Assembly: GCF_002218065.1 (NCBI RefSeq)
Contig: NZ_BDUB01000001.1
Span: forward strand, 5,425,039-5,482,519
Length of the DNA: 57,481 bases
From: Nodularia sp. NIES-3585
GTDB lineage: Bacteria; Cyanobacteriota; Cyanobacteriia; Cyanobacteriales; Nostocaceae
Direction of reading: 5' to 3'
The notes under the pieces are model-generated. The model had not been told where the DNA came from. It made no database searches and worked only from the letters and a program-made list of their open reading frames with translations. This document shows, in pieces, positions 1-57,481 of the stretch. Both the position numbers and the translations under genes were made by a program. Position 1 is the stretch's first letter. Each line of letters starts with the position of its first letter.

Positions 1-66
1 CTCCCCACTCCCCACTCCCCACTCCCCACTCCCCACTCCCCACTCCCCACTCCCCACTCCCCACTC
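1..66. repeat. Tandem heptanucleotide array (CTCCCCA)n
   Basis: About nine near-perfect copies of the 7-bp unit CTCCCCA run from the window edge to just upstream of the ilvC promoter region. The reverse complement of the same unit recurs at 32964-33047, inside a gene, and at about 44034-44085. This is the STRR type of short tandem repeat known from heterocystous cyanobacteria. The array probably extends beyond the window. Confidence 0.95.
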
Positions 67-81
67 TTCACCCTTTTAAGG

Positions 82-87
82 TACAAT
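82..87 (+). promoter_or_regulatory. Possible -10 element of ilvC
   Basis: TACAAT lies 45 bp upstream of the chosen ilvC start, in the short spacer left between the heptamer array and the gene. No convincing -35 is visible because that position falls in the C-rich repeat. The call is based on resemblance to a sigma-70 -10 box only. Confidence 0.3.
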
Positions 88-119
88 CGAAAGCTGCTAA
101 TTAATGACAATGCTGCTGA

Positions 120-1127
<1,008 letters not shown>

Positions 1128-1136
1128 TCAAAGTTT

Positions 1137-1182
1137 GTAGTGAGGGCTGAAGCCCTCAAATCAACACTCAAGTCCTCACTAC
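1137..1182. repeat. Dispersed inverted repeat (GTAGTGAGG...CCTCACTAC)
   Basis: The ends GTAGTGAGG and CCTCACTAC are complementary, and a second small palindrome (GAGGGCTGAAGCCCTC) lies inside. Related copies occur at 14209-14254, 23679-23700 and 33738-33770. It follows ilvC by 10 bp and could fold in the transcript, but no T-run follows, so it is not called a terminator. Confidence 0.8.
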
Positions 1183-1359
1183 GAATTATTCAGAAAAGAG
1201 TTTATCCTTGAACCTCCAAAAAACCATAGAGGAATCGGTCGGTGCTTGAGTCATAATTGCGTGCGTGTTTGTCCTACAATTTTCATCAATATTGGTGTAT
1301 AAAAGACTTAACTCTTAATTTGAGTATTCCCTTCAAAGTCAGCTTACCAAGCACAAAAT

Positions 1360-1611
1360 ATGCCAAAGATGCACCGTCACCCTACAAAGCAGCTAGGGAG
1401 TCAATTAACTTTATTAGTCTTAGCTTGCTTATTGGGGATGCAAAATACCGCACAAGCACAGTCTCAGCCAACAACAAAACTTCTGCCATTTTTCGACAAT
1501 ATAAATAACCCCGTTCCTATAGGTTTTCCCAGAGGGCAGAAGTTAGACATTACGCCACCCCCACCACTGCTAAACTCCTTTGACAAAGCTGTTCTCAACA
1601 TCTGTGGTTCC
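1360..1611 (+). pseudogene. 5' remnant of a secreted-protein gene cut by an IS
   Basis: The reading frame starts with a Sec-type signal peptide: basic residues, then QLTLLVLACLLG, then AQA before SQP. About 50 residues of mature sequence (LLPFFDNINNPVPIG, PRGQKLDITPPPP) follow before the frame enters the end of the IS200/IS605-type element near 1611. Codons beyond that come from the IS end. No function is recognised. No clear 3' half was found on the far side of the element near 4770, so the rest was lost or is unrecognisable. The start codon is uncertain because no ribosome binding site is obvious. Confidence 0.55.
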
Positions 1612-1680
1612 TTGACATCTCCTTGGGCTAGAAGCCGAAGGATTCTAAACTGATGTTGCTACGGGGTCTAAAAGACCCAC
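1612..1680 (-). ncRNA. Candidate omega/reRNA scaffold at the tnpB 3' end
   Basis: Read on the minus strand, the last tnpB codons contain a perfect GGGTCT/AGACCC hairpin (1664-1678). The right-end hairpin (1621-1641) follows. Guide RNAs of TnpB nucleases are known to be made from the 3' end of tnpB and the right end of the element, with the guide taken from the flanking DNA. Placement here is inference from that rule; no transcript evidence is available. Confidence 0.4.
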
Positions 1681-3033
1681 TCCGCAACGTTTGCGATATG
1701 ATTTGGATAATCGCGTAAACAAATCAATTCGCTGTGGCACTGTCAAAGATGCCCTACCCACCTCGGCTAGATTTAACCCTAGCTGTGTGGCTACTTTTCT
1801 CATGATGTTGGCGCTTCCGTTGCAATCTGCATTGACAATAAAGCCATCACGACTTTTATATAATCCTCGTTCTATCCTATTTCCTGAAGCTTTCCACCCT
1901 TGGGGCTTTTCGCCATGCTTGGGTAGGGAGTCGCAATCAAGAAAAGATGCCTTGCTTGTATATGCCTCCTCGGTAATTGTTAAAGTAATTCCGTATTCTG
2001 GACAGAGTTGTTTTAACCTCTCAATCAATCGACTAGTTGGGATAACTACAAAATTCTGGTTATTTCTTTTTCCCAGATTGGAATTTTGTTTTTGTCCAGC
2101 ATTCCAACCAATAACAATGTTACCTATTTTGTCGTTAAGACATTGATTGATAATGAATCGGGATGCTTTGTTAATTGCATCTCGCATCTGATTATTCCGT
2201 TGGCGCTGCACTCTATCAAGGTGGGAATCCCAATAAAAATCTGATTTCCCTTGTTTATATTTAGCAACTAAACGCGAGTATCCTTGATTCAAGGATCTAA
2301 GTTTGCGACCATCGATAATTAAACTTTTACCACGAGTTGAAACACCTGTTAACCAATTAGATCCTCCGTGGTCAAAACTCCATGCTTGTGTGTAATCTAA
2401 TTGGGGATTGTTTTGTATTGGTTCTTTGCCATCATCGATTACCCAATCAATCCATAATTGCCCAAAGTTAGGACGTACCGTTACTTCCTTCACCCAGGTT
2501 GAATCGATAAACTCTGGGAGATATAATCTAATCTCGGTCAGCAATTCCGGTTTAGTTTCCTTGCTAATTGAAGGTTTAAAATATCCCTCTTTGAAGCTTA
2601 AAGCCTGATGCGGGAACGTAACAGATGCCAGACCTCCCTTATGCCGATATTTTGGCAGAGATGGTTTATCAACCTCGCCGTTGTAGTAAGCCTTCACCAA
2701 TCTGTTGTAAGCTGTAATCGACTCACCAACCGACTTTAACGTTTGTTGCGCTGATTGTGCAGCCATTGCTTTGTAATGCACATTCTGTTTGAGAATTAAA
2801 TCTAATTCTGGATAAGTTGTAGTGCATCTATAAGTTTTCCAACCACTACGCAAATCATCTCCACGCCAATAGGTAGTAAACGCATTACTATTTTCCTGTA
2901 ACTTAGCGTAATGAATTTTCTTGGTTTCGTACAAAGCGCAATTAATCAAGCTGTTAGCATTTTCACACTGATTTAGCCAAAAAGCTGTTTCCTCATCATT
3001 GAATTTAGCTCTAATTGAACAGGTTTTATACAC
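1645..3033 (-). CDS. tnpB: TnpB, RNA-guided nuclease family, variant active site
   Basis: IS200/IS605 OrfB/TnpB-family protein of 462 aa, near full length. TnpB proteins are RNA-guided DNA endonucleases with a RuvC fold, related to Cas12. RuvC-I is visible as SFDHGGSN and RuvC-III as NADCNGSANI. The usual RuvC-II motif with its Glu is replaced by NIVIGWNAGQKQ. The likely alternative Glu lies further on, in ITEEAYTSKASF. The CxxC zinc-ribbon cysteines of canonical TnpB are absent. This matches a TnpB subfamily carrying IGxN...TEExYTSKAS, so it is probably a natural variant rather than a dead copy. It is divergent from tnpA, with an IS630 element between them. Confidence 0.88.
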   Translation of the reverse strand: MYKTCSIRAKFNDEETAFWLNQCENANSLINCALYETKKIHYAKLQENSNAFTTYWRGDDLRSGWKTYRCTTTYPELDLILKQNVHYKAMAAQSAQQTLKSVGESITAYNRLVKAYYNGEVDKPSLPKYRHKGGLASVTFPHQALSFKEGYFKPSISKETKPELLTEIRLYLPEFIDSTWVKEVTVRPNFGQLWIDWVIDDGKEPIQNNPQLDYTQAWSFDHGGSNWLTGVSTRGKSLIIDGRKLRSLNQGYSRLVAKYKQGKSDFYWDSHLDRVQRQRNNQMRDAINKASRFIINQCLNDKIGNIVIGWNAGQKQNSNLGKRNNQNFVVIPTSRLIERLKQLCPEYGITLTITEEAYTSKASFLDCDSLPKHGEKPQGWKASGNRIERGLYKSRDGFIVNADCNGSANIMRKVATQLGLNLAEVGRASLTVPQRIDLFTRLSKSYRKRCGVGLLDPVATSV

Positions 3034-3058
3034 TGGTTTTTGCCGACTGTATGTTCTA

Positions 3059-4246
3059 AGCTGTCGTGCAGCTAGATTGTATAATATGACATTAAGTAAC
3101 TAAGCGATCGCCTGTAAAGTATGCCAGCAAAAAACTATCTATCTCAAGAACAAAGAGAGAGGCTATTAAAACAGTTAAAAGAGCAAGATAATCCTTATGT
3201 AAGAGAGAAAATACTGATATTATTGTTGATGAATGATGGGAAAACTTACCAAGAGATTAGTAAGTTTTTAGACATTGCATATACAACAGTAGCATATTGG
3301 GCAGTGCATGGTGATCCGGATAACATAGAAAGTTTTTTAGACGGAAGAAGAGAAGGTAACTTCCGGAAAGCGACTAAAGAATACGAAAATTTGTTATTGG
3401 AAGTAATTGAGAAAACCCCTGATGAATGTGGATATGAATTCGGGAGATGGACATCAGCAAGACTAGCGACATATTTAGAATTAGAGACAGGAATAAAGTT
3501 AAGTAGCTCGCAAGTGAGGAGGATTTTAGAGAGAAAAAAGTACGTTTACCTTTGGGCAAAGTATAGCCTGGAGGACAAACAAGATCCAGAGAAGCGTAAA
3601 TTATTTAAAGAAAAATTAGCCGAATATTTAAAAATAACAGAATCAACTCCAGAGCGTTTACAGGTATGGTTTTGGGACGAGAGTGGATTTAGTTTAAGAG
3701 TGATAAGAAGAAAAACATGGGGAAGAAAAGGTAACAGAAAAAAGGTGACAGGACAAAGAAGAAGAGGAAGAGTGAATATTATGGGAGGGCTGCGTTATCA
3801 TGACAAGAAAAGAATAAATTTTGTTATTAAACGGGGAAATGCAGATGTCTTTTATGAACAGTTGAAATCTCTCAATCATTTTTTGAAAGAAGAATGGATA
3901 GCAGCAGGAAATAAGTCAGAAGATTTTAATAATGGTTCGGCTAAAATAGTGATTATTCTTGATAACGCTAGTTACCATAAAAGAAAAGATATTTTATATC
4001 TTATTCAAGTAGAAATGCCAAATATTATTTTGGAGTTCTTACCCCCGTATAGTCCAGATTTTAATTTAATTGAACTGGTATGGCATTCGGCAAAAGAATA
4101 TATAGCTCATAGGTTATTTGAGTCGGTAGAACAGTTAGAAGAGTTATTAAATAAATTACTGAACGAAGGAGGTCTTATTATTAAATGGGAGCGCAAAGTT
4201 AAAAATAAAGGTAACGCTGTTTATTCGATTTAGCTGCACAACAGCT
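3059..4246 (+). mobile_element. IS630-family insertion sequence with TIRs and TA duplication
   Basis: The terminal inverted repeats are AGCTGTCGTGCAGCTAGAT on the left (3059-3077) and ATTTAGCTGCACAACAGCT on the right (4228-4246); 17 of 19 positions pair. TA dinucleotides flank both ends (3057-3058 and 4247-4248), as expected for IS630/Tc1-mariner elements. The element is 1188 bp with one uninterrupted transposase gene whose stop codon lies inside the right TIR. Removing the element and one TA rejoins the tnpA upstream region. Confidence 0.9.
3121..4233 (+). CDS. IS630 family transposase
   Basis: 370-aa DDE transposase of the IS630/Tc1-mariner superfamily. The N-terminal helix-turn-helix (KTYQEISKFLDIAYTTVAYW) binds the ends. 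A second winged-helix region (ELETGIKLSSSQVRRILERK) follows. The catalytic core shows WDESGFS for the first Asp, ILDNASYH for the second, and PPYSPDFNLIELVW for the third acidic residue. The frame is intact and the flanking TIRs and TA duplication look undamaged, so the copy may be active. The C-terminus runs into the right inverted repeat. Confidence 0.93.
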   Translation: MPAKNYLSQEQRERLLKQLKEQDNPYVREKILILLLMNDGKTYQEISKFLDIAYTTVAYWAVHGDPDNIESFLDGRREGNFRKATKEYENLLLEVIEKTPDECGYEFGRWTSARLATYLELETGIKLSSSQVRRILERKKYVYLWAKYSLEDKQDPEKRKLFKEKLAEYLKITESTPERLQVWFWDESGFSLRVIRRKTWGRKGNRKKVTGQRRRGRVNIMGGLRYHDKKRINFVIKRGNADVFYEQLKSLNHFLKEEWIAAGNKSEDFNNGSAKIVIILDNASYHKRKDILYLIQVEMPNIILEFLPPYSPDFNLIELVWHSAKEYIAHRLFESVEQLEELLNKLLNEGGLIIKWERKVKNKGNAVYSI

Positions 4247-4289
4247 TACTATAATTGTTGTCAGAACCTAAGTCAACAACATTTTATTA

Positions 4290-4703
4290 GTGGCTAAACT
4301 ATCATCGTCAGACTACGAATACAGGCGAACAAGTGGCTCAGTTTCATCTTTAAACTACCACTTTGTATTTGTCCCTAAACGGCGAAAAGCCGTGCTAATA
4401 AAAGAAGTAGCACAGCGTTTACAAGAAATTATATTAGAGTTAGTAGTTGAGCATGGATGGAGACTTATCGCCTTAGAAATAATGCCAGATCATGTTCACT
4501 GTTTTTTAAATGTCCCAACGCATGAATCACCTGCTGATGTAGCTAGATGGATTAAAGGCAGGGCATCTCATCATCTCAGACGCGAATTCCCACATCTGAA
4601 AAAACTTCCTTCTCTCTGGAGTCCTAGTTACTTTGTCGCTTCTACTGGTGCAGCAAGTACAGAAGTGGTGAGAAAATATATTGAGAACCAAAAAAGTAAT
4701 TAA
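4290..4703 (+). CDS. tnpA: IS200-type Y1 transposase TnpA
   Basis: 137-aa Y1 HUH single-strand transposase. The HUH metal motif is visible as DHVHCFLNVP and the catalytic Tyr lies in VRKYIENQ near the C-terminus. Length and order match intact family members. Start is a GTG at 4290 (product MAKLSSSDYEY). Its natural promoter region was shared with the divergent tnpB and is now split by the IS630 element, whose right end is about 40 bp upstream of the start. Expression may therefore depend on the rejoined -10-like sequence CTATAATTG just outside the IS630. Confidence 0.92.
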   Translation: MAKLSSSDYEYRRTSGSVSSLNYHFVFVPKRRKAVLIKEVAQRLQEIILELVVEHGWRLIALEIMPDHVHCFLNVPTHESPADVARWIKGRASHHLRREFPHLKKLPSLWSPSYFVASTGAASTEVVRKYIENQKSN

Positions 4704-4711
4704 AACTAAAA

Positions 4712-4759
4712 TGCCTGATAAATCAGGCAGATAGCTTTCATCCCCCGGCTAAAAGCCGG
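4712..4759. repeat. Hairpins at the left end of the IS605-type element
   Basis: Two hairpins follow tnpA: TGCCTGATAAATCAGGCA (4712-4729) and CCGGCTAAAAGCCGG (4745-4759). Subterminal hairpins of this kind are the recognition structures for TnpA in this IS family. Which one marks the true end was not resolved. The rest of the 4704-4835 spacer holds nothing else recognised. Confidence 0.55.
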
Positions 4760-4835
4760 AGGTTCTCAGCATAGGTACGATAGCATTCCGGGATAATCAC
4801 CCATTGTCATTAATTGAGATATTTTACAAGTCAGA

Positions 4836-7265
4836 TCATACCAAGCTGAGTCCTTTTACCTGAACAATCATGTCATCAAAATCGTTGTCGCCACCCCCGG
4901 ATAGATCCTCAAAGCCGAAGATGTTGTTACCGAGCAATTGTACATGGTTGCTGCGGTCAAAGTTAGTGCCGATACTGGTCACATAGAGGTTACTAAAGTC
5001 TGATTTGATTGAATTCATATTGCCATTTGCTACCAAGAAGGGCAGCAGGACATGGGCAGATAGGTCAATACTGGTAAGCATTTCAAATTCACCATTGTTG
5101 GCAAACTGTCCAGTTTGGTTATTGGCAACGCTACCAGTCAGCACCGAGTTGTCACGCACCGCACTTAAGTATTCCTGACGATTACCAAGGTCACCTACAC
5201 TGAGACCCGTCAGTGGATCAACAACTGCCCCTGTAGTTCTTTCCGCTAAATAAAAGCCCACCAGATTATCAAAATCTGCTTCCCGGTACAGGGTAGCTTC
5301 GACTTGAATGGTGATTGTGTTGTCACTAGAAGCAGGACTAGGAGTGAGGTCTCTCAAGCTAAGGGCTTTCCAGCGTTCACCGTTCACTTCAAGTTGTTGA
5401 GTATAAATTTCAACATCAGTTGCACCAATAATTTCTGCATCAATGTTGAACATACCACCTGATAGCCCGAAGCTAGTGGGAGTCACTTCTCCAATAGTTA
5501 ACTCGGTAATGGCATTAGTCCCAATCTCCCGCATTTGAAACCGCACCGTTCTGCCGTCACTGTCCTTAGTACCCAGGGATGACTGGAGATTGGCAAGGAT
5601 CGAGTCAATACCGATAGGGAGCATGGAAGCATCGCCTAAAGTGGTGAGAAGCGTTTGAGTTGTACCATCTCGGAAAATAGCCTCCAACACCTGAGATGAG
5701 GAAGTTGAGCCTTCTACAGAAAATTTAAAGGTAGTACCAAAGATTGCCGTTAATGGATCGCTTTGACCATTTGTGACAGTCACCGTTAGGGGACTATTCT
5801 GATTAACTCTAATCACCACCGGCACAGCAAAGTCACTAATCAACCCAAGAGTTGGATTTAAATCTCCCTGGGCATTGTCTTTTAAGAACAGCGTCGCGCC
5901 ATCAAAATTACCATTATCATCCCGGTCTCGCAACACTGCACCTAAGCCAGCGTTGGGATTGAAATCAGAAATGAAGAACTGACCGTCAATCAGCTTCAAA
6001 AAGGCGTTGTAGTCGGGAGCATCTGACGGTCTTTCACTAAAGGTCACTTCTGCCCGCTGAATTTTACCGGAAAAGATGTCTGGGTCAGAACCAGAGGTAG
6101 GAGCAATGGTGAATGATAACAGTGGTGTATATAACTCAGCCTCTGGAATGTCCTGTGCCAATCTCTCCAGAAGATTGGTATCACGGAGAATATCAATGAA
6201 ATTAATATCAGTGATTTCAAAATTACCAGGAAGCAGGTTAATGAAGTTAGGGTCAACTGGGTCGGGGTCAACTGGGTCAGGGTCAACTGGGTCAGGGTCA
6301 ACTGGGTCGGGGTCAACTGGGTCAATTATGTGAATATTTATAGGCTCTAGAGGACCGTCCTGCTGTTGAGAAAAGATATTACGACCTGCTACCAATGCCG
6401 TCGGCTGGATACCTAAAAGCTGGGCTAAGGGTACCTCTTTGTCAGGCAACAGGCCAATCACAAAGGTGTCTGCATCCTCTAGAATCAGCTTTACCCCGGT
6501 GAGTTCGGGTAGACCAGCAACCACAAGGCGATCGCTTGGCAGCGCTTCGCGATCGCTTCCTGGTTGAAAGTCTGTAATTACAGCATATTCAGTGGGAATC
6601 GAGGCATTGGCGAGGTAAAAAGTATTCGCTCCCCCACCCCCTCTAAGAATGCCGCCGTTAGCAGCAAAAAGCTGATCATCGCCTTCACCGCCAAACAGTT
6701 CATCGGTAGCTGTCCCTGCAATCAAGCGGTTATTGCCAGAACCGCCAAACAGTTGATTATTCCCAGTACCGCTAGAGGCATCTAGAACATCGTCCCCCTC
6801 GTCCCCGTACAAACGATTGAATCCACCGCCATCTGAGACTATCAGCCGATCATTACCGTCTCCACCATAGAGTTCATTATGGCTACCTTCAACTACAACG
6901 AGAGTATTGTTACCAGTGCCACCATATAATTTATTCCCGCCAATACTACCTGCGGCAAATAACCGATCATCCCCATCATCACCGTAGAGGGTGTGGTTGT
7001 TACCACCGATCAGCGTGTCGTTGCCTAGACCCCCAAATAAAATTATCTGCCCTTGGGAAGCAGTAGCGTCCAGAATGTCATCACCCGCCGAGCCAAACAC
7101 CTGAACATTTCCTGTAACGGGAGCATATAGTTCATCATCACCATCAGTACCAAAGATACTGGTAAACCCTGACTCATTGACTATAGTATTCGCGTCAATA
7201 ATGTTAGCAGCTTGAGCCTCTGCTGTCTGGACAATGTTTTCCGTTTCTGTCGTTATTATACTCAT
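4836..7265 (-). CDS. RTX-repeat protein with C-terminal DUF4114
   Basis: 809-aa acidic, probably secreted protein. Residues about 36-235 hold many calcium-binding RTX nonapeptides (GGLGNDTL, GGDGNDRL, GDEGDDVL, GGEGDDQL). Residues about 312-340 are a linker of VDPDP repeats, encoded by a 15-bp tandem repeat at about 6243-6329. The central region is unassigned. The last ~110 residues resemble DUF4114, ending GFEDLSGGGDNDFDDMIVQV. No Sec signal is visible; RTX proteins usually use type I export. Having the RTX block at the N-terminus is uncommon. A seven-residue insertion (REALPSD) is encoded by a HIP1-type repeat at 6528-6558. It lies 136 bp downstream of the next RTX gene on the same strand. 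Confidence 0.85.
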   Translation of the reverse strand: MSIITTETENIVQTAEAQAANIIDANTIVNESGFTSIFGTDGDDELYAPVTGNVQVFGSAGDDILDATASQGQIILFGGLGNDTLIGGNNHTLYGDDGDDRLFAAGSIGGNKLYGGTGNNTLVVVEGSHNELYGGDGNDRLIVSDGGGFNRLYGDEGDDVLDASSGTGNNQLFGGSGNNRLIAGTATDELFGGEGDDQLFAANGGILRGGGGANTFYLANASIPTEYAVITDFQPGSDREALPSDRLVVAGLPELTGVKLILEDADTFVIGLLPDKEVPLAQLLGIQPTALVAGRNIFSQQQDGPLEPINIHIIDPVDPDPVDPDPVDPDPVDPDPVDPNFINLLPGNFEITDINFIDILRDTNLLERLAQDIPEAELYTPLLSFTIAPTSGSDPDIFSGKIQRAEVTFSERPSDAPDYNAFLKLIDGQFFISDFNPNAGLGAVLRDRDDNGNFDGATLFLKDNAQGDLNPTLGLISDFAVPVVIRVNQNSPLTVTVTNGQSDPLTAIFGTTFKFSVEGSTSSSQVLEAIFRDGTTQTLLTTLGDASMLPIGIDSILANLQSSLGTKDSDGRTVRFQMREIGTNAITELTIGEVTPTSFGLSGGMFNIDAEIIGATDVEIYTQQLEVNGERWKALSLRDLTPSPASSDNTITIQVEATLYREADFDNLVGFYLAERTTGAVVDPLTGLSVGDLGNRQEYLSAVRDNSVLTGSVANNQTGQFANNGEFEMLTSIDLSAHVLLPFLVANGNMNSIKSDFSNLYVTSIGTNFDRSNHVQLLGNNIFGFEDLSGGGDNDFDDMIVQVKGLSLV
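6243..6329. repeat. In-frame 15-bp tandem repeat (VDPDP linker)
   Basis: About five copies of a 15-bp unit (GGGTCAACTGGGTCA type on plus) encode the VDPDP linker of the minus-strand RTX protein. Unit copies differ only at A/G positions. Because the unit is a multiple of three, changes in copy number keep the frame. Confidence 0.9.
6528..6558. repeat. Duplicated HIP1 octamer inside the RTX gene
   Basis: GCGATCGCTT occurs at 6528-6537 and again at 6549-6558, exactly 21 bp apart, with GGCAGCGCTTC between. The protein reads FQPGSD-REALPSD-RLVV, where removal of the seven residues restores a smooth FQPGSDRLVV. This looks like an in-frame insertion of a repeat module. Confidence 0.7.
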
Positions 7266-7401
7266 TTCAGTAGTTTGTGCTTTTTATTTGCGTTAAAAAT
7301 TACAGTTCAGTTGCAGAGGTTCTGGATGAGGTCAAATATTTGCCAACTTCCTGTTGCTTAGAGGGGCAGCAAAACAGCTGCCCTTCCTTCCTTAAAACCT
7401 G

Positions 7402-10400
7402 TTAGATGAAGACAAACTGCTGCCCATTACTGAGGTCAAGCTGAGTTTGGCTCACCCCTTCCAGCAGGGCTATGTCGGTATCGCCAATTTGCATCAGGGT
7501 ATTGCCGTTCTGATTCACAAAACTTACTTGGTTAGATGTAATTCCACCCATACCGATGCGGTCTACTCCTATCTCAAAGTCCTTGACTACATTGGGGGCA
7601 TGGGGTAAGGAACCATCAACCACTAGCCAGAAGCTATCTGCTCCTGCACCACCCCAGAGTAAATTGTTACCTCCTTGTCCGGCGTAGAGGCTATCATCGC
7701 CATCACCACCAAACAAGCGATCGCCTACTGTGGAGTACAATGTGTCATCACCAGAGCCACCGTAGAGGCGATTATGACCGTCGGGGCTAGAACGCAGTAC
7801 ATCACTACTTGAACCACCAAAGAGCATTTGCCCACGTCCTTCGGCAACCTGGAGGTTGTCATTGTCAGCACCCCCTAGCAGGATGTTAGACTCAGCAGCC
7901 TCAATCACTAGGAGGGTGTCATTACCCTTACCGCCATCTAGCACACTGCCACCAGTAGCACCTTGTGCGCCGAGGATCAAAGTGTCATCGCCGTCTCCAC
8001 CACTGGCATAAGTTTCGCTACCAACGAAAATGGTATCGTCGCCCCCGCCGCCGTATATCTGCGCCTGAGAGGTCTGACTTGCTTCCACCTCGTCATCGCC
8101 ATCGCCTGTGAAGACAGTGAATCCAGATTGAGCGCTGGTTAACATCAGGTTATCAGTACCAGGAGTGCCGCTAATAAACGTGAGGGGTTCGATGACGGTA
8201 TCGATGACTGTATCGGCTCGGAAGGCTAGGTTTTGGAGTCGTTGATCGGACTCACGAGGGGTATCTGCTTCACTAAATGGTGTATTCAGGAAGTTTTGGA
8301 ATAGGTACTCTGCTAAGGCATCTTGCTCACTGCCATCGGGGGCAAAGGTGGCATTGCCAGTGCGGGGCGCATCGTTGGACTGGGTTAAATCTACTCGGTT
8401 GGCGCTTTGGCCTTGGGGGAAAGGATAGCCATCACCGCCACCAGCTAAGAAACTGAGGGTAACCATCCGGAAAGTACGGTTGGGGTCACCGACGATTTCG
8501 CCTGCTGTAACTACTACGTCCAAGTCTTTACCGGTTTCATCTTCAATAGCTAGAGAGAGAACGCGGTTACCTGGTTCACGGGTGAGGTCGAAGCTAAAGG
8601 AGAACCCAGCAACTTGAGGGAAACTTCCCGGAGTTGCGGAATCATCTGAGGTTGCAGAGGCGATCGCGTGTTCTGCCAAAGCTAAAAGTTCTGTTGCAGT
8701 CACGGTCACCAATGTCAAGCCATTATTGAAACTGAGAGCGTTGGCAATATCGTTTTCAGAAATTCCACCTTCAGGCTTGACAATATTACCGTCAGCATCT
8801 GTGACGGCTTCGTTGGGTAAGGTTTCAAATTCCCCGGTGCTGCCTGTAGGTACAACTACTCTGCCAATGCTGTTGCGGATGCCACCAGCATTTTTCAGGG
8901 AAATCACCACTTCCGACTCTACTTCCTTGGCGATCGCCAAGTTAGCATCGGCGGTAAGGTTGCCCAAGTTGGTTTCCTGTCGGCGCACACCGGTGCGATC
9001 GCCATTGAGATATACTGTGCTGATTCCAAAGACATTGCCTTCCTGCTGCACAACCACATCACGCAGGGTATCCACAATTTCTTGAATTTGCGGATCAACC
9101 AGATCCTCAGCCCCCAAATCTGCCACTCCCTGAGCATCGGTGGCATAAGCCCCACTGATTTCTGGGTTATAGCTTTCGGGAATAATCACGCCATCGGCAT
9201 CAAAATCGATAACTAAGCGACCCAGGTATTTGTAGTTACCATCGGTATTCACTACGGCGACGGGTTTACCATCGGCATCGGTTGTGAAGATCGGATAGGT
9301 TCCTTGCTCTGTATCCCCAGCCCGGAGGCGGTCGGTTTCATCCACTAAGCGGGTGTTGGAACCACCAGCCACAATAATATCCACATGGCTTAGTCGGGTT
9401 GCCAACTGCTGCTCAATGGCTAACTGCTGCATATGAGAGAGTAACACCACCTTATTGATATCAGGGTTAGCCACTAACAGGGCATCAACATCAGCTTGAA
9501 TCTCAGCCGCCAGAGCATCGAGTTGGGCAGAGGTAGGATTGCCATTGAAGGGCTGGGGATTAATAGTGACATCTCCCGGACTAGAGATAGCACCCAGAGT
9601 TGGCGTGGTAGCTCCAACTACCCCAATCTTTTCGCCATTGACATCAATTACCACACTGCCCGCAATGCTATTCGGTTGAGGAGCTTGGGCATCAGCAACC
9701 ACCAGATCAGCTAGGTTAGTATCGGTGCTGAAGTCCAGGTTAGAACTCAGATAAGGGAAGGCAGTTCCAGGGAAGCCAGTTGTTGTATCCCCGGCAATCA
9801 AATCTCTGACTACCTCCGTACCAAAGTCAAACTCGTGGTTACCAAAGGCCATGGCTTGTACTCCCAAGGCATTCTGAATCAAAATGTCGCCCCGGCCTAC
9901 ACCACCATAAGCGGATTCAGAAGCATTCAGGAACAGACCAGGAATATAGGCATCGCCCGAAGAAAGAATTAGGGTATTGTCGAAGCCAGATACACCGTCA
10001 TTATCAAGATCCTCTGCTTTGAGGGCATTCAGTACCGCCGAGAAGCGAGGCGCGTCCTCAAAAGCGGGAATAGCTGCTTCCTGGTCGGCAAAATGGAACA
10101 ATTGCAGAGTGAAGGGCGACTGAGTAATTTCAAACAGGGTCGTAGTACCACTGACTTCATTGCCCACCACTAGCAGAGGTTCACCATTAGGGCTATCTGC
10201 GGCAGGGATAAAAATCACACCCTCAGCACCCAAATCCCCAGCCAGTCCCGAATCAGAAGCAACATCAAAGTCGCGGTTGTTGGTGTAGTTTACAAAGAAT
10301 GCCTCAGCCGGATTGGTAATGTCGTAAGTCATTACGCCGCCCAGGCGCTCCAGACCCACAAAGGCATAGGTGCGTCCGTCGATTTCACCAATGGTCACCC

Positions 10401-13260
10401 CTTCCGGTTCGGGTCCCTTGTTATCGCTGCGGTTATCAAAGTTGGTTTCGCTGTGGTCGGAGTTGAAGTTGTCAGGAAATAGCTCGGCGGTGATTTGCTC
10501 AAAGTCCGCACCACTGTCGTAGACCAGATTTCCTTCAGTATCCCAGATGCCGAAAGAGCGCCCACCAAAGGCGTATAGCTCGTTGTAAGCTAGGGTAGAA
10601 GTTAGTTGTCCGCGAATTTCACCCCCAGGATTTCCCTGAGTGTGGACATTGAAGTATAGTTCCACTTCATCACCAATATTGGCATCGGTTAAAGTGTGGA
10701 CAAATTCGCTCAGAGATTTGTTGGCTGGGTCACTTTCCCGCCAGATGCCATTAAGGGTAGTGGAACCATCCTGATTAATGGTGAAGCTCAGATCCGGGTC
10801 TTGGTTAGGGCTTAAAATTCCGAAAACCACCGAACCATTTGCCCCTGCTGCTGCTTCATGTAAATGCAGCATGGTGACATCATCGGCCGTATCAGGGGTT
10901 TGAGGACTTAAGCCTAAAATGGAGCCAAAGTCCAGACCCTCGACGGTCAACTCGTAGCTTAGGGCGGTGCGGTCTTGGTTCAGCTTCAGAACGGCACTAC
11001 CACTAGCGTCAGTGGTGACAGGAACCGCTTCCTGAGCGCCAGTCAGGTTGGACTGAAAGAATACTCCATCACTAATGCCGTTGGCTCTGGTGACTGTCAA
11101 GCGACCCAGATTTTCATCAGCTTGGAGTTCACGGGCGTGGGGGAAGGCATCGCGGTCGAGTACCAAGTCCTTTACCCTAGCCTCTTCACTGAATCCGTCG
11201 TAGTCGCGAGCATCCCCTTCGTTGGCAGTGACGATGTAGGTCTGACCGTTAATTTCGGTGATAGCAATTGCATCTGGGTGGTATGTACCATACAGATTAG
11301 GATAGTTGGTGATGTTGATACCCCCATCGCGATCGCTCGCATCCAGAGGATTATTTACACTACGTAAGTCAATCAATCCCAATACTGAAGGCCCAGACTC
11401 AAAGTCATTGTCATTGAGGACAGCAATGGTGTGGGCATCAATTAAAGCCAACCCTTCAGGCTTATCCACAAAGTCATAGCCAATCTTGGCTAAATCCACT
11501 TCTAGGGTTTTCCCCACGAGATTAATGCCCAAGGCTTGTAATTCCTCCGCAGACAAGCTGTCAAAGGTCGCCCCAGCAGGCAGTATGCTGGCATCTACAG
11601 TCATCAAATTGGTAGCTTCTGCCAGATTAATGCGGAAGACATTTTTAATGGAATCGCGACCTGCTGCCGAGTCTCGCTCAATTACGAGAAATTCGCCAGT
11701 ACCCTCTCCTAGTGAAACTGCATCGCCAATTTTGTCGCTTTGACCGCCTTCTAGTACGTAGAGGTATTCACCTGTAGTGGTTGAGGTAGCCACATCCAGT
11801 TCCACAATCCGAATTACTTCTGAGTTGCCAGCACTAGGGTTGTTTAGAGGACTTTGGGTAAAGGCAAAAACCTTACCATCTTGGTAGGCTAGCCCCTCAA
11901 AGCCTCGGTTATCGGTACGTAGGGCGTATTCAGCAGGTAGAACTTCTGAACCAAAAGTCCCTACTGGTTGCCCAGCTTGTGCCGCCGTACCCTGGGCTAC
12001 GAAGCGATTAACCAAAATGCCTTCAGCGTTGAAGTGGTAAATGGCGGGGCGATATTCGTCTACCAGCCAATAACTGCCATCATCAGTACGCAACACCCCT
12101 TCAAAATCAGCACCGTAGGGGTCGAAGTCCAGTACAGTACCGTCAGGAGCAATGGGCGTTAAACCATCATCATCGCCCTGCAAGTTGGGTAGGCGGGTAA
12201 CTGGCGTTGTGCCATCCTCGCGGAAGAGTTGGACACGTTCGGTGACAGTGATTTGGCGACTGTTGCGATCTACCTCAAAGCGGACTATTTCTGTGGGCGC
12301 ATCAGCAAAGGGAAATACCCGCGCATCATTGCTACCATCTCCTGTAGTATCGCGGGTGCTGGAGGGATTGCGATCGGGTACACCAATAAACTGGAGATTT
12401 CCCGAATCAGTGATGCCTTCAAAGAACATCCCAGACAAGCCACCCAGCAAAATCTCCCCACTGGTGGCAGGTTCTACGCTAGTGGTGCCATCAAAGGCAG
12501 GTAGGGTAGTGCGGTCAAAGGTAAACAACTCGACACCGTGGAGCTTATAACCAAGGGGTAGAATATCAGTGACTGTACCAGACTCAATATCTACTACCCC
12601 AATGGCGTTATTTTCTTGAAGGGCTACGTAGGCGGTGCGAGAATCACTAGAAACTACAATGTATTCTGGCTCTACATCCTGACCTACGGTAGCATTGGGG
12701 CCAAAAATGCGAACTCCAGCGGCAATGAGGGCTTCTTTCTGGTCATTAAAGCCTCTGAAGTCGGCGGTGGTCACGTTACCTTGAGTGAGGTTGGTTATAC
12801 CGCCGGAAATATCAATAATACTGACAGAACCCTCTGGATCGATGGTGTAATCACTGTTGGGTTCCCCTTCGTTTGCCACCAGTACTTTGGTGCCGTCGGG
12901 GGTGAACAGCAGCATATCGGGCAAGGCTCCCACTGTCACAGCATTCAGGAAATTACCATCAGTGTCAAAGAACACCACACTGCCGGGATCTGTAGCCACA
13001 ACACTATCAATAGCTACCGCCACGATGCCGTTTAATACCGCTACACTGTTGGCGGTCGCCCCATAGGCAGATGGATCAAGGGAAAACAGCTTGGTAGGAT
13101 TAGTAGGATCGCTAATATCTAGCACATCTACCGCTGGAGTGCTGGCATTGACTACAAACAGTCGTTGAGTCTGTGGATCATGGACAACTATTTCAGCAGC
13201 GCTAGCGTCAAAGATGTCAGTTGCGTAGGTTCCCAGGGGATTCAGTTGAATTTTAGACAT
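7402..13260 (-). CDS. Giant secreted phytase-like/CHRD/5'-nucleotidase/RTX protein
   Basis: 1952 aa. Approximate order: beta-propeller N-terminus (15-230); esterase-like-activity-of-phytase region (270-620; MFFEGITDSG, DGSYWLVDEYRPAIYHF, NRGFEGLAYQDGKV); choice-of-anchor-I type segments (about 670 and 960; VTANEGDARDYDGFSEEARV, YAFVGLERLGGV); CHRD domain (735-888; LTGAQEAVPVTT, LHLHEAAAGANG, GGEIRGQLT); metallophosphatase (1050-1400; LFHFADQEA, GNHEFDFG, LLSHMQQL); 5'-nucleotidase C-terminal domain (1410-1640); RTX repeats (1697-1870). It is probably an extracellular phosphoester hydrolase scavenging phosphate, exported by type I secretion through its RTX end. No Pho-box array was seen upstream. 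Members of this atypical alkaline phosphatase family exist in cyanobacteria; substrate is not deducible. Confidence 0.85.
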   Translation of the reverse strand: MSKIQLNPLGTYATDIFDASAAEIVVHDPQTQRLFVVNASTPAVDVLDISDPTNPTKLFSLDPSAYGATANSVAVLNGIVAVAIDSVVATDPGSVVFFDTDGNFLNAVTVGALPDMLLFTPDGTKVLVANEGEPNSDYTIDPEGSVSIIDISGGITNLTQGNVTTADFRGFNDQKEALIAAGVRIFGPNATVGQDVEPEYIVVSSDSRTAYVALQENNAIGVVDIESGTVTDILPLGYKLHGVELFTFDRTTLPAFDGTTSVEPATSGEILLGGLSGMFFEGITDSGNLQFIGVPDRNPSSTRDTTGDGSNDARVFPFADAPTEIVRFEVDRNSRQITVTERVQLFREDGTTPVTRLPNLQGDDDGLTPIAPDGTVLDFDPYGADFEGVLRTDDGSYWLVDEYRPAIYHFNAEGILVNRFVAQGTAAQAGQPVGTFGSEVLPAEYALRTDNRGFEGLAYQDGKVFAFTQSPLNNPSAGNSEVIRIVELDVATSTTTGEYLYVLEGGQSDKIGDAVSLGEGTGEFLVIERDSAAGRDSIKNVFRINLAEATNLMTVDASILPAGATFDSLSAEELQALGINLVGKTLEVDLAKIGYDFVDKPEGLALIDAHTIAVLNDNDFESGPSVLGLIDLRSVNNPLDASDRDGGINITNYPNLYGTYHPDAIAITEINGQTYIVTANEGDARDYDGFSEEARVKDLVLDRDAFPHARELQADENLGRLTVTRANGISDGVFFQSNLTGAQEAVPVTTDASGSAVLKLNQDRTALSYELTVEGLDFGSILGLSPQTPDTADDVTMLHLHEAAAGANGSVVFGILSPNQDPDLSFTINQDGSTTLNGIWRESDPANKSLSEFVHTLTDANIGDEVELYFNVHTQGNPGGEIRGQLTSTLAYNELYAFGGRSFGIWDTEGNLVYDSGADFEQITAELFPDNFNSDHSETNFDNRSDNKGPEPEGVTIGEIDGRTYAFVGLERLGGVMTYDITNPAEAFFVNYTNNRDFDVASDSGLAGDLGAEGVIFIPAADSPNGEPLLVVGNEVSGTTTLFEITQSPFTLQLFHFADQEAAIPAFEDAPRFSAVLNALKAEDLDNDGVSGFDNTLILSSGDAYIPGLFLNASESAYGGVGRGDILIQNALGVQAMAFGNHEFDFGTEVVRDLIAGDTTTGFPGTAFPYLSSNLDFSTDTNLADLVVADAQAPQPNSIAGSVVIDVNGEKIGVVGATTPTLGAISSPGDVTINPQPFNGNPTSAQLDALAAEIQADVDALLVANPDINKVVLLSHMQQLAIEQQLATRLSHVDIIVAGGSNTRLVDETDRLRAGDTEQGTYPIFTTDADGKPVAVVNTDGNYKYLGRLVIDFDADGVIIPESYNPEISGAYATDAQGVADLGAEDLVDPQIQEIVDTLRDVVVQQEGNVFGISTVYLNGDRTGVRRQETNLGNLTADANLAIAKEVESEVVISLKNAGGIRNSIGRVVVPTGSTGEFETLPNEAVTDADGNIVKPEGGISENDIANALSFNNGLTLVTVTATELLALAEHAIASATSDDSATPGSFPQVAGFSFSFDLTREPGNRVLSLAIEDETGKDLDVVVTAGEIVGDPNRTFRMVTLSFLAGGGDGYPFPQGQSANRVDLTQSNDAPRTGNATFAPDGSEQDALAEYLFQNFLNTPFSEADTPRESDQRLQNLAFRADTVIDTVIEPLTFISGTPGTDNLMLTSAQSGFTVFTGDGDDEVEASQTSQAQIYGGGGDDTIFVGSETYASGGDGDDTLILGAQGATGGSVLDGGKGNDTLLVIEAAESNILLGGADNDNLQVAEGRGQMLFGGSSSDVLRSSPDGHNRLYGGSGDDTLYSTVGDRLFGGDGDDSLYAGQGGNNLLWGGAGADSFWLVVDGSLPHAPNVVKDFEIGVDRIGMGGITSNQVSFVNQNGNTLMQIGDTDIALLEGVSQTQLDLSNGQQFVFI

Positions 13261-13937
13261 AGTAAATTTAGAAGCATCAAAAGTGGTAAAAACAGGGTCA
13301 TGATTACTAATCCGCGGGACAGTTTCGGCAAATTCACTATTGAGTGAACAACCGCACCTTTGGCCTGCTGGTGCAGATTGGAACTTACTAAAATCTGATC
13401 CAATATTTGAGTGTTAGCTGGGAAAATATAGGTGCAGCTTTGATTAGCCAGTAAGGTATGAATTAGCTGTGCTAAGGATGCACTCACAATCCCTTTAACT
13501 TCGGAAAAAAGCCAAAAAACTTCTCTGGTGGCGATTGTCACTCTATTCATGAGACAACTAGCGCTCCCAGTTTTAAGCGGCATAGGATTGACTCTGGTTT
13601 TTTGTGAGACTATGAAAATATGCGTAATGTAGCAGTCTAATTTGATTCGGTGACCGTAAGACAGGCAAGATGTCACATCAAAAAGATGTCGTGGGTAAGG
13701 TATAATCAATCCCCAAACCCTGAACCGAATGCGCTTATTCGTGCAAGTGAAATTCCTACCTTACAGTTGTTCATAAATCCTGGAAATTTGATATAAACAC
13801 TGGTATATAATGCACTTGAAAGGTTAAGAAATTCTTATTAAACAATTAATAAATATTTAAAAGTATCTTTTTTTTATTCATATGTTTGCCAATTTACGAG
13901 GTTTCAATGGCTAGAGAAATACTGGGAATATGACTTA

Positions 13938-14130
13938 GAGGTTGTTTGAAAAGTTTTAGGTTGTGATTTTAGGTACTTACAGATCCCCCCTAACCCCCCT
14001 TAGCAAGGGGGGAATTAGAGTCAAAGTCCCCCTTTTCCTACGCCGAAGGCGCATCCCCGAAGGGGTTTAGGGGGATTTAGGGGGATCTAAAAATATTTGA
14101 TACACCATGAGGGACTTTTCAAACACCCTC
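13938..14130. mobile_element. Non-autonomous MITE with 17-bp TIRs
   Basis: The termini GAGGTTGTTTGAAAAGT (13938-13954) and ACTTTTCAAACACCCTC (14114-14130) are inverted repeats matching at 16 of 17 positions. TTA flanks both ends (13935-13937 and 14131-14133), consistent with a 3-bp target duplication of the kind made by some IS5-family elements. The 193-bp interior contains a second long palindrome built on GATCCCCCCTAA and TTAGGGGGATC, and no coding frame. Confidence 0.75.
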
Positions 14131-14208
14131 TTAGAAAGGTAGGCTAGCGATACGCTGATTTGCAGATATAATTTATTGAACGCGCGTAAAAATGTGGTAA
14201 CTTAGCTC

Positions 14209-14254
14209 GTAATCAGGGCTTAAGCCCTTAATTCAGGACTAAAGTCCTGACTAC
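14209..14254. repeat. Dispersed inverted repeat (AGGACTAAAGTCCT type)
   Basis: Two small palindromes in tandem, AGGGCTTAAGCCCT and AGGACTAAAGTCCT, end in GACTAC. Same family as 1137-1182, 23679-23700 and 33738-33770. Confidence 0.75.
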
Positions 14255-14369
14255 AAACTTTTAATTATTGACGACGATTTACTTACGAGGCACGGAAAAC
14301 AGCACATAACTTGCCTCGAAGGCGATCGCCTTCCACTAGAATTATCTGTAGCCTTGCACCTGGGGATAA

Positions 14370-15773
14370 TTAAGCTGATATGGGCAAGTTGGGACGATGT
14401 TGAATCCAAGGGTTTGCGGCTTCTAGTTGCGCCGCGAGGCTGATTAAAGTAGCTTCAGCCGCAGGTTTGCCAATTAGCTGTACACTTATGGGTAAGCCAT
14501 GACTATCAAAACCTACAGGAAGTGCGATCGCAGGTTGTCCCGTAGCATTAGCAGCCGGACAAGGTGCTACCCAGTGGATAATTTTTTGGAATGTTTCTTC
14601 TGGACTTAAATTAGCCCATTCTCCCACCCGGATAGGTGAATGCAGATAAACTGGCAATACTAGTACATCTACGGTATCGAAAAACGCCACAATTTGCCTA
14701 GCGACAATCTGCATTTGGGAAACAGCGCGGAGATATTCACCCACGGAACCTGTGCGCGATAACAGCAAACGATTCACTGGCTGTAATGCCTCTATGGGAA
14801 TTCCCGAAGCCGCGATCGCACTTTGCCAAACTGTTTGAAACGGTTCCACTAAAGCACTGAAATCAGGGCATTTCTCTGTGACTGTGTGACCAAATTCTGC
14901 TAATAATTTGACTGTTTTCATTACCCCTTGCTGACAATTAGCATCAGCTTCTCCCAAGGGGGGAATACTCGTACTAAAGGCAATTCGCAAATTACCGAGT
15001 TTTTCTGTGGTAGCGGCGAGAAATGATGGTTCAGGATTGGGTAGCCAGTAAGGATCACCAGTGAAATAGCCAGACATGATATCTAAAAGGGCAGCTGTAT
15101 CAGCCACAGTCCGCCCAATCGGTCCATTAGTGGCAATTCCAGCCACCCGATTTCCTACAGGTGCATGAGTCACTCTACCCCGTGATGGTTTGATTCCTAC
15201 CACACCACAGCAAGCCGCAGGCCCCCGCACTGAACCGCCACCATCAGAACCTTGAGCGATCGCACATAATCCTGCTGCTACAGATGCTGCTGCGCCACCA
15301 CTGGAACCCCCAGGAGTGTATTCTAAATTCCAAGGATTTCTGGCTGGGGTAAATCCCGTAGGTTCTGTGTAAGGAAGCGAACCTAATTCTGAGGTTGCAG
15401 TTTTACCGAGAATAATAAATCCACCTTGCTTAATCCGAGTTACTACCCCATCGTCGTAGTTAGGGATATTTTGTAATAATGCCGGATTACCGTAGTTACA
15501 GGGTACACCTGCCACAGCATTGAGGTCTTTAATCGAAATTGGCACACCAAAAAATAGCGGTAACTCTGAGGTAGTTGTCAGTGTATCGGTTTTGACTTTA
15601 GCATCTGCGATCGCCAATTCTGCTGTCACTGTAAAGTAACTTCCCAATTGGGGGTTCAATTGCTGAATCCGCTTTAAATATAATTCCACCAACTCTAAAG
15701 GCGATACTTCCCGCTGACGAATCAAGTTTGCCAAATCCAGCGCTGGGGTAAAAGCTAAATCAATCTCATTCAT
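14370..15773 (-). CDS. Amidase signature family hydrolase
   Basis: 467-aa amidase of the Ser-cisSer-Lys class, hydrolysing C-N bonds of amides in the cytoplasm. The catalytic triad is visible: Lys82 in SIKDLN, the cis-Ser in TPGGSSGG (157/158), and the nucleophile Ser181 in GSDGGGSVRGPA. GatA of the Glu-tRNA amidotransferase is a relative, but the C-terminal half (DVLVLPVYLHSP, ATGQPAIALPVG, PISVQLIGKPAAEATL) and the lack of gatC/gatB neighbours favour a stand-alone amidase of unknown substrate. It is monocistronic, with repeats on its downstream side. No defects are seen. Confidence 0.88.
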   Translation of the reverse strand: MNEIDLAFTPALDLANLIRQREVSPLELVELYLKRIQQLNPQLGSYFTVTAELAIADAKVKTDTLTTTSELPLFFGVPISIKDLNAVAGVPCNYGNPALLQNIPNYDDGVVTRIKQGGFIILGKTATSELGSLPYTEPTGFTPARNPWNLEYTPGGSSGGAAASVAAGLCAIAQGSDGGGSVRGPAACCGVVGIKPSRGRVTHAPVGNRVAGIATNGPIGRTVADTAALLDIMSGYFTGDPYWLPNPEPSFLAATTEKLGNLRIAFSTSIPPLGEADANCQQGVMKTVKLLAEFGHTVTEKCPDFSALVEPFQTVWQSAIAASGIPIEALQPVNRLLLSRTGSVGEYLRAVSQMQIVARQIVAFFDTVDVLVLPVYLHSPIRVGEWANLSPEETFQKIIHWVAPCPAANATGQPAIALPVGFDSHGLPISVQLIGKPAAEATLISLAAQLEAANPWIQHRPNLPISA

Positions 15774-15999
15774 AGGTTAGTTGATGGGCTATTTTGTCAG
15801 TTACTGAAAATTTTCCCAAAAATTGTTACTTTCATCTAATTTCTGGGAACCATACACCTTATAGATACTAATATTTGTCAATCAATCTTGAGATAGACAT
15901 TCAACAGACGGGGTGACACTCTGACTCAAATCATCAACTCGCTGCATAGTCATTTTAATTGTTTCGCCTAAACTTTCGACAAATCCCCAAGGGATATTT

Positions 16000-17502
16000 A
16001 TGGTTAATTTAGAAAAAATCGTTCATGAACTGCCGCAACTTGTTATTAGTCTTAAGTTGAATCTTGGGAATTCACACGAAATAATGCAACAAGTTATCCT
16101 GATCAATAATATTCAGGACGAACTGCGGAATCTGCAAAAAATGATTATTCAAGAACTGAGATTTGCCACAATTAAAAATTATTCAATTCATACCTTACCT
16201 CGTCTTGGTACAATAGCAAGTTTGTTTCTGCCTCATATTCGTGTACTAGAGACAGATATTAATGCTAGATCAAAATATATTACAGCAAAGTTTGGTAACC
16301 CATACACAGAAATATCAATTAATGACTTAAAAACCAAAATTGATTATTGGATTGAATGGGGTGATCTGCTTCATGTTATATCCGCAGATATTTTAAGTGA
16401 CCCTCAATTAGTGAATCAGCTAAATTCTGATAGTAACTATTCAAACTTACCTGCCCAAGTTCAAAAAATTTCTGACAACTTAAAAATTAATTTAGCATTT
16501 AGCAGCCCTCAATTTTTACAGCAACAACTCCAGCAACTCAGAAATGATCAAGAAGAGGCTTTGCAGGTAAAAGAAAAATTAAATTATATTTTTAATAATA
16601 TTAGAGACAGTCCTAATTTGTTAAAAATTCTCCTCGGTGTATCATGTTTTTGTGGCAAATCCGGCTTAAGTTTAGAATGGTGGGATGATGATCAAGAATT
16701 AATTATTTCTAGTGATGGCAAATTTCAAGAATTAACAGATATTCTCAATGAATCTGAAAAATTACAGGAAACTGTTGATAGTTTAATCTTCAAAATTCAG
16801 ACTTTAACAAAACAGGCAGAACAATCTGTGCAAAATTTTGAACCAGAAACTCAGCCAAAACCAATTACTAAACGTCAAGTCAAGTTCAGACAAGAGTTTA
16901 TCCTAAAAAAACCATTTCAGCCTATTTTCTTGATAGTGTCAAGTTTAGTAGTTGTAATTTTTAGTGGCTGGTTGATTAGGAACAAAATCCCATATTTTCA
17001 GCAAAGTATATTGAGTTACAATCAGGAAGAAACCGCAGTTAATAATTTTAAATCTGCTCTTAAACTTGGTTTAGAAGCTTCCTCTTTAGTGAAAAATCCG
17101 CCCCATCCTCTGATAGTTTGGGAAGAAGCAGAAATCAAATGGGAACAAGCAATAGAATTGTTAGCCAGTATCCCTGAAGGTACATCTGTGTATACTCCAG
17201 CAACTGATAGATTGGTTCGCTATCGCCTTAACCGGATTGCTATCAATCAAAGAGCCGTAAATGAAAGAAAAGCACAAGAAAATTTACAAATAGCCCAGAA
17301 ATTGGCAACGGAAGCTAACTTTTTCCAGAAAAATTCACTTCAATCAGTGTCAAGTCTAAACCAAGCAAAAGACAAGTTGCAAGAAGCAATCAATTTATTA
17401 GAGAATATTCCCAGAAGTGTATCTATTTATCCACAAGCCCAAGAAATTCTTCCTAATTATAAAGCTAACTATGCAAGTATTAATATAATTATCGAAAATT
17501 AA
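16000..17502 (+). CDS. Membrane-anchored protein with C-terminal helical repeats
   Basis: 500 aa, not recognised as a named family. Residues 1-300 are soluble and mostly helical, with coiled-coil-like stretches (QFLQQQLQQLRNDQEEALQ). A single transmembrane helix lies at about 307-326 (QPIFLIVSSLVVVIFSGWLI). The C-terminal part carries two related repeats, WEQAIELLASIP...YTPATDRLVRY and LQEAINLLENIP...YPQAQEILPNY, a helical pattern common in cyanobacterial envelope proteins. The ATG at 16000 follows AAGGGA. Base composition is AT-richer than its neighbours. It is divergent from the amidase across a 226-bp spacer in which nothing was recognised. Confidence 0.7.
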   Translation: MVNLEKIVHELPQLVISLKLNLGNSHEIMQQVILINNIQDELRNLQKMIIQELRFATIKNYSIHTLPRLGTIASLFLPHIRVLETDINARSKYITAKFGNPYTEISINDLKTKIDYWIEWGDLLHVISADILSDPQLVNQLNSDSNYSNLPAQVQKISDNLKINLAFSSPQFLQQQLQQLRNDQEEALQVKEKLNYIFNNIRDSPNLLKILLGVSCFCGKSGLSLEWWDDDQELIISSDGKFQELTDILNESEKLQETVDSLIFKIQTLTKQAEQSVQNFEPETQPKPITKRQVKFRQEFILKKPFQPIFLIVSSLVVVIFSGWLIRNKIPYFQQSILSYNQEETAVNNFKSALKLGLEASSLVKNPPHPLIVWEEAEIKWEQAIELLASIPEGTSVYTPATDRLVRYRLNRIAINQRAVNERKAQENLQIAQKLATEANFFQKNSLQSVSSLNQAKDKLQEAINLLENIPRSVSIYPQAQEILPNYKANYASINIIIEN

Positions 17503-17535
17503 AACTTGCATTCAGCCTTGTTATATTTATAGGAA

Positions 17536-18165
17536 TTACAAATTACTATCACTTCCGGCATGGAAAATTTGCTCAGGAGTCAAATTTAACTCTGGGAATG
17601 CTGGCGATTGAATGCGATCGCTTCCTTGAAACTGACTAACTTGATACTCACCTTCAATTAGTTGGTATACAGAAATAGTGGGCTGTTTGGGGTTACCGAT
17701 AAATTTCCTTCCCCCTAAAGCTAGATAATCTACTACCCAATATTCAGGAATACCCATTTCCTCATAATCAGCTAACTTTTTGTAGTAATCATCTCGCCAG
17801 TTAGTGCTAACCACTTCAATCACCAATGGGACTGATGCACTTTGAGTAACAGTTGATTGTTTTTTCCACAAAGGTTCATTTACCAAATTAGCCCGGTTCA
17901 ATATCAAAACATCTGGTAAATAAGCCGATTCACTTTCAGGTGGTTTAACCAATGCTTGTTTAGGGATAGTGTAGGGAAGTTTTAGCCGTTTAATCTCCGC
18001 AGATACTTCTAGCGTCAAAAATCCCCCAATATCTTCATGTTCTCCCAATGGCTGTGGCATTTCAAAAATTTCCCCATTATGTAATTCATAGCGTCTACCT
18101 TCAGGTTTCCACTCTACAAACTCTGCATAAGTTACTACTTTGGGCTTAGTTATGGCTTGAGTCAT
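17536..18165 (-). CDS. Uma2 family (DUF820) putative nuclease
   Basis: 209-aa Uma2 protein, a PD-(D/E)XK-fold family expanded in cyanobacteria and usually of unknown biological role. The fold's residues are visible as YLPDVLIL (Asp), LVIEVVS (Glu) and KLADYEEMGIPEYWVVD (Lys). The N-terminal YAEFVEWKPEGRRYELHNGE segment is typical. The gene is solitary and convergent with the upstream plus-strand gene (33 bp apart). The family is often mobile or multicopy; no partner is visible. Confidence 0.9.
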   Translation of the reverse strand: MTQAITKPKVVTYAEFVEWKPEGRRYELHNGEIFEMPQPLGEHEDIGGFLTLEVSAEIKRLKLPYTIPKQALVKPPESESAYLPDVLILNRANLVNEPLWKKQSTVTQSASVPLVIEVVSTNWRDDYYKKLADYEEMGIPEYWVVDYLALGGRKFIGNPKQPTISVYQLIEGEYQVSQFQGSDRIQSPAFPELNLTPEQIFHAGSDSNL

Positions 18166-18175
18166 AAAACCTCAT

Positions 18176-18222
18176 CTATCAGTTATCAGTTAACAGTTAT
18201 CAGTTATCAGTGAACAGTTATT
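18176..18222. repeat. Heptamer array (TTATCAG)n
   Basis: Several copies of the 7-mer TTATCAG, some degenerate, lie just upstream of the Uma2 gene. An inverted counterpart (ACTGATAACTGATAACTGA) lies at 18369-18387, so the two arrays bracket a small MITE-like palindrome. Confidence 0.8.
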
Positions 18223-18240
18223 ATGCCGATTTAGTTGGAG

Positions 18241-18348
18241 ATACAGCGATTTCCAATTATATAAGGTACTCTTAGCCCCCTCATCGCTTGCACCGGAGGG
18301 GGTTGGGGGTGGGGTTCTTGTACCTCATAACACCGGGAAGTGCTGTAT
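18241..18348. mobile_element. 108-bp MITE-like palindromic element
   Basis: The left end starts ATACAGCGATTTCC and reaches GGTAC at 18269. The right end starts GTACC at 18320 and finishes GGGAAGTGCTGTAT at 18348. The ~29-bp ends are imperfect inverted repeats. There is no coding frame inside, and the interior is G/C-rich (CCGGAGGGGGTTGGGGG). It resembles a small non-autonomous element, but a target duplication was not established. Confidence 0.6.
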
Positions 18349-18388
18349 AGAGCCAATGATCTCTCTTGACTGATAACTGATAACTGAT

Positions 18389-19216
18389 TTAAATTTTTGT
18401 GCGGTCTGTCAGAATCTCGTAACCTGTTTCTGTCACCAGGATTGTATGCTCAAACTGCGCTGATAGTGAATTATCTACAGTTACAGCTGTCCATCTGTCA
18501 GATAATATCCTGGTGTGCTTAGAACCTGCATTCAAAATCGGTTCAATTGCCAAAGTCATTCCAGCACGAAGTTTCACATTGGGCATTTCGCGCGTGCGGA
18601 AGTTGAAAACTGAAGGTTCTTCGTGTAGATTACGACCAACACCATGTCCGGTAAATTCTTCAACTACACTGAAGCCGTTTCCTTTTACATGGTCTTCTAT
18701 TGCTCCTGCAAGGTCAAGCAAATAAGCACCGGCTTTGACTTGTTCAATGCCTTTAAAAAGAGCTTCTTCAGCTACGCGAATCAATTTAGCTGCATCTGTG
18801 GTGACATCACCCACGGCAATTGTAATGCAGGAATCACCATGAAAACCTTGATAATAAGCGCCTGTATCAACTTTTAATACATCCCCAGTGCGAATGACTT
18901 TTTTAGCATTTGGGATGCCATGGACGACTTCATTATTAATGCTGGAACAAATAGAACCAGTAAAACCGTGATATCCCTTAAAACTAGGTGTAGCATCCAT
19001 TTCCCGGATACGTTTTTCTGCATAGGTATCCAAATCTGCTGTACTCATTCCTGGCTTTACCATTTCAGAAATTTCTTTGAGTACAGTAGCCACAATTTTT
19101 CCTGATTGCCGCATAATCTCAATTTCACGCGGCGATTTAATTTCAATACCTCGGCGTTGTTTTTTGGCGGGTTTAGTTTGGGTTCTTTGAGGGAGCAAAT
19201 TACTGAAAATGTTCAT
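18389..19216 (-). CDS. map: Methionine aminopeptidase, type I
   Basis: 275-aa metalloprotease that removes the initiator Met from nascent proteins. The five metal ligands are visible: VDTG (Asp), GDSC (Asp), [11 protein letters not shown] (His), AIEPI (Glu) and QFEHT (Glu). There is a basic ~25-residue N-terminal extension ([14 protein letters not shown]) before the catalytic domain. Cyanobacteria carry several map paralogues; which one this is cannot be told. Monocistronic; the 5' region (19217-19367) holds nothing distinctive. Confidence 0.95.
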
Positions 19217-19367
19217 GGGTGATTAATAATTACTGGCGTTTCACTGCTACGGTCACAGTATTTTCTCTTAATTGAAAAACTATATCTATATTTAAGTTAA
19301 CTTATTTTTGCCTAACACTCTGCTACTTGTGGGCATTGAGAACTGGGTTTTCTGCCCCATTCCCTAC

Positions 19368-19877
19368 TTAGCGAATCGTAATTTCACCATTCATACCTGC
19401 TTCTGTATGACCTGGTATGGAGCAGTGTAAATTATAGCTTCCTGGTTTCATCGGTACAAACACCCATTCTGCTTCACCGCCCGGCTTGAGTTCTAGTTCA
19501 TGAATTGCGCCTTTAACTTCTACTTTGCCTGCTTGGACTTTTTGTGTCCAAATCCCATCTGCAAAGTCTTTGGCGGTGAAATAATGCTTCAATTGGCTGG
19601 GATTATTCAGGCGCAGTAGATAGCGTTTGCCGGGGACAAATTCTAAATGATCGGGTTCAAATTTGAGTTCGTTGGCAGAATTACCTAAACTAATCGTAAT
19701 TTCTGTAGCTGGTTGTTTAAGTAAATTTTCTGGAGAGTTAGCGGCGATCGCTTGATTATTACTGACAAAACCCAGACACAGCAGCAAACATACTATAATT
19801 ATCTGCCGAATGGTACGGTGTCCATCAGGCAAAGCAAGGTATAAATCTTTAACAAATTTTTCAAATAACCAAGTCAT
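19368..19877 (-). CDS. Membrane-anchored or secreted cupredoxin
   Basis: 169-aa blue-copper-like protein. After a short cytoplasmic segment, a hydrophobic helix (IIIVCLLLCLGFVSNNQAIA) serves as signal peptide or anchor. The cupredoxin domain follows, with type 1 copper ligands visible: His in LKHYFTAKD, then Cys, His and Met in LHCSIPGHTEAGM. It is probably periplasmic or lumenal and may carry electrons or bind copper. It is not classical plastocyanin, since the sequence around the ligands differs. Alternative later starts would shorten the N-terminus. Confidence 0.85.
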   Translation of the reverse strand: MTWLFEKFVKDLYLALPDGHRTIRQIIIVCLLLCLGFVSNNQAIAANSPENLLKQPATEITISLGNSANELKFEPDHLEFVPGKRYLLRLNNPSQLKHYFTAKDFADGIWTQKVQAGKVEVKGAIHELELKPGGEAEWVFVPMKPGSYNLHCSIPGHTEAGMNGEITIR

Positions 19878-19929
19878 GTTATCAATAGGCTTAACTCAAT
19901 ATCCATTATCCATTAACGAGTGCAGATAA

Positions 19930-20358
19930 TTAACCGAGTTTAGCCAAACAGCGGATAAATTCTAGGGGTAAGCCATCAGTATCAGCAATAAAAGCCACTT
20001 CCCAGATGCGATCGCCTATTTGTTGCTGTGTCGGTGCTAAAAGTATTTTCAAGGGTGGTAAATCTGCTACCGCATTAACACGTAATTCTAAATTTGTCAA
20101 CCAACTAGGTAAATCTGATGTGATTGCAGTTAAGTCAAAAGACAGATGATAGTACCCCACATAATGTTCATCACTAAAAGCATCCGGCGCTGGTTTTGGT
20201 TCCGGAATTTGGATTAATTCAATTCTGCCATCCAATCCGGTCATCCAGCAAGCCAGAGTATAGCCTGTAGTGAAGCGTTCACAAACTGTAAACCCTAACT
20301 GTTCATAGAAAGTGATCGCTTGATGAATATTCGCAGTCCGAATCGAAGCGTGGTGCAT
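19930..20358 (-). CDS. VOC (glyoxalase/bleomycin resistance) superfamily protein
   Basis: 142-aa single VOC fold: MHHASIRTANIHQAITFYEQLGF at the N-terminus, RIELIQIP, GYYHLSFD and WEVAFIADTDGLPLEFI at the C-terminus. His and Glu positions for a metal site are plausible (the HHAS His, IELI Glu, YYHL His, LEFI Glu). Substrate unknown; glyoxalase I, dioxygenase or binding-protein roles all occur in the family. 52 bp downstream of the cupredoxin gene start on the same strand, with the heptamer array immediately upstream. Confidence 0.85.
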   Translation of the reverse strand: MHHASIRTANIHQAITFYEQLGFTVCERFTTGYTLACWMTGLDGRIELIQIPEPKPAPDAFSDEHYVGYYHLSFDLTAITSDLPSWLTNLELRVNAVADLPPLKILLAPTQQQIGDRIWEVAFIADTDGLPLEFIRCLAKLG

Positions 20359-20360
20359 AA

Positions 20361-20436
20361 TTTAGTCATTAGTCATTAGTCATTAGTCATTAGTCATTAG
20401 TCATTTGTCATTAGTCATTTGTTATTAGTCATTAGG
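20361..20436. repeat. Heptamer array (TTAGTCA)n
   Basis: About ten copies of TTAGTCA or one-base variants (TTTGTCA, TTGTTAT) lie directly upstream of the VOC gene. STRR-type repeat. Confidence 0.9.
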
Positions 20437-20490
20437 TTTAACGACCATTGATATTGACCGAATTTAAATAATCGTTTTTTGTGAAGCTGT

Positions 20491-20518
20491 GTAGAGACGT
20501 TGCATGAAACGTCCCTAC
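20491..20518. repeat. 28-bp palindrome (GTAGAGACGTT...CTAC family)
   Basis: Near-palindrome GTAGAGACGTTGCATGAAAC followed by GTCCCTAC. Copies at 38827-38854, 39833-39860 and 40525-40552 share the same frame with base differences, some compensatory. Confidence 0.8.
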
Positions 20519-20549
20519 ATTCTTTCTCGCCAATGTCTAATGTGCTGAT

Positions 20550-21062
20550 TTACTCAAACAATCGGAAATAGGGGTAGCGTACAGGGACACCAGGCTCTTT
20601 TTCCAAATCAAAATTAATCACATCCCAACAAGGGTCTTCCGCAGCATCTGGACTAAAATCCACAGGTAAGCCGTATAATCTGGCACAGCTAGTTTCCGGC
20701 TGTCCAGAACGCCAAGGTGTGCTGCGTTCTAAATAGCCACTCATTAACTCCTGGTATCGCGTAGCAATAATAACTCTTGTGGCTCGGTAACCTTGCGTGT
20801 ATAGCTTATCCAGTGCCTCGTGGATTTCAAAGCGAATCCCATCAGGATGGGTGTGCTGTCTATACCAATCATTATTCCAGCGTCGCCAATGACGACCCGA
20901 CTGTAGATGAACTAACTCTCCAGTTTTAGGATCAGCCTCAAAAGCACCGTGACGCGGACACAAATACGTGTCTGTTAGTGTCAGCGCTGGAATAGTCTGA
21001 CGACAGTGAGGACACTGAATGTCAGGGCCAAATATAGGGTACTGCAAGCCTGGATTCATCAT
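20550..21062 (-). CDS. TIGR02652 family cyanobacterial protein
   Basis: 170-aa conserved cyanobacterial protein of unknown function. The N-terminus carries a zinc-ribbon-like pair of motifs, CPHCRQ and LCPRHG, at residues about 17-40. The rest includes WRRWNNDWYRQHTHPDGIRF and a well-ordered C-terminus rich in Pro and Asp (YGLPVDFSPDAAEDPCWDV). No enzyme motif is recognised. Divergent from the gamma carbonic anhydrase gene across 239 bp. Confidence 0.8.
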   Translation of the reverse strand: MMNPGLQYPIFGPDIQCPHCRQTIPALTLTDTYLCPRHGAFEADPKTGELVHLQSGRHWRRWNNDWYRQHTHPDGIRFEIHEALDKLYTQGYRATRVIIATRYQELMSGYLERSTPWRSGQPETSCARLYGLPVDFSPDAAEDPCWDVINFDLEKEPGVPVRYPYFRLFE

Positions 21063-21301
21063 GAAGTGCGTACAAAAGTAGTTTCGTCTTCACCAGCACC
21101 AGTGAGTTGGATTTTACACATCGGCTCCTCTATTTTGAGGACTTGATCGTTGCTGCCAAGAAACGGAGTTACAGCTTGAACAATTTTCACTAGCATCTGA
21201 GTCAGTTGAGAGACGTGACACCGTGATATCCTGGTTGTACAACCAGCCCCAAAGTTTAGAGTTTCAGAAAGTGTTCCTGGGTACCATATTCATATTCTAT
21301 C

Positions 21302-21832
21302 GTGTCTACAGCTTCTTACTGGCCATCTCCCGATTTTTCTCAAGCAGCCTTCATCGCAGCCAACGCTGTAGTCATAGGTTCAGTAAACATTCAAGCCGGG
21401 GCTAGCATTTGGTATGGTGCAGTCGTCAGGGCAGATGTGGAACGAATTGATATTGGTGAATGTACAAACATTCAGGATGGGGCAGTTTTACATGGTGATC
21501 CAGGTTTACCAACAATTTTAGAAAATCATGTCACCGTAGGACATCGTGCCGTCATCCATTCAGCCTACATTGAACGTGGCAGCTTGGTTGGCATTGGTGC
21601 GATCGTTTTGGATGGGGTAAGAGTGGGTCATGGTAGCATAATTGGTGCTGGTGCAGTAGTCACGAAAAATATCCCCCCCTTGTCCCTAGTTGTGGGTGTT
21701 CCCGGTAAAGTATTGCGCCAACTTCAAGAACAGGAAGCCGCAGAATTGATTCAACACGCTGAAAGTTACAAAAAGTTAGCTTTGGTTCATGCCGGAAAAG
21801 GAAATGATATCGGCTTTCACCAAAAGAAATAG
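21302..21832 (+). CDS. Gamma carbonic anhydrase family protein
   Basis: 176-aa left-handed beta-helix protein of hexapeptide repeats (IGSVNIQAGASIWYGAVVRAD, IGIGAIVLDGVRVGHGSIIGAGAVV). Histidines for the metal site are visible in VLHGD, VGHRAVIHSA and VRVGHGS. The family includes CcmM-type and YrdA/PaaY-type proteins; this one lacks the RuBisCO-like repeats of CcmM and is closest to free-standing gamma-CA proteins, many of which have unproven activity. Start is a GTG at 21302; no strong ribosome site is visible. Confidence 0.9.
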   Translation: MSTASYWPSPDFSQAAFIAANAVVIGSVNIQAGASIWYGAVVRADVERIDIGECTNIQDGAVLHGDPGLPTILENHVTVGHRAVIHSAYIERGSLVGIGAIVLDGVRVGHGSIIGAGAVVTKNIPPLSLVVGVPGKVLRQLQEQEAAELIQHAESYKKLALVHAGKGNDIGFHQKK

Positions 21833-22047
21833 CTTCAAATATTGTAATATAACAATATCTTGTTAATTACCTTCAACGCCGCAATGCCTAGGATGATTGA
21901 GATACAAGCATCAGCTTGCGGTCAGATTCGGCAAAAGGACATATATTTTTTGCAGATAGGATTGGAAAAAATCACCAATTCAGCTAAAAATAAAAATGAG
22001 AGCAGTTGATAAAAATTTAATTTTCACATCAGAGAGGGGTTCTAGAA

Positions 22048-22173
22048 ATGGATATCGATTACCGTATTGCCATCGTTGTTGCACCAATTGCCATTGCTGC
22101 GAGTTGGGCTGCCTTTAACATTGGTGCCGCAGCTTTAAGACAAGTTCAAAACTTTTTGAACAGAGAAGCCTAA
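22048..22173 (+). CDS. psbY: Photosystem II protein Y
   Basis: 41-aa single-span thylakoid protein, [20 protein letters not shown] then [21 protein letters not shown]. PsbY is a small peripheral subunit of photosystem II near cytochrome b559. The match rests on the short length, the N-terminal acidic/aromatic residues before a hydrophobic helix, and the FNIG-AAL-Q pattern typical of cyanobacterial PsbY. AGAGAGGGG lies upstream of the ATG. A clear hairpin terminator follows at 22196-22234, so this is a short monocistronic unit. Confidence 0.9.
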
Positions 22174-22195
22174 ACTTCAATAAAATTAATCATCT

Positions 22196-22234
22196 AAAAC
22201 CGGCTATTTCCCTAATCCAGGGTAGCCGGTTTTA
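22196..22234 (+). terminator. Hairpin terminator of psbY
   Basis: AAAACCGGCTA pairs with TAGCCGGTTTT around a ~16-nt loop, followed by T-rich sequence. It sits 23 bp after the psbY stop and directly before the folC start. Confidence 0.85.
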
Positions 22235-22239
22235 TTAAT

Positions 22240-23523
22240 TTGGCTAATTTCCCTCATTTGCTTGTGGATATTAATTCTTTACTCCAACCCTTTCAGCATT
22301 TCGGCGTTCATCTGGGACTGTCGCGCATTATCAAACTGTTGGCAAATCTCGGCAACCCTCACCACCAAGTCCCAGTAATTCATGTTGCTGGTACTAACGG
22401 CAAAGGCTCGGTTTGTGCTTATCTTGACTCTGTACTGACTGAGGCTGGGTATCGTACAGGACGTTATACATCTCCTCATTTAGTCCATTGGACAGAACGC
22501 ATTTGTTTGAACAAACAGCCAATTTCTGCGGCAGAATTCAGCAAATTAATCCTACAAGTCCAAGGGGCTATTCAACCTGATGATGATTACCCAACTCAGT
22601 TTGAGGTGATTACCGCAGCTGCTTGGTTGTATTTTGCTCAAGCTAAAGTCGATGTCGCAGTGGTAGAGGTGGGTTTAGGGGGGCGCTTGGATGCGACTAA
22701 TGTTTGTGACCAGCCATTAGTCACAATAATTACGTCAATTAGCCGTGAACACTGGCAGCAACTAGGTCCCACTGTGGCTGATATTGCCAGAGAAAAAGCA
22801 GGTATTATTAAACCTAGATGTCCGGTTGTGGTGGGTAAATTGCCACCAGATGCGGAAAAAGTCGTAGTATTACGCGCTCAAGAATTACAATGCTCATATA
22901 TTGTGCCTCAACCTGCTGATCAAATCGCTCCCGGATGGGCTGAGTATCAAACTATTGAAAATTCCCAAACAATTAAATATCCTTTGCCATTACAGGGGCA
23001 AATTCAATTAACTAATTCCGCTGTGGCTTTAGCTGCTGTAGAGATTCTCCAAAAATCAGGTTGGGTGATTTCTCAAGAGGCTATTGTAAATGGGATGAGT
23101 AAAACCGAATGGCCAGGGCGAATGCAATGGGTGACTTGGAACCAGCAAAAACTATTAATTGATGGCGCGCATAATCCCGCCGCAGCCCACGTACTGCGAG
23201 ATTATCTAGATAGTTTAGATACTCCTAAAATAACTTGGGTTATGGGAATGCTTTCTACTAAAGAGCATAGAGATATTTTTCAAGCTTTACTGCGAGCGCA
23301 TGACCAATTATATCTCGTCCCAGTCCCAGATCATAGTTCTGCTAATCCTGTTGAATTAGCCAAAATAGCCCGTGAAATTTGTCCAGAATTATCGCTATGT
23401 CAAACTCATCCCGATTTATCATCAGCCCTAGAAGCAGCCTTCACTTCCACAAATAATCAAGTTGTTTTATGTGGTTCTCTTTACCTAATCGGGCATTTTT
23501 TCACAATTTCGCCCTCAAAGTAA
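22240..23523 (+). CDS. folC: Folylpolyglutamate/dihydrofolate synthase
   Basis: 427-aa Mur-ligase-type ATP-dependent ligase adding glutamate to folates and possibly to dihydropteroate. Motifs: P-loop VAGTNGKGS, TSPHL, VVEVGLGGRLDATN, SREHWQQLG, and IDGAHNPAA with the C-terminal domain. The longest frame starts with TTG at 22240, right after the psbY terminator. A GTG at 22264 (MDINSLLQPF) is an equally plausible start and matches related proteins better. No strong ribosome site distinguishes them. Solitary gene. Confidence 0.92.
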   Translation: MANFPHLLVDINSLLQPFQHFGVHLGLSRIIKLLANLGNPHHQVPVIHVAGTNGKGSVCAYLDSVLTEAGYRTGRYTSPHLVHWTERICLNKQPISAAEFSKLILQVQGAIQPDDDYPTQFEVITAAAWLYFAQAKVDVAVVEVGLGGRLDATNVCDQPLVTIITSISREHWQQLGPTVADIAREKAGIIKPRCPVVVGKLPPDAEKVVVLRAQELQCSYIVPQPADQIAPGWAEYQTIENSQTIKYPLPLQGQIQLTNSAVALAAVEILQKSGWVISQEAIVNGMSKTEWPGRMQWVTWNQQKLLIDGAHNPAAAHVLRDYLDSLDTPKITWVMGMLSTKEHRDIFQALLRAHDQLYLVPVPDHSSANPVELAKIAREICPELSLCQTHPDLSSALEAAFTSTNNQVVLCGSLYLIGHFFTISPSK

Positions 23524-23584
23524 CTTTGATATCCCAGTTTTACCCCCTTAATCCCCCCTTGTAAAGGCGGGAAACCGGAAAATC

Positions 23585-23700
23585 TAGTCCCCTCCCCTTT
23601 GCAAGGGGAGGGTTAGGGTGGGGTAATTCGAGAACTGGTAGTGATAATAGACAATTTTGTGTTGGGTAGAATAAAAAATGAGGACTTAAGTCCTCACTAC
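23585..23700. repeat. Palindromic repeats downstream of folC
   Basis: CCCCTCCCCTTTGCAAGGGG and adjoining AGGGTTAGGGTGGGG form a G/C-rich palindrome related to the arms at 46021 and 46791. It is followed by the 22-bp dyad TGAGGACTTAAGTCCTCA at 23679, a member of the dispersed family at 1137, 14209 and 33738. The region lies between two convergent genes and may act as a transcription barrier, though no T-run is obvious. Confidence 0.65.
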
Positions 23701-23709
23701 AAGCTTTAT

Positions 23710-25011
23710 TTACGCCCGATTATCCCATTCTTGCGCCGCATCTTCCAAGGCTTTATCTACAGTTTTTTGATCTAACATTGCTGCTTGCAAATTCTCATAA
23801 ATTGCTCTTTGCAAACGTTTAGAATCCCTCAAAGTTGGGATTAAAATCTCTGCTTGTTGTAGTTGTGCAGCGCTAGTGATTCGCGCTTTTTCTACAGTTG
23901 AAGCAGTCTGTGGGACATTTTTAAAATAACTATCTCCCAGTGCTTTGATTGTAGATGGTAAGACATTCGCCTCTTTGGCAAAGGCTAGCTGATTTTCATC
24001 ATTGGTGAGAAATAAAGCAAACTTTACAGCCGCATCCGGGTGTTTACTGGCGCGGGGGACAACTACATTCATCACAGCTACATTTTTTTTGCCAGTATCA
24101 CCGGTCAGCTGGGGTGCGATCGCTGACGCTGCTGCAATCTGGGGAGCATTAGTAGCAATTGTTTTGAGAAACTCTGGCCCAGAAGCTAAAAATGCCGTTT
24201 GTCCAGATTGGTATAAATCAATTGCATGGCGATGTCCTTGGGTTAAAACTTCTCTGGGAAGTAGACCTTTTTTATATAAATCTACCCAGTATTGAAATGC
24301 TGCTTTACCTTCTGGAGAATTAAAAGCCGCTTTACCCTCGGTATTTACTAGGGTCACTCCCATTTGCACAAAGGATTCCAACACTTCTCCGGAATCTTGC
24401 GGTGCAAATGTCACAAAAAAAGCATATTTGCCCGTCTTATCTTTAATTTGCTGCGCTACATCTGCTAATTCTCCGAAGGTGGCTGGTACTTGGCTGATAC
24501 CTGCCTGTTTTAATAAATCAGTGTTATAAATGGTTAACCGTGTAGTGAGGTACCAGGGAACACCAAAACTCTTGCCATTGAGGGTGCTAGCTTTCCAGAT
24601 ATTCGGTAAATAGGAGGAACGTTCTTCATTGGAGATTTTTGTATCTAAGTCTAACCAAGCATTTCTTCCCGCCAATTGGGAAGCAAAAACTGGATTGAGA
24701 TTGACTACATCCGGTGGCGTATTTGCTGAAACAGCTGTTAAAATTTTGTTCTCCATTGCCGACCAGGGTATATCCACCCAGTTAACCTTTATACTAGAAT
24801 TCTGAGCTTCAAAATTTGTAATCAGGTTTTGAAAGTATTCTGTAAATTGGGGTTGGAGTTGCATTGTCCAAAACTCAACAGTGGCCTCTCCTGAAGCAGA
24901 CTGTTGTGTATTTGTACTAACATTTGCAGTACTACAACTTACCATCCAACTGGTAAATAAGCCAATTAATGCCCAAGCAGCCAGTTGTTTGAATTTTCGT
25001 AATTGCATCAT
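23710..25011 (-). CDS. ABC transporter substrate-binding lipoprotein, sugar type
   Basis: 433-aa extracellular solute-binding protein of family 1 (sugar/oligosaccharide class). The N-terminal signal ends in a lipobox-like WMVSC, so Cys would be lipid-modified. The mature part shows VEFWTMQLQPQF, PDVVNLNPVFASQLA, GKSFGVPWYLTTRLTIYNTDLL and GPEFLKTIA, typical of MalE/UgpB-like proteins. No permease or ATPase genes are adjacent, so the ligand and partners are unknown. Two ATG codons in tandem (25011, 25008) could start it. Confidence 0.9.
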   Translation of the reverse strand: MMQLRKFKQLAAWALIGLFTSWMVSCSTANVSTNTQQSASGEATVEFWTMQLQPQFTEYFQNLITNFEAQNSSIKVNWVDIPWSAMENKILTAVSANTPPDVVNLNPVFASQLAGRNAWLDLDTKISNEERSSYLPNIWKASTLNGKSFGVPWYLTTRLTIYNTDLLKQAGISQVPATFGELADVAQQIKDKTGKYAFFVTFAPQDSGEVLESFVQMGVTLVNTEGKAAFNSPEGKAAFQYWVDLYKKGLLPREVLTQGHRHAIDLYQSGQTAFLASGPEFLKTIATNAPQIAAASAIAPQLTGDTGKKNVAVMNVVVPRASKHPDAAVKFALFLTNDENQLAFAKEANVLPSTIKALGDSYFKNVPQTASTVEKARITSAAQLQQAEILIPTLRDSKRLQRAIYENLQAAMLDQKTVDKALEDAAQEWDNRA

Positions 25012-25151
25012 ATGAGCAGTATTATTACGCTTGATCAGGGTGACAAAGTTATGCAGAATTGTCGAGATTATAGGCTAAATCAGTTACATAGTCCTCAGAA
25101 ATTTCTTTATGATCATGTAAAGTTTCCATTTAGCAGTCTACTGGCATAACT

Positions 25152-26258
25152 GTGGTGAAAAGCTTAAATAATCTATTCGGCAAATCTAATAAAGGGGTGG
25201 GTATCGAACTTGCACCTGAACGGGTGAATGTAGTTCAGCTACGCAAGCAGCGCCAAGGCTTGAAGTTAGAATCCCTGACCTCAGTACCGGTTCCCGAAGG
25301 GGTGATTGTCGATGGTCAAATTATCGACATCTCAACTATGGCAGAGTTAATTCAGCAAGCACTAGCTGAAAGTAATATCAAGGCTTCTCGTGTGGCGACT
25401 GGTGTACCAGGAAGAGATTCCATCGTGCGTCTGATACCCATACCAGCTGAGTTGGACGACAAAGAATTACGGGATATGGTGTTAAACCATGAAGCCGGCT
25501 TGTATTTACCCTATCCCCGTGAAGAAGCTGATGTAGATTATCAGAAACTTGGGTACTTTGTAGATGAGGATGGCATTGAAAAAGTACAGGTTTTGTTAGT
25601 TGCCACCCGCAAGGAGGTAACAGATACATATCTTAATACTTTTGAACAGGCAGGATTGCAAATCGATATTTTAGAGATTAACAGTTTTGCACTGATTCGG
25701 ACTATTCGTGATCAACTGCGGCGATTCGGAATGCAAGAAGCGGCGGTATTAGTTGACATAGAGTTCGACAGTACAGAGATAGCTATTGTAATTAATGGAG
25801 TGCCGCAATTTTCGCGCAGTGTGCCTATTGGTACTTATCAAATGCAAATGGCTCTCTGTAGGGCTATGAGTTTACCAACATCACGGGATATGGAATTGTT
25901 ACAGGGCATGGTGATTCCCCCAACTCCTATAGATGGCGGACAAACTGGAGTTACAGAGGCTAATCCTGGGATGGCGGCTTTGTTGAGAGTTTTGGGAGAA
26001 CTCACAGATGAGCTGCGCCGTTCTATCGATTTTTACCTAAATCAAAGTGAAAACCTGGAAGTGGCACAGATTTTTTTAGCAGGGCCAGGAGGGGGACTGC
26101 AACAGCTAGATGAGTTTTTCACTCAAAGATTGGGACTGCCAACTACCCAAATAGATCCCATTTTGTCTTTGTCTTTGCAAGTTGATGAAGAACAGTATCC
26201 CATAGCACAACGTTCTGGCTTAGGGATAATACTTGGTCTTGGAATGCGGGAGGTGTAA
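25152..26258 (+). CDS. pilM: Type IV pilus assembly protein PilM
   Basis: 368-aa actin-like (FtsA-fold) cytoplasmic ATP-binding protein that binds the PilN tail in the pilus alignment complex. Motifs: VGIELAPERVNVVQL, VPGRDSIVRLIPIP, VLVDIEFDSTEIAIV (phosphate loop) and IFLAGPGGGLQQLDEFF. First gene of a pilM-N-O-Q run, 4 bp from pilN. Start GTG at 25152 or the adjacent GTG at 25155. In filamentous cyanobacteria these genes serve hormogonium gliding and DNA uptake. Confidence 0.95.
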   Translation: MVKSLNNLFGKSNKGVGIELAPERVNVVQLRKQRQGLKLESLTSVPVPEGVIVDGQIIDISTMAELIQQALAESNIKASRVATGVPGRDSIVRLIPIPAELDDKELRDMVLNHEAGLYLPYPREEADVDYQKLGYFVDEDGIEKVQVLLVATRKEVTDTYLNTFEQAGLQIDILEINSFALIRTIRDQLRRFGMQEAAVLVDIEFDSTEIAIVINGVPQFSRSVPIGTYQMQMALCRAMSLPTSRDMELLQGMVIPPTPIDGGQTGVTEANPGMAALLRVLGELTDELRRSIDFYLNQSENLEVAQIFLAGPGGGLQQLDEFFTQRLGLPTTQIDPILSLSLQVDEEQYPIAQRSGLGIILGLGMREV

Positions 26259-26262
26259 CAGA

Positions 26263-27033
26263 ATGTACAGTTTAGATGTTAATTTTCTTAAAGATCGCGT
26301 AGTTTACCAGAACACGCCTCAAAAAAGCTCAGGATTTAAACTGCCAACTGGCGATTTAACACCAATCTATGTGGGATTGGCTGTTGGTGTGTGTTTGCCA
26401 GCTTTTATCGGGGCTGGTTTGTGGTTTTTGCAGGCGAGAAATAGTCAATTAGATCAGCAAATAGCACAATTAGACCAGGAAAACAAGAGGTTAGAAACTG
26501 AAATTGGCAATATTAATAAAATCCGGGAGGAGACAAAAACAGTTAAAGCCCAAACACAGGGTTTAGTGACTGTATTTGATCAGATTCGCCCTTGGTCTGC
26601 CATGTTACAAGATTTGCGCGATCGCATACCAGCAACAGTGCAAATTGAAACCGTGAGGCAACTTGAACCCACTACCGCAGCCCGAGGACAGTCACCAACC
26701 AATCCAGCTGGAGGATTAGAAGTTACTGGGATAGCACGTTCTTTTAACGATGTCAATGATTTTCTGTTGACTCTACAACAGTCTCAATTTTTGCAATCGT
26801 CCTCAAGCAGAATTACCACAGCCAACTTAGTCGATGCACCAATACAACCGGGTGGTAATCAATCGGCTAATGGTGTGGAAATTAAACTACCCCAAGTCGT
26901 GAGATACACAATTCAATCAAATGTGAGTGATGTTCCAGCTTCTGAATTAATCCGGGAATTGGAGAAAAAAGGCACAGTGGGATTAGTCGCTAGAATTCGC
27001 AGTATGCAAGAATTAGGAGTCATTTCAAAATGA
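26263..27033 (+). CDS. pilN: Type IV pilus assembly protein PilN
   Basis: 256-aa bitopic inner-membrane protein. A short cytoplasmic tail containing SLDVNFLKDR binds PilM. One transmembrane helix follows (about 40-60, LAVGVCLPAFIGAGLWFL), then a coiled coil (NSQLDQQIAQLDQENKRLET) and a ferredoxin-like periplasmic domain. A longer frame opens at 26233, but the ATG at 26263, 4 nt after the pilM stop and preceded by GGGAGGTG, gives the expected N-terminus. It overlaps pilO by 4 bp (ATGA). Confidence 0.93.
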   Translation: MYSLDVNFLKDRVVYQNTPQKSSGFKLPTGDLTPIYVGLAVGVCLPAFIGAGLWFLQARNSQLDQQIAQLDQENKRLETEIGNINKIREETKTVKAQTQGLVTVFDQIRPWSAMLQDLRDRIPATVQIETVRQLEPTTAARGQSPTNPAGGLEVTGIARSFNDVNDFLLTLQQSQFLQSSSSRITTANLVDAPIQPGGNQSANGVEIKLPQVVRYTIQSNVSDVPASELIRELEKKGTVGLVARIRSMQELGVISK

Positions 27034-27800
27034 CAATGAGTCAAGATTTTAATTTTGATGCTCAAGGCGGGGAATTTGGTTCGGAAACATCCTACCCCGT
27101 TGCTTTTGGTATTACTTTCACACCTAAAATTATTGGCATTGTGGTGGGTTCCTTGGGATTTGCCGGAGCCGCGTATATGCTGCTAAACATGGTAATGCCA
27201 ACATGGGAAAGTTTTCAAAACAAACAAATACAAGCTAATGATTTGCAAAGTCAAGTTGAGCAAAAAAAAGCCAGCATTCAACAAATTGGCCAAGTAAAAG
27301 CCGAGTTAGCCCAAGCAAAGCAGGAAACCATCCAGGTTTTAAGTTTATTTGCTAATGAAGAAACCTTAGATACTCTATTGCTGGATATAAATCGTTTAGT
27401 TGAGTCTAGTAATGCGGAAGTTTCCGCTAATGCAGTCAGGGCAAAACTACAAAGGTTTGTGCCAGCTTCAGAGCCAGCAGAACCAATTAATGATGGGTCT
27501 CTGGGCGCTATAGTCGATGGCAAATTGAAACGCAGTAGTATTAATGTTGAAATTGAAGGGACTTTTGAACAAACACAATCAATTGTTCGTAATATTGAAC
27601 GTTTGCAGCCGTTGCTAATAGTTAAAAATTATCAAGCGAGATTGTCTCCTCAACAGGCCACAGATTCATCAGGCGAGGAAATTATTCGGGTAGGACCAGC
27701 ACCAATTACTACGTCTTTTGAACTACAGGCATTAATGCCACTTAATTCAGAAGAAGTTGCTGCTGCGGCTCAGGCGGCTGAAGGCGCAACTAAGCGATAA
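27030..27800 (+). CDS. pilO: Type IV pilus assembly protein PilO
   Basis: 256-aa partner of PilN in the periplasmic alignment complex. Layout: ~30-residue N-terminus, one transmembrane helix (IIGIVVGSLGFAGAAYMLL), a coiled coil (NDLQSQVEQKKASIQQIGQ) and a ferredoxin-like fold ending in a Gln/Ala-rich tail. Translation is coupled to pilN by the ATGA overlap. A 77-bp gap with GTGAGGA precedes pilQ. Confidence 0.92.
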   Translation: MTMSQDFNFDAQGGEFGSETSYPVAFGITFTPKIIGIVVGSLGFAGAAYMLLNMVMPTWESFQNKQIQANDLQSQVEQKKASIQQIGQVKAELAQAKQETIQVLSLFANEETLDTLLLDINRLVESSNAEVSANAVRAKLQRFVPASEPAEPINDGSLGAIVDGKLKRSSINVEIEGTFEQTQSIVRNIERLQPLLIVKNYQARLSPQQATDSSGEEIIRVGPAPITTSFELQALMPLNSEEVAAAAQAAEGATKR

Positions 27801-27877
27801 AGTTCTGAATAGAAAAACGAATAATACTACTCAAAAATTGTTGGTGAACAGGTGTTTTATATAGTGAGGAATGAACG

Positions 27878-30394
27878 GTGAAACAATTTCACGGTAATGG
27901 TGTTATTTTAGGCGCTGCCGCTTTTATATGTGTAGCAGCTCAACCAGCATCCGCCCAGATTGCTCAAGTAACTGGGGTGAAGCTCAACCCAGTCAATGGT
28001 GGAGTTAGCGTTGTTTTGCAAACTTCTTTAGAGTCGCGTCCCCAAGTTTTTACAACGAAAAGAGATAACGCTTTAGTATCAGATATTATTAACACTCAAT
28101 TGCGTTTACCGCAAGGAAATAATTTTCGCCAAAATAACCCGGCTGAGGGAATTGCTTCAGTTGAAGTTGTACAACTTGATGCCAATAGCATTCGAGTCAT
28201 AGTGACTGGTAGTAATAATGTCCCCACAAATCAACCTGTGGTGCGAAAGGCAAATGAATTAACTCTGAGCTTTACGCCATCTTCCAGCACAGCTTCAACA
28301 ACATCACCGTCTGCTGCGACTCAAGCCCAAACTAGACCAGAAGTTTTGGTTCCTAATCCACAAATCTCTATTGATGGTAGACCTGCGCCACCTGCTAACC
28401 CTAGTCAACCTGTGAGTCAAGCGCCGCCTTTCTTACCCAGAGCCGTCGCGCCACCAGTGGGAGATATCTCTATTTCTAATACAGATGCGTCTCCCACCAC
28501 TATTGACTTAGGCACTCAAGAACGTGTACCCCGTTTGGTATTGAGAGATGCACCAGTGCGCGAGGTGTTATCATTGCTGGCTCGTGCTGCTGGGATGAAT
28601 TTGGCTTATATCGGAGAAGATGATGATAAGCAAGGTTCTACTTCTAGCAGTCAGATTAATCGTGGTGCTACTGATGCAGCGCCAATATATCAAAGAATAT
28701 CCCTAGATATAGAAAATGAGCCAGTGCAAGATGTGTTTAACTACGTTTTGCGATTGAGTGGTTTAGAAGCTAACCGCAGTGGACGCACGATTTTTGTAGC
28801 TCCTAAACTCCCTAATACTACTCGTGATCTGGTCGTGCGTAACCTGAGACTTAACCAAGCAACAGTACCAGAGATTTTAAGGGTTTTAGTTAACTTGGGA
28901 GCAGAAAGTGCTGTCAATGCTGAACCCAAAACAACTAGGGTCACTACAGATGTGATAGGTACAGAAGAGGGATCGCGAAGGGAACTAGCTGAAGATACAA
29001 ATCTTCAGGCTCAACGAATTACGTTTATTGACTCAACTCCTATATTGCGAGGTTTACAAGTATCAGGAGACGTGCGTACCAATACTATTACCTTAATTGG
29101 TATGCCTAAGCTAGTTGAAATTGCCATGTCTCAAATTGTTCCGCTTGATCTCCGCCGTCGTCAAGTGGCAGTTAACGTCAGGATTATCGATGTTAACCTC
29201 TTAAATACTAAAGACCAGAATGCCAGTTTTTCCTTTGGTATTGGTAATAACTTCTTTAGCAGTGATGGTGGTGCAGCATCTGTAAATTTTGGCGGTGTTA
29301 ATCCGCCTTCCTCTGGGGATGTGCGTAATAGTCTAGAAAGTCCAACTGTCATCCCTAATCCTTATGCAGGTGCTAATACTTTCATAGATTTAAGTAGGTC
29401 TACGATGATTCCAGGCACTGGAATAGGCAACAGATTAATTGATAATGGGCGTTTACAAGAAGACAGACCAGGAGGCGCTGAAAGATTCTTCAACCGTGAA
29501 GCAGGGGTTTCAACAAATCCATTTGAAGCGGGTCTGACAGACTTTACACGGGGAACACCAAATGTAACCCGGATTACAGATATTCCTGCTACTCCTGGTA
29601 CTCCTGGTACGCCAGATCGGGTTGTAGATGGTGTGTTTATTCCTGGTACTCCTGGTACTCCTGGTACTCCAGCTAGGAGAGAGTTTACATTTACACCAGG
29701 GACTTTGGGAACGGCAACATCTGCTCTACCATCCCTTTACCAGTACCCTAGACGACTTCTCGCCAGTTTGCAAGCTCAAGTCCAAAATGGCAATGCCAAG
29801 ATTTTAACCGACCCCACCTTAATTGTGCAAGAAGGTCAAACTGCTGACGTTAAATTAACTCAAGAAGTTGTGGGTAACATTATCAGAGAAATAACTCGTG
29901 GTGATGGCACTTCTTCAGAGTCAGTCACAGCTGAGAAAACAAACGTAGGTTTAGAATTGGCTGTGAGAGTTGATCGAATTGATGATAATGGTTTTGTCTC
30001 TCTTTCTGTGTCTCCAAGTGTTTCAACTCCTCAAGCCCCAGCCGACATTAATTTGGGTGGTGGTGGTAGCCAAAGAATATTTTTGGTTTCGACACGTTCC
30101 CTTACCTCTGGTACTGTTCGCCTGCGAGATGGTCAGACGTTAATTCTCTCAGGTATCATTCAAGAGTCAGATCGGACAAGTGTTTCTAAGCTTCCTATTT
30201 TGGGTGATCTTCCTCTGATTGGTTCGCTGTTTAGAAGAACAAACAGAGAGAATCAACGTCAGGAGGTGATTGTGTTACTTACACCTCAAATTATGGATGA
30301 CTCGGAGAACTCGGCTTATGGCTATAACTACACCCCCAGCCCAGAGGTACGGCAAATGATTGAGCGTCGTGGGTTGAGTGCGCCTAATCGATAA
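27878..30394 (+). CDS. pilQ: Type IV pilus secretin PilQ
   Basis: 838-aa outer-membrane secretin. Signal peptide at 1-26 (VILGAAAFICVAAQPASAQ), AMIN domain at about 30-125 (peptidoglycan binding), Pro-rich linker, STN/N-domains (LVLRDAPVREVLSLLARAAGMNLAY and VTVPEILRVLV-type repeats), and secretin core to about 810 (VQEGQTADVKLTQEVVGN, LRDGQTLILSGIIQESDRT, KLPILGDLPLIGSLFR). Starts with GTG at 27878 after GTGAGGA. An unusual insert at about 470-600 carries PGTPGTP repeats (29584-29685). A terminator follows at 30427. Confidence 0.94.
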   Translation: MKQFHGNGVILGAAAFICVAAQPASAQIAQVTGVKLNPVNGGVSVVLQTSLESRPQVFTTKRDNALVSDIINTQLRLPQGNNFRQNNPAEGIASVEVVQLDANSIRVIVTGSNNVPTNQPVVRKANELTLSFTPSSSTASTTSPSAATQAQTRPEVLVPNPQISIDGRPAPPANPSQPVSQAPPFLPRAVAPPVGDISISNTDASPTTIDLGTQERVPRLVLRDAPVREVLSLLARAAGMNLAYIGEDDDKQGSTSSSQINRGATDAAPIYQRISLDIENEPVQDVFNYVLRLSGLEANRSGRTIFVAPKLPNTTRDLVVRNLRLNQATVPEILRVLVNLGAESAVNAEPKTTRVTTDVIGTEEGSRRELAEDTNLQAQRITFIDSTPILRGLQVSGDVRTNTITLIGMPKLVEIAMSQIVPLDLRRRQVAVNVRIIDVNLLNTKDQNASFSFGIGNNFFSSDGGAASVNFGGVNPPSSGDVRNSLESPTVIPNPYAGANTFIDLSRSTMIPGTGIGNRLIDNGRLQEDRPGGAERFFNREAGVSTNPFEAGLTDFTRGTPNVTRITDIPATPGTPGTPDRVVDGVFIPGTPGTPGTPARREFTFTPGTLGTATSALPSLYQYPRRLLASLQAQVQNGNAKILTDPTLIVQEGQTADVKLTQEVVGNIIREITRGDGTSSESVTAEKTNVGLELAVRVDRIDDNGFVSLSVSPSVSTPQAPADINLGGGGSQRIFLVSTRSLTSGTVRLRDGQTLILSGIIQESDRTSVSKLPILGDLPLIGSLFRRTNRENQRQEVIVLLTPQIMDDSENSAYGYNYTPSPEVRQMIERRGLSAPNR
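29584..29685. repeat. In-frame 9-bp repeats (CCTGGTACT, PGT) in pilQ
   Basis: Two clusters of the 9-bp unit (PGTPGTP and PGTPGTPGTP) flank RVVDGVFI, where the pattern ATPGTPGTPDR / IPGTPGTPGTPARR suggests a duplicated module. The reading frame is preserved. Confidence 0.85.
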
Positions 30395-30426
30395 GAAGCC
30401 CTGACTAGAAAATTGACTATTTCACA

Positions 30427-30444
30427 CCCGCTTAGGCGGGTTTT
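30427..30444 (+). terminator. Rho-independent terminator of the pil operon
   Basis: CCCGC-TTAG-GCGGG hairpin followed by TTTTG, 32 bp after the pilQ stop. A classical strong hairpin with a 4-nt loop. Confidence 0.9.
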
Positions 30445-30544
30445 GTCTGAGTAGATGCAGTTTCTGATCACTAATTTTGCTGACAATTTTGATTTTATTT
30501 GTTCATTTTGAAAATTGAAAAGAAACCGTGTCTGGTATATTCTG

Positions 30545-31924
30545 ATGGATATACCAGATTTTTGGAGTCAGCAAAAACATCCTGTGGCAACAAGACGAAT
30601 GACTTTTCGGCTATACCCAAACGAGAAAACTGAATCAATTTTGCGGGATCACCGAAAGCTCCACAAGGACTTGTATAATGCCGCAGTAAATAACAGATTT
30701 ACTCAATATCAAAAGTTCAACCACAAGGTTGATTATTTTGAGCAACAGAATTGTCTACCTGCGTTTAAAAAAGTTTGGATAGAGTACAAAGAACTCCCCA
30801 GCCATGCACTGCAAGCAACCTTAAAGCGTGTTGACTTTGCTTTTGAGCGTTGGTTTAAAGGATTGGCTAAACGTCCCAGATTTAAATCAATCAGGCATTA
30901 TTCAGGATGGACTTATCCAGACTGTGCAGGTTTTAAGGTAGAGTCCAATGGAGAGAACGGGTATCTCAATTTATCTAAAGTTGGGAGTATTCAAATGCGT
31001 GGACAAGCTAAATATTGGGGAAAACCAACTACTTGCACCATTCTTTATCGCAATGGTAAATGGTACGCCTCAATTACTGTTAACGTATTAGAACAAGTTC
31101 TCAAGCCAGAGATTCTACCAGTTGGTGCTATTGGTATTGATCTAGGGTGTAAATCTGCTTTATCAATTACTGACGGTGAAAATCATCAACAAATTGATGC
31201 CCCCAAGTTCTTGAGGAATGCTGAACAGAAGATCAAAAAGGTATCTAAAGAAAAAAGACGTAAACGCGCACCCAACAGAAACAAGAGAATCAAGGCTTCT
31301 AGAAGGTTCAAGAAAGTTCAAACTAGAGTTAGTAAGATACTTAGAAAAGTTGCTAACCAACGTCAGAACTGGGTACACCAAGTTGCGATAGAAATTGTCA
31401 GCAGTAATAGCTTCGTCGCCACAGAGAAACTAGAAGTAAAGAACATGACCAGTCAAGCTAAAAAAGGCAAGCGTAAAAAGCAAAAAGCAGGTTTGAATAA
31501 GTCAATACTAGATGTTGGTTTTGGAATGCTACGCAGCACCATCAAATACAAAGTAGAACAAATTGGTGGTGTGTTTGTAGAAGTTCCAACCAAGAAAGTA
31601 AAGCCTAGCCAAACCTGTCCTAAATGTGGACATCAACACAAAAAAACACTAGATGTACGAATACATGAGTGTTCTGTTTGTTTGTATGTTCAAGATAGGG
31701 ATATTGCTGCTGCCGAAGTTATGCTTTATTGGGCAAAAGGTATTCTACCGGGGTTAGGAACTAGCCTCGTAGACGCTGATCTTTCTAGCTCTACCTCACG
31801 CACCCGCAAACAAGCAGGAAGTATGAGGCAACTAGGGGAAAAGAAGCGTCAGAAATCTCAAAGCAACTTTGCTAAAAACAAGTTAGAGGATGTAGAAACC
31901 TCTAACTCAGGCGAAGCCAGTTAG
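30545..31924 (+). CDS. tnpB: TnpB, RNA-guided nuclease family, canonical active site
   Basis: 459-aa solitary TnpB (IS1341-like group), no tnpA nearby. Canonical RuvC-I (IGIDLGCKSALSI), RuvC-II Glu (VATEKLEVKNM), four zinc-ribbon cysteines (CPKCGHQ and CSVC) and RuvC-III (DRDIAAAEVML) are all present, so it looks intact. The frame is open from a TTG at 30515; ATG 30545 gives MDIPDFWSQQ and ATG 30599 gives MTFRLYPNE. 30545 was chosen because relatives have a short N-terminus before the VATRRMTFRLYP motif, but this is uncertain. Lies between the pil terminator and hup. Confidence 0.88.
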   Translation: MDIPDFWSQQKHPVATRRMTFRLYPNEKTESILRDHRKLHKDLYNAAVNNRFTQYQKFNHKVDYFEQQNCLPAFKKVWIEYKELPSHALQATLKRVDFAFERWFKGLAKRPRFKSIRHYSGWTYPDCAGFKVESNGENGYLNLSKVGSIQMRGQAKYWGKPTTCTILYRNGKWYASITVNVLEQVLKPEILPVGAIGIDLGCKSALSITDGENHQQIDAPKFLRNAEQKIKKVSKEKRRKRAPNRNKRIKASRRFKKVQTRVSKILRKVANQRQNWVHQVAIEIVSSNSFVATEKLEVKNMTSQAKKGKRKKQKAGLNKSILDVGFGMLRSTIKYKVEQIGGVFVEVPTKKVKPSQTCPKCGHQHKKTLDVRIHECSVCLYVQDRDIAAAEVMLYWAKGILPGLGTSLVDADLSSSTSRTRKQAGSMRQLGEKKRQKSQSNFAKNKLEDVETSNSGEAS

Positions 31925-31935
31925 AGGTAGTTCAT
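31750..31935 (+). ncRNA. Candidate omega/reRNA at the 3' end of the second tnpB
   Basis: The last tnpB codons and right end contain a perfect stem CCTCTAACT...AGTTAGAGG (31899-31927) with an inner GGCGAAGCC. In known TnpB loci the guide RNA is processed from this region, with the guide starting at the element's right boundary near 31935. Exact ends are inferred by analogy. Confidence 0.4.
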
Positions 31936-32247
31936 AATTGAAAATTGAATTTGACAGTCAGGAGATTTTCTCAGTATTTTCTGCTTTTATGTATAAAATA
32001 TCAAAAAAAATCACTGAAAAATCACAAAAAATCCTGAAATCTATATAAATTAATGGTTTCATCTATCCACTTCAGGCTACAACACCTTAGAATGATTCAT
32101 TGAAAAGTCGAGCCGATGGGATGTACAGCCATTTTTTCTGTAAATACTTCCAAAGGACTACTTTTGTAATTCTCTGTTTGGAGAATTAATTAAATATGCC
32201 GCCGGGTGTAACAGTAAAGAATCTCAAGTAAACATTAAGGAGTTTGT
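31936..32247. other. AT-rich spacer upstream of the HU gene
   Basis: Contains a run TGAAAATTGAA (31936-31950) that also occurs on the left flank of the tnpB (30507-30517), and AT-rich DNA suited to the hup promoter. AAGGAG lies at 32238-32243 before the HU start. No small gene or RNA was recognised. Confidence 0.5.
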
Positions 32248-32550
32248 ATGAACAAGGGTGAATTAGTTGATGCTGTGTCTGAAAAGGCTAGTGTGACCAA
32301 AAAACAAGCGGATGCTGTCTTAACTGCGGCTTTGGAAACGATTGTCGAAGCTGTCTCTTCTGGCGATAAAGTCACGCTAGTTGGATTTGGCTCCTTTGAA
32401 TCACGCGAACGTAAGGCTCGTGAAGGTCGTAACCCCAAAACTAATGAAAAGATGGAAATCCCTGCCACCAGGGTTCCAGCTTTCTCTGCTGGTAAGCTGT
32501 TTAGAGAAAAGGTTGCACCCCCAAAAGAACCCAAAGAACCAAAAGAATAG
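32248..32550 (+). CDS. hup: HU-family DNA-binding protein
   Basis: 100-aa HU protein, a nucleoid architecture factor binding and bending DNA as a dimer. Motifs: MNKGELVDAVSEKASVTKKQA, KVTLVGFGSFESRERKAREG, and NPKTNEKMEIPATRVPAFSAGK around the beta arm. A short C-terminal tail of PKEP repeats (PPKEPKEPKE) extends beyond the usual end. Strong AAGGAG ribosome site 5 nt before the ATG. 26 bp upstream of the CobD-like gene. Confidence 0.96.
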   Translation: MNKGELVDAVSEKASVTKKQADAVLTAALETIVEAVSSGDKVTLVGFGSFESRERKAREGRNPKTNEKMEIPATRVPAFSAGKLFREKVAPPKEPKEPKE

Positions 32551-32576
32551 ATCACGTTTTAGGAGACCTCTTTTTG

Positions 32577-33731
32577 ATGCGGCAACCAATTCACGGCGGA
32601 AATTTAGTTTGGGCAGCAGCACTAGCTGGTTGTTCACCTGAAGCTATTGTGGATTTTTCTGCCAGCATCAGTCCATTGGGGCCACCAAATAGGGCGATCG
32701 CAGCTATTTATTCTCAAGTTGGTAATCTTAGACACTATCCTGATCCAGCTTACAGTGACCTAAGACTTGCTCTAGGTCGCTTTCATCAACTGCCTTTTGA
32801 GTGGATTTTGCCGGGAAATGGTTCGGCAGAATTACTGACTTTAGCAGGTAGGGAATTAGCAAATTTAACCGCAACAACATTAATTACTCCAGCCTTTAGC
32901 GATTATTACCGCACCCTAACGGCATACAACGCTAAAATTCTGGAGTTTCCCCTTTCTTTGGATGGGGAATGGGGAGTGGGGAGTGGGGAGTGGGGAGTGG
33001 GGAATGGGGAGTGGGGAGTGGGGAATGGGGAATGGGGAGTGGGGAGAAATTCTTCTTCGTCTTCCTCATCTGCGTTATCTCCATCGGCAAGTTCGGGATT
33101 ATTGCTGAATAATCCCCACAACCCAACGGGCAAGTTGTTCTCACGAGAGGCGATTTTGCCTTATTTGGAGCAGTACGCGTTGGTGGTGGTGGATGAGGCG
33201 TTTATGGATTTTGTGCCACCTGATGCGGAACAAAGCCTGATAGGGGTGGTGCAGGAATATCCAAATTTAGTAGTATTGCGATCGCTCACCAAATTTTACA
33301 GTCTGCCGGGACTGAGATTAGGATATGCGATCGCACACCCTGACCGTCTTTCTCTATGGCAATCATGGCGCGACCCCTGGCCTGTAAACACCCTAGCGGC
33401 GGCAGCAGCAGTTGCAGCCATCCAAGACAAAGAGTTTCAAGAACTTACCTGGAAATGGCTAGCACCGACACGAAACCAACTGTTTCAAGGTTTATCCTCA
33501 ATTCCAGGTTTGCAACCTCTAGAAGGCGCTGCTAACTTCTTACTGGTGGAATCACAGCAATCGGTTTTGCAGTTACAAAAAAAATTACTCCAGCATCACC
33601 AGATTCTAATTCGTGATTGTCTCAGCTTTAAAGAATTAGGCGATCGCTTTTTCCGGGTTGCTGTCCGTTCTGAATCTGATAATGAACGCTTATTAACAGC
33701 ATTATCTTCAACCTTGATTGATGACGAGTAA
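32577..33731 (+). CDS. cobD: CobD-like threonine-phosphate decarboxylase with STRR insertion
   Basis: 384-aa class I/II PLP aminotransferase-fold protein resembling CobD/CobC, which makes aminopropanol phosphate for cobalamin-type cofactors. Motifs: MRQPIHGGNLVWAA, FSASISPLGPP, LPGNGSAELL, NNPHNPTGK, VVDEAFMDF, and SLTKFYSLPGLRLGYA with the PLP Lys. HisC-like alternatives exist, but the N-terminal HGGN-FSASISPLG favours CobD. Between EFPLSLD and GLLLNNP the frame contains 28 residues from a 12-unit heptamer array (GEWGVGN repeats) plus a Ser-rich stretch. The ATG at 32577 has AGGAG upstream; a TTG at 32574 is possible. Confidence 0.85.
   Translation: MRQPIHGGNLVWAAALAGCSPEAIVDFSASISPLGPPNRAIAAIYSQVGNLRHYPDPAYSDLRLALGRFHQLPFEWILPGNGSAELLTLAGRELANLTATTLITPAFSDYYRTLTAYNAKILEFPLSLDGEWGVGSGEWGVGNGEWGVGNGEWGVGRNSSSSSSSALSPSASSGLLLNNPHNPTGKLFSREAILPYLEQYALVVVDEAFMDFVPPDAEQSLIGVVQEYPNLVVLRSLTKFYSLPGLRLGYAIAHPDRLSLWQSWRDPWPVNTLAAAAAVAAIQDKEFQELTWKWLAPTRNQLFQGLSSIPGLQPLEGAANFLLVESQQSVLQLQKKLLQHHQILIRDCLSFKELGDRFFRVAVRSESDNERLLTALSSTLIDDE
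32964..33047. repeat. Heptamer array (GGGGAGT)n inside a coding region
   Basis: Twelve consecutive 7-bp units GGGGAGT or GGGGAAT (last one GGGGAGA), 84 bp, in frame in the cobD-like gene. 84 is a multiple of 21, so the array encodes four heptapeptides GEWGVG(S/N/R). Reverse complement of the array at 1-66. Confidence 0.97.
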
Positions 33732-33737
33732 AAACTT

Positions 33738-33770
33738 CAGTCCTTTCGAGAGGACTAAAGTCCTCACTAC
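33738..33770. repeat. Dispersed inverted repeat (AGGACTAAAGTCCTCACTAC)
   Basis: Family member of the repeats at 1137, 14209 and 23679. It lies 7 bp after the cobD-like stop. The rest of the 33732-33960 spacer includes AAATCTAAAAT-like and AATCCAAAAT heptamer fragments. Confidence 0.75.
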
Positions 33771-33960
33771 AAACTTGGATGAATGACCGAAGCGATTTTA
33801 GATTTTAAATTTTGGATTAAATGAAAATCTGAAATCTAAAATATTTGGTCTCAAGCCTCTGGGTTCACGCAGAAGAAAAACAAAAAAATTTTCCATATTT
33901 AAGCCTCTTCTTTATAAGGAGAGGTTAATCCAAAATCGTAAATCCAAAATCCAAAATTAA

Positions 33961-35415
33961 GTGACGATTGATTACGACTTAGTAATTATTGGTGGCAGTC
34001 TGGCCGGACGTTATGCAGCCCTAGCTGCAACCCAACTCAAGGCTACTGTGGCTTTGGTAGAGTCTCAAGTAAATTGTGGGTTTAGTCAACACCAAGCTTT
34101 GAGCGAAATCAGCAAAATCGTCCATAACCTGAATGATATGGCTGGTTTGGGGATTCACACCACACAAGCTAATACTTGCAAAAAACATCAAGTATCTGTG
34201 ACATGGCCAGAAGCCAAGCTGTATACTCAGGGCGTTGTGTCCAATATCCAAGAACAGCACTCTCTGTCCAATTTAGCCGCTCAGGGTGTCGATGTGATTC
34301 TTGGCAGGGGTCAATTTCAATCTTTACCCTATTTAGCTTTTGCGGTCAATCAACGCTTGTTGCGGGGGCGTACCTATTTACTCGCTAGTGGTTCGGTTCT
34401 GTGCCTTCCAGAAATTGAAGGATTACAAACCACAGGCTATTTAACTTTATCGAATATTTGGCGATCGCTCAAGCAAACGACTTTACCCCAAAATTGGGTA
34501 ATTATTGGCGGTGTTCCCCAAAGTATTGAAGTAGCTCAAACTCTGGCGCGCTTGGGTTGTAATGTAACTCTAGTAGTCAAATCTGCATCCATTCTGCCCT
34601 ACGCTGACTCAGAAATTGCCCACCTGCTGCAAGCACAGTTAGAAGTTGATGGTGTGCGGGTTCTCACCCAAAAACCAATAACTCAAGTCAAACTAATTGA
34701 AGGTAAAAAGTGGGTTCAAGCTGGAGATAAGGCCATTGAAACTGATGAGATTTTAGTAGCAACTGGACAGCAACCAAATGTTGAGTCTCTCAATTTAGCG
34801 GCTGTAGCTGTGAAATGGCAGCAGCATCGCTTGGTTGTGAATAATAAATTGCAGACTACAAACCATCGCATTTATGCCTGTGGTGATGTGATTGGTGGTT
34901 ATGATTTTACCAATGTTGCTAATTATGAAGCTAGAATTGCCGTCAAAAATGCCCTCTTTTTTCCCCGATTTCCAGTTGAATATCGGTGTATTCCTTGGGC
35001 GTTAAATTCTCATCCCACTTTGGCGGAAGTGGGTTTAACTGAGGCGCAAGCAAAACGTCAATTTAAACCAGATGAAGTTTTAGTTTTGCGACAATATTAT
35101 AAAACAGTAACAGCAGCCCAATTGCGGGATGAAACCACAGGTATATGTAAATTAATTGTACTCCGCAATGGGGAAATTTTGGGTGCTTCTATATTGGGGG
35201 CTGAAGCGGGGGAGTTAATTAATTTAATTACTTTGGCTATGTCCCAAAAAATTTCAGTGAAACAGTTAGCAAATTTATCTTCTGTCTATCCCAGTTTTTC
35301 AGAGATTATCGAAAACACAGCTAAAGAATGGAGTCAGCAAAAGTTAAATAGCAATCCGGCTTTACAAGACTTTCTCGAAGGCTTCTTTCATTTTCGCCGC
35401 AATTGGAATTTGTAA
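33961..35415 (+). CDS. FAD/NAD(P) oxidoreductase, disulfide-reductase fold without the disulfide
   Basis: 484-aa homologue of the pyridine nucleotide-disulfide reductases (dihydrolipoamide dehydrogenase/mercuric reductase group). FAD motif IIGGSLAGRYAA at the N-terminus; second dinucleotide motif WVIIGGVPQSIEVAQTLARLGC; FAD-binding IYACGDVIGG; C-terminal dimerisation domain (HPTLAEVGLTEAQA). The active-site CxxxxC is absent: its place holds QVNCGFSQHQALSEIS with one Cys. It may be a plain NAD(P)H oxidoreductase; substrate unknown. Starts with GTG at 33961, no obvious ribosome site. Longer N-terminus not excluded. Confidence 0.85.
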   Translation: MTIDYDLVIIGGSLAGRYAALAATQLKATVALVESQVNCGFSQHQALSEISKIVHNLNDMAGLGIHTTQANTCKKHQVSVTWPEAKLYTQGVVSNIQEQHSLSNLAAQGVDVILGRGQFQSLPYLAFAVNQRLLRGRTYLLASGSVLCLPEIEGLQTTGYLTLSNIWRSLKQTTLPQNWVIIGGVPQSIEVAQTLARLGCNVTLVVKSASILPYADSEIAHLLQAQLEVDGVRVLTQKPITQVKLIEGKKWVQAGDKAIETDEILVATGQQPNVESLNLAAVAVKWQQHRLVVNNKLQTTNHRIYACGDVIGGYDFTNVANYEARIAVKNALFFPRFPVEYRCIPWALNSHPTLAEVGLTEAQAKRQFKPDEVLVLRQYYKTVTAAQLRDETTGICKLIVLRNGEILGASILGAEAGELINLITLAMSQKISVKQLANLSSVYPSFSEIIENTAKEWSQQKLNSNPALQDFLEGFFHFRRNWNL

Positions 35416-35445
35416 TCAAAGAACGCTAGAACTTTTTACTTCATG

Positions 35446-36471
35446 CTAAGGCATATTTTTTACAACTAATAATTTTCTAGCTCTGTACATCCAAAAAAAC
35501 ATCGACAAAAATAGAATTAATGCAAATATAGCCGTATAAATTACAGGCAAAGTGAGAGGAACCAGTAAAAGTGAACTAACCAACTCCACAAAGATTAAGC
35601 CCATGAGTACCCAAATAACTGTTGTGCGATTTAATAAAGTGCATAACATTGCACCCAATGGCGCACCAACCACAACTACTGGTACTGCTGCCAACCAATA
35701 ATTACTAACAGGTTCGACAAAATTTCCTAAAATAAATTTGTGCAGAAAAAAGCCTACAGCAGTGTTAATTGCCATTAAAACTACAGAATTGGGAGTACTG
35801 ACTTTTTCACAAACACCAAACAATAATACCATTACAGAAAAAGCAAAAATATCCATTCCACTCCCGACTAAACCACTAATCATTCCCCCTATTATTCCTA
35901 CAAAAAAAGATACATTTCGTTCCCATTTTCCCCATGATTGTATAACTATATTTGGCTGAGTTTTACTACGGTTTAAAAATAACAAAATTATCGCAAAACT
36001 GCTAATCATGATTGTAAAACAAATCTTGATTACATTCGAGGGGATCATGGGAGCTAAAAAAACTGCGCTAATAATAATTCCTGGAACACCTCCCAGACTT
36101 ACCCAACGAATAAATTTCCACTCTAAGGGAGTACCCATTGCCACAATAGTTAAGGATGCAGACCCCATACCAATAGTTTGAATAGCAAGGGAAAAAACTC
36201 TAGCCTCATGTGCAGGAACTTGCAACACTTTAGTCAGAACTGGAAAGGCTACTGCTCCCCCACCCATACTTGTACCACCAGCAATCATTGAACCAAAGAC
36301 CATAGTTACAGCGATTTTCCATTGTTCAATCATATTAGATATTGCTGAACTAGGACCAACAGCGATTAACCAGACTGTCCATACAGTGAAAGCGACTAGA
36401 GTACTCACACGAATCAAAGGCCGAGAAAACCAAATCTTAGTAACTACAGAAAAAAGGTTATGGCTCTTCAT
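35446..36471 (-). CDS. Sulfite exporter TauE/SafE family permease
   Basis: 341-aa integral membrane protein with about eight hydrophobic helices. The TauE/SafE signature lies in MIAGGTSMGGGAVAFPVLTKVL and again in GGMISGLVGSGMDIFAFSVMVLL. The family moves sulfite, sulfoacetate or other organosulfur anions; substrate here is not determined. Convergent with the oxidoreductase gene (30 bp apart). Confidence 0.88.
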   Translation of the reverse strand: MKSHNLFSVVTKIWFSRPLIRVSTLVAFTVWTVWLIAVGPSSAISNMIEQWKIAVTMVFGSMIAGGTSMGGGAVAFPVLTKVLQVPAHEARVFSLAIQTIGMGSASLTIVAMGTPLEWKFIRWVSLGGVPGIIISAVFLAPMIPSNVIKICFTIMISSFAIILLFLNRSKTQPNIVIQSWGKWERNVSFFVGIIGGMISGLVGSGMDIFAFSVMVLLFGVCEKVSTPNSVVLMAINTAVGFFLHKFILGNFVEPVSNYWLAAVPVVVVGAPLGAMLCTLLNRTTVIWVLMGLIFVELVSSLLLVPLTLPVIYTAIFALILFLSMFFWMYRARKLLVVKNMP

Positions 36472-36780
36472 ACAGTTTTAAATTTGTACTTATATGAATT
36501 TACTCGTTTTTTCTGTAAATTCAATAAAATAACCCTCTTTTATAACTCTGAAAAAAGGTTCTTCGGTACTTTTTATGGAAAACGAGCTTCAAAATCGTTA
36601 AAATCCTTATTCCGTAGGCATTTCATTCAAAATCATGCCATGTTTCTTTATAACCCTTGCCCCATAAGGGTTTTGTTATAATCAATCCTCAATCATCAGA
36701 AAAGAGACGCAAGAACCTGAAAAAATAAAATATTCGTAGGTTAGGTATTATATTGGGAATTGTGCATTGTTGAATGCCTC
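36472..36780. other. 309-bp spacer with a terminator-like hairpin
   Basis: AACCCTT-GCCCCAT-AAGGGTTTTGTT at 36652-36677 forms a hairpin followed by T residues on the plus strand, although both neighbours are on minus and no plus gene ends here. Otherwise AT-rich and featureless. Confidence 0.5.
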
Positions 36781-38550
36781 TTATTTAGGTCGCTCACCAT
36801 TGCGCTTAAAATTCTTTTCTGTTTGGGATACGCTGCCAATTCCTTGCAGGATACCACGACCGATTAGACCTAAACCCCGACCAACTATTTTGGTGAGCAG
36901 GAAAACAATACCGCTACCGACAATAGCTAATAAAGATTTTAAACGCGGTGCGATCGCATCTCGAAATTCTAGTGTTAATGTGACTAATAGGGGAATACCA
37001 GAAAGCTGTGCTAATTCCTGACCACGGGGAGCATAAAGTGATGTTTTGGCAATCCCTCTCGGTGCTAATACAAATAGCTCATAGCTACTTTCAAACATGG
37101 CTTTCGGCTCATTAATGTATTTATTCAAACGGTATTTCCATGACAAATCATTACGAAAGCGTTCTATTTCTCGTGTGGAAATTAAACTGCGGTCATAATA
37201 ATTTTGTTTAATTTCTTCGACATCTGCTAAGGAATTCAGAAGTGGTTGCACTACACCATTGGCTACTTGAATTAATAAATTCTCTAAAATTATTAATGCC
37301 TGAGATTTAGCTTCAGGGCTACCGGCTGAGTAGCAAGTATTATCAATGTGTAAATCTGTCTGGAATACTAAATAAGAAAATAATTCTACAACTAAGGGAA
37401 TTTTATTGAAAATCTCTGTTTGGACAACTCGATAATTTTGCAGTAGTAAATTAACGACTTCTATATTCTGCTTACCTACTTGCACTCGATAAAATTTACC
37501 AAAGAAATCTGTAATTACTGCTTGCCATAAATCATATAATATGCTGTTTTTGATATCTTCTAGTTGAGCAATTGTAATTTGAGGGACACGCAATTCATCA
37601 AGTTTCTGAGACAGTTTTTGCAGAGTTAAATACAGTAATTCCCGTTTTTTATCTTCACGAAAAATGTCAATTTCTAAAGCTACATCTGTGACATTTTGTA
37701 AAGATAATTGTAATTTGGTGACACATAATGAGAATAAATCAGATTGAAGCGATCGCGGGCTAAGTAGAGGCGACGAAGTTACTTGCTTTTCTAAATCTAA
37801 TGGCACAATGGCGCTACTTAAGGACGGGATTACAGGCGCTTTCTGAGTAGAAGAAATAGATTGTTCTTCTTGTCTTTCCTGTGGTGAAACTAATAGCCGA
37901 GTCAGTAACCAACGAGCTGCTAACAATTCTCGTCGTTGTCCAGCGAAAACGGCTCGATCTATTAATGGCAATCCAGGGGTTTGTAATTGCGCCGTAACTT
38001 CAGCTAAAGTTGCTTCAATATAACCAATTCCTGACAGATACCAATTTTTCCGCACCCTAGCCAGGGGGAGGCTAGGTGCTGGGGTGATGGGGTGATTAGA
38101 AATGGTATCTACCCTTTGCCTTTCGGGAAACCAATAAGAACCACCATCTGCGACTTCTTCCATCGCAGCAACTAATTGGGAAATCGGAATACCTTTAGAA
38201 CAGTAGCCATTCACGCCAGCAGCCTGAATTGCTAAGAGTAATCCTGGTTCTTGAACAGAACTAAGTAGCAAAACTGGTAATTTAGGGTATTGAATTTTTA
38301 GTTGTTGACAGAGTTGTAACCCTTGCTGCTGGCTGGAAATGGAGCGACCATTGCCTAATTCTAAGACTACTAAATTTACTTGATTAGGATCTTGTTGAGC
38401 CAGTTCTGCCAGAATCTGCAAAGCCGTTGTATCTGTTTCTGCTTCTGATACCACTTCGATGTCAGGTAGCGCTGACAATGCTACCCGTAGTCCTAGCCGA
38501 AATATGGGGTCTTGGTCAACTAATAATAATTTTAGAGGTCTGTTGCTCAT
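36781..38550 (-). CDS. Receiver-like plus DUF3685 protein
   Basis: 589-aa cyanobacterial protein. Residues 1-135 resemble a response-regulator receiver (LKLLLVDQDPIFRLGLRVAL, VLLLSSVQEP, GVNGYCSKGIPISQLVAAM with the conserved Lys). The expected phospho-Asp is Glu (VNLVVLELGNG), so phosphorylation there is unlikely. The remainder is DUF3685 (Ycf55-like), with YRLNKYINEP and a C-terminal hydrophobic helix near 545-570 (LKSLLAIVGSGIVFLLTKIV). Function unknown; Ycf55 relatives occur in red-algal plastids. Solitary gene. Confidence 0.82.
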   Translation of the reverse strand: MSNRPLKLLLVDQDPIFRLGLRVALSALPDIEVVSEAETDTTALQILAELAQQDPNQVNLVVLELGNGRSISSQQQGLQLCQQLKIQYPKLPVLLLSSVQEPGLLLAIQAAGVNGYCSKGIPISQLVAAMEEVADGGSYWFPERQRVDTISNHPITPAPSLPLARVRKNWYLSGIGYIEATLAEVTAQLQTPGLPLIDRAVFAGQRRELLAARWLLTRLLVSPQERQEEQSISSTQKAPVIPSLSSAIVPLDLEKQVTSSPLLSPRSLQSDLFSLCVTKLQLSLQNVTDVALEIDIFREDKKRELLYLTLQKLSQKLDELRVPQITIAQLEDIKNSILYDLWQAVITDFFGKFYRVQVGKQNIEVVNLLLQNYRVVQTEIFNKIPLVVELFSYLVFQTDLHIDNTCYSAGSPEAKSQALIILENLLIQVANGVVQPLLNSLADVEEIKQNYYDRSLISTREIERFRNDLSWKYRLNKYINEPKAMFESSYELFVLAPRGIAKTSLYAPRGQELAQLSGIPLLVTLTLEFRDAIAPRLKSLLAIVGSGIVFLLTKIVGRGLGLIGRGILQGIGSVSQTEKNFKRNGERPK

Positions 38551-38826
38551 GGTATCAAAAAATACAGAAATCCTGTTTGTTCACAGTCACCAATAGTTTT
38601 GATGTCTTCAAGCCGCACACTCGTGACTTCCAGTCATGAGTTAGGCGCGACCGATTCTGTTAAAGTTAGTGTATAGCGAAAACCAAGCTAAACCTAGTCC
38701 ACCTCATTGTCACCTGTTTTCGTCACTTGAAGAATTTCTGTATTCGGTATTTGTCAGCAGAAGACTACAGCACAGACAGAGGACTTATAAAAGTTTGAGA
38801 TTAATAGACATCTGGTGGAAAAGATT

Positions 38827-38854
38827 GTAGAGACATTCCATGGAACGTCTCTAC
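38827..38854. repeat. 28-bp palindrome (GTAGAGACATTCCATGGAAC type)
   Basis: Near-perfect dyad, GTAGAGACATTCC and GGAACGTCTCTAC. Located in the 447-bp spacer (38551-38997) between the DUF3685 gene and the Fur-family gene; nothing else is recognised there. Confidence 0.85.
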
Positions 38855-38997
38855 AAGGGTTATAGGAAACGCACATTTAATTTTCACCAGATTTCTAATC
38901 ACAATAATCCCAATATTAGGCTAATTTAAAGCTTACAATCTGAACCGATGATATCGAGAATGAAACAGTTTTTAGCACTAAACCCAATTGTGAAAAA

Positions 38998-39447
38998 CTA
39001 TGGTTTTTCTGGGGGATTGCGGTAACCATAAAAGTTAATACTGTATTCAGTAATCCGCACTCCTGTTTTTTGTTCCACTTGACGGAGCAATTCTTCTGGT
39101 AATTCTATGTGAATATCAAGCAGTTGATTAGTGTCAATACAGTTGACGTGACTATGGGAATCACTGATGTTGCCGTATAAACGCCCGTCACAGCGTTCAA
39201 TACACTCAATGATGCCCTGAGTTGATAAGGCTTCTAAATTTTGATAAACAGAAGTATGACCAATATCTTTACCTTGCTGGCTGAGGCGATCATAAATTTC
39301 TCTAGCACAAAGATGTTCATTGGCTTGCCACAGTAGTTCTAAAATAAAGCGCCGCTGGCGGCTGACGCGCATACCTAGCAGTTGACACCGCTCCAGGGCA
39401 TCTTCTAGGGAACGAATGGGTTTTGTAGATAGGGATTGATTTTGCAT
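38998..39447 (-). CDS. Fur-family transcriptional regulator, PerR-like (FurC type)
   Basis: 149-aa Fur-family repressor. Winged helix: LLGMRVSRQRRFILELLWQANEHLCAREIYDRL and DIGHTSVYQNLEALSTQGII. The dimerisation/metal part shows DSHSHVNCID. Classical C-terminal CxxC pairs are missing, and the C-terminus ends RITEYSINFYGYRNPPEKP. This form resembles the FurC/PerR paralogue of Anabaena, a peroxide-responsive regulator; assignment to that paralogue rests on memory of the N-terminal pattern (KPIRSLEDALERCQLLGM). The 468-bp region upstream to 39915 carries AT-rich DNA and a palindromic repeat. Confidence 0.85.
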   Translation of the reverse strand: MQNQSLSTKPIRSLEDALERCQLLGMRVSRQRRFILELLWQANEHLCAREIYDRLSQQGKDIGHTSVYQNLEALSTQGIIECIERCDGRLYGNISDSHSHVNCIDTNQLLDIHIELPEELLRQVEQKTGVRITEYSINFYGYRNPPEKP

Positions 39448-39832
39448 AGTTAAATTTGTTAACTATTAAGGGGAATTTCCGGTTTCAATGTTTATTGGCG
39501 GTTTTGATTGCAAAATATTACATAAGTTATTTTGCTCCTACCTCTTTTGCTGCGAAATTGACAGTTTTAGGTGATCATTGTCTGTTACTTGTTGGCGTTT
39601 GCTTGATTCTACTTTAACCTTAAACAAACTCATTACAACTTTAACTTAAAATTGTGGCAAATGTCCATCTTCGCCGCAGGTGTTATGTCTGCAAATTTAG
39701 CCGGATACAGATATATTAGAGAATTAACTGGGTGTCAATGTCCCTTGAACCTCACACGAATTACTGTTAAGCATAAAGAAGGCGTTGCTGATTTGAAGCA
39801 TGAGCAGGATTTTTGATGATGTCAAAACGCCT

Positions 39833-39860
39833 GTAGAGATTTTCCATGGAACGTCTCTAG
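39833..39860. repeat. 28-bp palindrome (GTAGAGATTTTCCATGGAAC type)
   Basis: Third copy of the GTAGAGACGTT...CTAC dyad family, in the spacer between fur and the CRR6 gene. In this copy part of the left arm has diverged (ATTTTCC for ACGTTCC). Confidence 0.8.
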
Positions 39861-39915
39861 ACATAAATTCATACTTGGTTTCAGCAACGCCATAAAGAAA
39901 GTACCTTGCGAATCA

Positions 39916-40392
39916 ATGACAATCACGATCACACTCGATACTGACTACGTTACCAATTTAGATATTTCACCTGTCTTCAAGGTGATTGAGCCACTGCTGC
40001 AAGAGAAGGCGATCGCATCTCACGAACAGCAACTGAGCTTTGATATAAAATATGCTTTAGAACCTGGAGACCCCCGCGAACTTTCCGAAATTCCAGAGTT
40101 GCGCCTGTGGTTTGTGCGTTTGGATGCCAAATATCCCTGGTTACCATTTTTACTCGATTGGAAATCTGGCGAATTTGCTCGTTATACTGCCATGCTTGTA
40201 CCACACCAATTCAGTGCTAAAGAAGGTATTCAATATAATCCCGAAGCTTTGGAAATATTTCTGATGCACAAAATTTTTATCTTAGGTGATTGGCTAAAAC
40301 AGCAAGGTATCCCCAGCCCATCGCGGTTAAAGTCTATGGCGCAAATGCTCGGTTATGATTTAGATGATACCTTTTTTGAGATATTTTCTTAA
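39916..40392 (+). CDS. CRR6 family NdhI maturation factor
   Basis: 158-aa protein of the CRR6 family, which in plants and cyanobacteria assists maturation of the NdhI subunit of the photosynthetic NDH-1 complex. Recognised from ELRLWFVRLDAKYPWLPFLLDWKSGEFARYTAMLVPHQFS and the C-terminal EALEIFLMHKIFILGDWLKQQGI segments, and from the length. Soluble, no membrane helix. Cyanobacteria-specific, supporting the phototrophic host. Solitary; a palindromic repeat lies on either side. Confidence 0.85.
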   Translation: MTITITLDTDYVTNLDISPVFKVIEPLLQEKAIASHEQQLSFDIKYALEPGDPRELSEIPELRLWFVRLDAKYPWLPFLLDWKSGEFARYTAMLVPHQFSAKEGIQYNPEALEIFLMHKIFILGDWLKQQGIPSPSRLKSMAQMLGYDLDDTFFEIFS

Positions 40393-40524
40393 CAATCTCA
40401 CCGAAGAGGCAGGGGTGCAGGGTGGAACTGGATTTCTGTTTCAATACTGTTTTTAGGACTGAAAACTCGCTTTATTTAATCCATAGCCATGTATATACAT
40501 AATTAAACATTTCCCACAAAGAAT

Positions 40525-40552
40525 GTAGAGACGTTTCATGGAACGTCTCTAT
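40525..40552. repeat. 28-bp palindrome (GTAGAGACGTTTCATGGAAC type)
   Basis: Fourth copy of the dyad family, in the spacer between the CRR6 gene and the TetR-type regulator gene. Confidence 0.8.
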
Positions 40553-40576
40553 GGGGGTTTTGTGATCACTAGATGT

Positions 40577-41479
40577 CTATCTTTGGGAGTTTTGATCATC
40601 TAAAGTACCTTTACGGGCAAAAATTTCGATAGCCTCACTTCTGGTCAAATTATTTTCAGCTGCCAATTCTGCCAACTTTTCCCATGCTGTATCTGTTAGT
40701 CGCATAGACCTGAGATGTTTGGGTTCACGACCATAATCCATCTTAAATTGACCCGACGCAGTACGCTTGCGCCTTGGTGATTTCTGAAGAGTACCTGAGT
40801 ACTGATTGACAGCTGGCGGTTTGGGAGTCTGATTACTAGTTAGTAAGTTAATTAGTTGGTCAATGAGGCGATCGCGCTCCATTGGTAACAACTGGTGACT
40901 ATGTAGCATATTCTGAATAATACAGAAATGAATTAATGTCCCCACAAAAATCCGCGCCGCCACTTCTGGATCAGGTAGTTGCAGTTCTGGGTGGTTTGTA
41001 AAATATTGCGTCAGCAGTTCCAAAGCTGGTTTGTCTATGTTACGCACAAATTCTTGCGCCAGCAACGGAAAACGTCCAGATTCGCCGATAATTAGTCGCA
41101 CTAAATTCAACATTTCTTGTTGATCGTTAATCCGCGCTAAAACGTTGGTTGCTAAACGGCGCAACACAGTTTGAGGTTCTCCTTCGAGAAACTGCGGGTC
41201 TTGGAGATTAAATACTGCCTGATAATTTTCCTGTGCTAGTCGCTCAATCAGGGCAATGAATAATCGTTCTTTATCCTGAAAGTAGCTGTAGACAGTTGTT
41301 TTGGATACTCCTGCTGCTGCTGTCACCTTATCCATTGTGGTGGCTGCATAGCCATTTGCTAAAAATTCTTGCATAGCACCAGCGAAAATCGCATCAACTT
41401 TCTCTGGTGACAGCAAACGCTGTCCCTGATTAGTTTTTGGCTGTTTCTTTTTCATATTAGTTTTTTGGACTCTTGACAT
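40577..41479 (-). CDS. TetR-family regulator with C-terminal ribbon-helix-helix segment
   Basis: 300-aa repressor-like protein. Residues about 25-75 are a TetR helix-turn-helix (AIFAGAMQEFLANGYAATTM, KVTAAAGVSKTTVYSYFQDKERLF). Residues 80-215 are a ligand-binding helical domain. A basic linker (KSPRRKRTASGQFKMDYGRE) leads to a second putative DNA-binding module at about 258-292 (LRSMRLTDTAWEKLAELAAE, NNLTRSEAIEIFARKG), which resembles CopG-type ribbon-helix-helix. Divergent from the devBCA-like operon, which it probably controls. Most TetR proteins (~200 aa) lack the extension. Confidence 0.85.
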   Translation of the reverse strand: MSRVQKTNMKKKQPKTNQGQRLLSPEKVDAIFAGAMQEFLANGYAATTMDKVTAAAGVSKTTVYSYFQDKERLFIALIERLAQENYQAVFNLQDPQFLEGEPQTVLRRLATNVLARINDQQEMLNLVRLIIGESGRFPLLAQEFVRNIDKPALELLTQYFTNHPELQLPDPEVAARIFVGTLIHFCIIQNMLHSHQLLPMERDRLIDQLINLLTSNQTPKPPAVNQYSGTLQKSPRRKRTASGQFKMDYGREPKHLRSMRLTDTAWEKLAELAAENNLTRSEAIEIFARKGTLDDQNSQR

Positions 41480-41493
41480 TATTAGAATGTACA

Positions 41494-41532
41494 GTTTAGT
41501 TTAGTTACATAACAACTGAACTAACTAGTTTA
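41494..41532. promoter_or_regulatory. Candidate operator between the TetR gene and devB
   Basis: GTTTAGTTTAGTTA (41494-41507) and TGAACTAACTAGTTTA (41517-41532) form an imperfect inverted repeat built on (T)AGTT half-sites around CATAACAAC, in the 76-bp divergent intergenic region. Positions fit a TetR-type operator controlling both promoters. Confidence 0.55.
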
Positions 41533-41555
41533 CTCACACGTAAAAGAGGCTGCTT

Positions 41556-42853
41556 ATGGTACCTGATAGCACAGCTAAAGGTTCTGCATTCTTTAAGCCT
41601 AGCTCTCGCCAACTGATCATGTTGGCAGTAGCTACAAGTGTGGCGATCGCCAGCACAACAGGTTACAAATTTTGGCAATCACAAGCAAGTCAAACGACTC
41701 CGACCGAGCAGGTGAGCATACCTGAAATTAAAACGGTGACGGCTCTGGGGAGATTAGAACCCAAAGGCAAAGTGATTAAACTTTCCGCACCGGCATCGAG
41801 TCAAGGTAGTCGGGTAGAGAAGCTGTTGGTCAAGGAAGGAGATCAGGTGAAAGCTGGGGAGGCGATCGCTATTTTAGATAATCGCGATCGCTTAGAAGGA
41901 GCATTGCAAGAAGCCGAAGCAGCTGTGAAAGTAGCACAGATAAATTTGGCAAAAGTACGCGAAGGTGCAAAAGTAGGCGAAATTCAGGCGCAAAAAGCCG
42001 AGATGGCGCGTATCCAAGCACAGACTCTAGGAGATGAAACTCAGCAAAGAGAAACAGTAACCAGGTTAGAGGTACAGTGGCAAGGAGAGAAAACGGCACA
42101 ACAGGCCACAATTAAGAAGCTAGAAGCCGAACTGAAAAATGCCCAAGTAGAATTACAACGCTATCAGCAGTTGTACTCCCAAGGAGCAATTTCCCAGTCT
42201 TTATTTGACACTAAGGGCTTGAATGTAGATATCATCACCCAGCAGTTGAGTGAAGCCAGAGCCATTCTCAACCGCATTGATGGCACTGGTCGGCAGCAAA
42301 TTACCGAAGCTCAGACAGTGCTAGCTCGAATTCAAGCAACTGGCAATCAACAAGCCAATGTCGCCTCGGCTACCTTAGACCGCATCGCCGAAGTCCGACC
42401 GATAGATGTCGCCGGCGCAGAAGCAGAAATTCAGCGGGCGATCGCAGTGGCGAAACAGGCAAAGGCTAACTTAGATCAGGCTTATGTAAAATCACCCAAA
42501 GATGGCGTGATATTTGACATTCATACCCGCTCAGGTGAAATGGTATCAAATGACGGCATTATCGAGATTGGACAAACCAACCAGATGTATGCCGTTGTGG
42601 AAATTTATCAAAGCGACGTGAGCAAAGTCCAACCTCAGCAACGGGTGCGAATCTCAAGTAATTCTCTATCAGGTGAATTAGTCGGAACAGTAGATTGGGT
42701 GGGCTGGAAAGTGCAACGGCAAGATATTATCAATAGCGATCCTACGGAAAATATTGACTCCAGAGTTGTGGAAGCTCATGTAAAACTTGATGAAGCATCC
42801 AGCCAAAAAGCCGCCAAATTTACCAATTTACAAGTCAAGGCGGTGATTGAACT

Positions 42854-42857
<4 letters not shown>
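41556..42857 (+). CDS. devB: DevB-like ABC exporter membrane fusion protein
   Basis: 433-aa HlyD/MFP-type periplasmic adaptor. N-terminal membrane anchor (about 18-38; LIMLAVATSVAIASTTGYKFW), lipoyl half-motif (GRLEPKGKVIKLSAPASSQG, VKEGDQVKAGEAIAILDNRD), a long coiled coil (residues about 110-300, Gln/Ala/Glu-rich) and beta-barrel (VKSPKDGVIFDIHTRSGEM). Family includes DevB, which with DevC, DevA and TolC exports heterocyst glycolipid; several paralogues exist in each genome, so the cargo is not deducible. RBS AAAGAGGC. Overlaps devC by 4 bp. Confidence 0.9.
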
Positions 42858-44166
<1,309 letters not shown>

Positions 44167-44176
<10 letters not shown>

Positions 44177-44874
44177 CTATGGTGATCTCTATTGAAAATC
44201 TTGATCATTACTTTGGTAGTGGTCAACTGAGCAAGCAGGTTTTATTCAATATCAATCTCACAATTAATGCCGGTGAGATTGTGATTATGACTGGGCCTTC
44301 TGGTTCTGGTAAAACCACACTGCTAACTTTAGTGGGAGGATTGCGTTCTGTCCAGTCTGGTAGTATGCGAGTTTTAGACAGAGAACTTTGTGGTGCTAGT
44401 AGCAAACAGTTAACACAGGCGCGGCGAAGTAACGGTTATATCTTTCAAGCGCACAACTTGCATGGTAGTTTAACAGCACTCCAGAATGTGCGGATGGGTT
44501 TGGAAGTGCAACCGCAAATTTCTCCCCAGCAAATGCTTCATCAATCACAAGAAATGCTAGAAGCAGTGGGTTTGGGAGAGCGACTGAATTACTATCCAGA
44601 TAGTTTGTCTGGTGGACAAAAACAACGGGTAGCGATCGCACGAGCGTTGGTAAGTCAGCCTAAAATTGTCTTAGCAGATGAACCCACCGCCGCACTGGAT
44701 AAACAATCGGGGCGTGATGTGGTGGAAATTATGCAAAAATTAGCCAAAGAGCAAGGCTGTACAATTTTGCTCGTCACCCACGATAACCGCATTTTAGATA
44801 TCGCTGACCGGATTATCTACATGGAAGATGGTCATCTGGTGAGAAATGATGTCAATACTTTAAGTAGTGCTTAA
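44167..44874 (+). CDS. devA: DevA-like ABC exporter ATPase
   Basis: 235-aa ABC ATPase of the MacB/LolD class. Walker A GPSGSGKT, Q-loop IFQAHNLHGSLT, signature LSGGQKQRVAIARAL, Walker B IVLADEPTAALD and H-loop VTHD are all intact. The frame opens with ATG 44167 inside the AATGACC heptamer; an ATG at 44179 (MVISIENLDHYFGSG) fits the family N-terminus better. Completes the devB-devC-devA export unit; partner TolC is presumably elsewhere. Confidence 0.94.
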
Positions 44875-44913
44875 TGCTGAGTGGAAGGTTGTTTCTCAGC
44901 ACTCAGCACTGGT

Positions 44914-45870
44914 TTAGCCAGCCCAAATTTTATCCAACACTGTTTGGGGTGAAATATCTGCCATTTGGCCTGTGGGTGATTTAATCGCCAGAAATTTATC
45001 ACTTTTCGGCAACAACTTTGCTGGGTCTGTGGGACCAAATAGGGCGATAGTATAAGTTTGCACTGCCACACTTAAGTGAAGTAGTGGATCATCAGTTGAT
45101 AACATCAAACTTGCACCGCCAATCATGGCAGCTAATTTGCCAATATTATCAGGAGAAGTCACTTTAATACCTGGGGTTCTTTCCAGGAGCGATCGCCTAA
45201 TTTGCTCATTTTCAGATCCTTGAATCACCACCACAGGCAAATCCGGCTGCTTGTGTTGACATTCCTGAATAATTTGCTGCCAATTTTCCACAGGGTAAAG
45301 TTTATCCACACCTGTTGGAGATCCCTCACTAGCACCAGCATGAATCAATATGTAGCCTGTTTCATTTACCCCCAAGCGTTTTTGTTCATTTTGTGACCAT
45401 TCAATATCTGGTTTTGGTACATTCACTGCTAACTCTGGGCAAGGAGTTTTAATTCCAAAGGGTTGCAGCAAGTCGTGGTATAATGCCGCCACATACTTGT
45501 TTGGTTTGAATGGTACAGAATCAGTGAGAAAAACTGCTCCTTTGCCTTTGTAGCCAACGCGGGTAGGAATTCCCGTTAACCAGAGTAAAAGACCCATTAA
45601 CCAGCTTTGCCCAAAAGTGATGACGGCATCATACTCGCGATCGCGAATCGTGCCTACGAAATTGCTCCAATCCGCCAGACTGTTGCGGTCTTTATAATCA
45701 AAGGTCAGGACATCATTAACTGACTTGCTCACCCGATAGGCAGCCTTTGACCGGGGTTCCACAACGACATCTAACTGAGCGTTAGGGTAAGAACGCTTCA
45801 GATCATCTAGTGTCGGGAAGAAAAGAATTTGGTCGCCAATTCCACCAGGAACAAGGGCTACTACTCGCAT
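44914..45870 (-). CDS. Glycosyltransferase family 9 (heptosyltransferase-like)
   Basis: 318-aa GT-B glycosyltransferase of family 9 (ADP-heptose:LPS heptosyltransferase group). Motifs: MRVVALVPGGIGDQILFFPTLDDLK, AVITFGQSWLMGLLLWLTG, YILIHAGASEGSP (sugar-nucleotide loop), and LSTDDPLLHLSVAVQTYTIALFGPTDP. Likely acts on LPS core or exopolysaccharide at the cytoplasmic membrane face; donor unknown. Convergent with devA (40 bp apart). Confidence 0.88.
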   Translation of the reverse strand: MRVVALVPGGIGDQILFFPTLDDLKRSYPNAQLDVVVEPRSKAAYRVSKSVNDVLTFDYKDRNSLADWSNFVGTIRDREYDAVITFGQSWLMGLLLWLTGIPTRVGYKGKGAVFLTDSVPFKPNKYVAALYHDLLQPFGIKTPCPELAVNVPKPDIEWSQNEQKRLGVNETGYILIHAGASEGSPTGVDKLYPVENWQQIIQECQHKQPDLPVVVIQGSENEQIRRSLLERTPGIKVTSPDNIGKLAAMIGGASLMLSTDDPLLHLSVAVQTYTIALFGPTDPAKLLPKSDKFLAIKSPTGQMADISPQTVLDKIWAG

Positions 45871-45978
45871 AATATTTATTGACGCGTACTCGCTCTTAAT
45901 TTTAGGTGAATATAGTCATTAGTTATTGCTCAAACAATTTTAGATTTTAGATTTGGGATTTTAGATTTGGGATTTTAA

Positions 45979-46057
45979 ATTGACCCCCTGATCAAGTAGG
46001 ACAACAAAATTCCAACTCCCTCTCCTTACTAAGGAGAGGGTTGGGGTGAGGTTCTAT
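45979..46057. repeat. Left arm of the 79-bp inverted repeat flanking ispD
   Basis: Begins ATTGACCCCCTGATCAAG and ends GGTGAGGTTCTAT. Its reverse complement is found at 46779-46857 with 3 mismatches in 79. The interior holds CCCTCTCCTTACTAAGGAGA, itself a palindrome. Flanked outward by TTTAGATTTGGGATTTT-like AT repeats. Confidence 0.95.
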
Positions 46058-46095
46058 ATTATTGGTTATTAGTCGTTAATTGCTTGAGGTTTTCT

Positions 46096-46782
46096 GTGTA
46101 TTTACTTATTCCAGCGGCGGGAATCGGCAAAAGAATGGGAGGAACCCGTAACAAACTCCTCTTAGAAGTGCGATCGCAAGCCATCATTGCTTGGACTCTC
46201 AAAGCGGCGGCAGCAGCCAGTAAAATTAAGTGGATCGGGATTATTTCTCAACCCTGTGATTGGACTGAGTTTAAAGAAATTATCGCTGATTTAAATGTGA
46301 CTAAACCAGTGGAATTTATTGCTGGTGGTTCCACCCGTCAAGAATCGGTTTACAACGGCTTGCAGGCGCTTCCAGATACCGCAGAACACGTATTAATTCA
46401 CGATGGCGCTCGATGTTTAGCCACACCAGATTTACTCGATTCCTGCGCTGAAGCTATTCGCCAATGTTCTGGTTTAATTGCGGCTGTACCTGTGAAAGAT
46501 ACAATCAAAGTTGTGGATGATCATGGCATCATTCAAAGCACACCCGACCGACGGCAATTGTGGGCGGCACAAACACCCCAAGGGTTTAATGTCAAGTTAT
46601 TGAAAGAATGTCACGCCCAAGGTGTGCGTCAGGGTTGGGAAGTCACAGATGATGCGGCTTTATTTGAAAGATGCGGTATTGAAGTCCAAATTGTCCCCGG
46701 AGAAGAGACTAATTTAAAAATTACCACTCCTCAAGATTTAGCGATCGCGGAATTTATCCTCAGCAACCGAGAATGGGGATAG
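46096..46782 (+). CDS. ispD: 2-C-methyl-D-erythritol 4-phosphate cytidylyltransferase
   Basis: 228-aa enzyme of the MEP isoprenoid pathway, transferring CMP to MEP in the cytoplasm. Motifs: LLIPAAGIGKRMGG (nucleotide loop), RNKLLLEV, GGSTRQESVYNGLQ, VLIHDGARCL, and VPVKDTIK with QTPQGF near the C-terminal half. The long frame opens with TTG 46084 (MRFSVYLLIP); GTG 46096 gives MYLLIPAAG as in relatives and was chosen. Its stop codon lies inside the right arm of a 79-bp inverted repeat; the left arm ends 38 bp upstream of the start. Confidence 0.93.
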   Translation: MYLLIPAAGIGKRMGGTRNKLLLEVRSQAIIAWTLKAAAAASKIKWIGIISQPCDWTEFKEIIADLNVTKPVEFIAGGSTRQESVYNGLQALPDTAEHVLIHDGARCLATPDLLDSCAEAIRQCSGLIAAVPVKDTIKVVDDHGIIQSTPDRRQLWAAQTPQGFNVKLLKECHAQGVRQGWEVTDDAALFERCGIEVQIVPGEETNLKITTPQDLAIAEFILSNREWG

Positions 46783-46857
46783 AACCTCACCCCAGCCCTC
46801 TCCTTAGTAAGGAGAGGGAGCCGGAATTTTGTTGTCCTACTTGATCAGGGGGTCAAT
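46779..46857. repeat. Right arm of the 79-bp inverted repeat flanking ispD
   Basis: Begins ATAGAACCTCACCCCAGCCC, overlapping the last base of codon 228 and the TAG stop of ispD, and ends GGGGGTCAAT. Matches the left arm in inverted orientation, 76 of 79. It is followed by AAAATCT heptamers (46861-46891). Confidence 0.95.
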
Positions 46858-46860
46858 CCA

Positions 46861-46891
46861 AAATCTAAAATCTAAAATCTAAAATCTAAAA
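46861..46891. repeat. Heptamer array (AAAATCT)n
   Basis: AAAATCT repeated about four times just before the scpB start. Related degenerate copies occur at 45945-45980 on the other flank of ispD and at 33930-33960. Confidence 0.85.
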
Positions 46892-46895
46892 TTGT

Positions 46896-47435
46896 ATGAC
46901 TACAGCAACAAAGATAGAAGCGATTCTGTATTTAAAAGGTAAGCCCTTGTCCCTGAGCGAAATTGCCGAGTATGCAGCGTGCGATCGCGCCACAGTGGAA
47001 GAAGGCATAATGGAATTAATGGATAATTATGCTCACAGAGACAGTGCTTTAGAAGTCGTAGAAACTCCCACTGGTTATAGTTTGCAGCTGCGCTCTGATT
47101 TTCATGACTTGGTACAAACCCTGATTCCTGTAGAATTAGGCTTGGGAGCATTGCGGACTTTAGCTGCGATCGCACTACATAATCCCATACTCCAAACTGA
47201 TTTAATTGAACTGCGTGGTTCAGGAGTATATCAACACGTCCCGGAACTGGTGGAACTCGGTTTTGTGCGGAAACGCCGAGACAATGAGTCTCGCTCCTAC
47301 TCGCTACAAGTTACACCGAAATTTCATCAGTATTTCCAAATTGAACAACTGCCCCAACTACTAGAATACAGTCACAAGGAAGAACAACTAGAATTAGACC
47401 TGACACCCAAAGAAGAAATAAAACCTGCTAGTTAA
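46896..47435 (+). CDS. scpB: Segregation and condensation protein ScpB
   Basis: 179-aa winged-helix protein of the SMC-ScpA-ScpB condensin complex, acting in chromosome segregation. Two winged helices are visible: TKIEAILYLKGKPLSLSEIAEYAACDR with VVETPTGYSLQLRSDFHDLV, and LRTLAAIALHNPILQTDLIELRGSGVYQHVPELVELGFVRKRR. A charged C-terminal tail ends EEQLELDLTPKEEIK. The heptamer array leaves no conventional ribosome site upstream of the ATG. scpA is not in the window. Confidence 0.93.
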   Translation: MTTATKIEAILYLKGKPLSLSEIAEYAACDRATVEEGIMELMDNYAHRDSALEVVETPTGYSLQLRSDFHDLVQTLIPVELGLGALRTLAAIALHNPILQTDLIELRGSGVYQHVPELVELGFVRKRRDNESRSYSLQVTPKFHQYFQIEQLPQLLEYSHKEEQLELDLTPKEEIKPAS

Positions 47436-47592
47436 ACAAAATCTCATCCACAAAAGTTTTTTATGCATAATTTCTCGGTTGTAGACATAGACTGGGCTTT
47501 CCTAGATTAAAGTCCAACCTATACCAATAAAGAATGCACTACCCTTGTACTATGGTTTAGAGTAGAATCAGCAACTAAGCTAAAATTTGCCC

Positions 47593-47940
47593 ATGGTGTT
47601 TGACCCTGACTTTTTGAATGATAACTCCGAGGAAAATCCCAATCAGCTTCTGAACGACCATTTTGAGGACAATCCGAATCAGTTACTCAAATATTTACAG
47701 CATCAGCCTCCTGAAGTTCTAGCCCGTGTCGCCCAGTCCGTCAGCCCGGAAATTAAGCATATAATTTCGCAAAACGTCCAAGGGCTAGTGGGAATGCTCC
47801 CCGCAGAAAATTTCAACGTGCAAATTACCACAGATAGGGATAATTTAGCTGGGCTTTTAGCATCGGCGATGATGACGGGATACTTCCTCCGCCAGATGGA
47901 ACAAAGAATGCAGTTAGACCATTTGTCTAATAATCATTAG
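47593..47940 (+). CDS. DUF760 family protein
   Basis: 115-aa cyanobacterial/plastid-type conserved protein. Core pattern LLKYLQHQPPEVLARVAQSV, ISQNVQGLVGMLP and LAGLLASAMMTGYFLRQMEQRM is typical of DUF760, of unknown function. The N-terminus contains a duplication, NSEENPNQLLNDHFEDNPNQ, absent from the core family. A TTG at 47587 opens the frame, but ATG 47593 is the likelier start. Confidence 0.85.
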   Translation: MVFDPDFLNDNSEENPNQLLNDHFEDNPNQLLKYLQHQPPEVLARVAQSVSPEIKHIISQNVQGLVGMLPAENFNVQITTDRDNLAGLLASAMMTGYFLRQMEQRMQLDHLSNNH

Positions 47941-47952
47941 TCAATAGCACAA

Positions 47953-49179
47953 CTACTTCTGATCAGGATAGGAGCCTGATTCCACTTTCAAAGTTTGGAC
48001 ATTACCATTGCGGTTAACTTCAATTTCCAGCATATCTCCAACTGTGCCAGATTCTACCAGCTTCTGGACTAGGGCTGCTATTTTGACTGGTTTACCATTG
48101 ATTTTTTGAATCACGTCTCCAGGAAGCAGCCCCGATTCTTCTGCTGGCGAATTTTCCATAACTCCCGAAATCACAACACCCGTTTTCGGCTGAATGTTGA
48201 GATTTTTTTCTTGATTAAGCTCTCGTCTTTTAGTGGGAGATAAATCTGTCATAATAATCCCCAAGAAGGGATGTTCTGCACGTCCTTTGGTAAATAGTTC
48301 ATTAGCAATACGAGCAGCCGTTTCAATCGGAATAGCAAAGCCCAATCCTTGAGCATCGGCGCGGATAGCAGTGTTAATCCCAATAACTTCACCTTGGGCG
48401 TTTAACAAAGGGCCGCCAGAGTTACCAGGATTAATAGCTGCATCAGTTTGGATAAAACTAACCCGCTTATCTGGGACACCAACTTGAGCGCTGGTGCGAC
48501 CAGTAGCGCTGATAATGCCGATAGTGACAGTATTATCTAAACCTAAAGGATTGCCAATAGCGATCGCCCATTGTCCTGGGATTAAATTTTCCGAATTGCC
48601 TAATTTGACTGTGGGCAATTTATTTTGAGGAATTTTCACCACTGCAACATCTGTCATGGAATCAACTCCCACCACTCTGCCCTTAAAAGTCCGACCATCT
48701 TTGAGAGTCACTTGCACTGTATCTGTATCCGCCACCACATGAGCATTAGTCAGCAATAGTCCATTTTCGCTCAAAATAAATCCTGACCCTGTACCGCGCT
48801 CAATTCGTTCTCTAGGGATTGGTTGCTCATCATCTCCAAAAAATCGCCGCAAGAGGGGATTTTTCAAAGCCTCTGAAATCGGATTAGCCACTTTACGAGT
48901 AGCATTAATCCGTACTACTGCCGGTCCGACTTTCTGCACTGCTGAGGCAATAAAATTCAGGTTATCACCCCTAGCAGCGCCAATAGCTCCGCCCACAGGA
49001 TGAGGAACCACAGACTCTGGAGGTGATGCCACCGTAACATTTCTTAATTCTTTAAAGGAGCGATTGTGTGGCAAAAGATAACTACTGCCCAACACACCTG
49101 CACCACTACCAATCGTCAGTAGAGATAGATAAATAGCTAGTTGCTTTAAAGGTAAATTCATAATCATTAGGTTCAACAC
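47953..49179 (-). CDS. HtrA/DegQ-type serine protease (HhoA/HhoB/HtrA family)
   Basis: 408-aa trypsin-like protease with one PDZ domain. N-terminal transmembrane or signal helix (LKQLAIYLSLLTIGSGAGVL), protease with His147 (TNAHVV), Asp177 (MTDVAVV) and Ser254 (GNSGGP), numbered from the GTG at 49179, then PDZ (about 305-395; TGVVISGVMENSPAEESGLLP). Probably periplasmic or lumenal protein quality control. Start may instead be ATG 49167 or 49161. The 228-bp region upstream (49180-49407) is AT-rich with no recognised site. Confidence 0.94.
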   Translation of the reverse strand: MLNLMIMNLPLKQLAIYLSLLTIGSGAGVLGSSYLLPHNRSFKELRNVTVASPPESVVPHPVGGAIGAARGDNLNFIASAVQKVGPAVVRINATRKVANPISEALKNPLLRRFFGDDEQPIPRERIERGTGSGFILSENGLLLTNAHVVADTDTVQVTLKDGRTFKGRVVGVDSMTDVAVVKIPQNKLPTVKLGNSENLIPGQWAIAIGNPLGLDNTVTIGIISATGRTSAQVGVPDKRVSFIQTDAAINPGNSGGPLLNAQGEVIGINTAIRADAQGLGFAIPIETAARIANELFTKGRAEHPFLGIIMTDLSPTKRRELNQEKNLNIQPKTGVVISGVMENSPAEESGLLPGDVIQKINGKPVKIAALVQKLVESGTVGDMLEIEVNRNGNVQTLKVESGSYPDQK

Positions 49180-49407
49180 AGCAGTGCAGTTGCTAATTTC
49201 TAAGTGTAGTCAAGCAAACGCCAAGTGGACAGATAAATTTACATATAAAAAGACAAAATTTTCCCAAAAAATGGGGATCAGAGTCGAGACAAGGGTATAA
49301 GGGAGATGAACACAGATAAGTCTGTACATAAAAACTGGTGTATCTACCTCCCCACAACTTGATTCCCCCACTAAAATCTAAAGTTAGCGCTCTGTTGACT
49401 TTTATCT

Positions 49408-50286
49408 ATGACTTTTACCTATCGTCTACTTTTGCTCTGTAGCCTAGTTGGTACTGTTGGGTTAACAGCCACACCCATGAACTCGAAGAGCGCCCATGCA
49501 GCCGCTAGTTGTCCAACTCCAGCATTATCTCGCTTCCAGCGCCATCAAGTTAATCGTGGGGAAACTTTGGAGAGCATAGCACAGCGTTACAATCTCAGGC
49601 CGTCAACCCTAATCAATATGAATCCTTCGGTTAGGAACGGCAGCGTTACTGTTGGTAGTGAGCTGCAAATTCCTCCCTACAATGGGTTTGTTGTGGAAGT
49701 GCCTAGCGGACAAACTTGGCGACAGGTGGCAGAAAAATATGAAGTTCGTGCCGATGCATTGTTTGAAATTAATGGTTGCCAACAAGACCTCAGAGTTGTA
49801 TTTGTTCCAGGAGGAAATGTCTCACCCAGTCGCCCCATAACTGCTTCTCCCCCAGCTGCTGATAGTCAGCCTATATCCTTTACTGGCTATCCTTTGCAGT
49901 CAGCCGCAACTGTGTCACTTCCTTATGGGTGGCAGATTAATCCTACGACTGGTGAGGTATTTTTCCATAGTGGTGTGGATTTATTAGCTCCTGTGGGTAG
50001 TGCTGTACAAGCGATCGCTCCGGGAACTATAGTCTTTGCTAATGACCAAGGTACTTATGGCCAGTTGATTATTATTAATCACAGTGGCAATTTGCAAAGC
50101 CGTTACGCCCATCTTGGTGAGATTAAGGTTTCTATAGGTCAAAAAGTAAATCAAGGTGACTTACTGGGAACTGTGGGTAGGACTGGCGAGCCTACTGGAA
50201 GTCAGCCACACCTCCATTTTGAAATGCGTTCTAGCTCGGGTTTGGGTTGGGTGGCTGAAGATCCTAAAGGTTTTCTGAAACAGTGA
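49408..50286 (+). CDS. LysM and M23 peptidase protein
   Basis: 292-aa secreted cell-wall hydrolase-like protein. Signal peptide (LLLLCSLVGTVGLTATPM, AHAA), two LysM-like regions (RHQVNRGETLESIAQRYN and VEVPSGQTWRQVAEKYEVRAD), and a C-terminal M23 domain (FHSGVDLLAPVGSAVQAIAPG, HSGNLQSRYAHL, SQPHLHFEMR). The ligands HxxxD and HxH are intact, so it is probably an active endopeptidase or a cell-division type murein hydrolase. Divergent from the protease gene. Confidence 0.93.
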   Translation: MTFTYRLLLLCSLVGTVGLTATPMNSKSAHAAASCPTPALSRFQRHQVNRGETLESIAQRYNLRPSTLINMNPSVRNGSVTVGSELQIPPYNGFVVEVPSGQTWRQVAEKYEVRADALFEINGCQQDLRVVFVPGGNVSPSRPITASPPAADSQPISFTGYPLQSAATVSLPYGWQINPTTGEVFFHSGVDLLAPVGSAVQAIAPGTIVFANDQGTYGQLIIINHSGNLQSRYAHLGEIKVSIGQKVNQGDLLGTVGRTGEPTGSQPHLHFEMRSSSGLGWVAEDPKGFLKQ

Positions 50287-51041
50287 AGATTTTTTTAACG
50301 CAAAGGGGCGCTAAGGTGAGCGCAAAGGAACGCAGAGGCAATTTAAGGTAATGCGGAAGTCCCCACTTTCTATGTACCTATAGGGTGGGGATTCTGAGTG
50401 GGTGATCAGGATTGTATCTGGTATTGATTTTTTGCAAAGTTTCCTGTTCCCTTCATAAGCTATTCCCAATCAAAATAAATGCTCCCCAGTATTAAGGATG
50501 AGAATAAGCACTAGTAATTCCTTAGTCGATTGGACATTGGTAACTCCTAATCTTTATAGTAAACAGCCTGTTCAATCCTTATATACTTCTTGCAGTTATC
50601 CAGGTTATGCAAAAATACAAGAATAATCACAGTTTTCTCACCGAAACATTGGGTTTAAAGCCCCGTCAATTTATTGCATATCTATTACCCGGATGTTTCT
50701 TAACATTTGCGAAAGCGATAAGCCTGACGGCATAGCTTTGCCCATCGCTCACCAAATAGCAAAGCCTTAAACCTACGTTGTCAATTCTCAATAAAAGTGG
50801 GTTTTTAGCGATAACATCAAGGGCTGATTTGCCAAGTTCGTAATAATTTTGAATCCTTATGACCCTTGCAAAATAAAGGTTTCAAGACCTTTAATAATTT
50901 TGTGGGTAATGGATAAAATTTATTGCGCGGAGTATCAACCCAAGATCAAAAGCAACCTCTGCATTGGGGTTTTGGCATCATCAAAAATCGTCTTCATGCT
51001 TCAAATCAGCAACCCCAAAGTTTGGCTATTTCAGCAGATGT
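50287..51041. other. 755-bp spacer beyond the biosynthetic cluster
   Basis: Separates the M23 gene from the AT-ACP-aminotransferase gene; the two converge here. It contains a heptamer-like repeat ACGCAAAGGGGCGCTAAGGT / GAGCGCAAAGGAACGCAGAG (50299-50339), and a degenerate palindrome around GCGATAAGCCTGACGGCATAG and TTTGCCCATCGC (50715-50749). A 124-codon plus-strand frame (50849-51223) overlaps the cluster gene antisense and is not called. No terminator was identified. Confidence 0.55.
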
Positions 51042-54000
51042 TTATTTGGGCAAGAATCCTCCAGAGCGCAACTCCTCTACACTATCCTTTACAGCCTGAA
51101 TCAGATAATCAATATCTTCATCTGTATGTGCTGTGGAGAGAAAACAGTTACGCCCTTCCCAAATATAAACACCCTTTACGAGTAGGTGGTAGAATAACAA
51201 ATCTAAATTTCCTGAAAAGGTAAAGCGAAACAGCGAGCCAAAATAGATGATCTGGATAGGTACGTTTTCTTGATCAAAATAAGCGTTAAGTGTTGCAGCT
51301 AACTCTGATGTGCGCTGATTTAACTGCTGCTGTAGGGTAGCACCTTGAGTCTTGATATACTTAAGTACCGAAAGTGCAGCAGCCATGCCTAGGTGGTTTT
51401 TGTTGAAAGTTCCAGCGAAGAATGTCTTTTCCGTTTGAGGATAGGAAGCATCTCCGTAGTTCCACAAACCACCGTCGATTCCATTCATGTAGGTAGCTTT
51501 ACCAGCTACAACCCCAATCGGCATTCCTCCACCAAGAATCTTGCCATAAGTGGCTATGTCTGCCTGAATGCCAAACCAAGCCTGCGCTCCATTTGGATCG
51601 ATGCGGAAGCCTGTAAGAACTTCATCAAAGATGAGCGCACATCCTGCTGCTTCGGTCAATTGCCTTAATTGTAGTAAAAACTCCTTAGGTTGTAGATGGG
51701 GTTGACGACTCTGCACAGGCTCAACCAATACGGCAGCTAATTCATGACCACAAGCTTGCAAAATCTTCAGCGATTCGGGATTTCCATAATCGAGAACCAA
51801 AACATCTTGAACTATGTGCTGAGATACTCCCAGAGCCATCGGCACGCCAGTCATCTGCCCATTTAGCGCTGTAGCTAAAACTCCATCAAAATGACCATGA
51901 TAAGAACCAGCAAATAGAGCTATCTTGGAACGACCTGTGGCAGTGCGTGCCAGACGTAGCGCTGTCATAACTGCTTCTGTGCCTGAATTACAGAAAGTGA
52001 CGCGCTCCATGCTAGTCAGTTCACAAATTAATTGGGCGACTTCTCCCGCCAGATTTGACTGTGGTCCGATTTGTAGACCCATCTCCATCTGCTCTTGTAC
52101 AGCTTTAGTAATAAAAGATGGAGCATGACCAAACAGAAGCACCCCAAATCCCATTGTGATGTCTACATATTCGTTACCATCTATATCCCAAAATTTAGAG
52201 CCTTGTCCTCGTTCGCCAATAATGGGATAAACCATTTCCTTAGTAGAAAGGCGAAATCCTGCTACAGCTCTACTGTCTGCTATAACTGGACGATAGGTTT
52301 GCGATCGCTCTTTTGATTTTTGAGTCCGTTGGTTATAAAGAGCAATCAATGCTTCTAGATGTTGTTGTTGCTGTTGGCTTAGACCTTCTATTAAATTAGC
52401 AGAATGTAAAGATGCTTTTTCAGAAATTGCTTGAGATTTAACCTGAATTTGAGAATTTAAATATGATGTAATAACGTCTTTTTGTTGGTTATTTTCCGTA
52501 ACAGGAACAATAGGTGTTTTTGTTTGAGAACTACTTGGAGCTTTTCCATTCTTAGATGATAATAAATTGTTTGTAGAGAAGCCGTTCTTTTGCAAGAATT
52601 CCAACTGCTGAGACACAACTTGTGACATACTTTGAGATATGACTTCTAGCTGCTGCCTCATAATTCGTTCCAAGCCAGTCTCTGATGTTATTTCTCCTTT
52701 TTCTCCATCCTGTCTACTAAAAATAGGTGGCTTTGCAACTGTGAAAGGTCTATTGGGTTGAGTTTGTTGCTGCACTTTTAGTTCAGGCTCAGACTCAACT
52801 TCTGGCGAATCGGCAATACTCAATTCTGGCGATAAATTTTGATAAATGTAGGTTGCTAGGGCATCAATGTTTGGTAACTCTTCAAAGAATTGACGAATAC
52901 TAATTTTGAACCCATAAGTACTTTCAATAGCTCGTACAGCATCCATCAGAGCTATTGAATCAGCCCCCATTTCTAGGAAAGAAGCATAAAGCCCCACGTC
53001 ATCTGGCTCCGCTTTAAGCAAATTCGCTACCAGGGAACGCAATTGGAAAACAATTGTGTCTCTTTGCTTTTCTGTAGAGGGGGTAGTCACTGCAAATTTG
53101 TTTTCCTGTTCACTCAATGTGTTATTCTTATAATTGTCTTGCTTGTCAGTAAATTTATTCTCATTCATAGAGAAATTTTCAAACCAATAACTTTTTCTTT
53201 GAAAAGGGTAAGTCGGCAGTGACAAAACTTTTCGTAAGTAGCCCTCATCAAATCCCATCCAGTTGATATCTGCTCCTCGTACATAAAGGGCTGATAAGCT
53301 TAAAAGTAATGAATGCCAATCATCCTTTACTTGGGTTAAAGAAGATAACCAAGTTGCTGTTTCTTCCGGCTGACAACGTTTACCTAAACTTGAAAGAATG
53401 GCTTTTGGACCGATTTCTAAAAATAGCTCATAACCCTCCTCAAATAAGGTATTCATGCCCGTCGTAAATTTCACCGTTTCTCTAGTTTGGCGAAGCCAAT
53501 AGCTAGCATCTAGAACCTGTCCAGGTAGCATTATCTCACCATTTAAATTGGAAATTAGTGGGATTTGCAAAGCTTTAAACTGAATCTGCTTCGCCTGTTG
53601 TTCAAATGCATCCAACATTTGTTCCACGACGGGAGAGTGAAAGGCATGAGAAACTCTTAAACGTCTAGTTTCAACTCCTTCTGTTGCTAGAATAGCCACG
53701 ACTGCTTCTATTGCTCGACTTACACCGGAAATGACAATATTCCTCGGACCATTAATCGCGGCAATCGAGATATCTTGCAAATAGGGTTGAATGACTGATT
53801 GCACTACTACCTCATCGGCAAACACAACTACCATCTCACCCTGTTCTGGAAGTGCTTGCATAAGGCTGGCTCGTTTAGCTATCAGCTTGAGTCCCTCTTC
53901 CAAGTTAAAAGCCCCTGCGACACAAGCAGCCACATATTCGCCGACACTATGACCCATGACGACAGAAGGTTTTATACCCCAAGACCGCCATAACTCTGTT

Positions 54001-54554
54001 AAAGCATATTCCAGAGCAAATAAAGCAGGTTGGGTGTAGACAGTTTCATTAAGAAGGGAACTTTCTTCAGTTGATGGGTATAAGACTTCGAGCAGAGGTT
54101 TTGGTAGTTCCGGGCGTAAAATTTCATTTGCGAGGTCGAGAGTTTTGCGGAAGGTAGGGGCTTCTTCATAGAGTTGCCGTCCCATACCTATATACTGCGA
54201 ACCTTGACCAGTGAATAAAAACGCGAGTGGAGGACGCTGATTCTTAGGTGATTGACCACTGAGCAGTTTTGCAGCCTTCTTTCCAGCTATAAATGTATCC
54301 AGTGTCCTTTGCAACTGTACAGTTGATTCAGTGAAAATAGCTAGCCTGTGTTCAAAATGCGATCGCCTTGTGTTAGCAGAAAAACAAATATCTGCTAATG
54401 ATTCTGTCGGCTCATCGCCTAAAAATGCTTGGTAACGAGCCGCCATATCTGACAGAGCCTGATCACTTTTTGCTGATAGAGTCAGTAGGTGCAGTGAGCG
54501 TTCAATTTCTGGTTGTTCTTGCTTGATGTCTTTGGCTTTTTGACTTGTTTCCAT
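51042..54554 (-). CDS. Polyketide synthase-type AT-ACP-aminotransferase, no KS
   Basis: 1170 aa. Residues 1-105 match the linker that normally joins KS to AT (SLHLLTLSAKSDQALSDMAA), with no KS before it. AT domain about 110-400: FLFTGQGSQYIGMG, active Ser203 in GHSVGEY, and HAFH at 303-306, pointing to malonyl-CoA. Post-AT linker LPTYPFQRKSYWF. ACP about 500-575 with Ser533 in GADS. A long low-complexity linker (575-760, Gln-rich) precedes a class III PLP aminotransferase (about 763-1170) with SGTEA, IFDEVLTGFR (Asp977) and TYGKILGGGMP (Lys1005). Fits the AMT domains that put an amine on an ACP-bound beta-keto acid. AGGAG lies 8 nt before the ATG, so the KS-less start looks genuine. 46 bp downstream of the NRPS. 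Confidence 0.9.
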   Translation of the reverse strand: METSQKAKDIKQEQPEIERSLHLLTLSAKSDQALSDMAARYQAFLGDEPTESLADICFSANTRRSHFEHRLAIFTESTVQLQRTLDTFIAGKKAAKLLSGQSPKNQRPPLAFLFTGQGSQYIGMGRQLYEEAPTFRKTLDLANEILRPELPKPLLEVLYPSTEESSLLNETVYTQPALFALEYALTELWRSWGIKPSVVMGHSVGEYVAACVAGAFNLEEGLKLIAKRASLMQALPEQGEMVVVFADEVVVQSVIQPYLQDISIAAINGPRNIVISGVSRAIEAVVAILATEGVETRRLRVSHAFHSPVVEQMLDAFEQQAKQIQFKALQIPLISNLNGEIMLPGQVLDASYWLRQTRETVKFTTGMNTLFEEGYELFLEIGPKAILSSLGKRCQPEETATWLSSLTQVKDDWHSLLLSLSALYVRGADINWMGFDEGYLRKVLSLPTYPFQRKSYWFENFSMNENKFTDKQDNYKNNTLSEQENKFAVTTPSTEKQRDTIVFQLRSLVANLLKAEPDDVGLYASFLEMGADSIALMDAVRAIESTYGFKISIRQFFEELPNIDALATYIYQNLSPELSIADSPEVESEPELKVQQQTQPNRPFTVAKPPIFSRQDGEKGEITSETGLERIMRQQLEVISQSMSQVVSQQLEFLQKNGFSTNNLLSSKNGKAPSSSQTKTPIVPVTENNQQKDVITSYLNSQIQVKSQAISEKASLHSANLIEGLSQQQQQHLEALIALYNQRTQKSKERSQTYRPVIADSRAVAGFRLSTKEMVYPIIGERGQGSKFWDIDGNEYVDITMGFGVLLFGHAPSFITKAVQEQMEMGLQIGPQSNLAGEVAQLICELTSMERVTFCNSGTEAVMTALRLARTATGRSKIALFAGSYHGHFDGVLATALNGQMTGVPMALGVSQHIVQDVLVLDYGNPESLKILQACGHELAAVLVEPVQSRQPHLQPKEFLLQLRQLTEAAGCALIFDEVLTGFRIDPNGAQAWFGIQADIATYGKILGGGMPIGVVAGKATYMNGIDGGLWNYGDASYPQTEKTFFAGTFNKNHLGMAAALSVLKYIKTQGATLQQQLNQRTSELAATLNAYFDQENVPIQIIYFGSLFRFTFSGNLDLLFYHLLVKGVYIWEGRNCFLSTAHTDEDIDYLIQAVKDSVEELRSGGFLPK

Positions 54555-54600
54555 TTGAAATACTCCTAATGTTTGTGTGGATGGGGTGCTTGTGCCAAAG

Positions 54601-57481
54601 CTAATCTATGACGTTTAAGGTTGTAAGTTCCTTGATGCAAGCGTTCAAACGTTCGGCTAAAACTTGAACCTGAGGTTGAGTCATCATAGTCACATGGTTA
54701 CCTGGGACAAACTGGATATCTACTGATAAGCTAGAAAACGCGCCCCACCCCCAAGACAAATCCTCTAAAAGCTCAGACGGAAACACAGTCTGATCTTCTG
54801 GGTCAGACTCGCTGGCACGAAATAGAGTAATTGGGATGGAATTTACCTGTTGTGGTAGATACTCAGTGTTATTGTTATTCTTGTAAGCTTGCAACAAATG
54901 CTTCAAATATGTGGTATCGGCATTGGGAGGCAGAATATCAAGCATATGAAGATACTCTAGAACATATTTAAGTTGATCGGGAAGAGTTAAAGATCCGAGG
55001 GGATCAGCATCCATCTTCAAATCCTTTGCAAAGGCAATTTGCATACTTTTGGCAATGCTAATTAGCCATGTAGCATCATCTAATTCTTCTGTTTTTTCGT
55101 AGGCTATAGGTGCAGTGGTATCAAAAATTGCAACTAACGTCACTACCTGTCCCTGACGCAGTAATTGCTGTGCCATTTCAAACGCTACTTTACCACCAAA
55201 AGAATGTCCACCCAGAAAATAGGGGCCTTGGGGCTGCACACCTTGCATTGCTTGAATGTAGTGGGCGGCTATATCTTCAACTTGGCTGATATCTGCTAAT
55301 TCTCCATGAGGACCCTGGGCTTGGAAACTGTAGAACGGCTGGTTGGAACCCAGAGAACGAGCTAAATTATAGAAATAGAATGGAAAGCCACCAGCACCGG
55401 GAACACAGAACAAAGGTGGGTTGGAACCAGTTGGCTGAATTGCGACTAAGGGAGACCAAGCAGAAGCATCCGTATCTTTTTGGACTACAAGTGCCAAGTC
55501 TTCAATTGTGGGATGTTGGAAGAGCATCGCTAAAGGGATATCTTTACCAAACTGCCGTTTAATCTGAGTCATTAAGTAAGGAGCTAAGAGGGAATGACCG
55601 CCGAGGTCAAAAAAGTTATCTTTTACCCCGACATTCTCCACCTTGAGAATTTTTGACCAGATTTGGACTAGTTGCAGTTCTACAGTGTTCCGGGGAGAAA
55701 CAAATGTGTCGGAAACACTGGAGTTAAGAGGTACGGATAGAGCATGGCGGTCTACTTTACCGTTGGGTGTCAGGGGTAGGGTTTCCAAGAAGACTATTGC
55801 ACTGGGTACCATGTAGTCTGGCAGCTTGGCTTTCAGGAATTGACGCAGAACGCTGAGTGTGAGTGTCTGCTCTGGTTGCAGGACAATGTAAGCCACTAGG
55901 CGCTGATCCCCAGGAGTATCTTCGCGGGCGATGACACAAGATGTTTGGATATTCTCATTTTGGCTCAGAACTGCCTCGATTTCGCCCAATTCGATGCGAA
56001 AACCCCGGATTTTTACCTGATTGTCGATGCGTCCCAGGTATTCGATCTGACCATTTGGCAGATAACGTGCTGAATCCCCAGTTTTATATAATTTTGACTG
56101 TTGACTGCTGATTTTTGAATTGTCAAAAGGGTTGGGGATGAATTTTTCTTCTGTTAAGTCCGGGCGATTGAGGTAACCTCTTGCCAATCCCGCACCACCA
56201 ATGTGCAGTTCTCCTGGTACACCCACAGGTACTAGTTGTAAGTTTTGGTCTAATATATAAAGCTGGGTATTGGCGATCGCACGACCAATGGAAATTAAGC
56301 TCTCCTTGGATTCCACCTGATATACTGTTGACCAAATAGTAGTCTCTGTCGGTCCATAAAGGTTCCACAAAGAAGCGCTCCTGGCACACAATTGATTAGC
56401 TAGCTCCCAAGGTAAAGCTTCACCCCCGCAAAGTACTTTGAGATGGCTAGATTGGTAGTTGGCTTCTAAAAGTAATCTCCAGGTAGCTGGAGTAGCTTGC
56501 ATGATTGTTGCCTGAGACTGAACTAACAGGTCTAATAACTGTCTTCCATCAAAGGTCACCTCACGATTGGCTATGACCAAACATGCACCTACAATTATAG
56601 GTAGAAAAATTTCTAACCCTGCAATATCAAAAGCAACAGTAGTTATCCCAAGCAGTATATCTTGTTTTGTAATTCCTGGTCGCTCCTGCATGGCAAATAG
56701 GAAATTGCTCACACCTTCATGTGAAATTTGCACGCCTTTGGGCTGACCGGTGGAACCGCTCGTGTAAATCACATAAGCCAAGTTACTAGCTTGCACACCA
56801 GTAATGGGATTTTTCTGATTCAACCGAGAAATCAACTGCCAGTCTGTATCTAAGCAAACCAGTTGGGCTTGATGCTGTGGTAATTTCCCCTTTAAATGCT
56901 GTTGGGTGAGCAGCACGGAAACTTGAGCATCTTCTAACATGAAGCTCAGACGCTCAGTGGGATATTCTGGGTCTAGTGGCACATAAGCTCCACCGGCTTT
57001 GAGTATGCCCAGTAGTCCCACTATCATGTCTATGGAACGCTCTACACATATGCCTACTAGCACGTCGGCGCTGACTCCCAATGAGCGCAAATAATGTGCC
57101 AATTGATTAGCACGACTATTCAATTGAGCATAAGTCAGTTGTTGGTGTTCATACACCACTGCTACGGCATGGGGTGTCCGTTCTACCTGCTGTTCAAATA
57201 ACTGATGGATACACAAGTCATGAGGATAATCTATCTGTGTATCATTCCACTCTACTAATAACTGTTGTTGCTCAGATGCTGTTAACAACGGCAATTGGTT
57301 GATTCTTTGCTGTGGATTGGCGACAATGGCTTCGAGCATGGTGACAAAATGACTCGCCATCCGCTCTATGGTGCTGCTATCAAATAGGTCTGTGTTGTAC
57401 TCCCACCCTCCTACTAGTCCGGTGGCAGTATTTTCCATTGATAAGGTTAAGTCAAATTTGGCTGTGGCTGTTTCTATGGGT
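54601..57481 (-). CDS. NRPS terminal module: C (partial)-A-PCP-TE
   Basis: Partial at the window edge: the frame is open to 57481 and the visible sequence starts within the C domain (AKFDLTLSMENTATG). Then A domain: LAYVIYTSGSTGQPKGV (A3), FDIAGLEIF (A4), NLYGPTETTIW (A5), YKTGDSARYL (A7), PNGKVDR (A10). The by-eye ten-residue pocket is about DILQCGLIWK, close to the glycine code DILQLGLIWK. PCP: DNFFDLGGHSLL. Thioesterase: FCVPGAGGF, YFLGGHSFGGKVAFEMAQQ with the catalytic Ser, and the final His in GNHVTM. Being the last module with a TE, it probably releases or cyclises the product. Part of a larger cluster upstream. Confidence 0.95.
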   Translation of the reverse strand, partial: PIETATAKFDLTLSMENTATGLVGGWEYNTDLFDSSTIERMASHFVTMLEAIVANPQQRINQLPLLTASEQQQLLVEWNDTQIDYPHDLCIHQLFEQQVERTPHAVAVVYEHQQLTYAQLNSRANQLAHYLRSLGVSADVLVGICVERSIDMIVGLLGILKAGGAYVPLDPEYPTERLSFMLEDAQVSVLLTQQHLKGKLPQHQAQLVCLDTDWQLISRLNQKNPITGVQASNLAYVIYTSGSTGQPKGVQISHEGVSNFLFAMQERPGITKQDILLGITTVAFDIAGLEIFLPIIVGACLVIANREVTFDGRQLLDLLVQSQATIMQATPATWRLLLEANYQSSHLKVLCGGEALPWELANQLCARSASLWNLYGPTETTIWSTVYQVESKESLISIGRAIANTQLYILDQNLQLVPVGVPGELHIGGAGLARGYLNRPDLTEEKFIPNPFDNSKISSQQSKLYKTGDSARYLPNGQIEYLGRIDNQVKIRGFRIELGEIEAVLSQNENIQTSCVIAREDTPGDQRLVAYIVLQPEQTLTLSVLRQFLKAKLPDYMVPSAIVFLETLPLTPNGKVDRHALSVPLNSSVSDTFVSPRNTVELQLVQIWSKILKVENVGVKDNFFDLGGHSLLAPYLMTQIKRQFGKDIPLAMLFQHPTIEDLALVVQKDTDASAWSPLVAIQPTGSNPPLFCVPGAGGFPFYFYNLARSLGSNQPFYSFQAQGPHGELADISQVEDIAAHYIQAMQGVQPQGPYFLGGHSFGGKVAFEMAQQLLRQGQVVTLVAIFDTTAPIAYEKTEELDDATWLISIAKSMQIAFAKDLKMDADPLGSLTLPDQLKYVLEYLHMLDILPPNADTTYLKHLLQAYKNNNNTEYLPQQVNSIPITLFRASESDPEDQTVFPSELLEDLSWGWGAFSSLSVDIQFVPGNHVTMMTQPQVQVLAERLNACIKELTTLNVID

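What the first reader, a model, noticed from the sequence alone, without database searches (positions are those of the whole stretch)
51042..54554. Ketosynthase-less AT-ACP-aminotransferase protein next to an NRPS terminal module
Seen: a 1170-aa protein with a proper ribosome site begins at the KS-AT linker, carries a complete AT (GHSVGEY, HAFH), an ACP (GADS) and a class III PLP aminotransferase, and has no KS. Known: such AMT domains (MycA, McyE and related) convert an ACP-bound beta-keto chain to a beta-amino acid, normally in a KS-AT-ACP-AMT protein. Inference: either the KS acts in trans from a separate gene beyond 57481, or the protein has a new use, such as aminating a short ACP-bound malonate-derived unit. 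A split KS/AT-ACP-AMT arrangement would be an unusual architecture worth describing.
Basis: partly seen in the sequence, partly recalled or inferred. Interest (0 to 1): 0.75.

Follow-up and report, generated by a model that had tools for sequence, protein, structure and literature searches.

The report
Split laxaphycin-type beta-amino fatty acid module
A cyanobacterial enzyme that turns a lengthened fatty acid into a beta-amino acid lacks its own chain-joining domain because that domain is very probably made from a separate gene at the other end of the same gene cluster, an arrangement already described for antifungal laxaphycin lipopeptides and seen here in a new and probably shorter version.

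Summary
In detail: window 51042-54554 (-) encodes a 1170-aa linker-AT-ACP-aminotransferase protein with no KS. The KS is not missing. The window ends at the last base of contig C1. The first bases of C1 carry, on the same strand, a stand-alone 474-aa KS, a 4150-aa NRPS and a second NRPS cut by the contig start. Closing the circle gives KS > NRPS > NRPS ... A-PCP-TE > AT-ACP-AMT. A FAAL-ACP gene lies 24 kb further on. This is the laxaphycin (lxa) arrangement: LxaA FAAL-ACP, LxaB KS alone, LxaE AT-ACP-AMT (PMC7524897; heinamides, PMC8471579). The split is therefore published; this is a new member. A-domain codes suggest a chain that starts like a shortened laxaphycin B and ends in Gly like laxaphycin A. 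Points not found in the passages read: KS and AT-ACP-AMT have different nearest relatives; KS relics stand before the second NRPS in two related genomes; the KS ends in a conserved tail that may dock it to the NRPS, although that stretch also encodes the next gene's ribosome site.

The parts
51042..54554 (-). LxaE-type AT-ACP-aminotransferase gene, 1170 aa
   Evidence: 81% identical relatives in G018 and G033
54563..54567 (-). Shine-Dalgarno AGGAG of the AT-ACP-AMT gene
   Evidence: read from sequence
54300..54491 (-). KS-AT linker (residues 22-85), left on the AT protein
   Evidence: Pfam CurL-like_PKS_C
53367..54221 (-). acyltransferase domain (residues 112-396), GHSVGEY and HAFH
   Evidence: Pfam Acyl_transf_1; malonyl preference recalled from motif
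52845..53045 (-). acyl carrier domain (residues 504-570)
   Evidence: Pfam PP-binding
51153..52232 (-). class III PLP aminotransferase domain (residues 775-1134)
   Evidence: Pfam Aminotran_3; nearest solved sequence mycosubtilin synthase subunit A, 6KFU, E 1.2e-174
54601..57480 (-). terminal NRPS module, 5' end cut by the contig end: end of C, then A-PCP-TE; A-domain code DILQLGLIW(K), the same as the last lxaD module (Gly)

Best explanation
The protein is the LxaE-type half of a polyketide module divided between two genes of a laxaphycin-type lipopeptide cluster. Proposed steps: a FAAL-ACP (C1:40076-42214) activates a fatty acid; the stand-alone KS (C1:15030-16454) takes the acyl chain and condenses it in trans with malonyl that the AT has placed on the ACP of the 1170-aa protein; the PLP aminotransferase turns the beta-keto group on that ACP into a beta-amino group; the beta-amino fatty acyl chain goes to the first C domain of the NRPS, which adds Val (with a presumed epimerase domain), Gln, N-methyl-Ile, Asn, further residues lost in the assembly gap, and Gly; the TE releases and probably cyclises the product. 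Gene content and domain content are shown; belonging to one locus rests on closing contig C1; the chemistry is inferred from lxa and mycosubtilin. The contact between the two halves is inferred: the linker that normally packs against the KS has stayed on the AT protein.
For: Domains. Stand-alone KS with intact DTACSS, its stop overlapping the NRPS start by 4 bases. Same set and order in G018 (FAAL, KS, NRPS, NRPS-TE, AT-ACP-AMT) and G067, and without an adjacent FAAL in G033. In G094 KS and AT-ACP-AMT lie on different contigs. Both halves were found in the same five genomes: AT-ACP-AMT without KS in 5 of 192 searched, stand-alone KS of at least 80% identity in 5 of 217 searched; both listings are capped, so lower bounds. 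G018's ten A-line modules fit 11-residue scytocyclamide A, and G033's ten codes fit heinamide A3 (some code meanings recalled). Published assignment of LxaA, LxaB and LxaE. Aminotransferase closest to the solved MycA domain.
Against: No product or enzyme assay is available for this strain. The contig join is inferred: both ends lie inside NRPS genes and do not meet in frame, so NRPS sequence is missing between them, and none of the 27 Condensation matches of the genome is on C2-C4. The FAAL is 24 kb from the KS on the other strand, and two other FAAL-like genes (55% and 54%) exist in the genome. Only one NRPS line was found, and no Cupin_8 hydroxylase gene is near (the single one of the genome is about 180 kb away). 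The published lxa scheme is itself a prediction from sequence.
Confidence: 0.9

Rival explanations
1. The KS comes from another PKS of the genome (for example the C3 FAAL-KS-AT proteins), not from the KS gene in the cluster.
For: Eleven other KS-type places are listed, including two strong ones on C3 (some are probably fatty-acid synthesis genes, not examined), and C3 also carries a FAAL.
Against: The in-cluster KS is intact, sits directly before an NRPS in 5 of 5 genomes with the KS-less protein, and is the published assignment in two producers.
Confidence: 0.05
2. The protein aminates a short malonate-derived unit without any condensation.
For: It has AT, ACP and AMT only.
Against: KS and FAAL-ACP genes are present; the aminotransferase is nearest to the domain of mycosubtilin synthase, which acts on long beta-keto chains (recalled); relatives make beta-amino octanoic or decanoic acid.
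Confidence: 0.02
3. The gene is a decayed or artefactual fragment of a KS-AT-ACP-AMT gene.
For: A module of this family broken in place does occur: G179.
Against: Start codon, ribosome site and motifs are intact; the same KS-less form is conserved at 66-81% in four other genomes.
Confidence: 0.02

Closest known systems
Scytocyclamide/laxaphycin (lxa) cluster of Scytonema hofmannii PCC 7110, LxaA/LxaB/LxaE (PMC7524897)
   Same: FAAL-ACP, a KS alone in one protein, AT-ACP-AMT in another, NRPS ending in TE; gene order of G018 as published
   Different: One NRPS line found here instead of two; begins Val-Gln-NMeIle-Asn and ends in Gly; FAAL not adjacent; the five window genes tested beside the AT-ACP-AMT gene are M23 peptidase, trypsin-PDZ, ScpB, IspD and glycosyltransferase, with no cupin hydroxylase
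Heinamide cluster of Nostoc sp. UHCC 0702 (review PMC8471579, passages)
   Same: LxaB KS completed by LxaE AT-ACP-AMT; FAAL outside the cluster
   Different: Two NRPS lines (10 and 11 modules in G033, which I take for this strain)
Mycosubtilin synthase MycA aminotransferase (PDB 6KFU, 6KFM)
   Same: Same aminotransferase family, best solved match
   Different: In MycA the KS and AMT are in one protein (recalled)
Fused KS-AT-ACP-AMT proteins of the same family of cyanobacteria (G004 Fischerella PCC 9431, G120 Scytonema MAG, others)
   Same: Same domains; up to 86% identical aminotransferase (G120)
   Different: KS fused in front of the AT

Membership tests
laxaphycin-type (lxa) split PKS module | AT-ACP-AMT protein without KS | tested here: met
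laxaphycin-type (lxa) split PKS module | stand-alone KS gene in the same cluster | tested here: met
   same cluster only if contig C1 is closed
laxaphycin-type (lxa) split PKS module | FAAL-ACP starter gene | tested here: met
   66% identical to the G018 FAAL, AMP-binding plus PP-binding; 24 kb from the KS
laxaphycin-type (lxa) split PKS module | NRPS line ending in TE directly before AT-ACP-AMT | tested here: met
laxaphycin-type (lxa) split PKS module | two NRPS lines of 10 and 11 modules sharing the PKS | tested here: not met
   one line seen: 3 modules, part of one, gap, part of one; the NRPS genes at C1:70-91 kb have other domain content
laxaphycin-type (lxa) split PKS module | product is a cyclic beta-amino fatty acid lipopeptide | not testable with these tools
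   no chemistry
beta-aminotransferase of the MycA type | class III PLP family with catalytic lysine | tested here: met
   Pfam and PDB sequence match; lysine motif GKILGGG read
SLiM-beta-hairpin docking pair (KS tail to NRPS) | N-terminal beta-hairpin docking domain on the NRPS | tested here: met
   TubC_N in the NRPS after each of the five KS genes; PDB matches AerJ, TubC, Kj12 for the own NRPS
SLiM-beta-hairpin docking pair (KS tail to NRPS) | C-terminal short motif on the partner that binds it | tested here: inconclusive
   conserved NN(Y/T)(I/V)EGE(L/I) tail, 5 of 5, but EGE(L/I) also encodes the ribosome site of the next gene; binding not tested

The most novel reading that the evidence does not exclude
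The stand-alone KS is a relocated KS that carries its own docking tag: its conserved C-terminal tail binds the beta-hairpin docking domain at the start of the NRPS, and the AT-ACP-AMT protein joins through the linker. That would let one KS/AT-ACP-AMT set serve any NRPS that starts with this docking domain, and would explain how one PKS feeds two peptide lines in laxaphycin producers. Decayed KS copies before the second NRPS in G033 and G018 suggest that each line once had its own KS. The overlap of the KS-AT linker in both proteins suggests duplication of a whole module followed by complementary loss.
Probability: 0.35. Interest if true: 0.55.

Novelty: new member of a known kind. Interest (0 to 1): 0.35.

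Why it matters
It adds a cluster, apparently with a shortened assembly line, to a small set (five genomes found here) of natural PKS modules in which KS and AT-ACP are separate proteins at opposite ends of a cluster. Such pairs are natural test cases for how a cis-AT module can work in pieces, and the KS relics offer a route to explain the published sharing of one PKS by two NRPS lines.

Tried and rejected
Frameshifted KS upstream of 54554: no sign. Simple fission of one fused gene: disfavoured as the whole story, because the split KS rows group with the fused lineage G018b/G002/G046/G165b/G206 (SH-aLRT 99) while holding the split rows with that lineage is rejected for AT (p-AU 6e-4) and AMT (p-AU 1e-29). 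The fused ancestor may already have been a mosaic, so two parent modules are not shown. The KS tail linkers of G018 and G033 match the split AT heads and the G018c linker about equally well, and that of G067 matches neither best; at E 1e-3 the tails of the own KS and of G067 gave no hit to an AT head. The origin of the overlap is thus not settled. Other short-frame KS genes were looked at as possible independent splits, four of those listed (G179, G018 at 6.35 Mb, G127, G208): in G179 (with frame breaks) and G018 the AT part follows in place, in G127 a gene with masked stretches follows, and G208 runs to the contig end. Plasmid search: 98 records with partial NRPS/KS matches, none covering 80% of the query, best listed 27% covered. 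The genome-contig scan found two relatives, both with a fused KS, 2439 and 1701 aa. Of 39 loci given to, 34 gave an aminotransferase-bearing segment; G137, G208, G196, G124b and G011 dropped out. A-domain codes were read at nine positions, the tenth set to K; A domains that missed my search pattern (for example the first of G033 B3) have no code. The 2026 preprint PMC13252402 (abstract and passages) has no hit for laxaphycin. The original heinamide paper was not among the six papers that a search for the name listed, so I cannot say whether its ORF1 or ORF2 is the KS relic of G033. Structure prediction was not used.

Full report
What was checked. The 1170-aa ORF at 51042-54554 (-) is real and complete: KS-AT linker, AT, ACP and class III aminotransferase, no KS. 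An AGGAG lies 8 bases before the ATG. The upstream gene is the terminal part of an NRPS, with A-PCP-TE complete and the C domain cut. On the other side lie ordinary genes: M23 peptidase, trypsin-PDZ, ScpB, IspD, glycosyltransferase.

Where the KS is. The window is the last 57,481 bases of contig C1 of a four-contig genome, so nothing beyond 57481 exists in that contig. A KS search of the genome listed a KS in a 483-codon open frame at C1:15699-16445 on the same strand. The first 16.5 kb of C1 hold, reading towards base 1: a 474-aa KS, a 4150-aa NRPS whose start overlaps the KS stop by 4 bases, and an NRPS running off the contig start. Closing the contig puts these directly before the window's NRPS. 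The ends do not meet in frame: one part stops inside an A domain, the other starts near the end of a C domain, so sequence is missing. The 27 Condensation matches of the genome are all on C1, so the missing part was not found on another contig.

Relatives. A search of 192 genomes of the family listed five in which the AT-ACP-AMT stands without KS: G000 itself, G033 and G018 (81%), G067 (70%), G094 (66%); other full-length matches listed have longer frames, and those I opened carry a fused KS. A search of 217 genomes with the KS listed the same five with a stand-alone KS of high identity: G000 itself, G018 and G033 (85%), G067 and G094 (80%). Both listings are capped. G018 has FAAL-ACP, KS, two NRPS with 10 A domains in all and TE, AT-ACP-AMT, two Cupin_8 genes and a 595-aa gene, then a second NRPS line. 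G033 has an 11-module line, KS, a 10-module line and AT-ACP-AMT. G067 has FAAL, KS, NRPS of 4, 1 and 4 modules and AT-ACP-AMT.

Known or not. Heinila et al. 2020 (PMC7524897; section 12 and passages read) state that LxaB contains a single KS domain and that LxaE is composed of AT, ACP and AMT domains. The review PMC8471579 (passages read) reports the same pair for heinamides. The G018 order fits the published lxa cluster, and the G033 A-line codes (Ser, Thr, Pro, Ser, Tyr, Leu, Ile, Phe, Pro, Gly; meanings partly recalled) fit heinamide A3 as tabulated in the review. The split itself is therefore published. A search for the names LxaB and LxaE gave six papers, of which these two are relevant. 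In the main texts 'docking', 'pseudogene' and 'remnant' have no hit in either. The original heinamide paper was not available.

Product. The own modules carry codes equal to those of lxa modules of known place: DAFWLGGTF (first lxaI module, Val), DAWQFGLID (Gln), DAFFLGVTF with a methyltransferase domain (N-Me-Ile), DLTKIGEVG (Asn), and DILQLGLIW at the end (last lxaD module, Gly). The line thus starts like a shortened laxaphycin B and ends like laxaphycin A. Its length is unknown because of the gap.

How the pair may have arisen. Domain by domain, the own KS is 76-77% identical to the KS of five fused proteins whose AT is only 51-56%, ACP 47-55% and AMT 58-64% identical, while the closest ACP and AMT (76% and 86%) are in G120, whose KS is 49%; the best AT is 62% (G004). 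Trees of 42 KS, 42 AT and 40 AMT rows (quick IQ-TREE, SH-aLRT only) put the five split KS in one clade (100) that groups with the five-protein fused lineage (99; order within unresolved); tests reject the same grouping for AT and AMT. The lineage was named from KS identities before the AT and AMT trees. In the AMT tree the split rows form a group only together with G120 (98). So the two halves have different histories, before or at the split. The KS tails of G018 and G033 and the heads of the AT proteins share about 35 residues of KS-AT linker, which fits duplication and complementary loss but is short and is weak or absent for the other KS tails.

Relics. Before the second NRPS of G033 a KS copy lies in pieces (KS residues 1-123 at 81%, 80-265 at 52%, 411-446 at 61%, 439-474 at 86%), and before lxaI of G018 the last 31 codons of a KS remain (84%). 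Each line probably once had its own KS, and one KS now serves both.

Docking idea. All five stand-alone KS end in NN(Y/T)(I/V)EGE(L/I), and each next NRPS starts with a TubC-type docking domain, as do the NRPS behind the two relics. Such domains bind the last residues of a partner and can be promiscuous (PMC9113145, passages). Of six fused relatives of this kind that end after the AMT and whose downstream stretch I read, the two that are followed by an NRPS with such a domain (G058, G050) end in RVRGVL, and of the four without one in the stretch read, G120 ends in IEGIL while G018b, G002 and G012 have no such tail; four further AMT-bearing segments with a stop (G106b, G179, G019, G023) were not followed up. 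Against it: the codons of EGE(L/I) form the ribosome site of the overlapping NRPS gene, which alone could conserve them, and the dead relics keep the tail too. In favour: six of the eight tail codons show a synonymous change among the five genes, three of them also a change of residue. I give this about one in three.

Verdict. Confirmed observation; the trans-KS reading is very probably right; the architecture is already known; the cluster is a new, probably shorter member.

Noticed in passing
C1 ends: window 57481 and L056:1: The chromosome contig is broken inside NRPS genes; both ends lie in NRPS genes on the same strand and do not meet in frame.
   Followed up: partly
L155:133-1566 (G033) and G018 joined stretch 56025-56117 = L062:16025-16117: Decayed copies of the stand-alone KS directly before the second NRPS line, in pieces in G033 and only the last 31 codons in G018.
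   Followed up: partly
L150:4134-13447, L151:8708-17999, L152:1-11155: Stand-alone class III aminotransferases, 64-65% identical to this AMT, next to NRPS genes that end in a reductase domain; probably amination of a released aldehyde, as recalled for MxcL of myxochelin. 28 of 192 genomes in the capped list show AMT-only frames of 471-505 aa; three were opened.
   Followed up: partly
L069:10753-15858 (G120): A fused 1701-aa KS-AT-ACP-AMT stands after an NRPS-TE gene and two small genes; its C-terminus reads KQIEGIL, like the KS tails.
   Followed up: partly
G000 C1:70040-78625 (L076:10040-18625): A 2861-aa protein with FkbM methyltransferase, sulfotransferase and NRPS domains.
   Followed up: no
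G000 C3:38870-48494: A second FAAL-KS-AT type PKS on a 59-kb contig of the same genome.
   Followed up: no
L156:3672-10051 (G179): A KS-AT-ACP-AMT module broken in place by frame breaks.
   Followed up: partly
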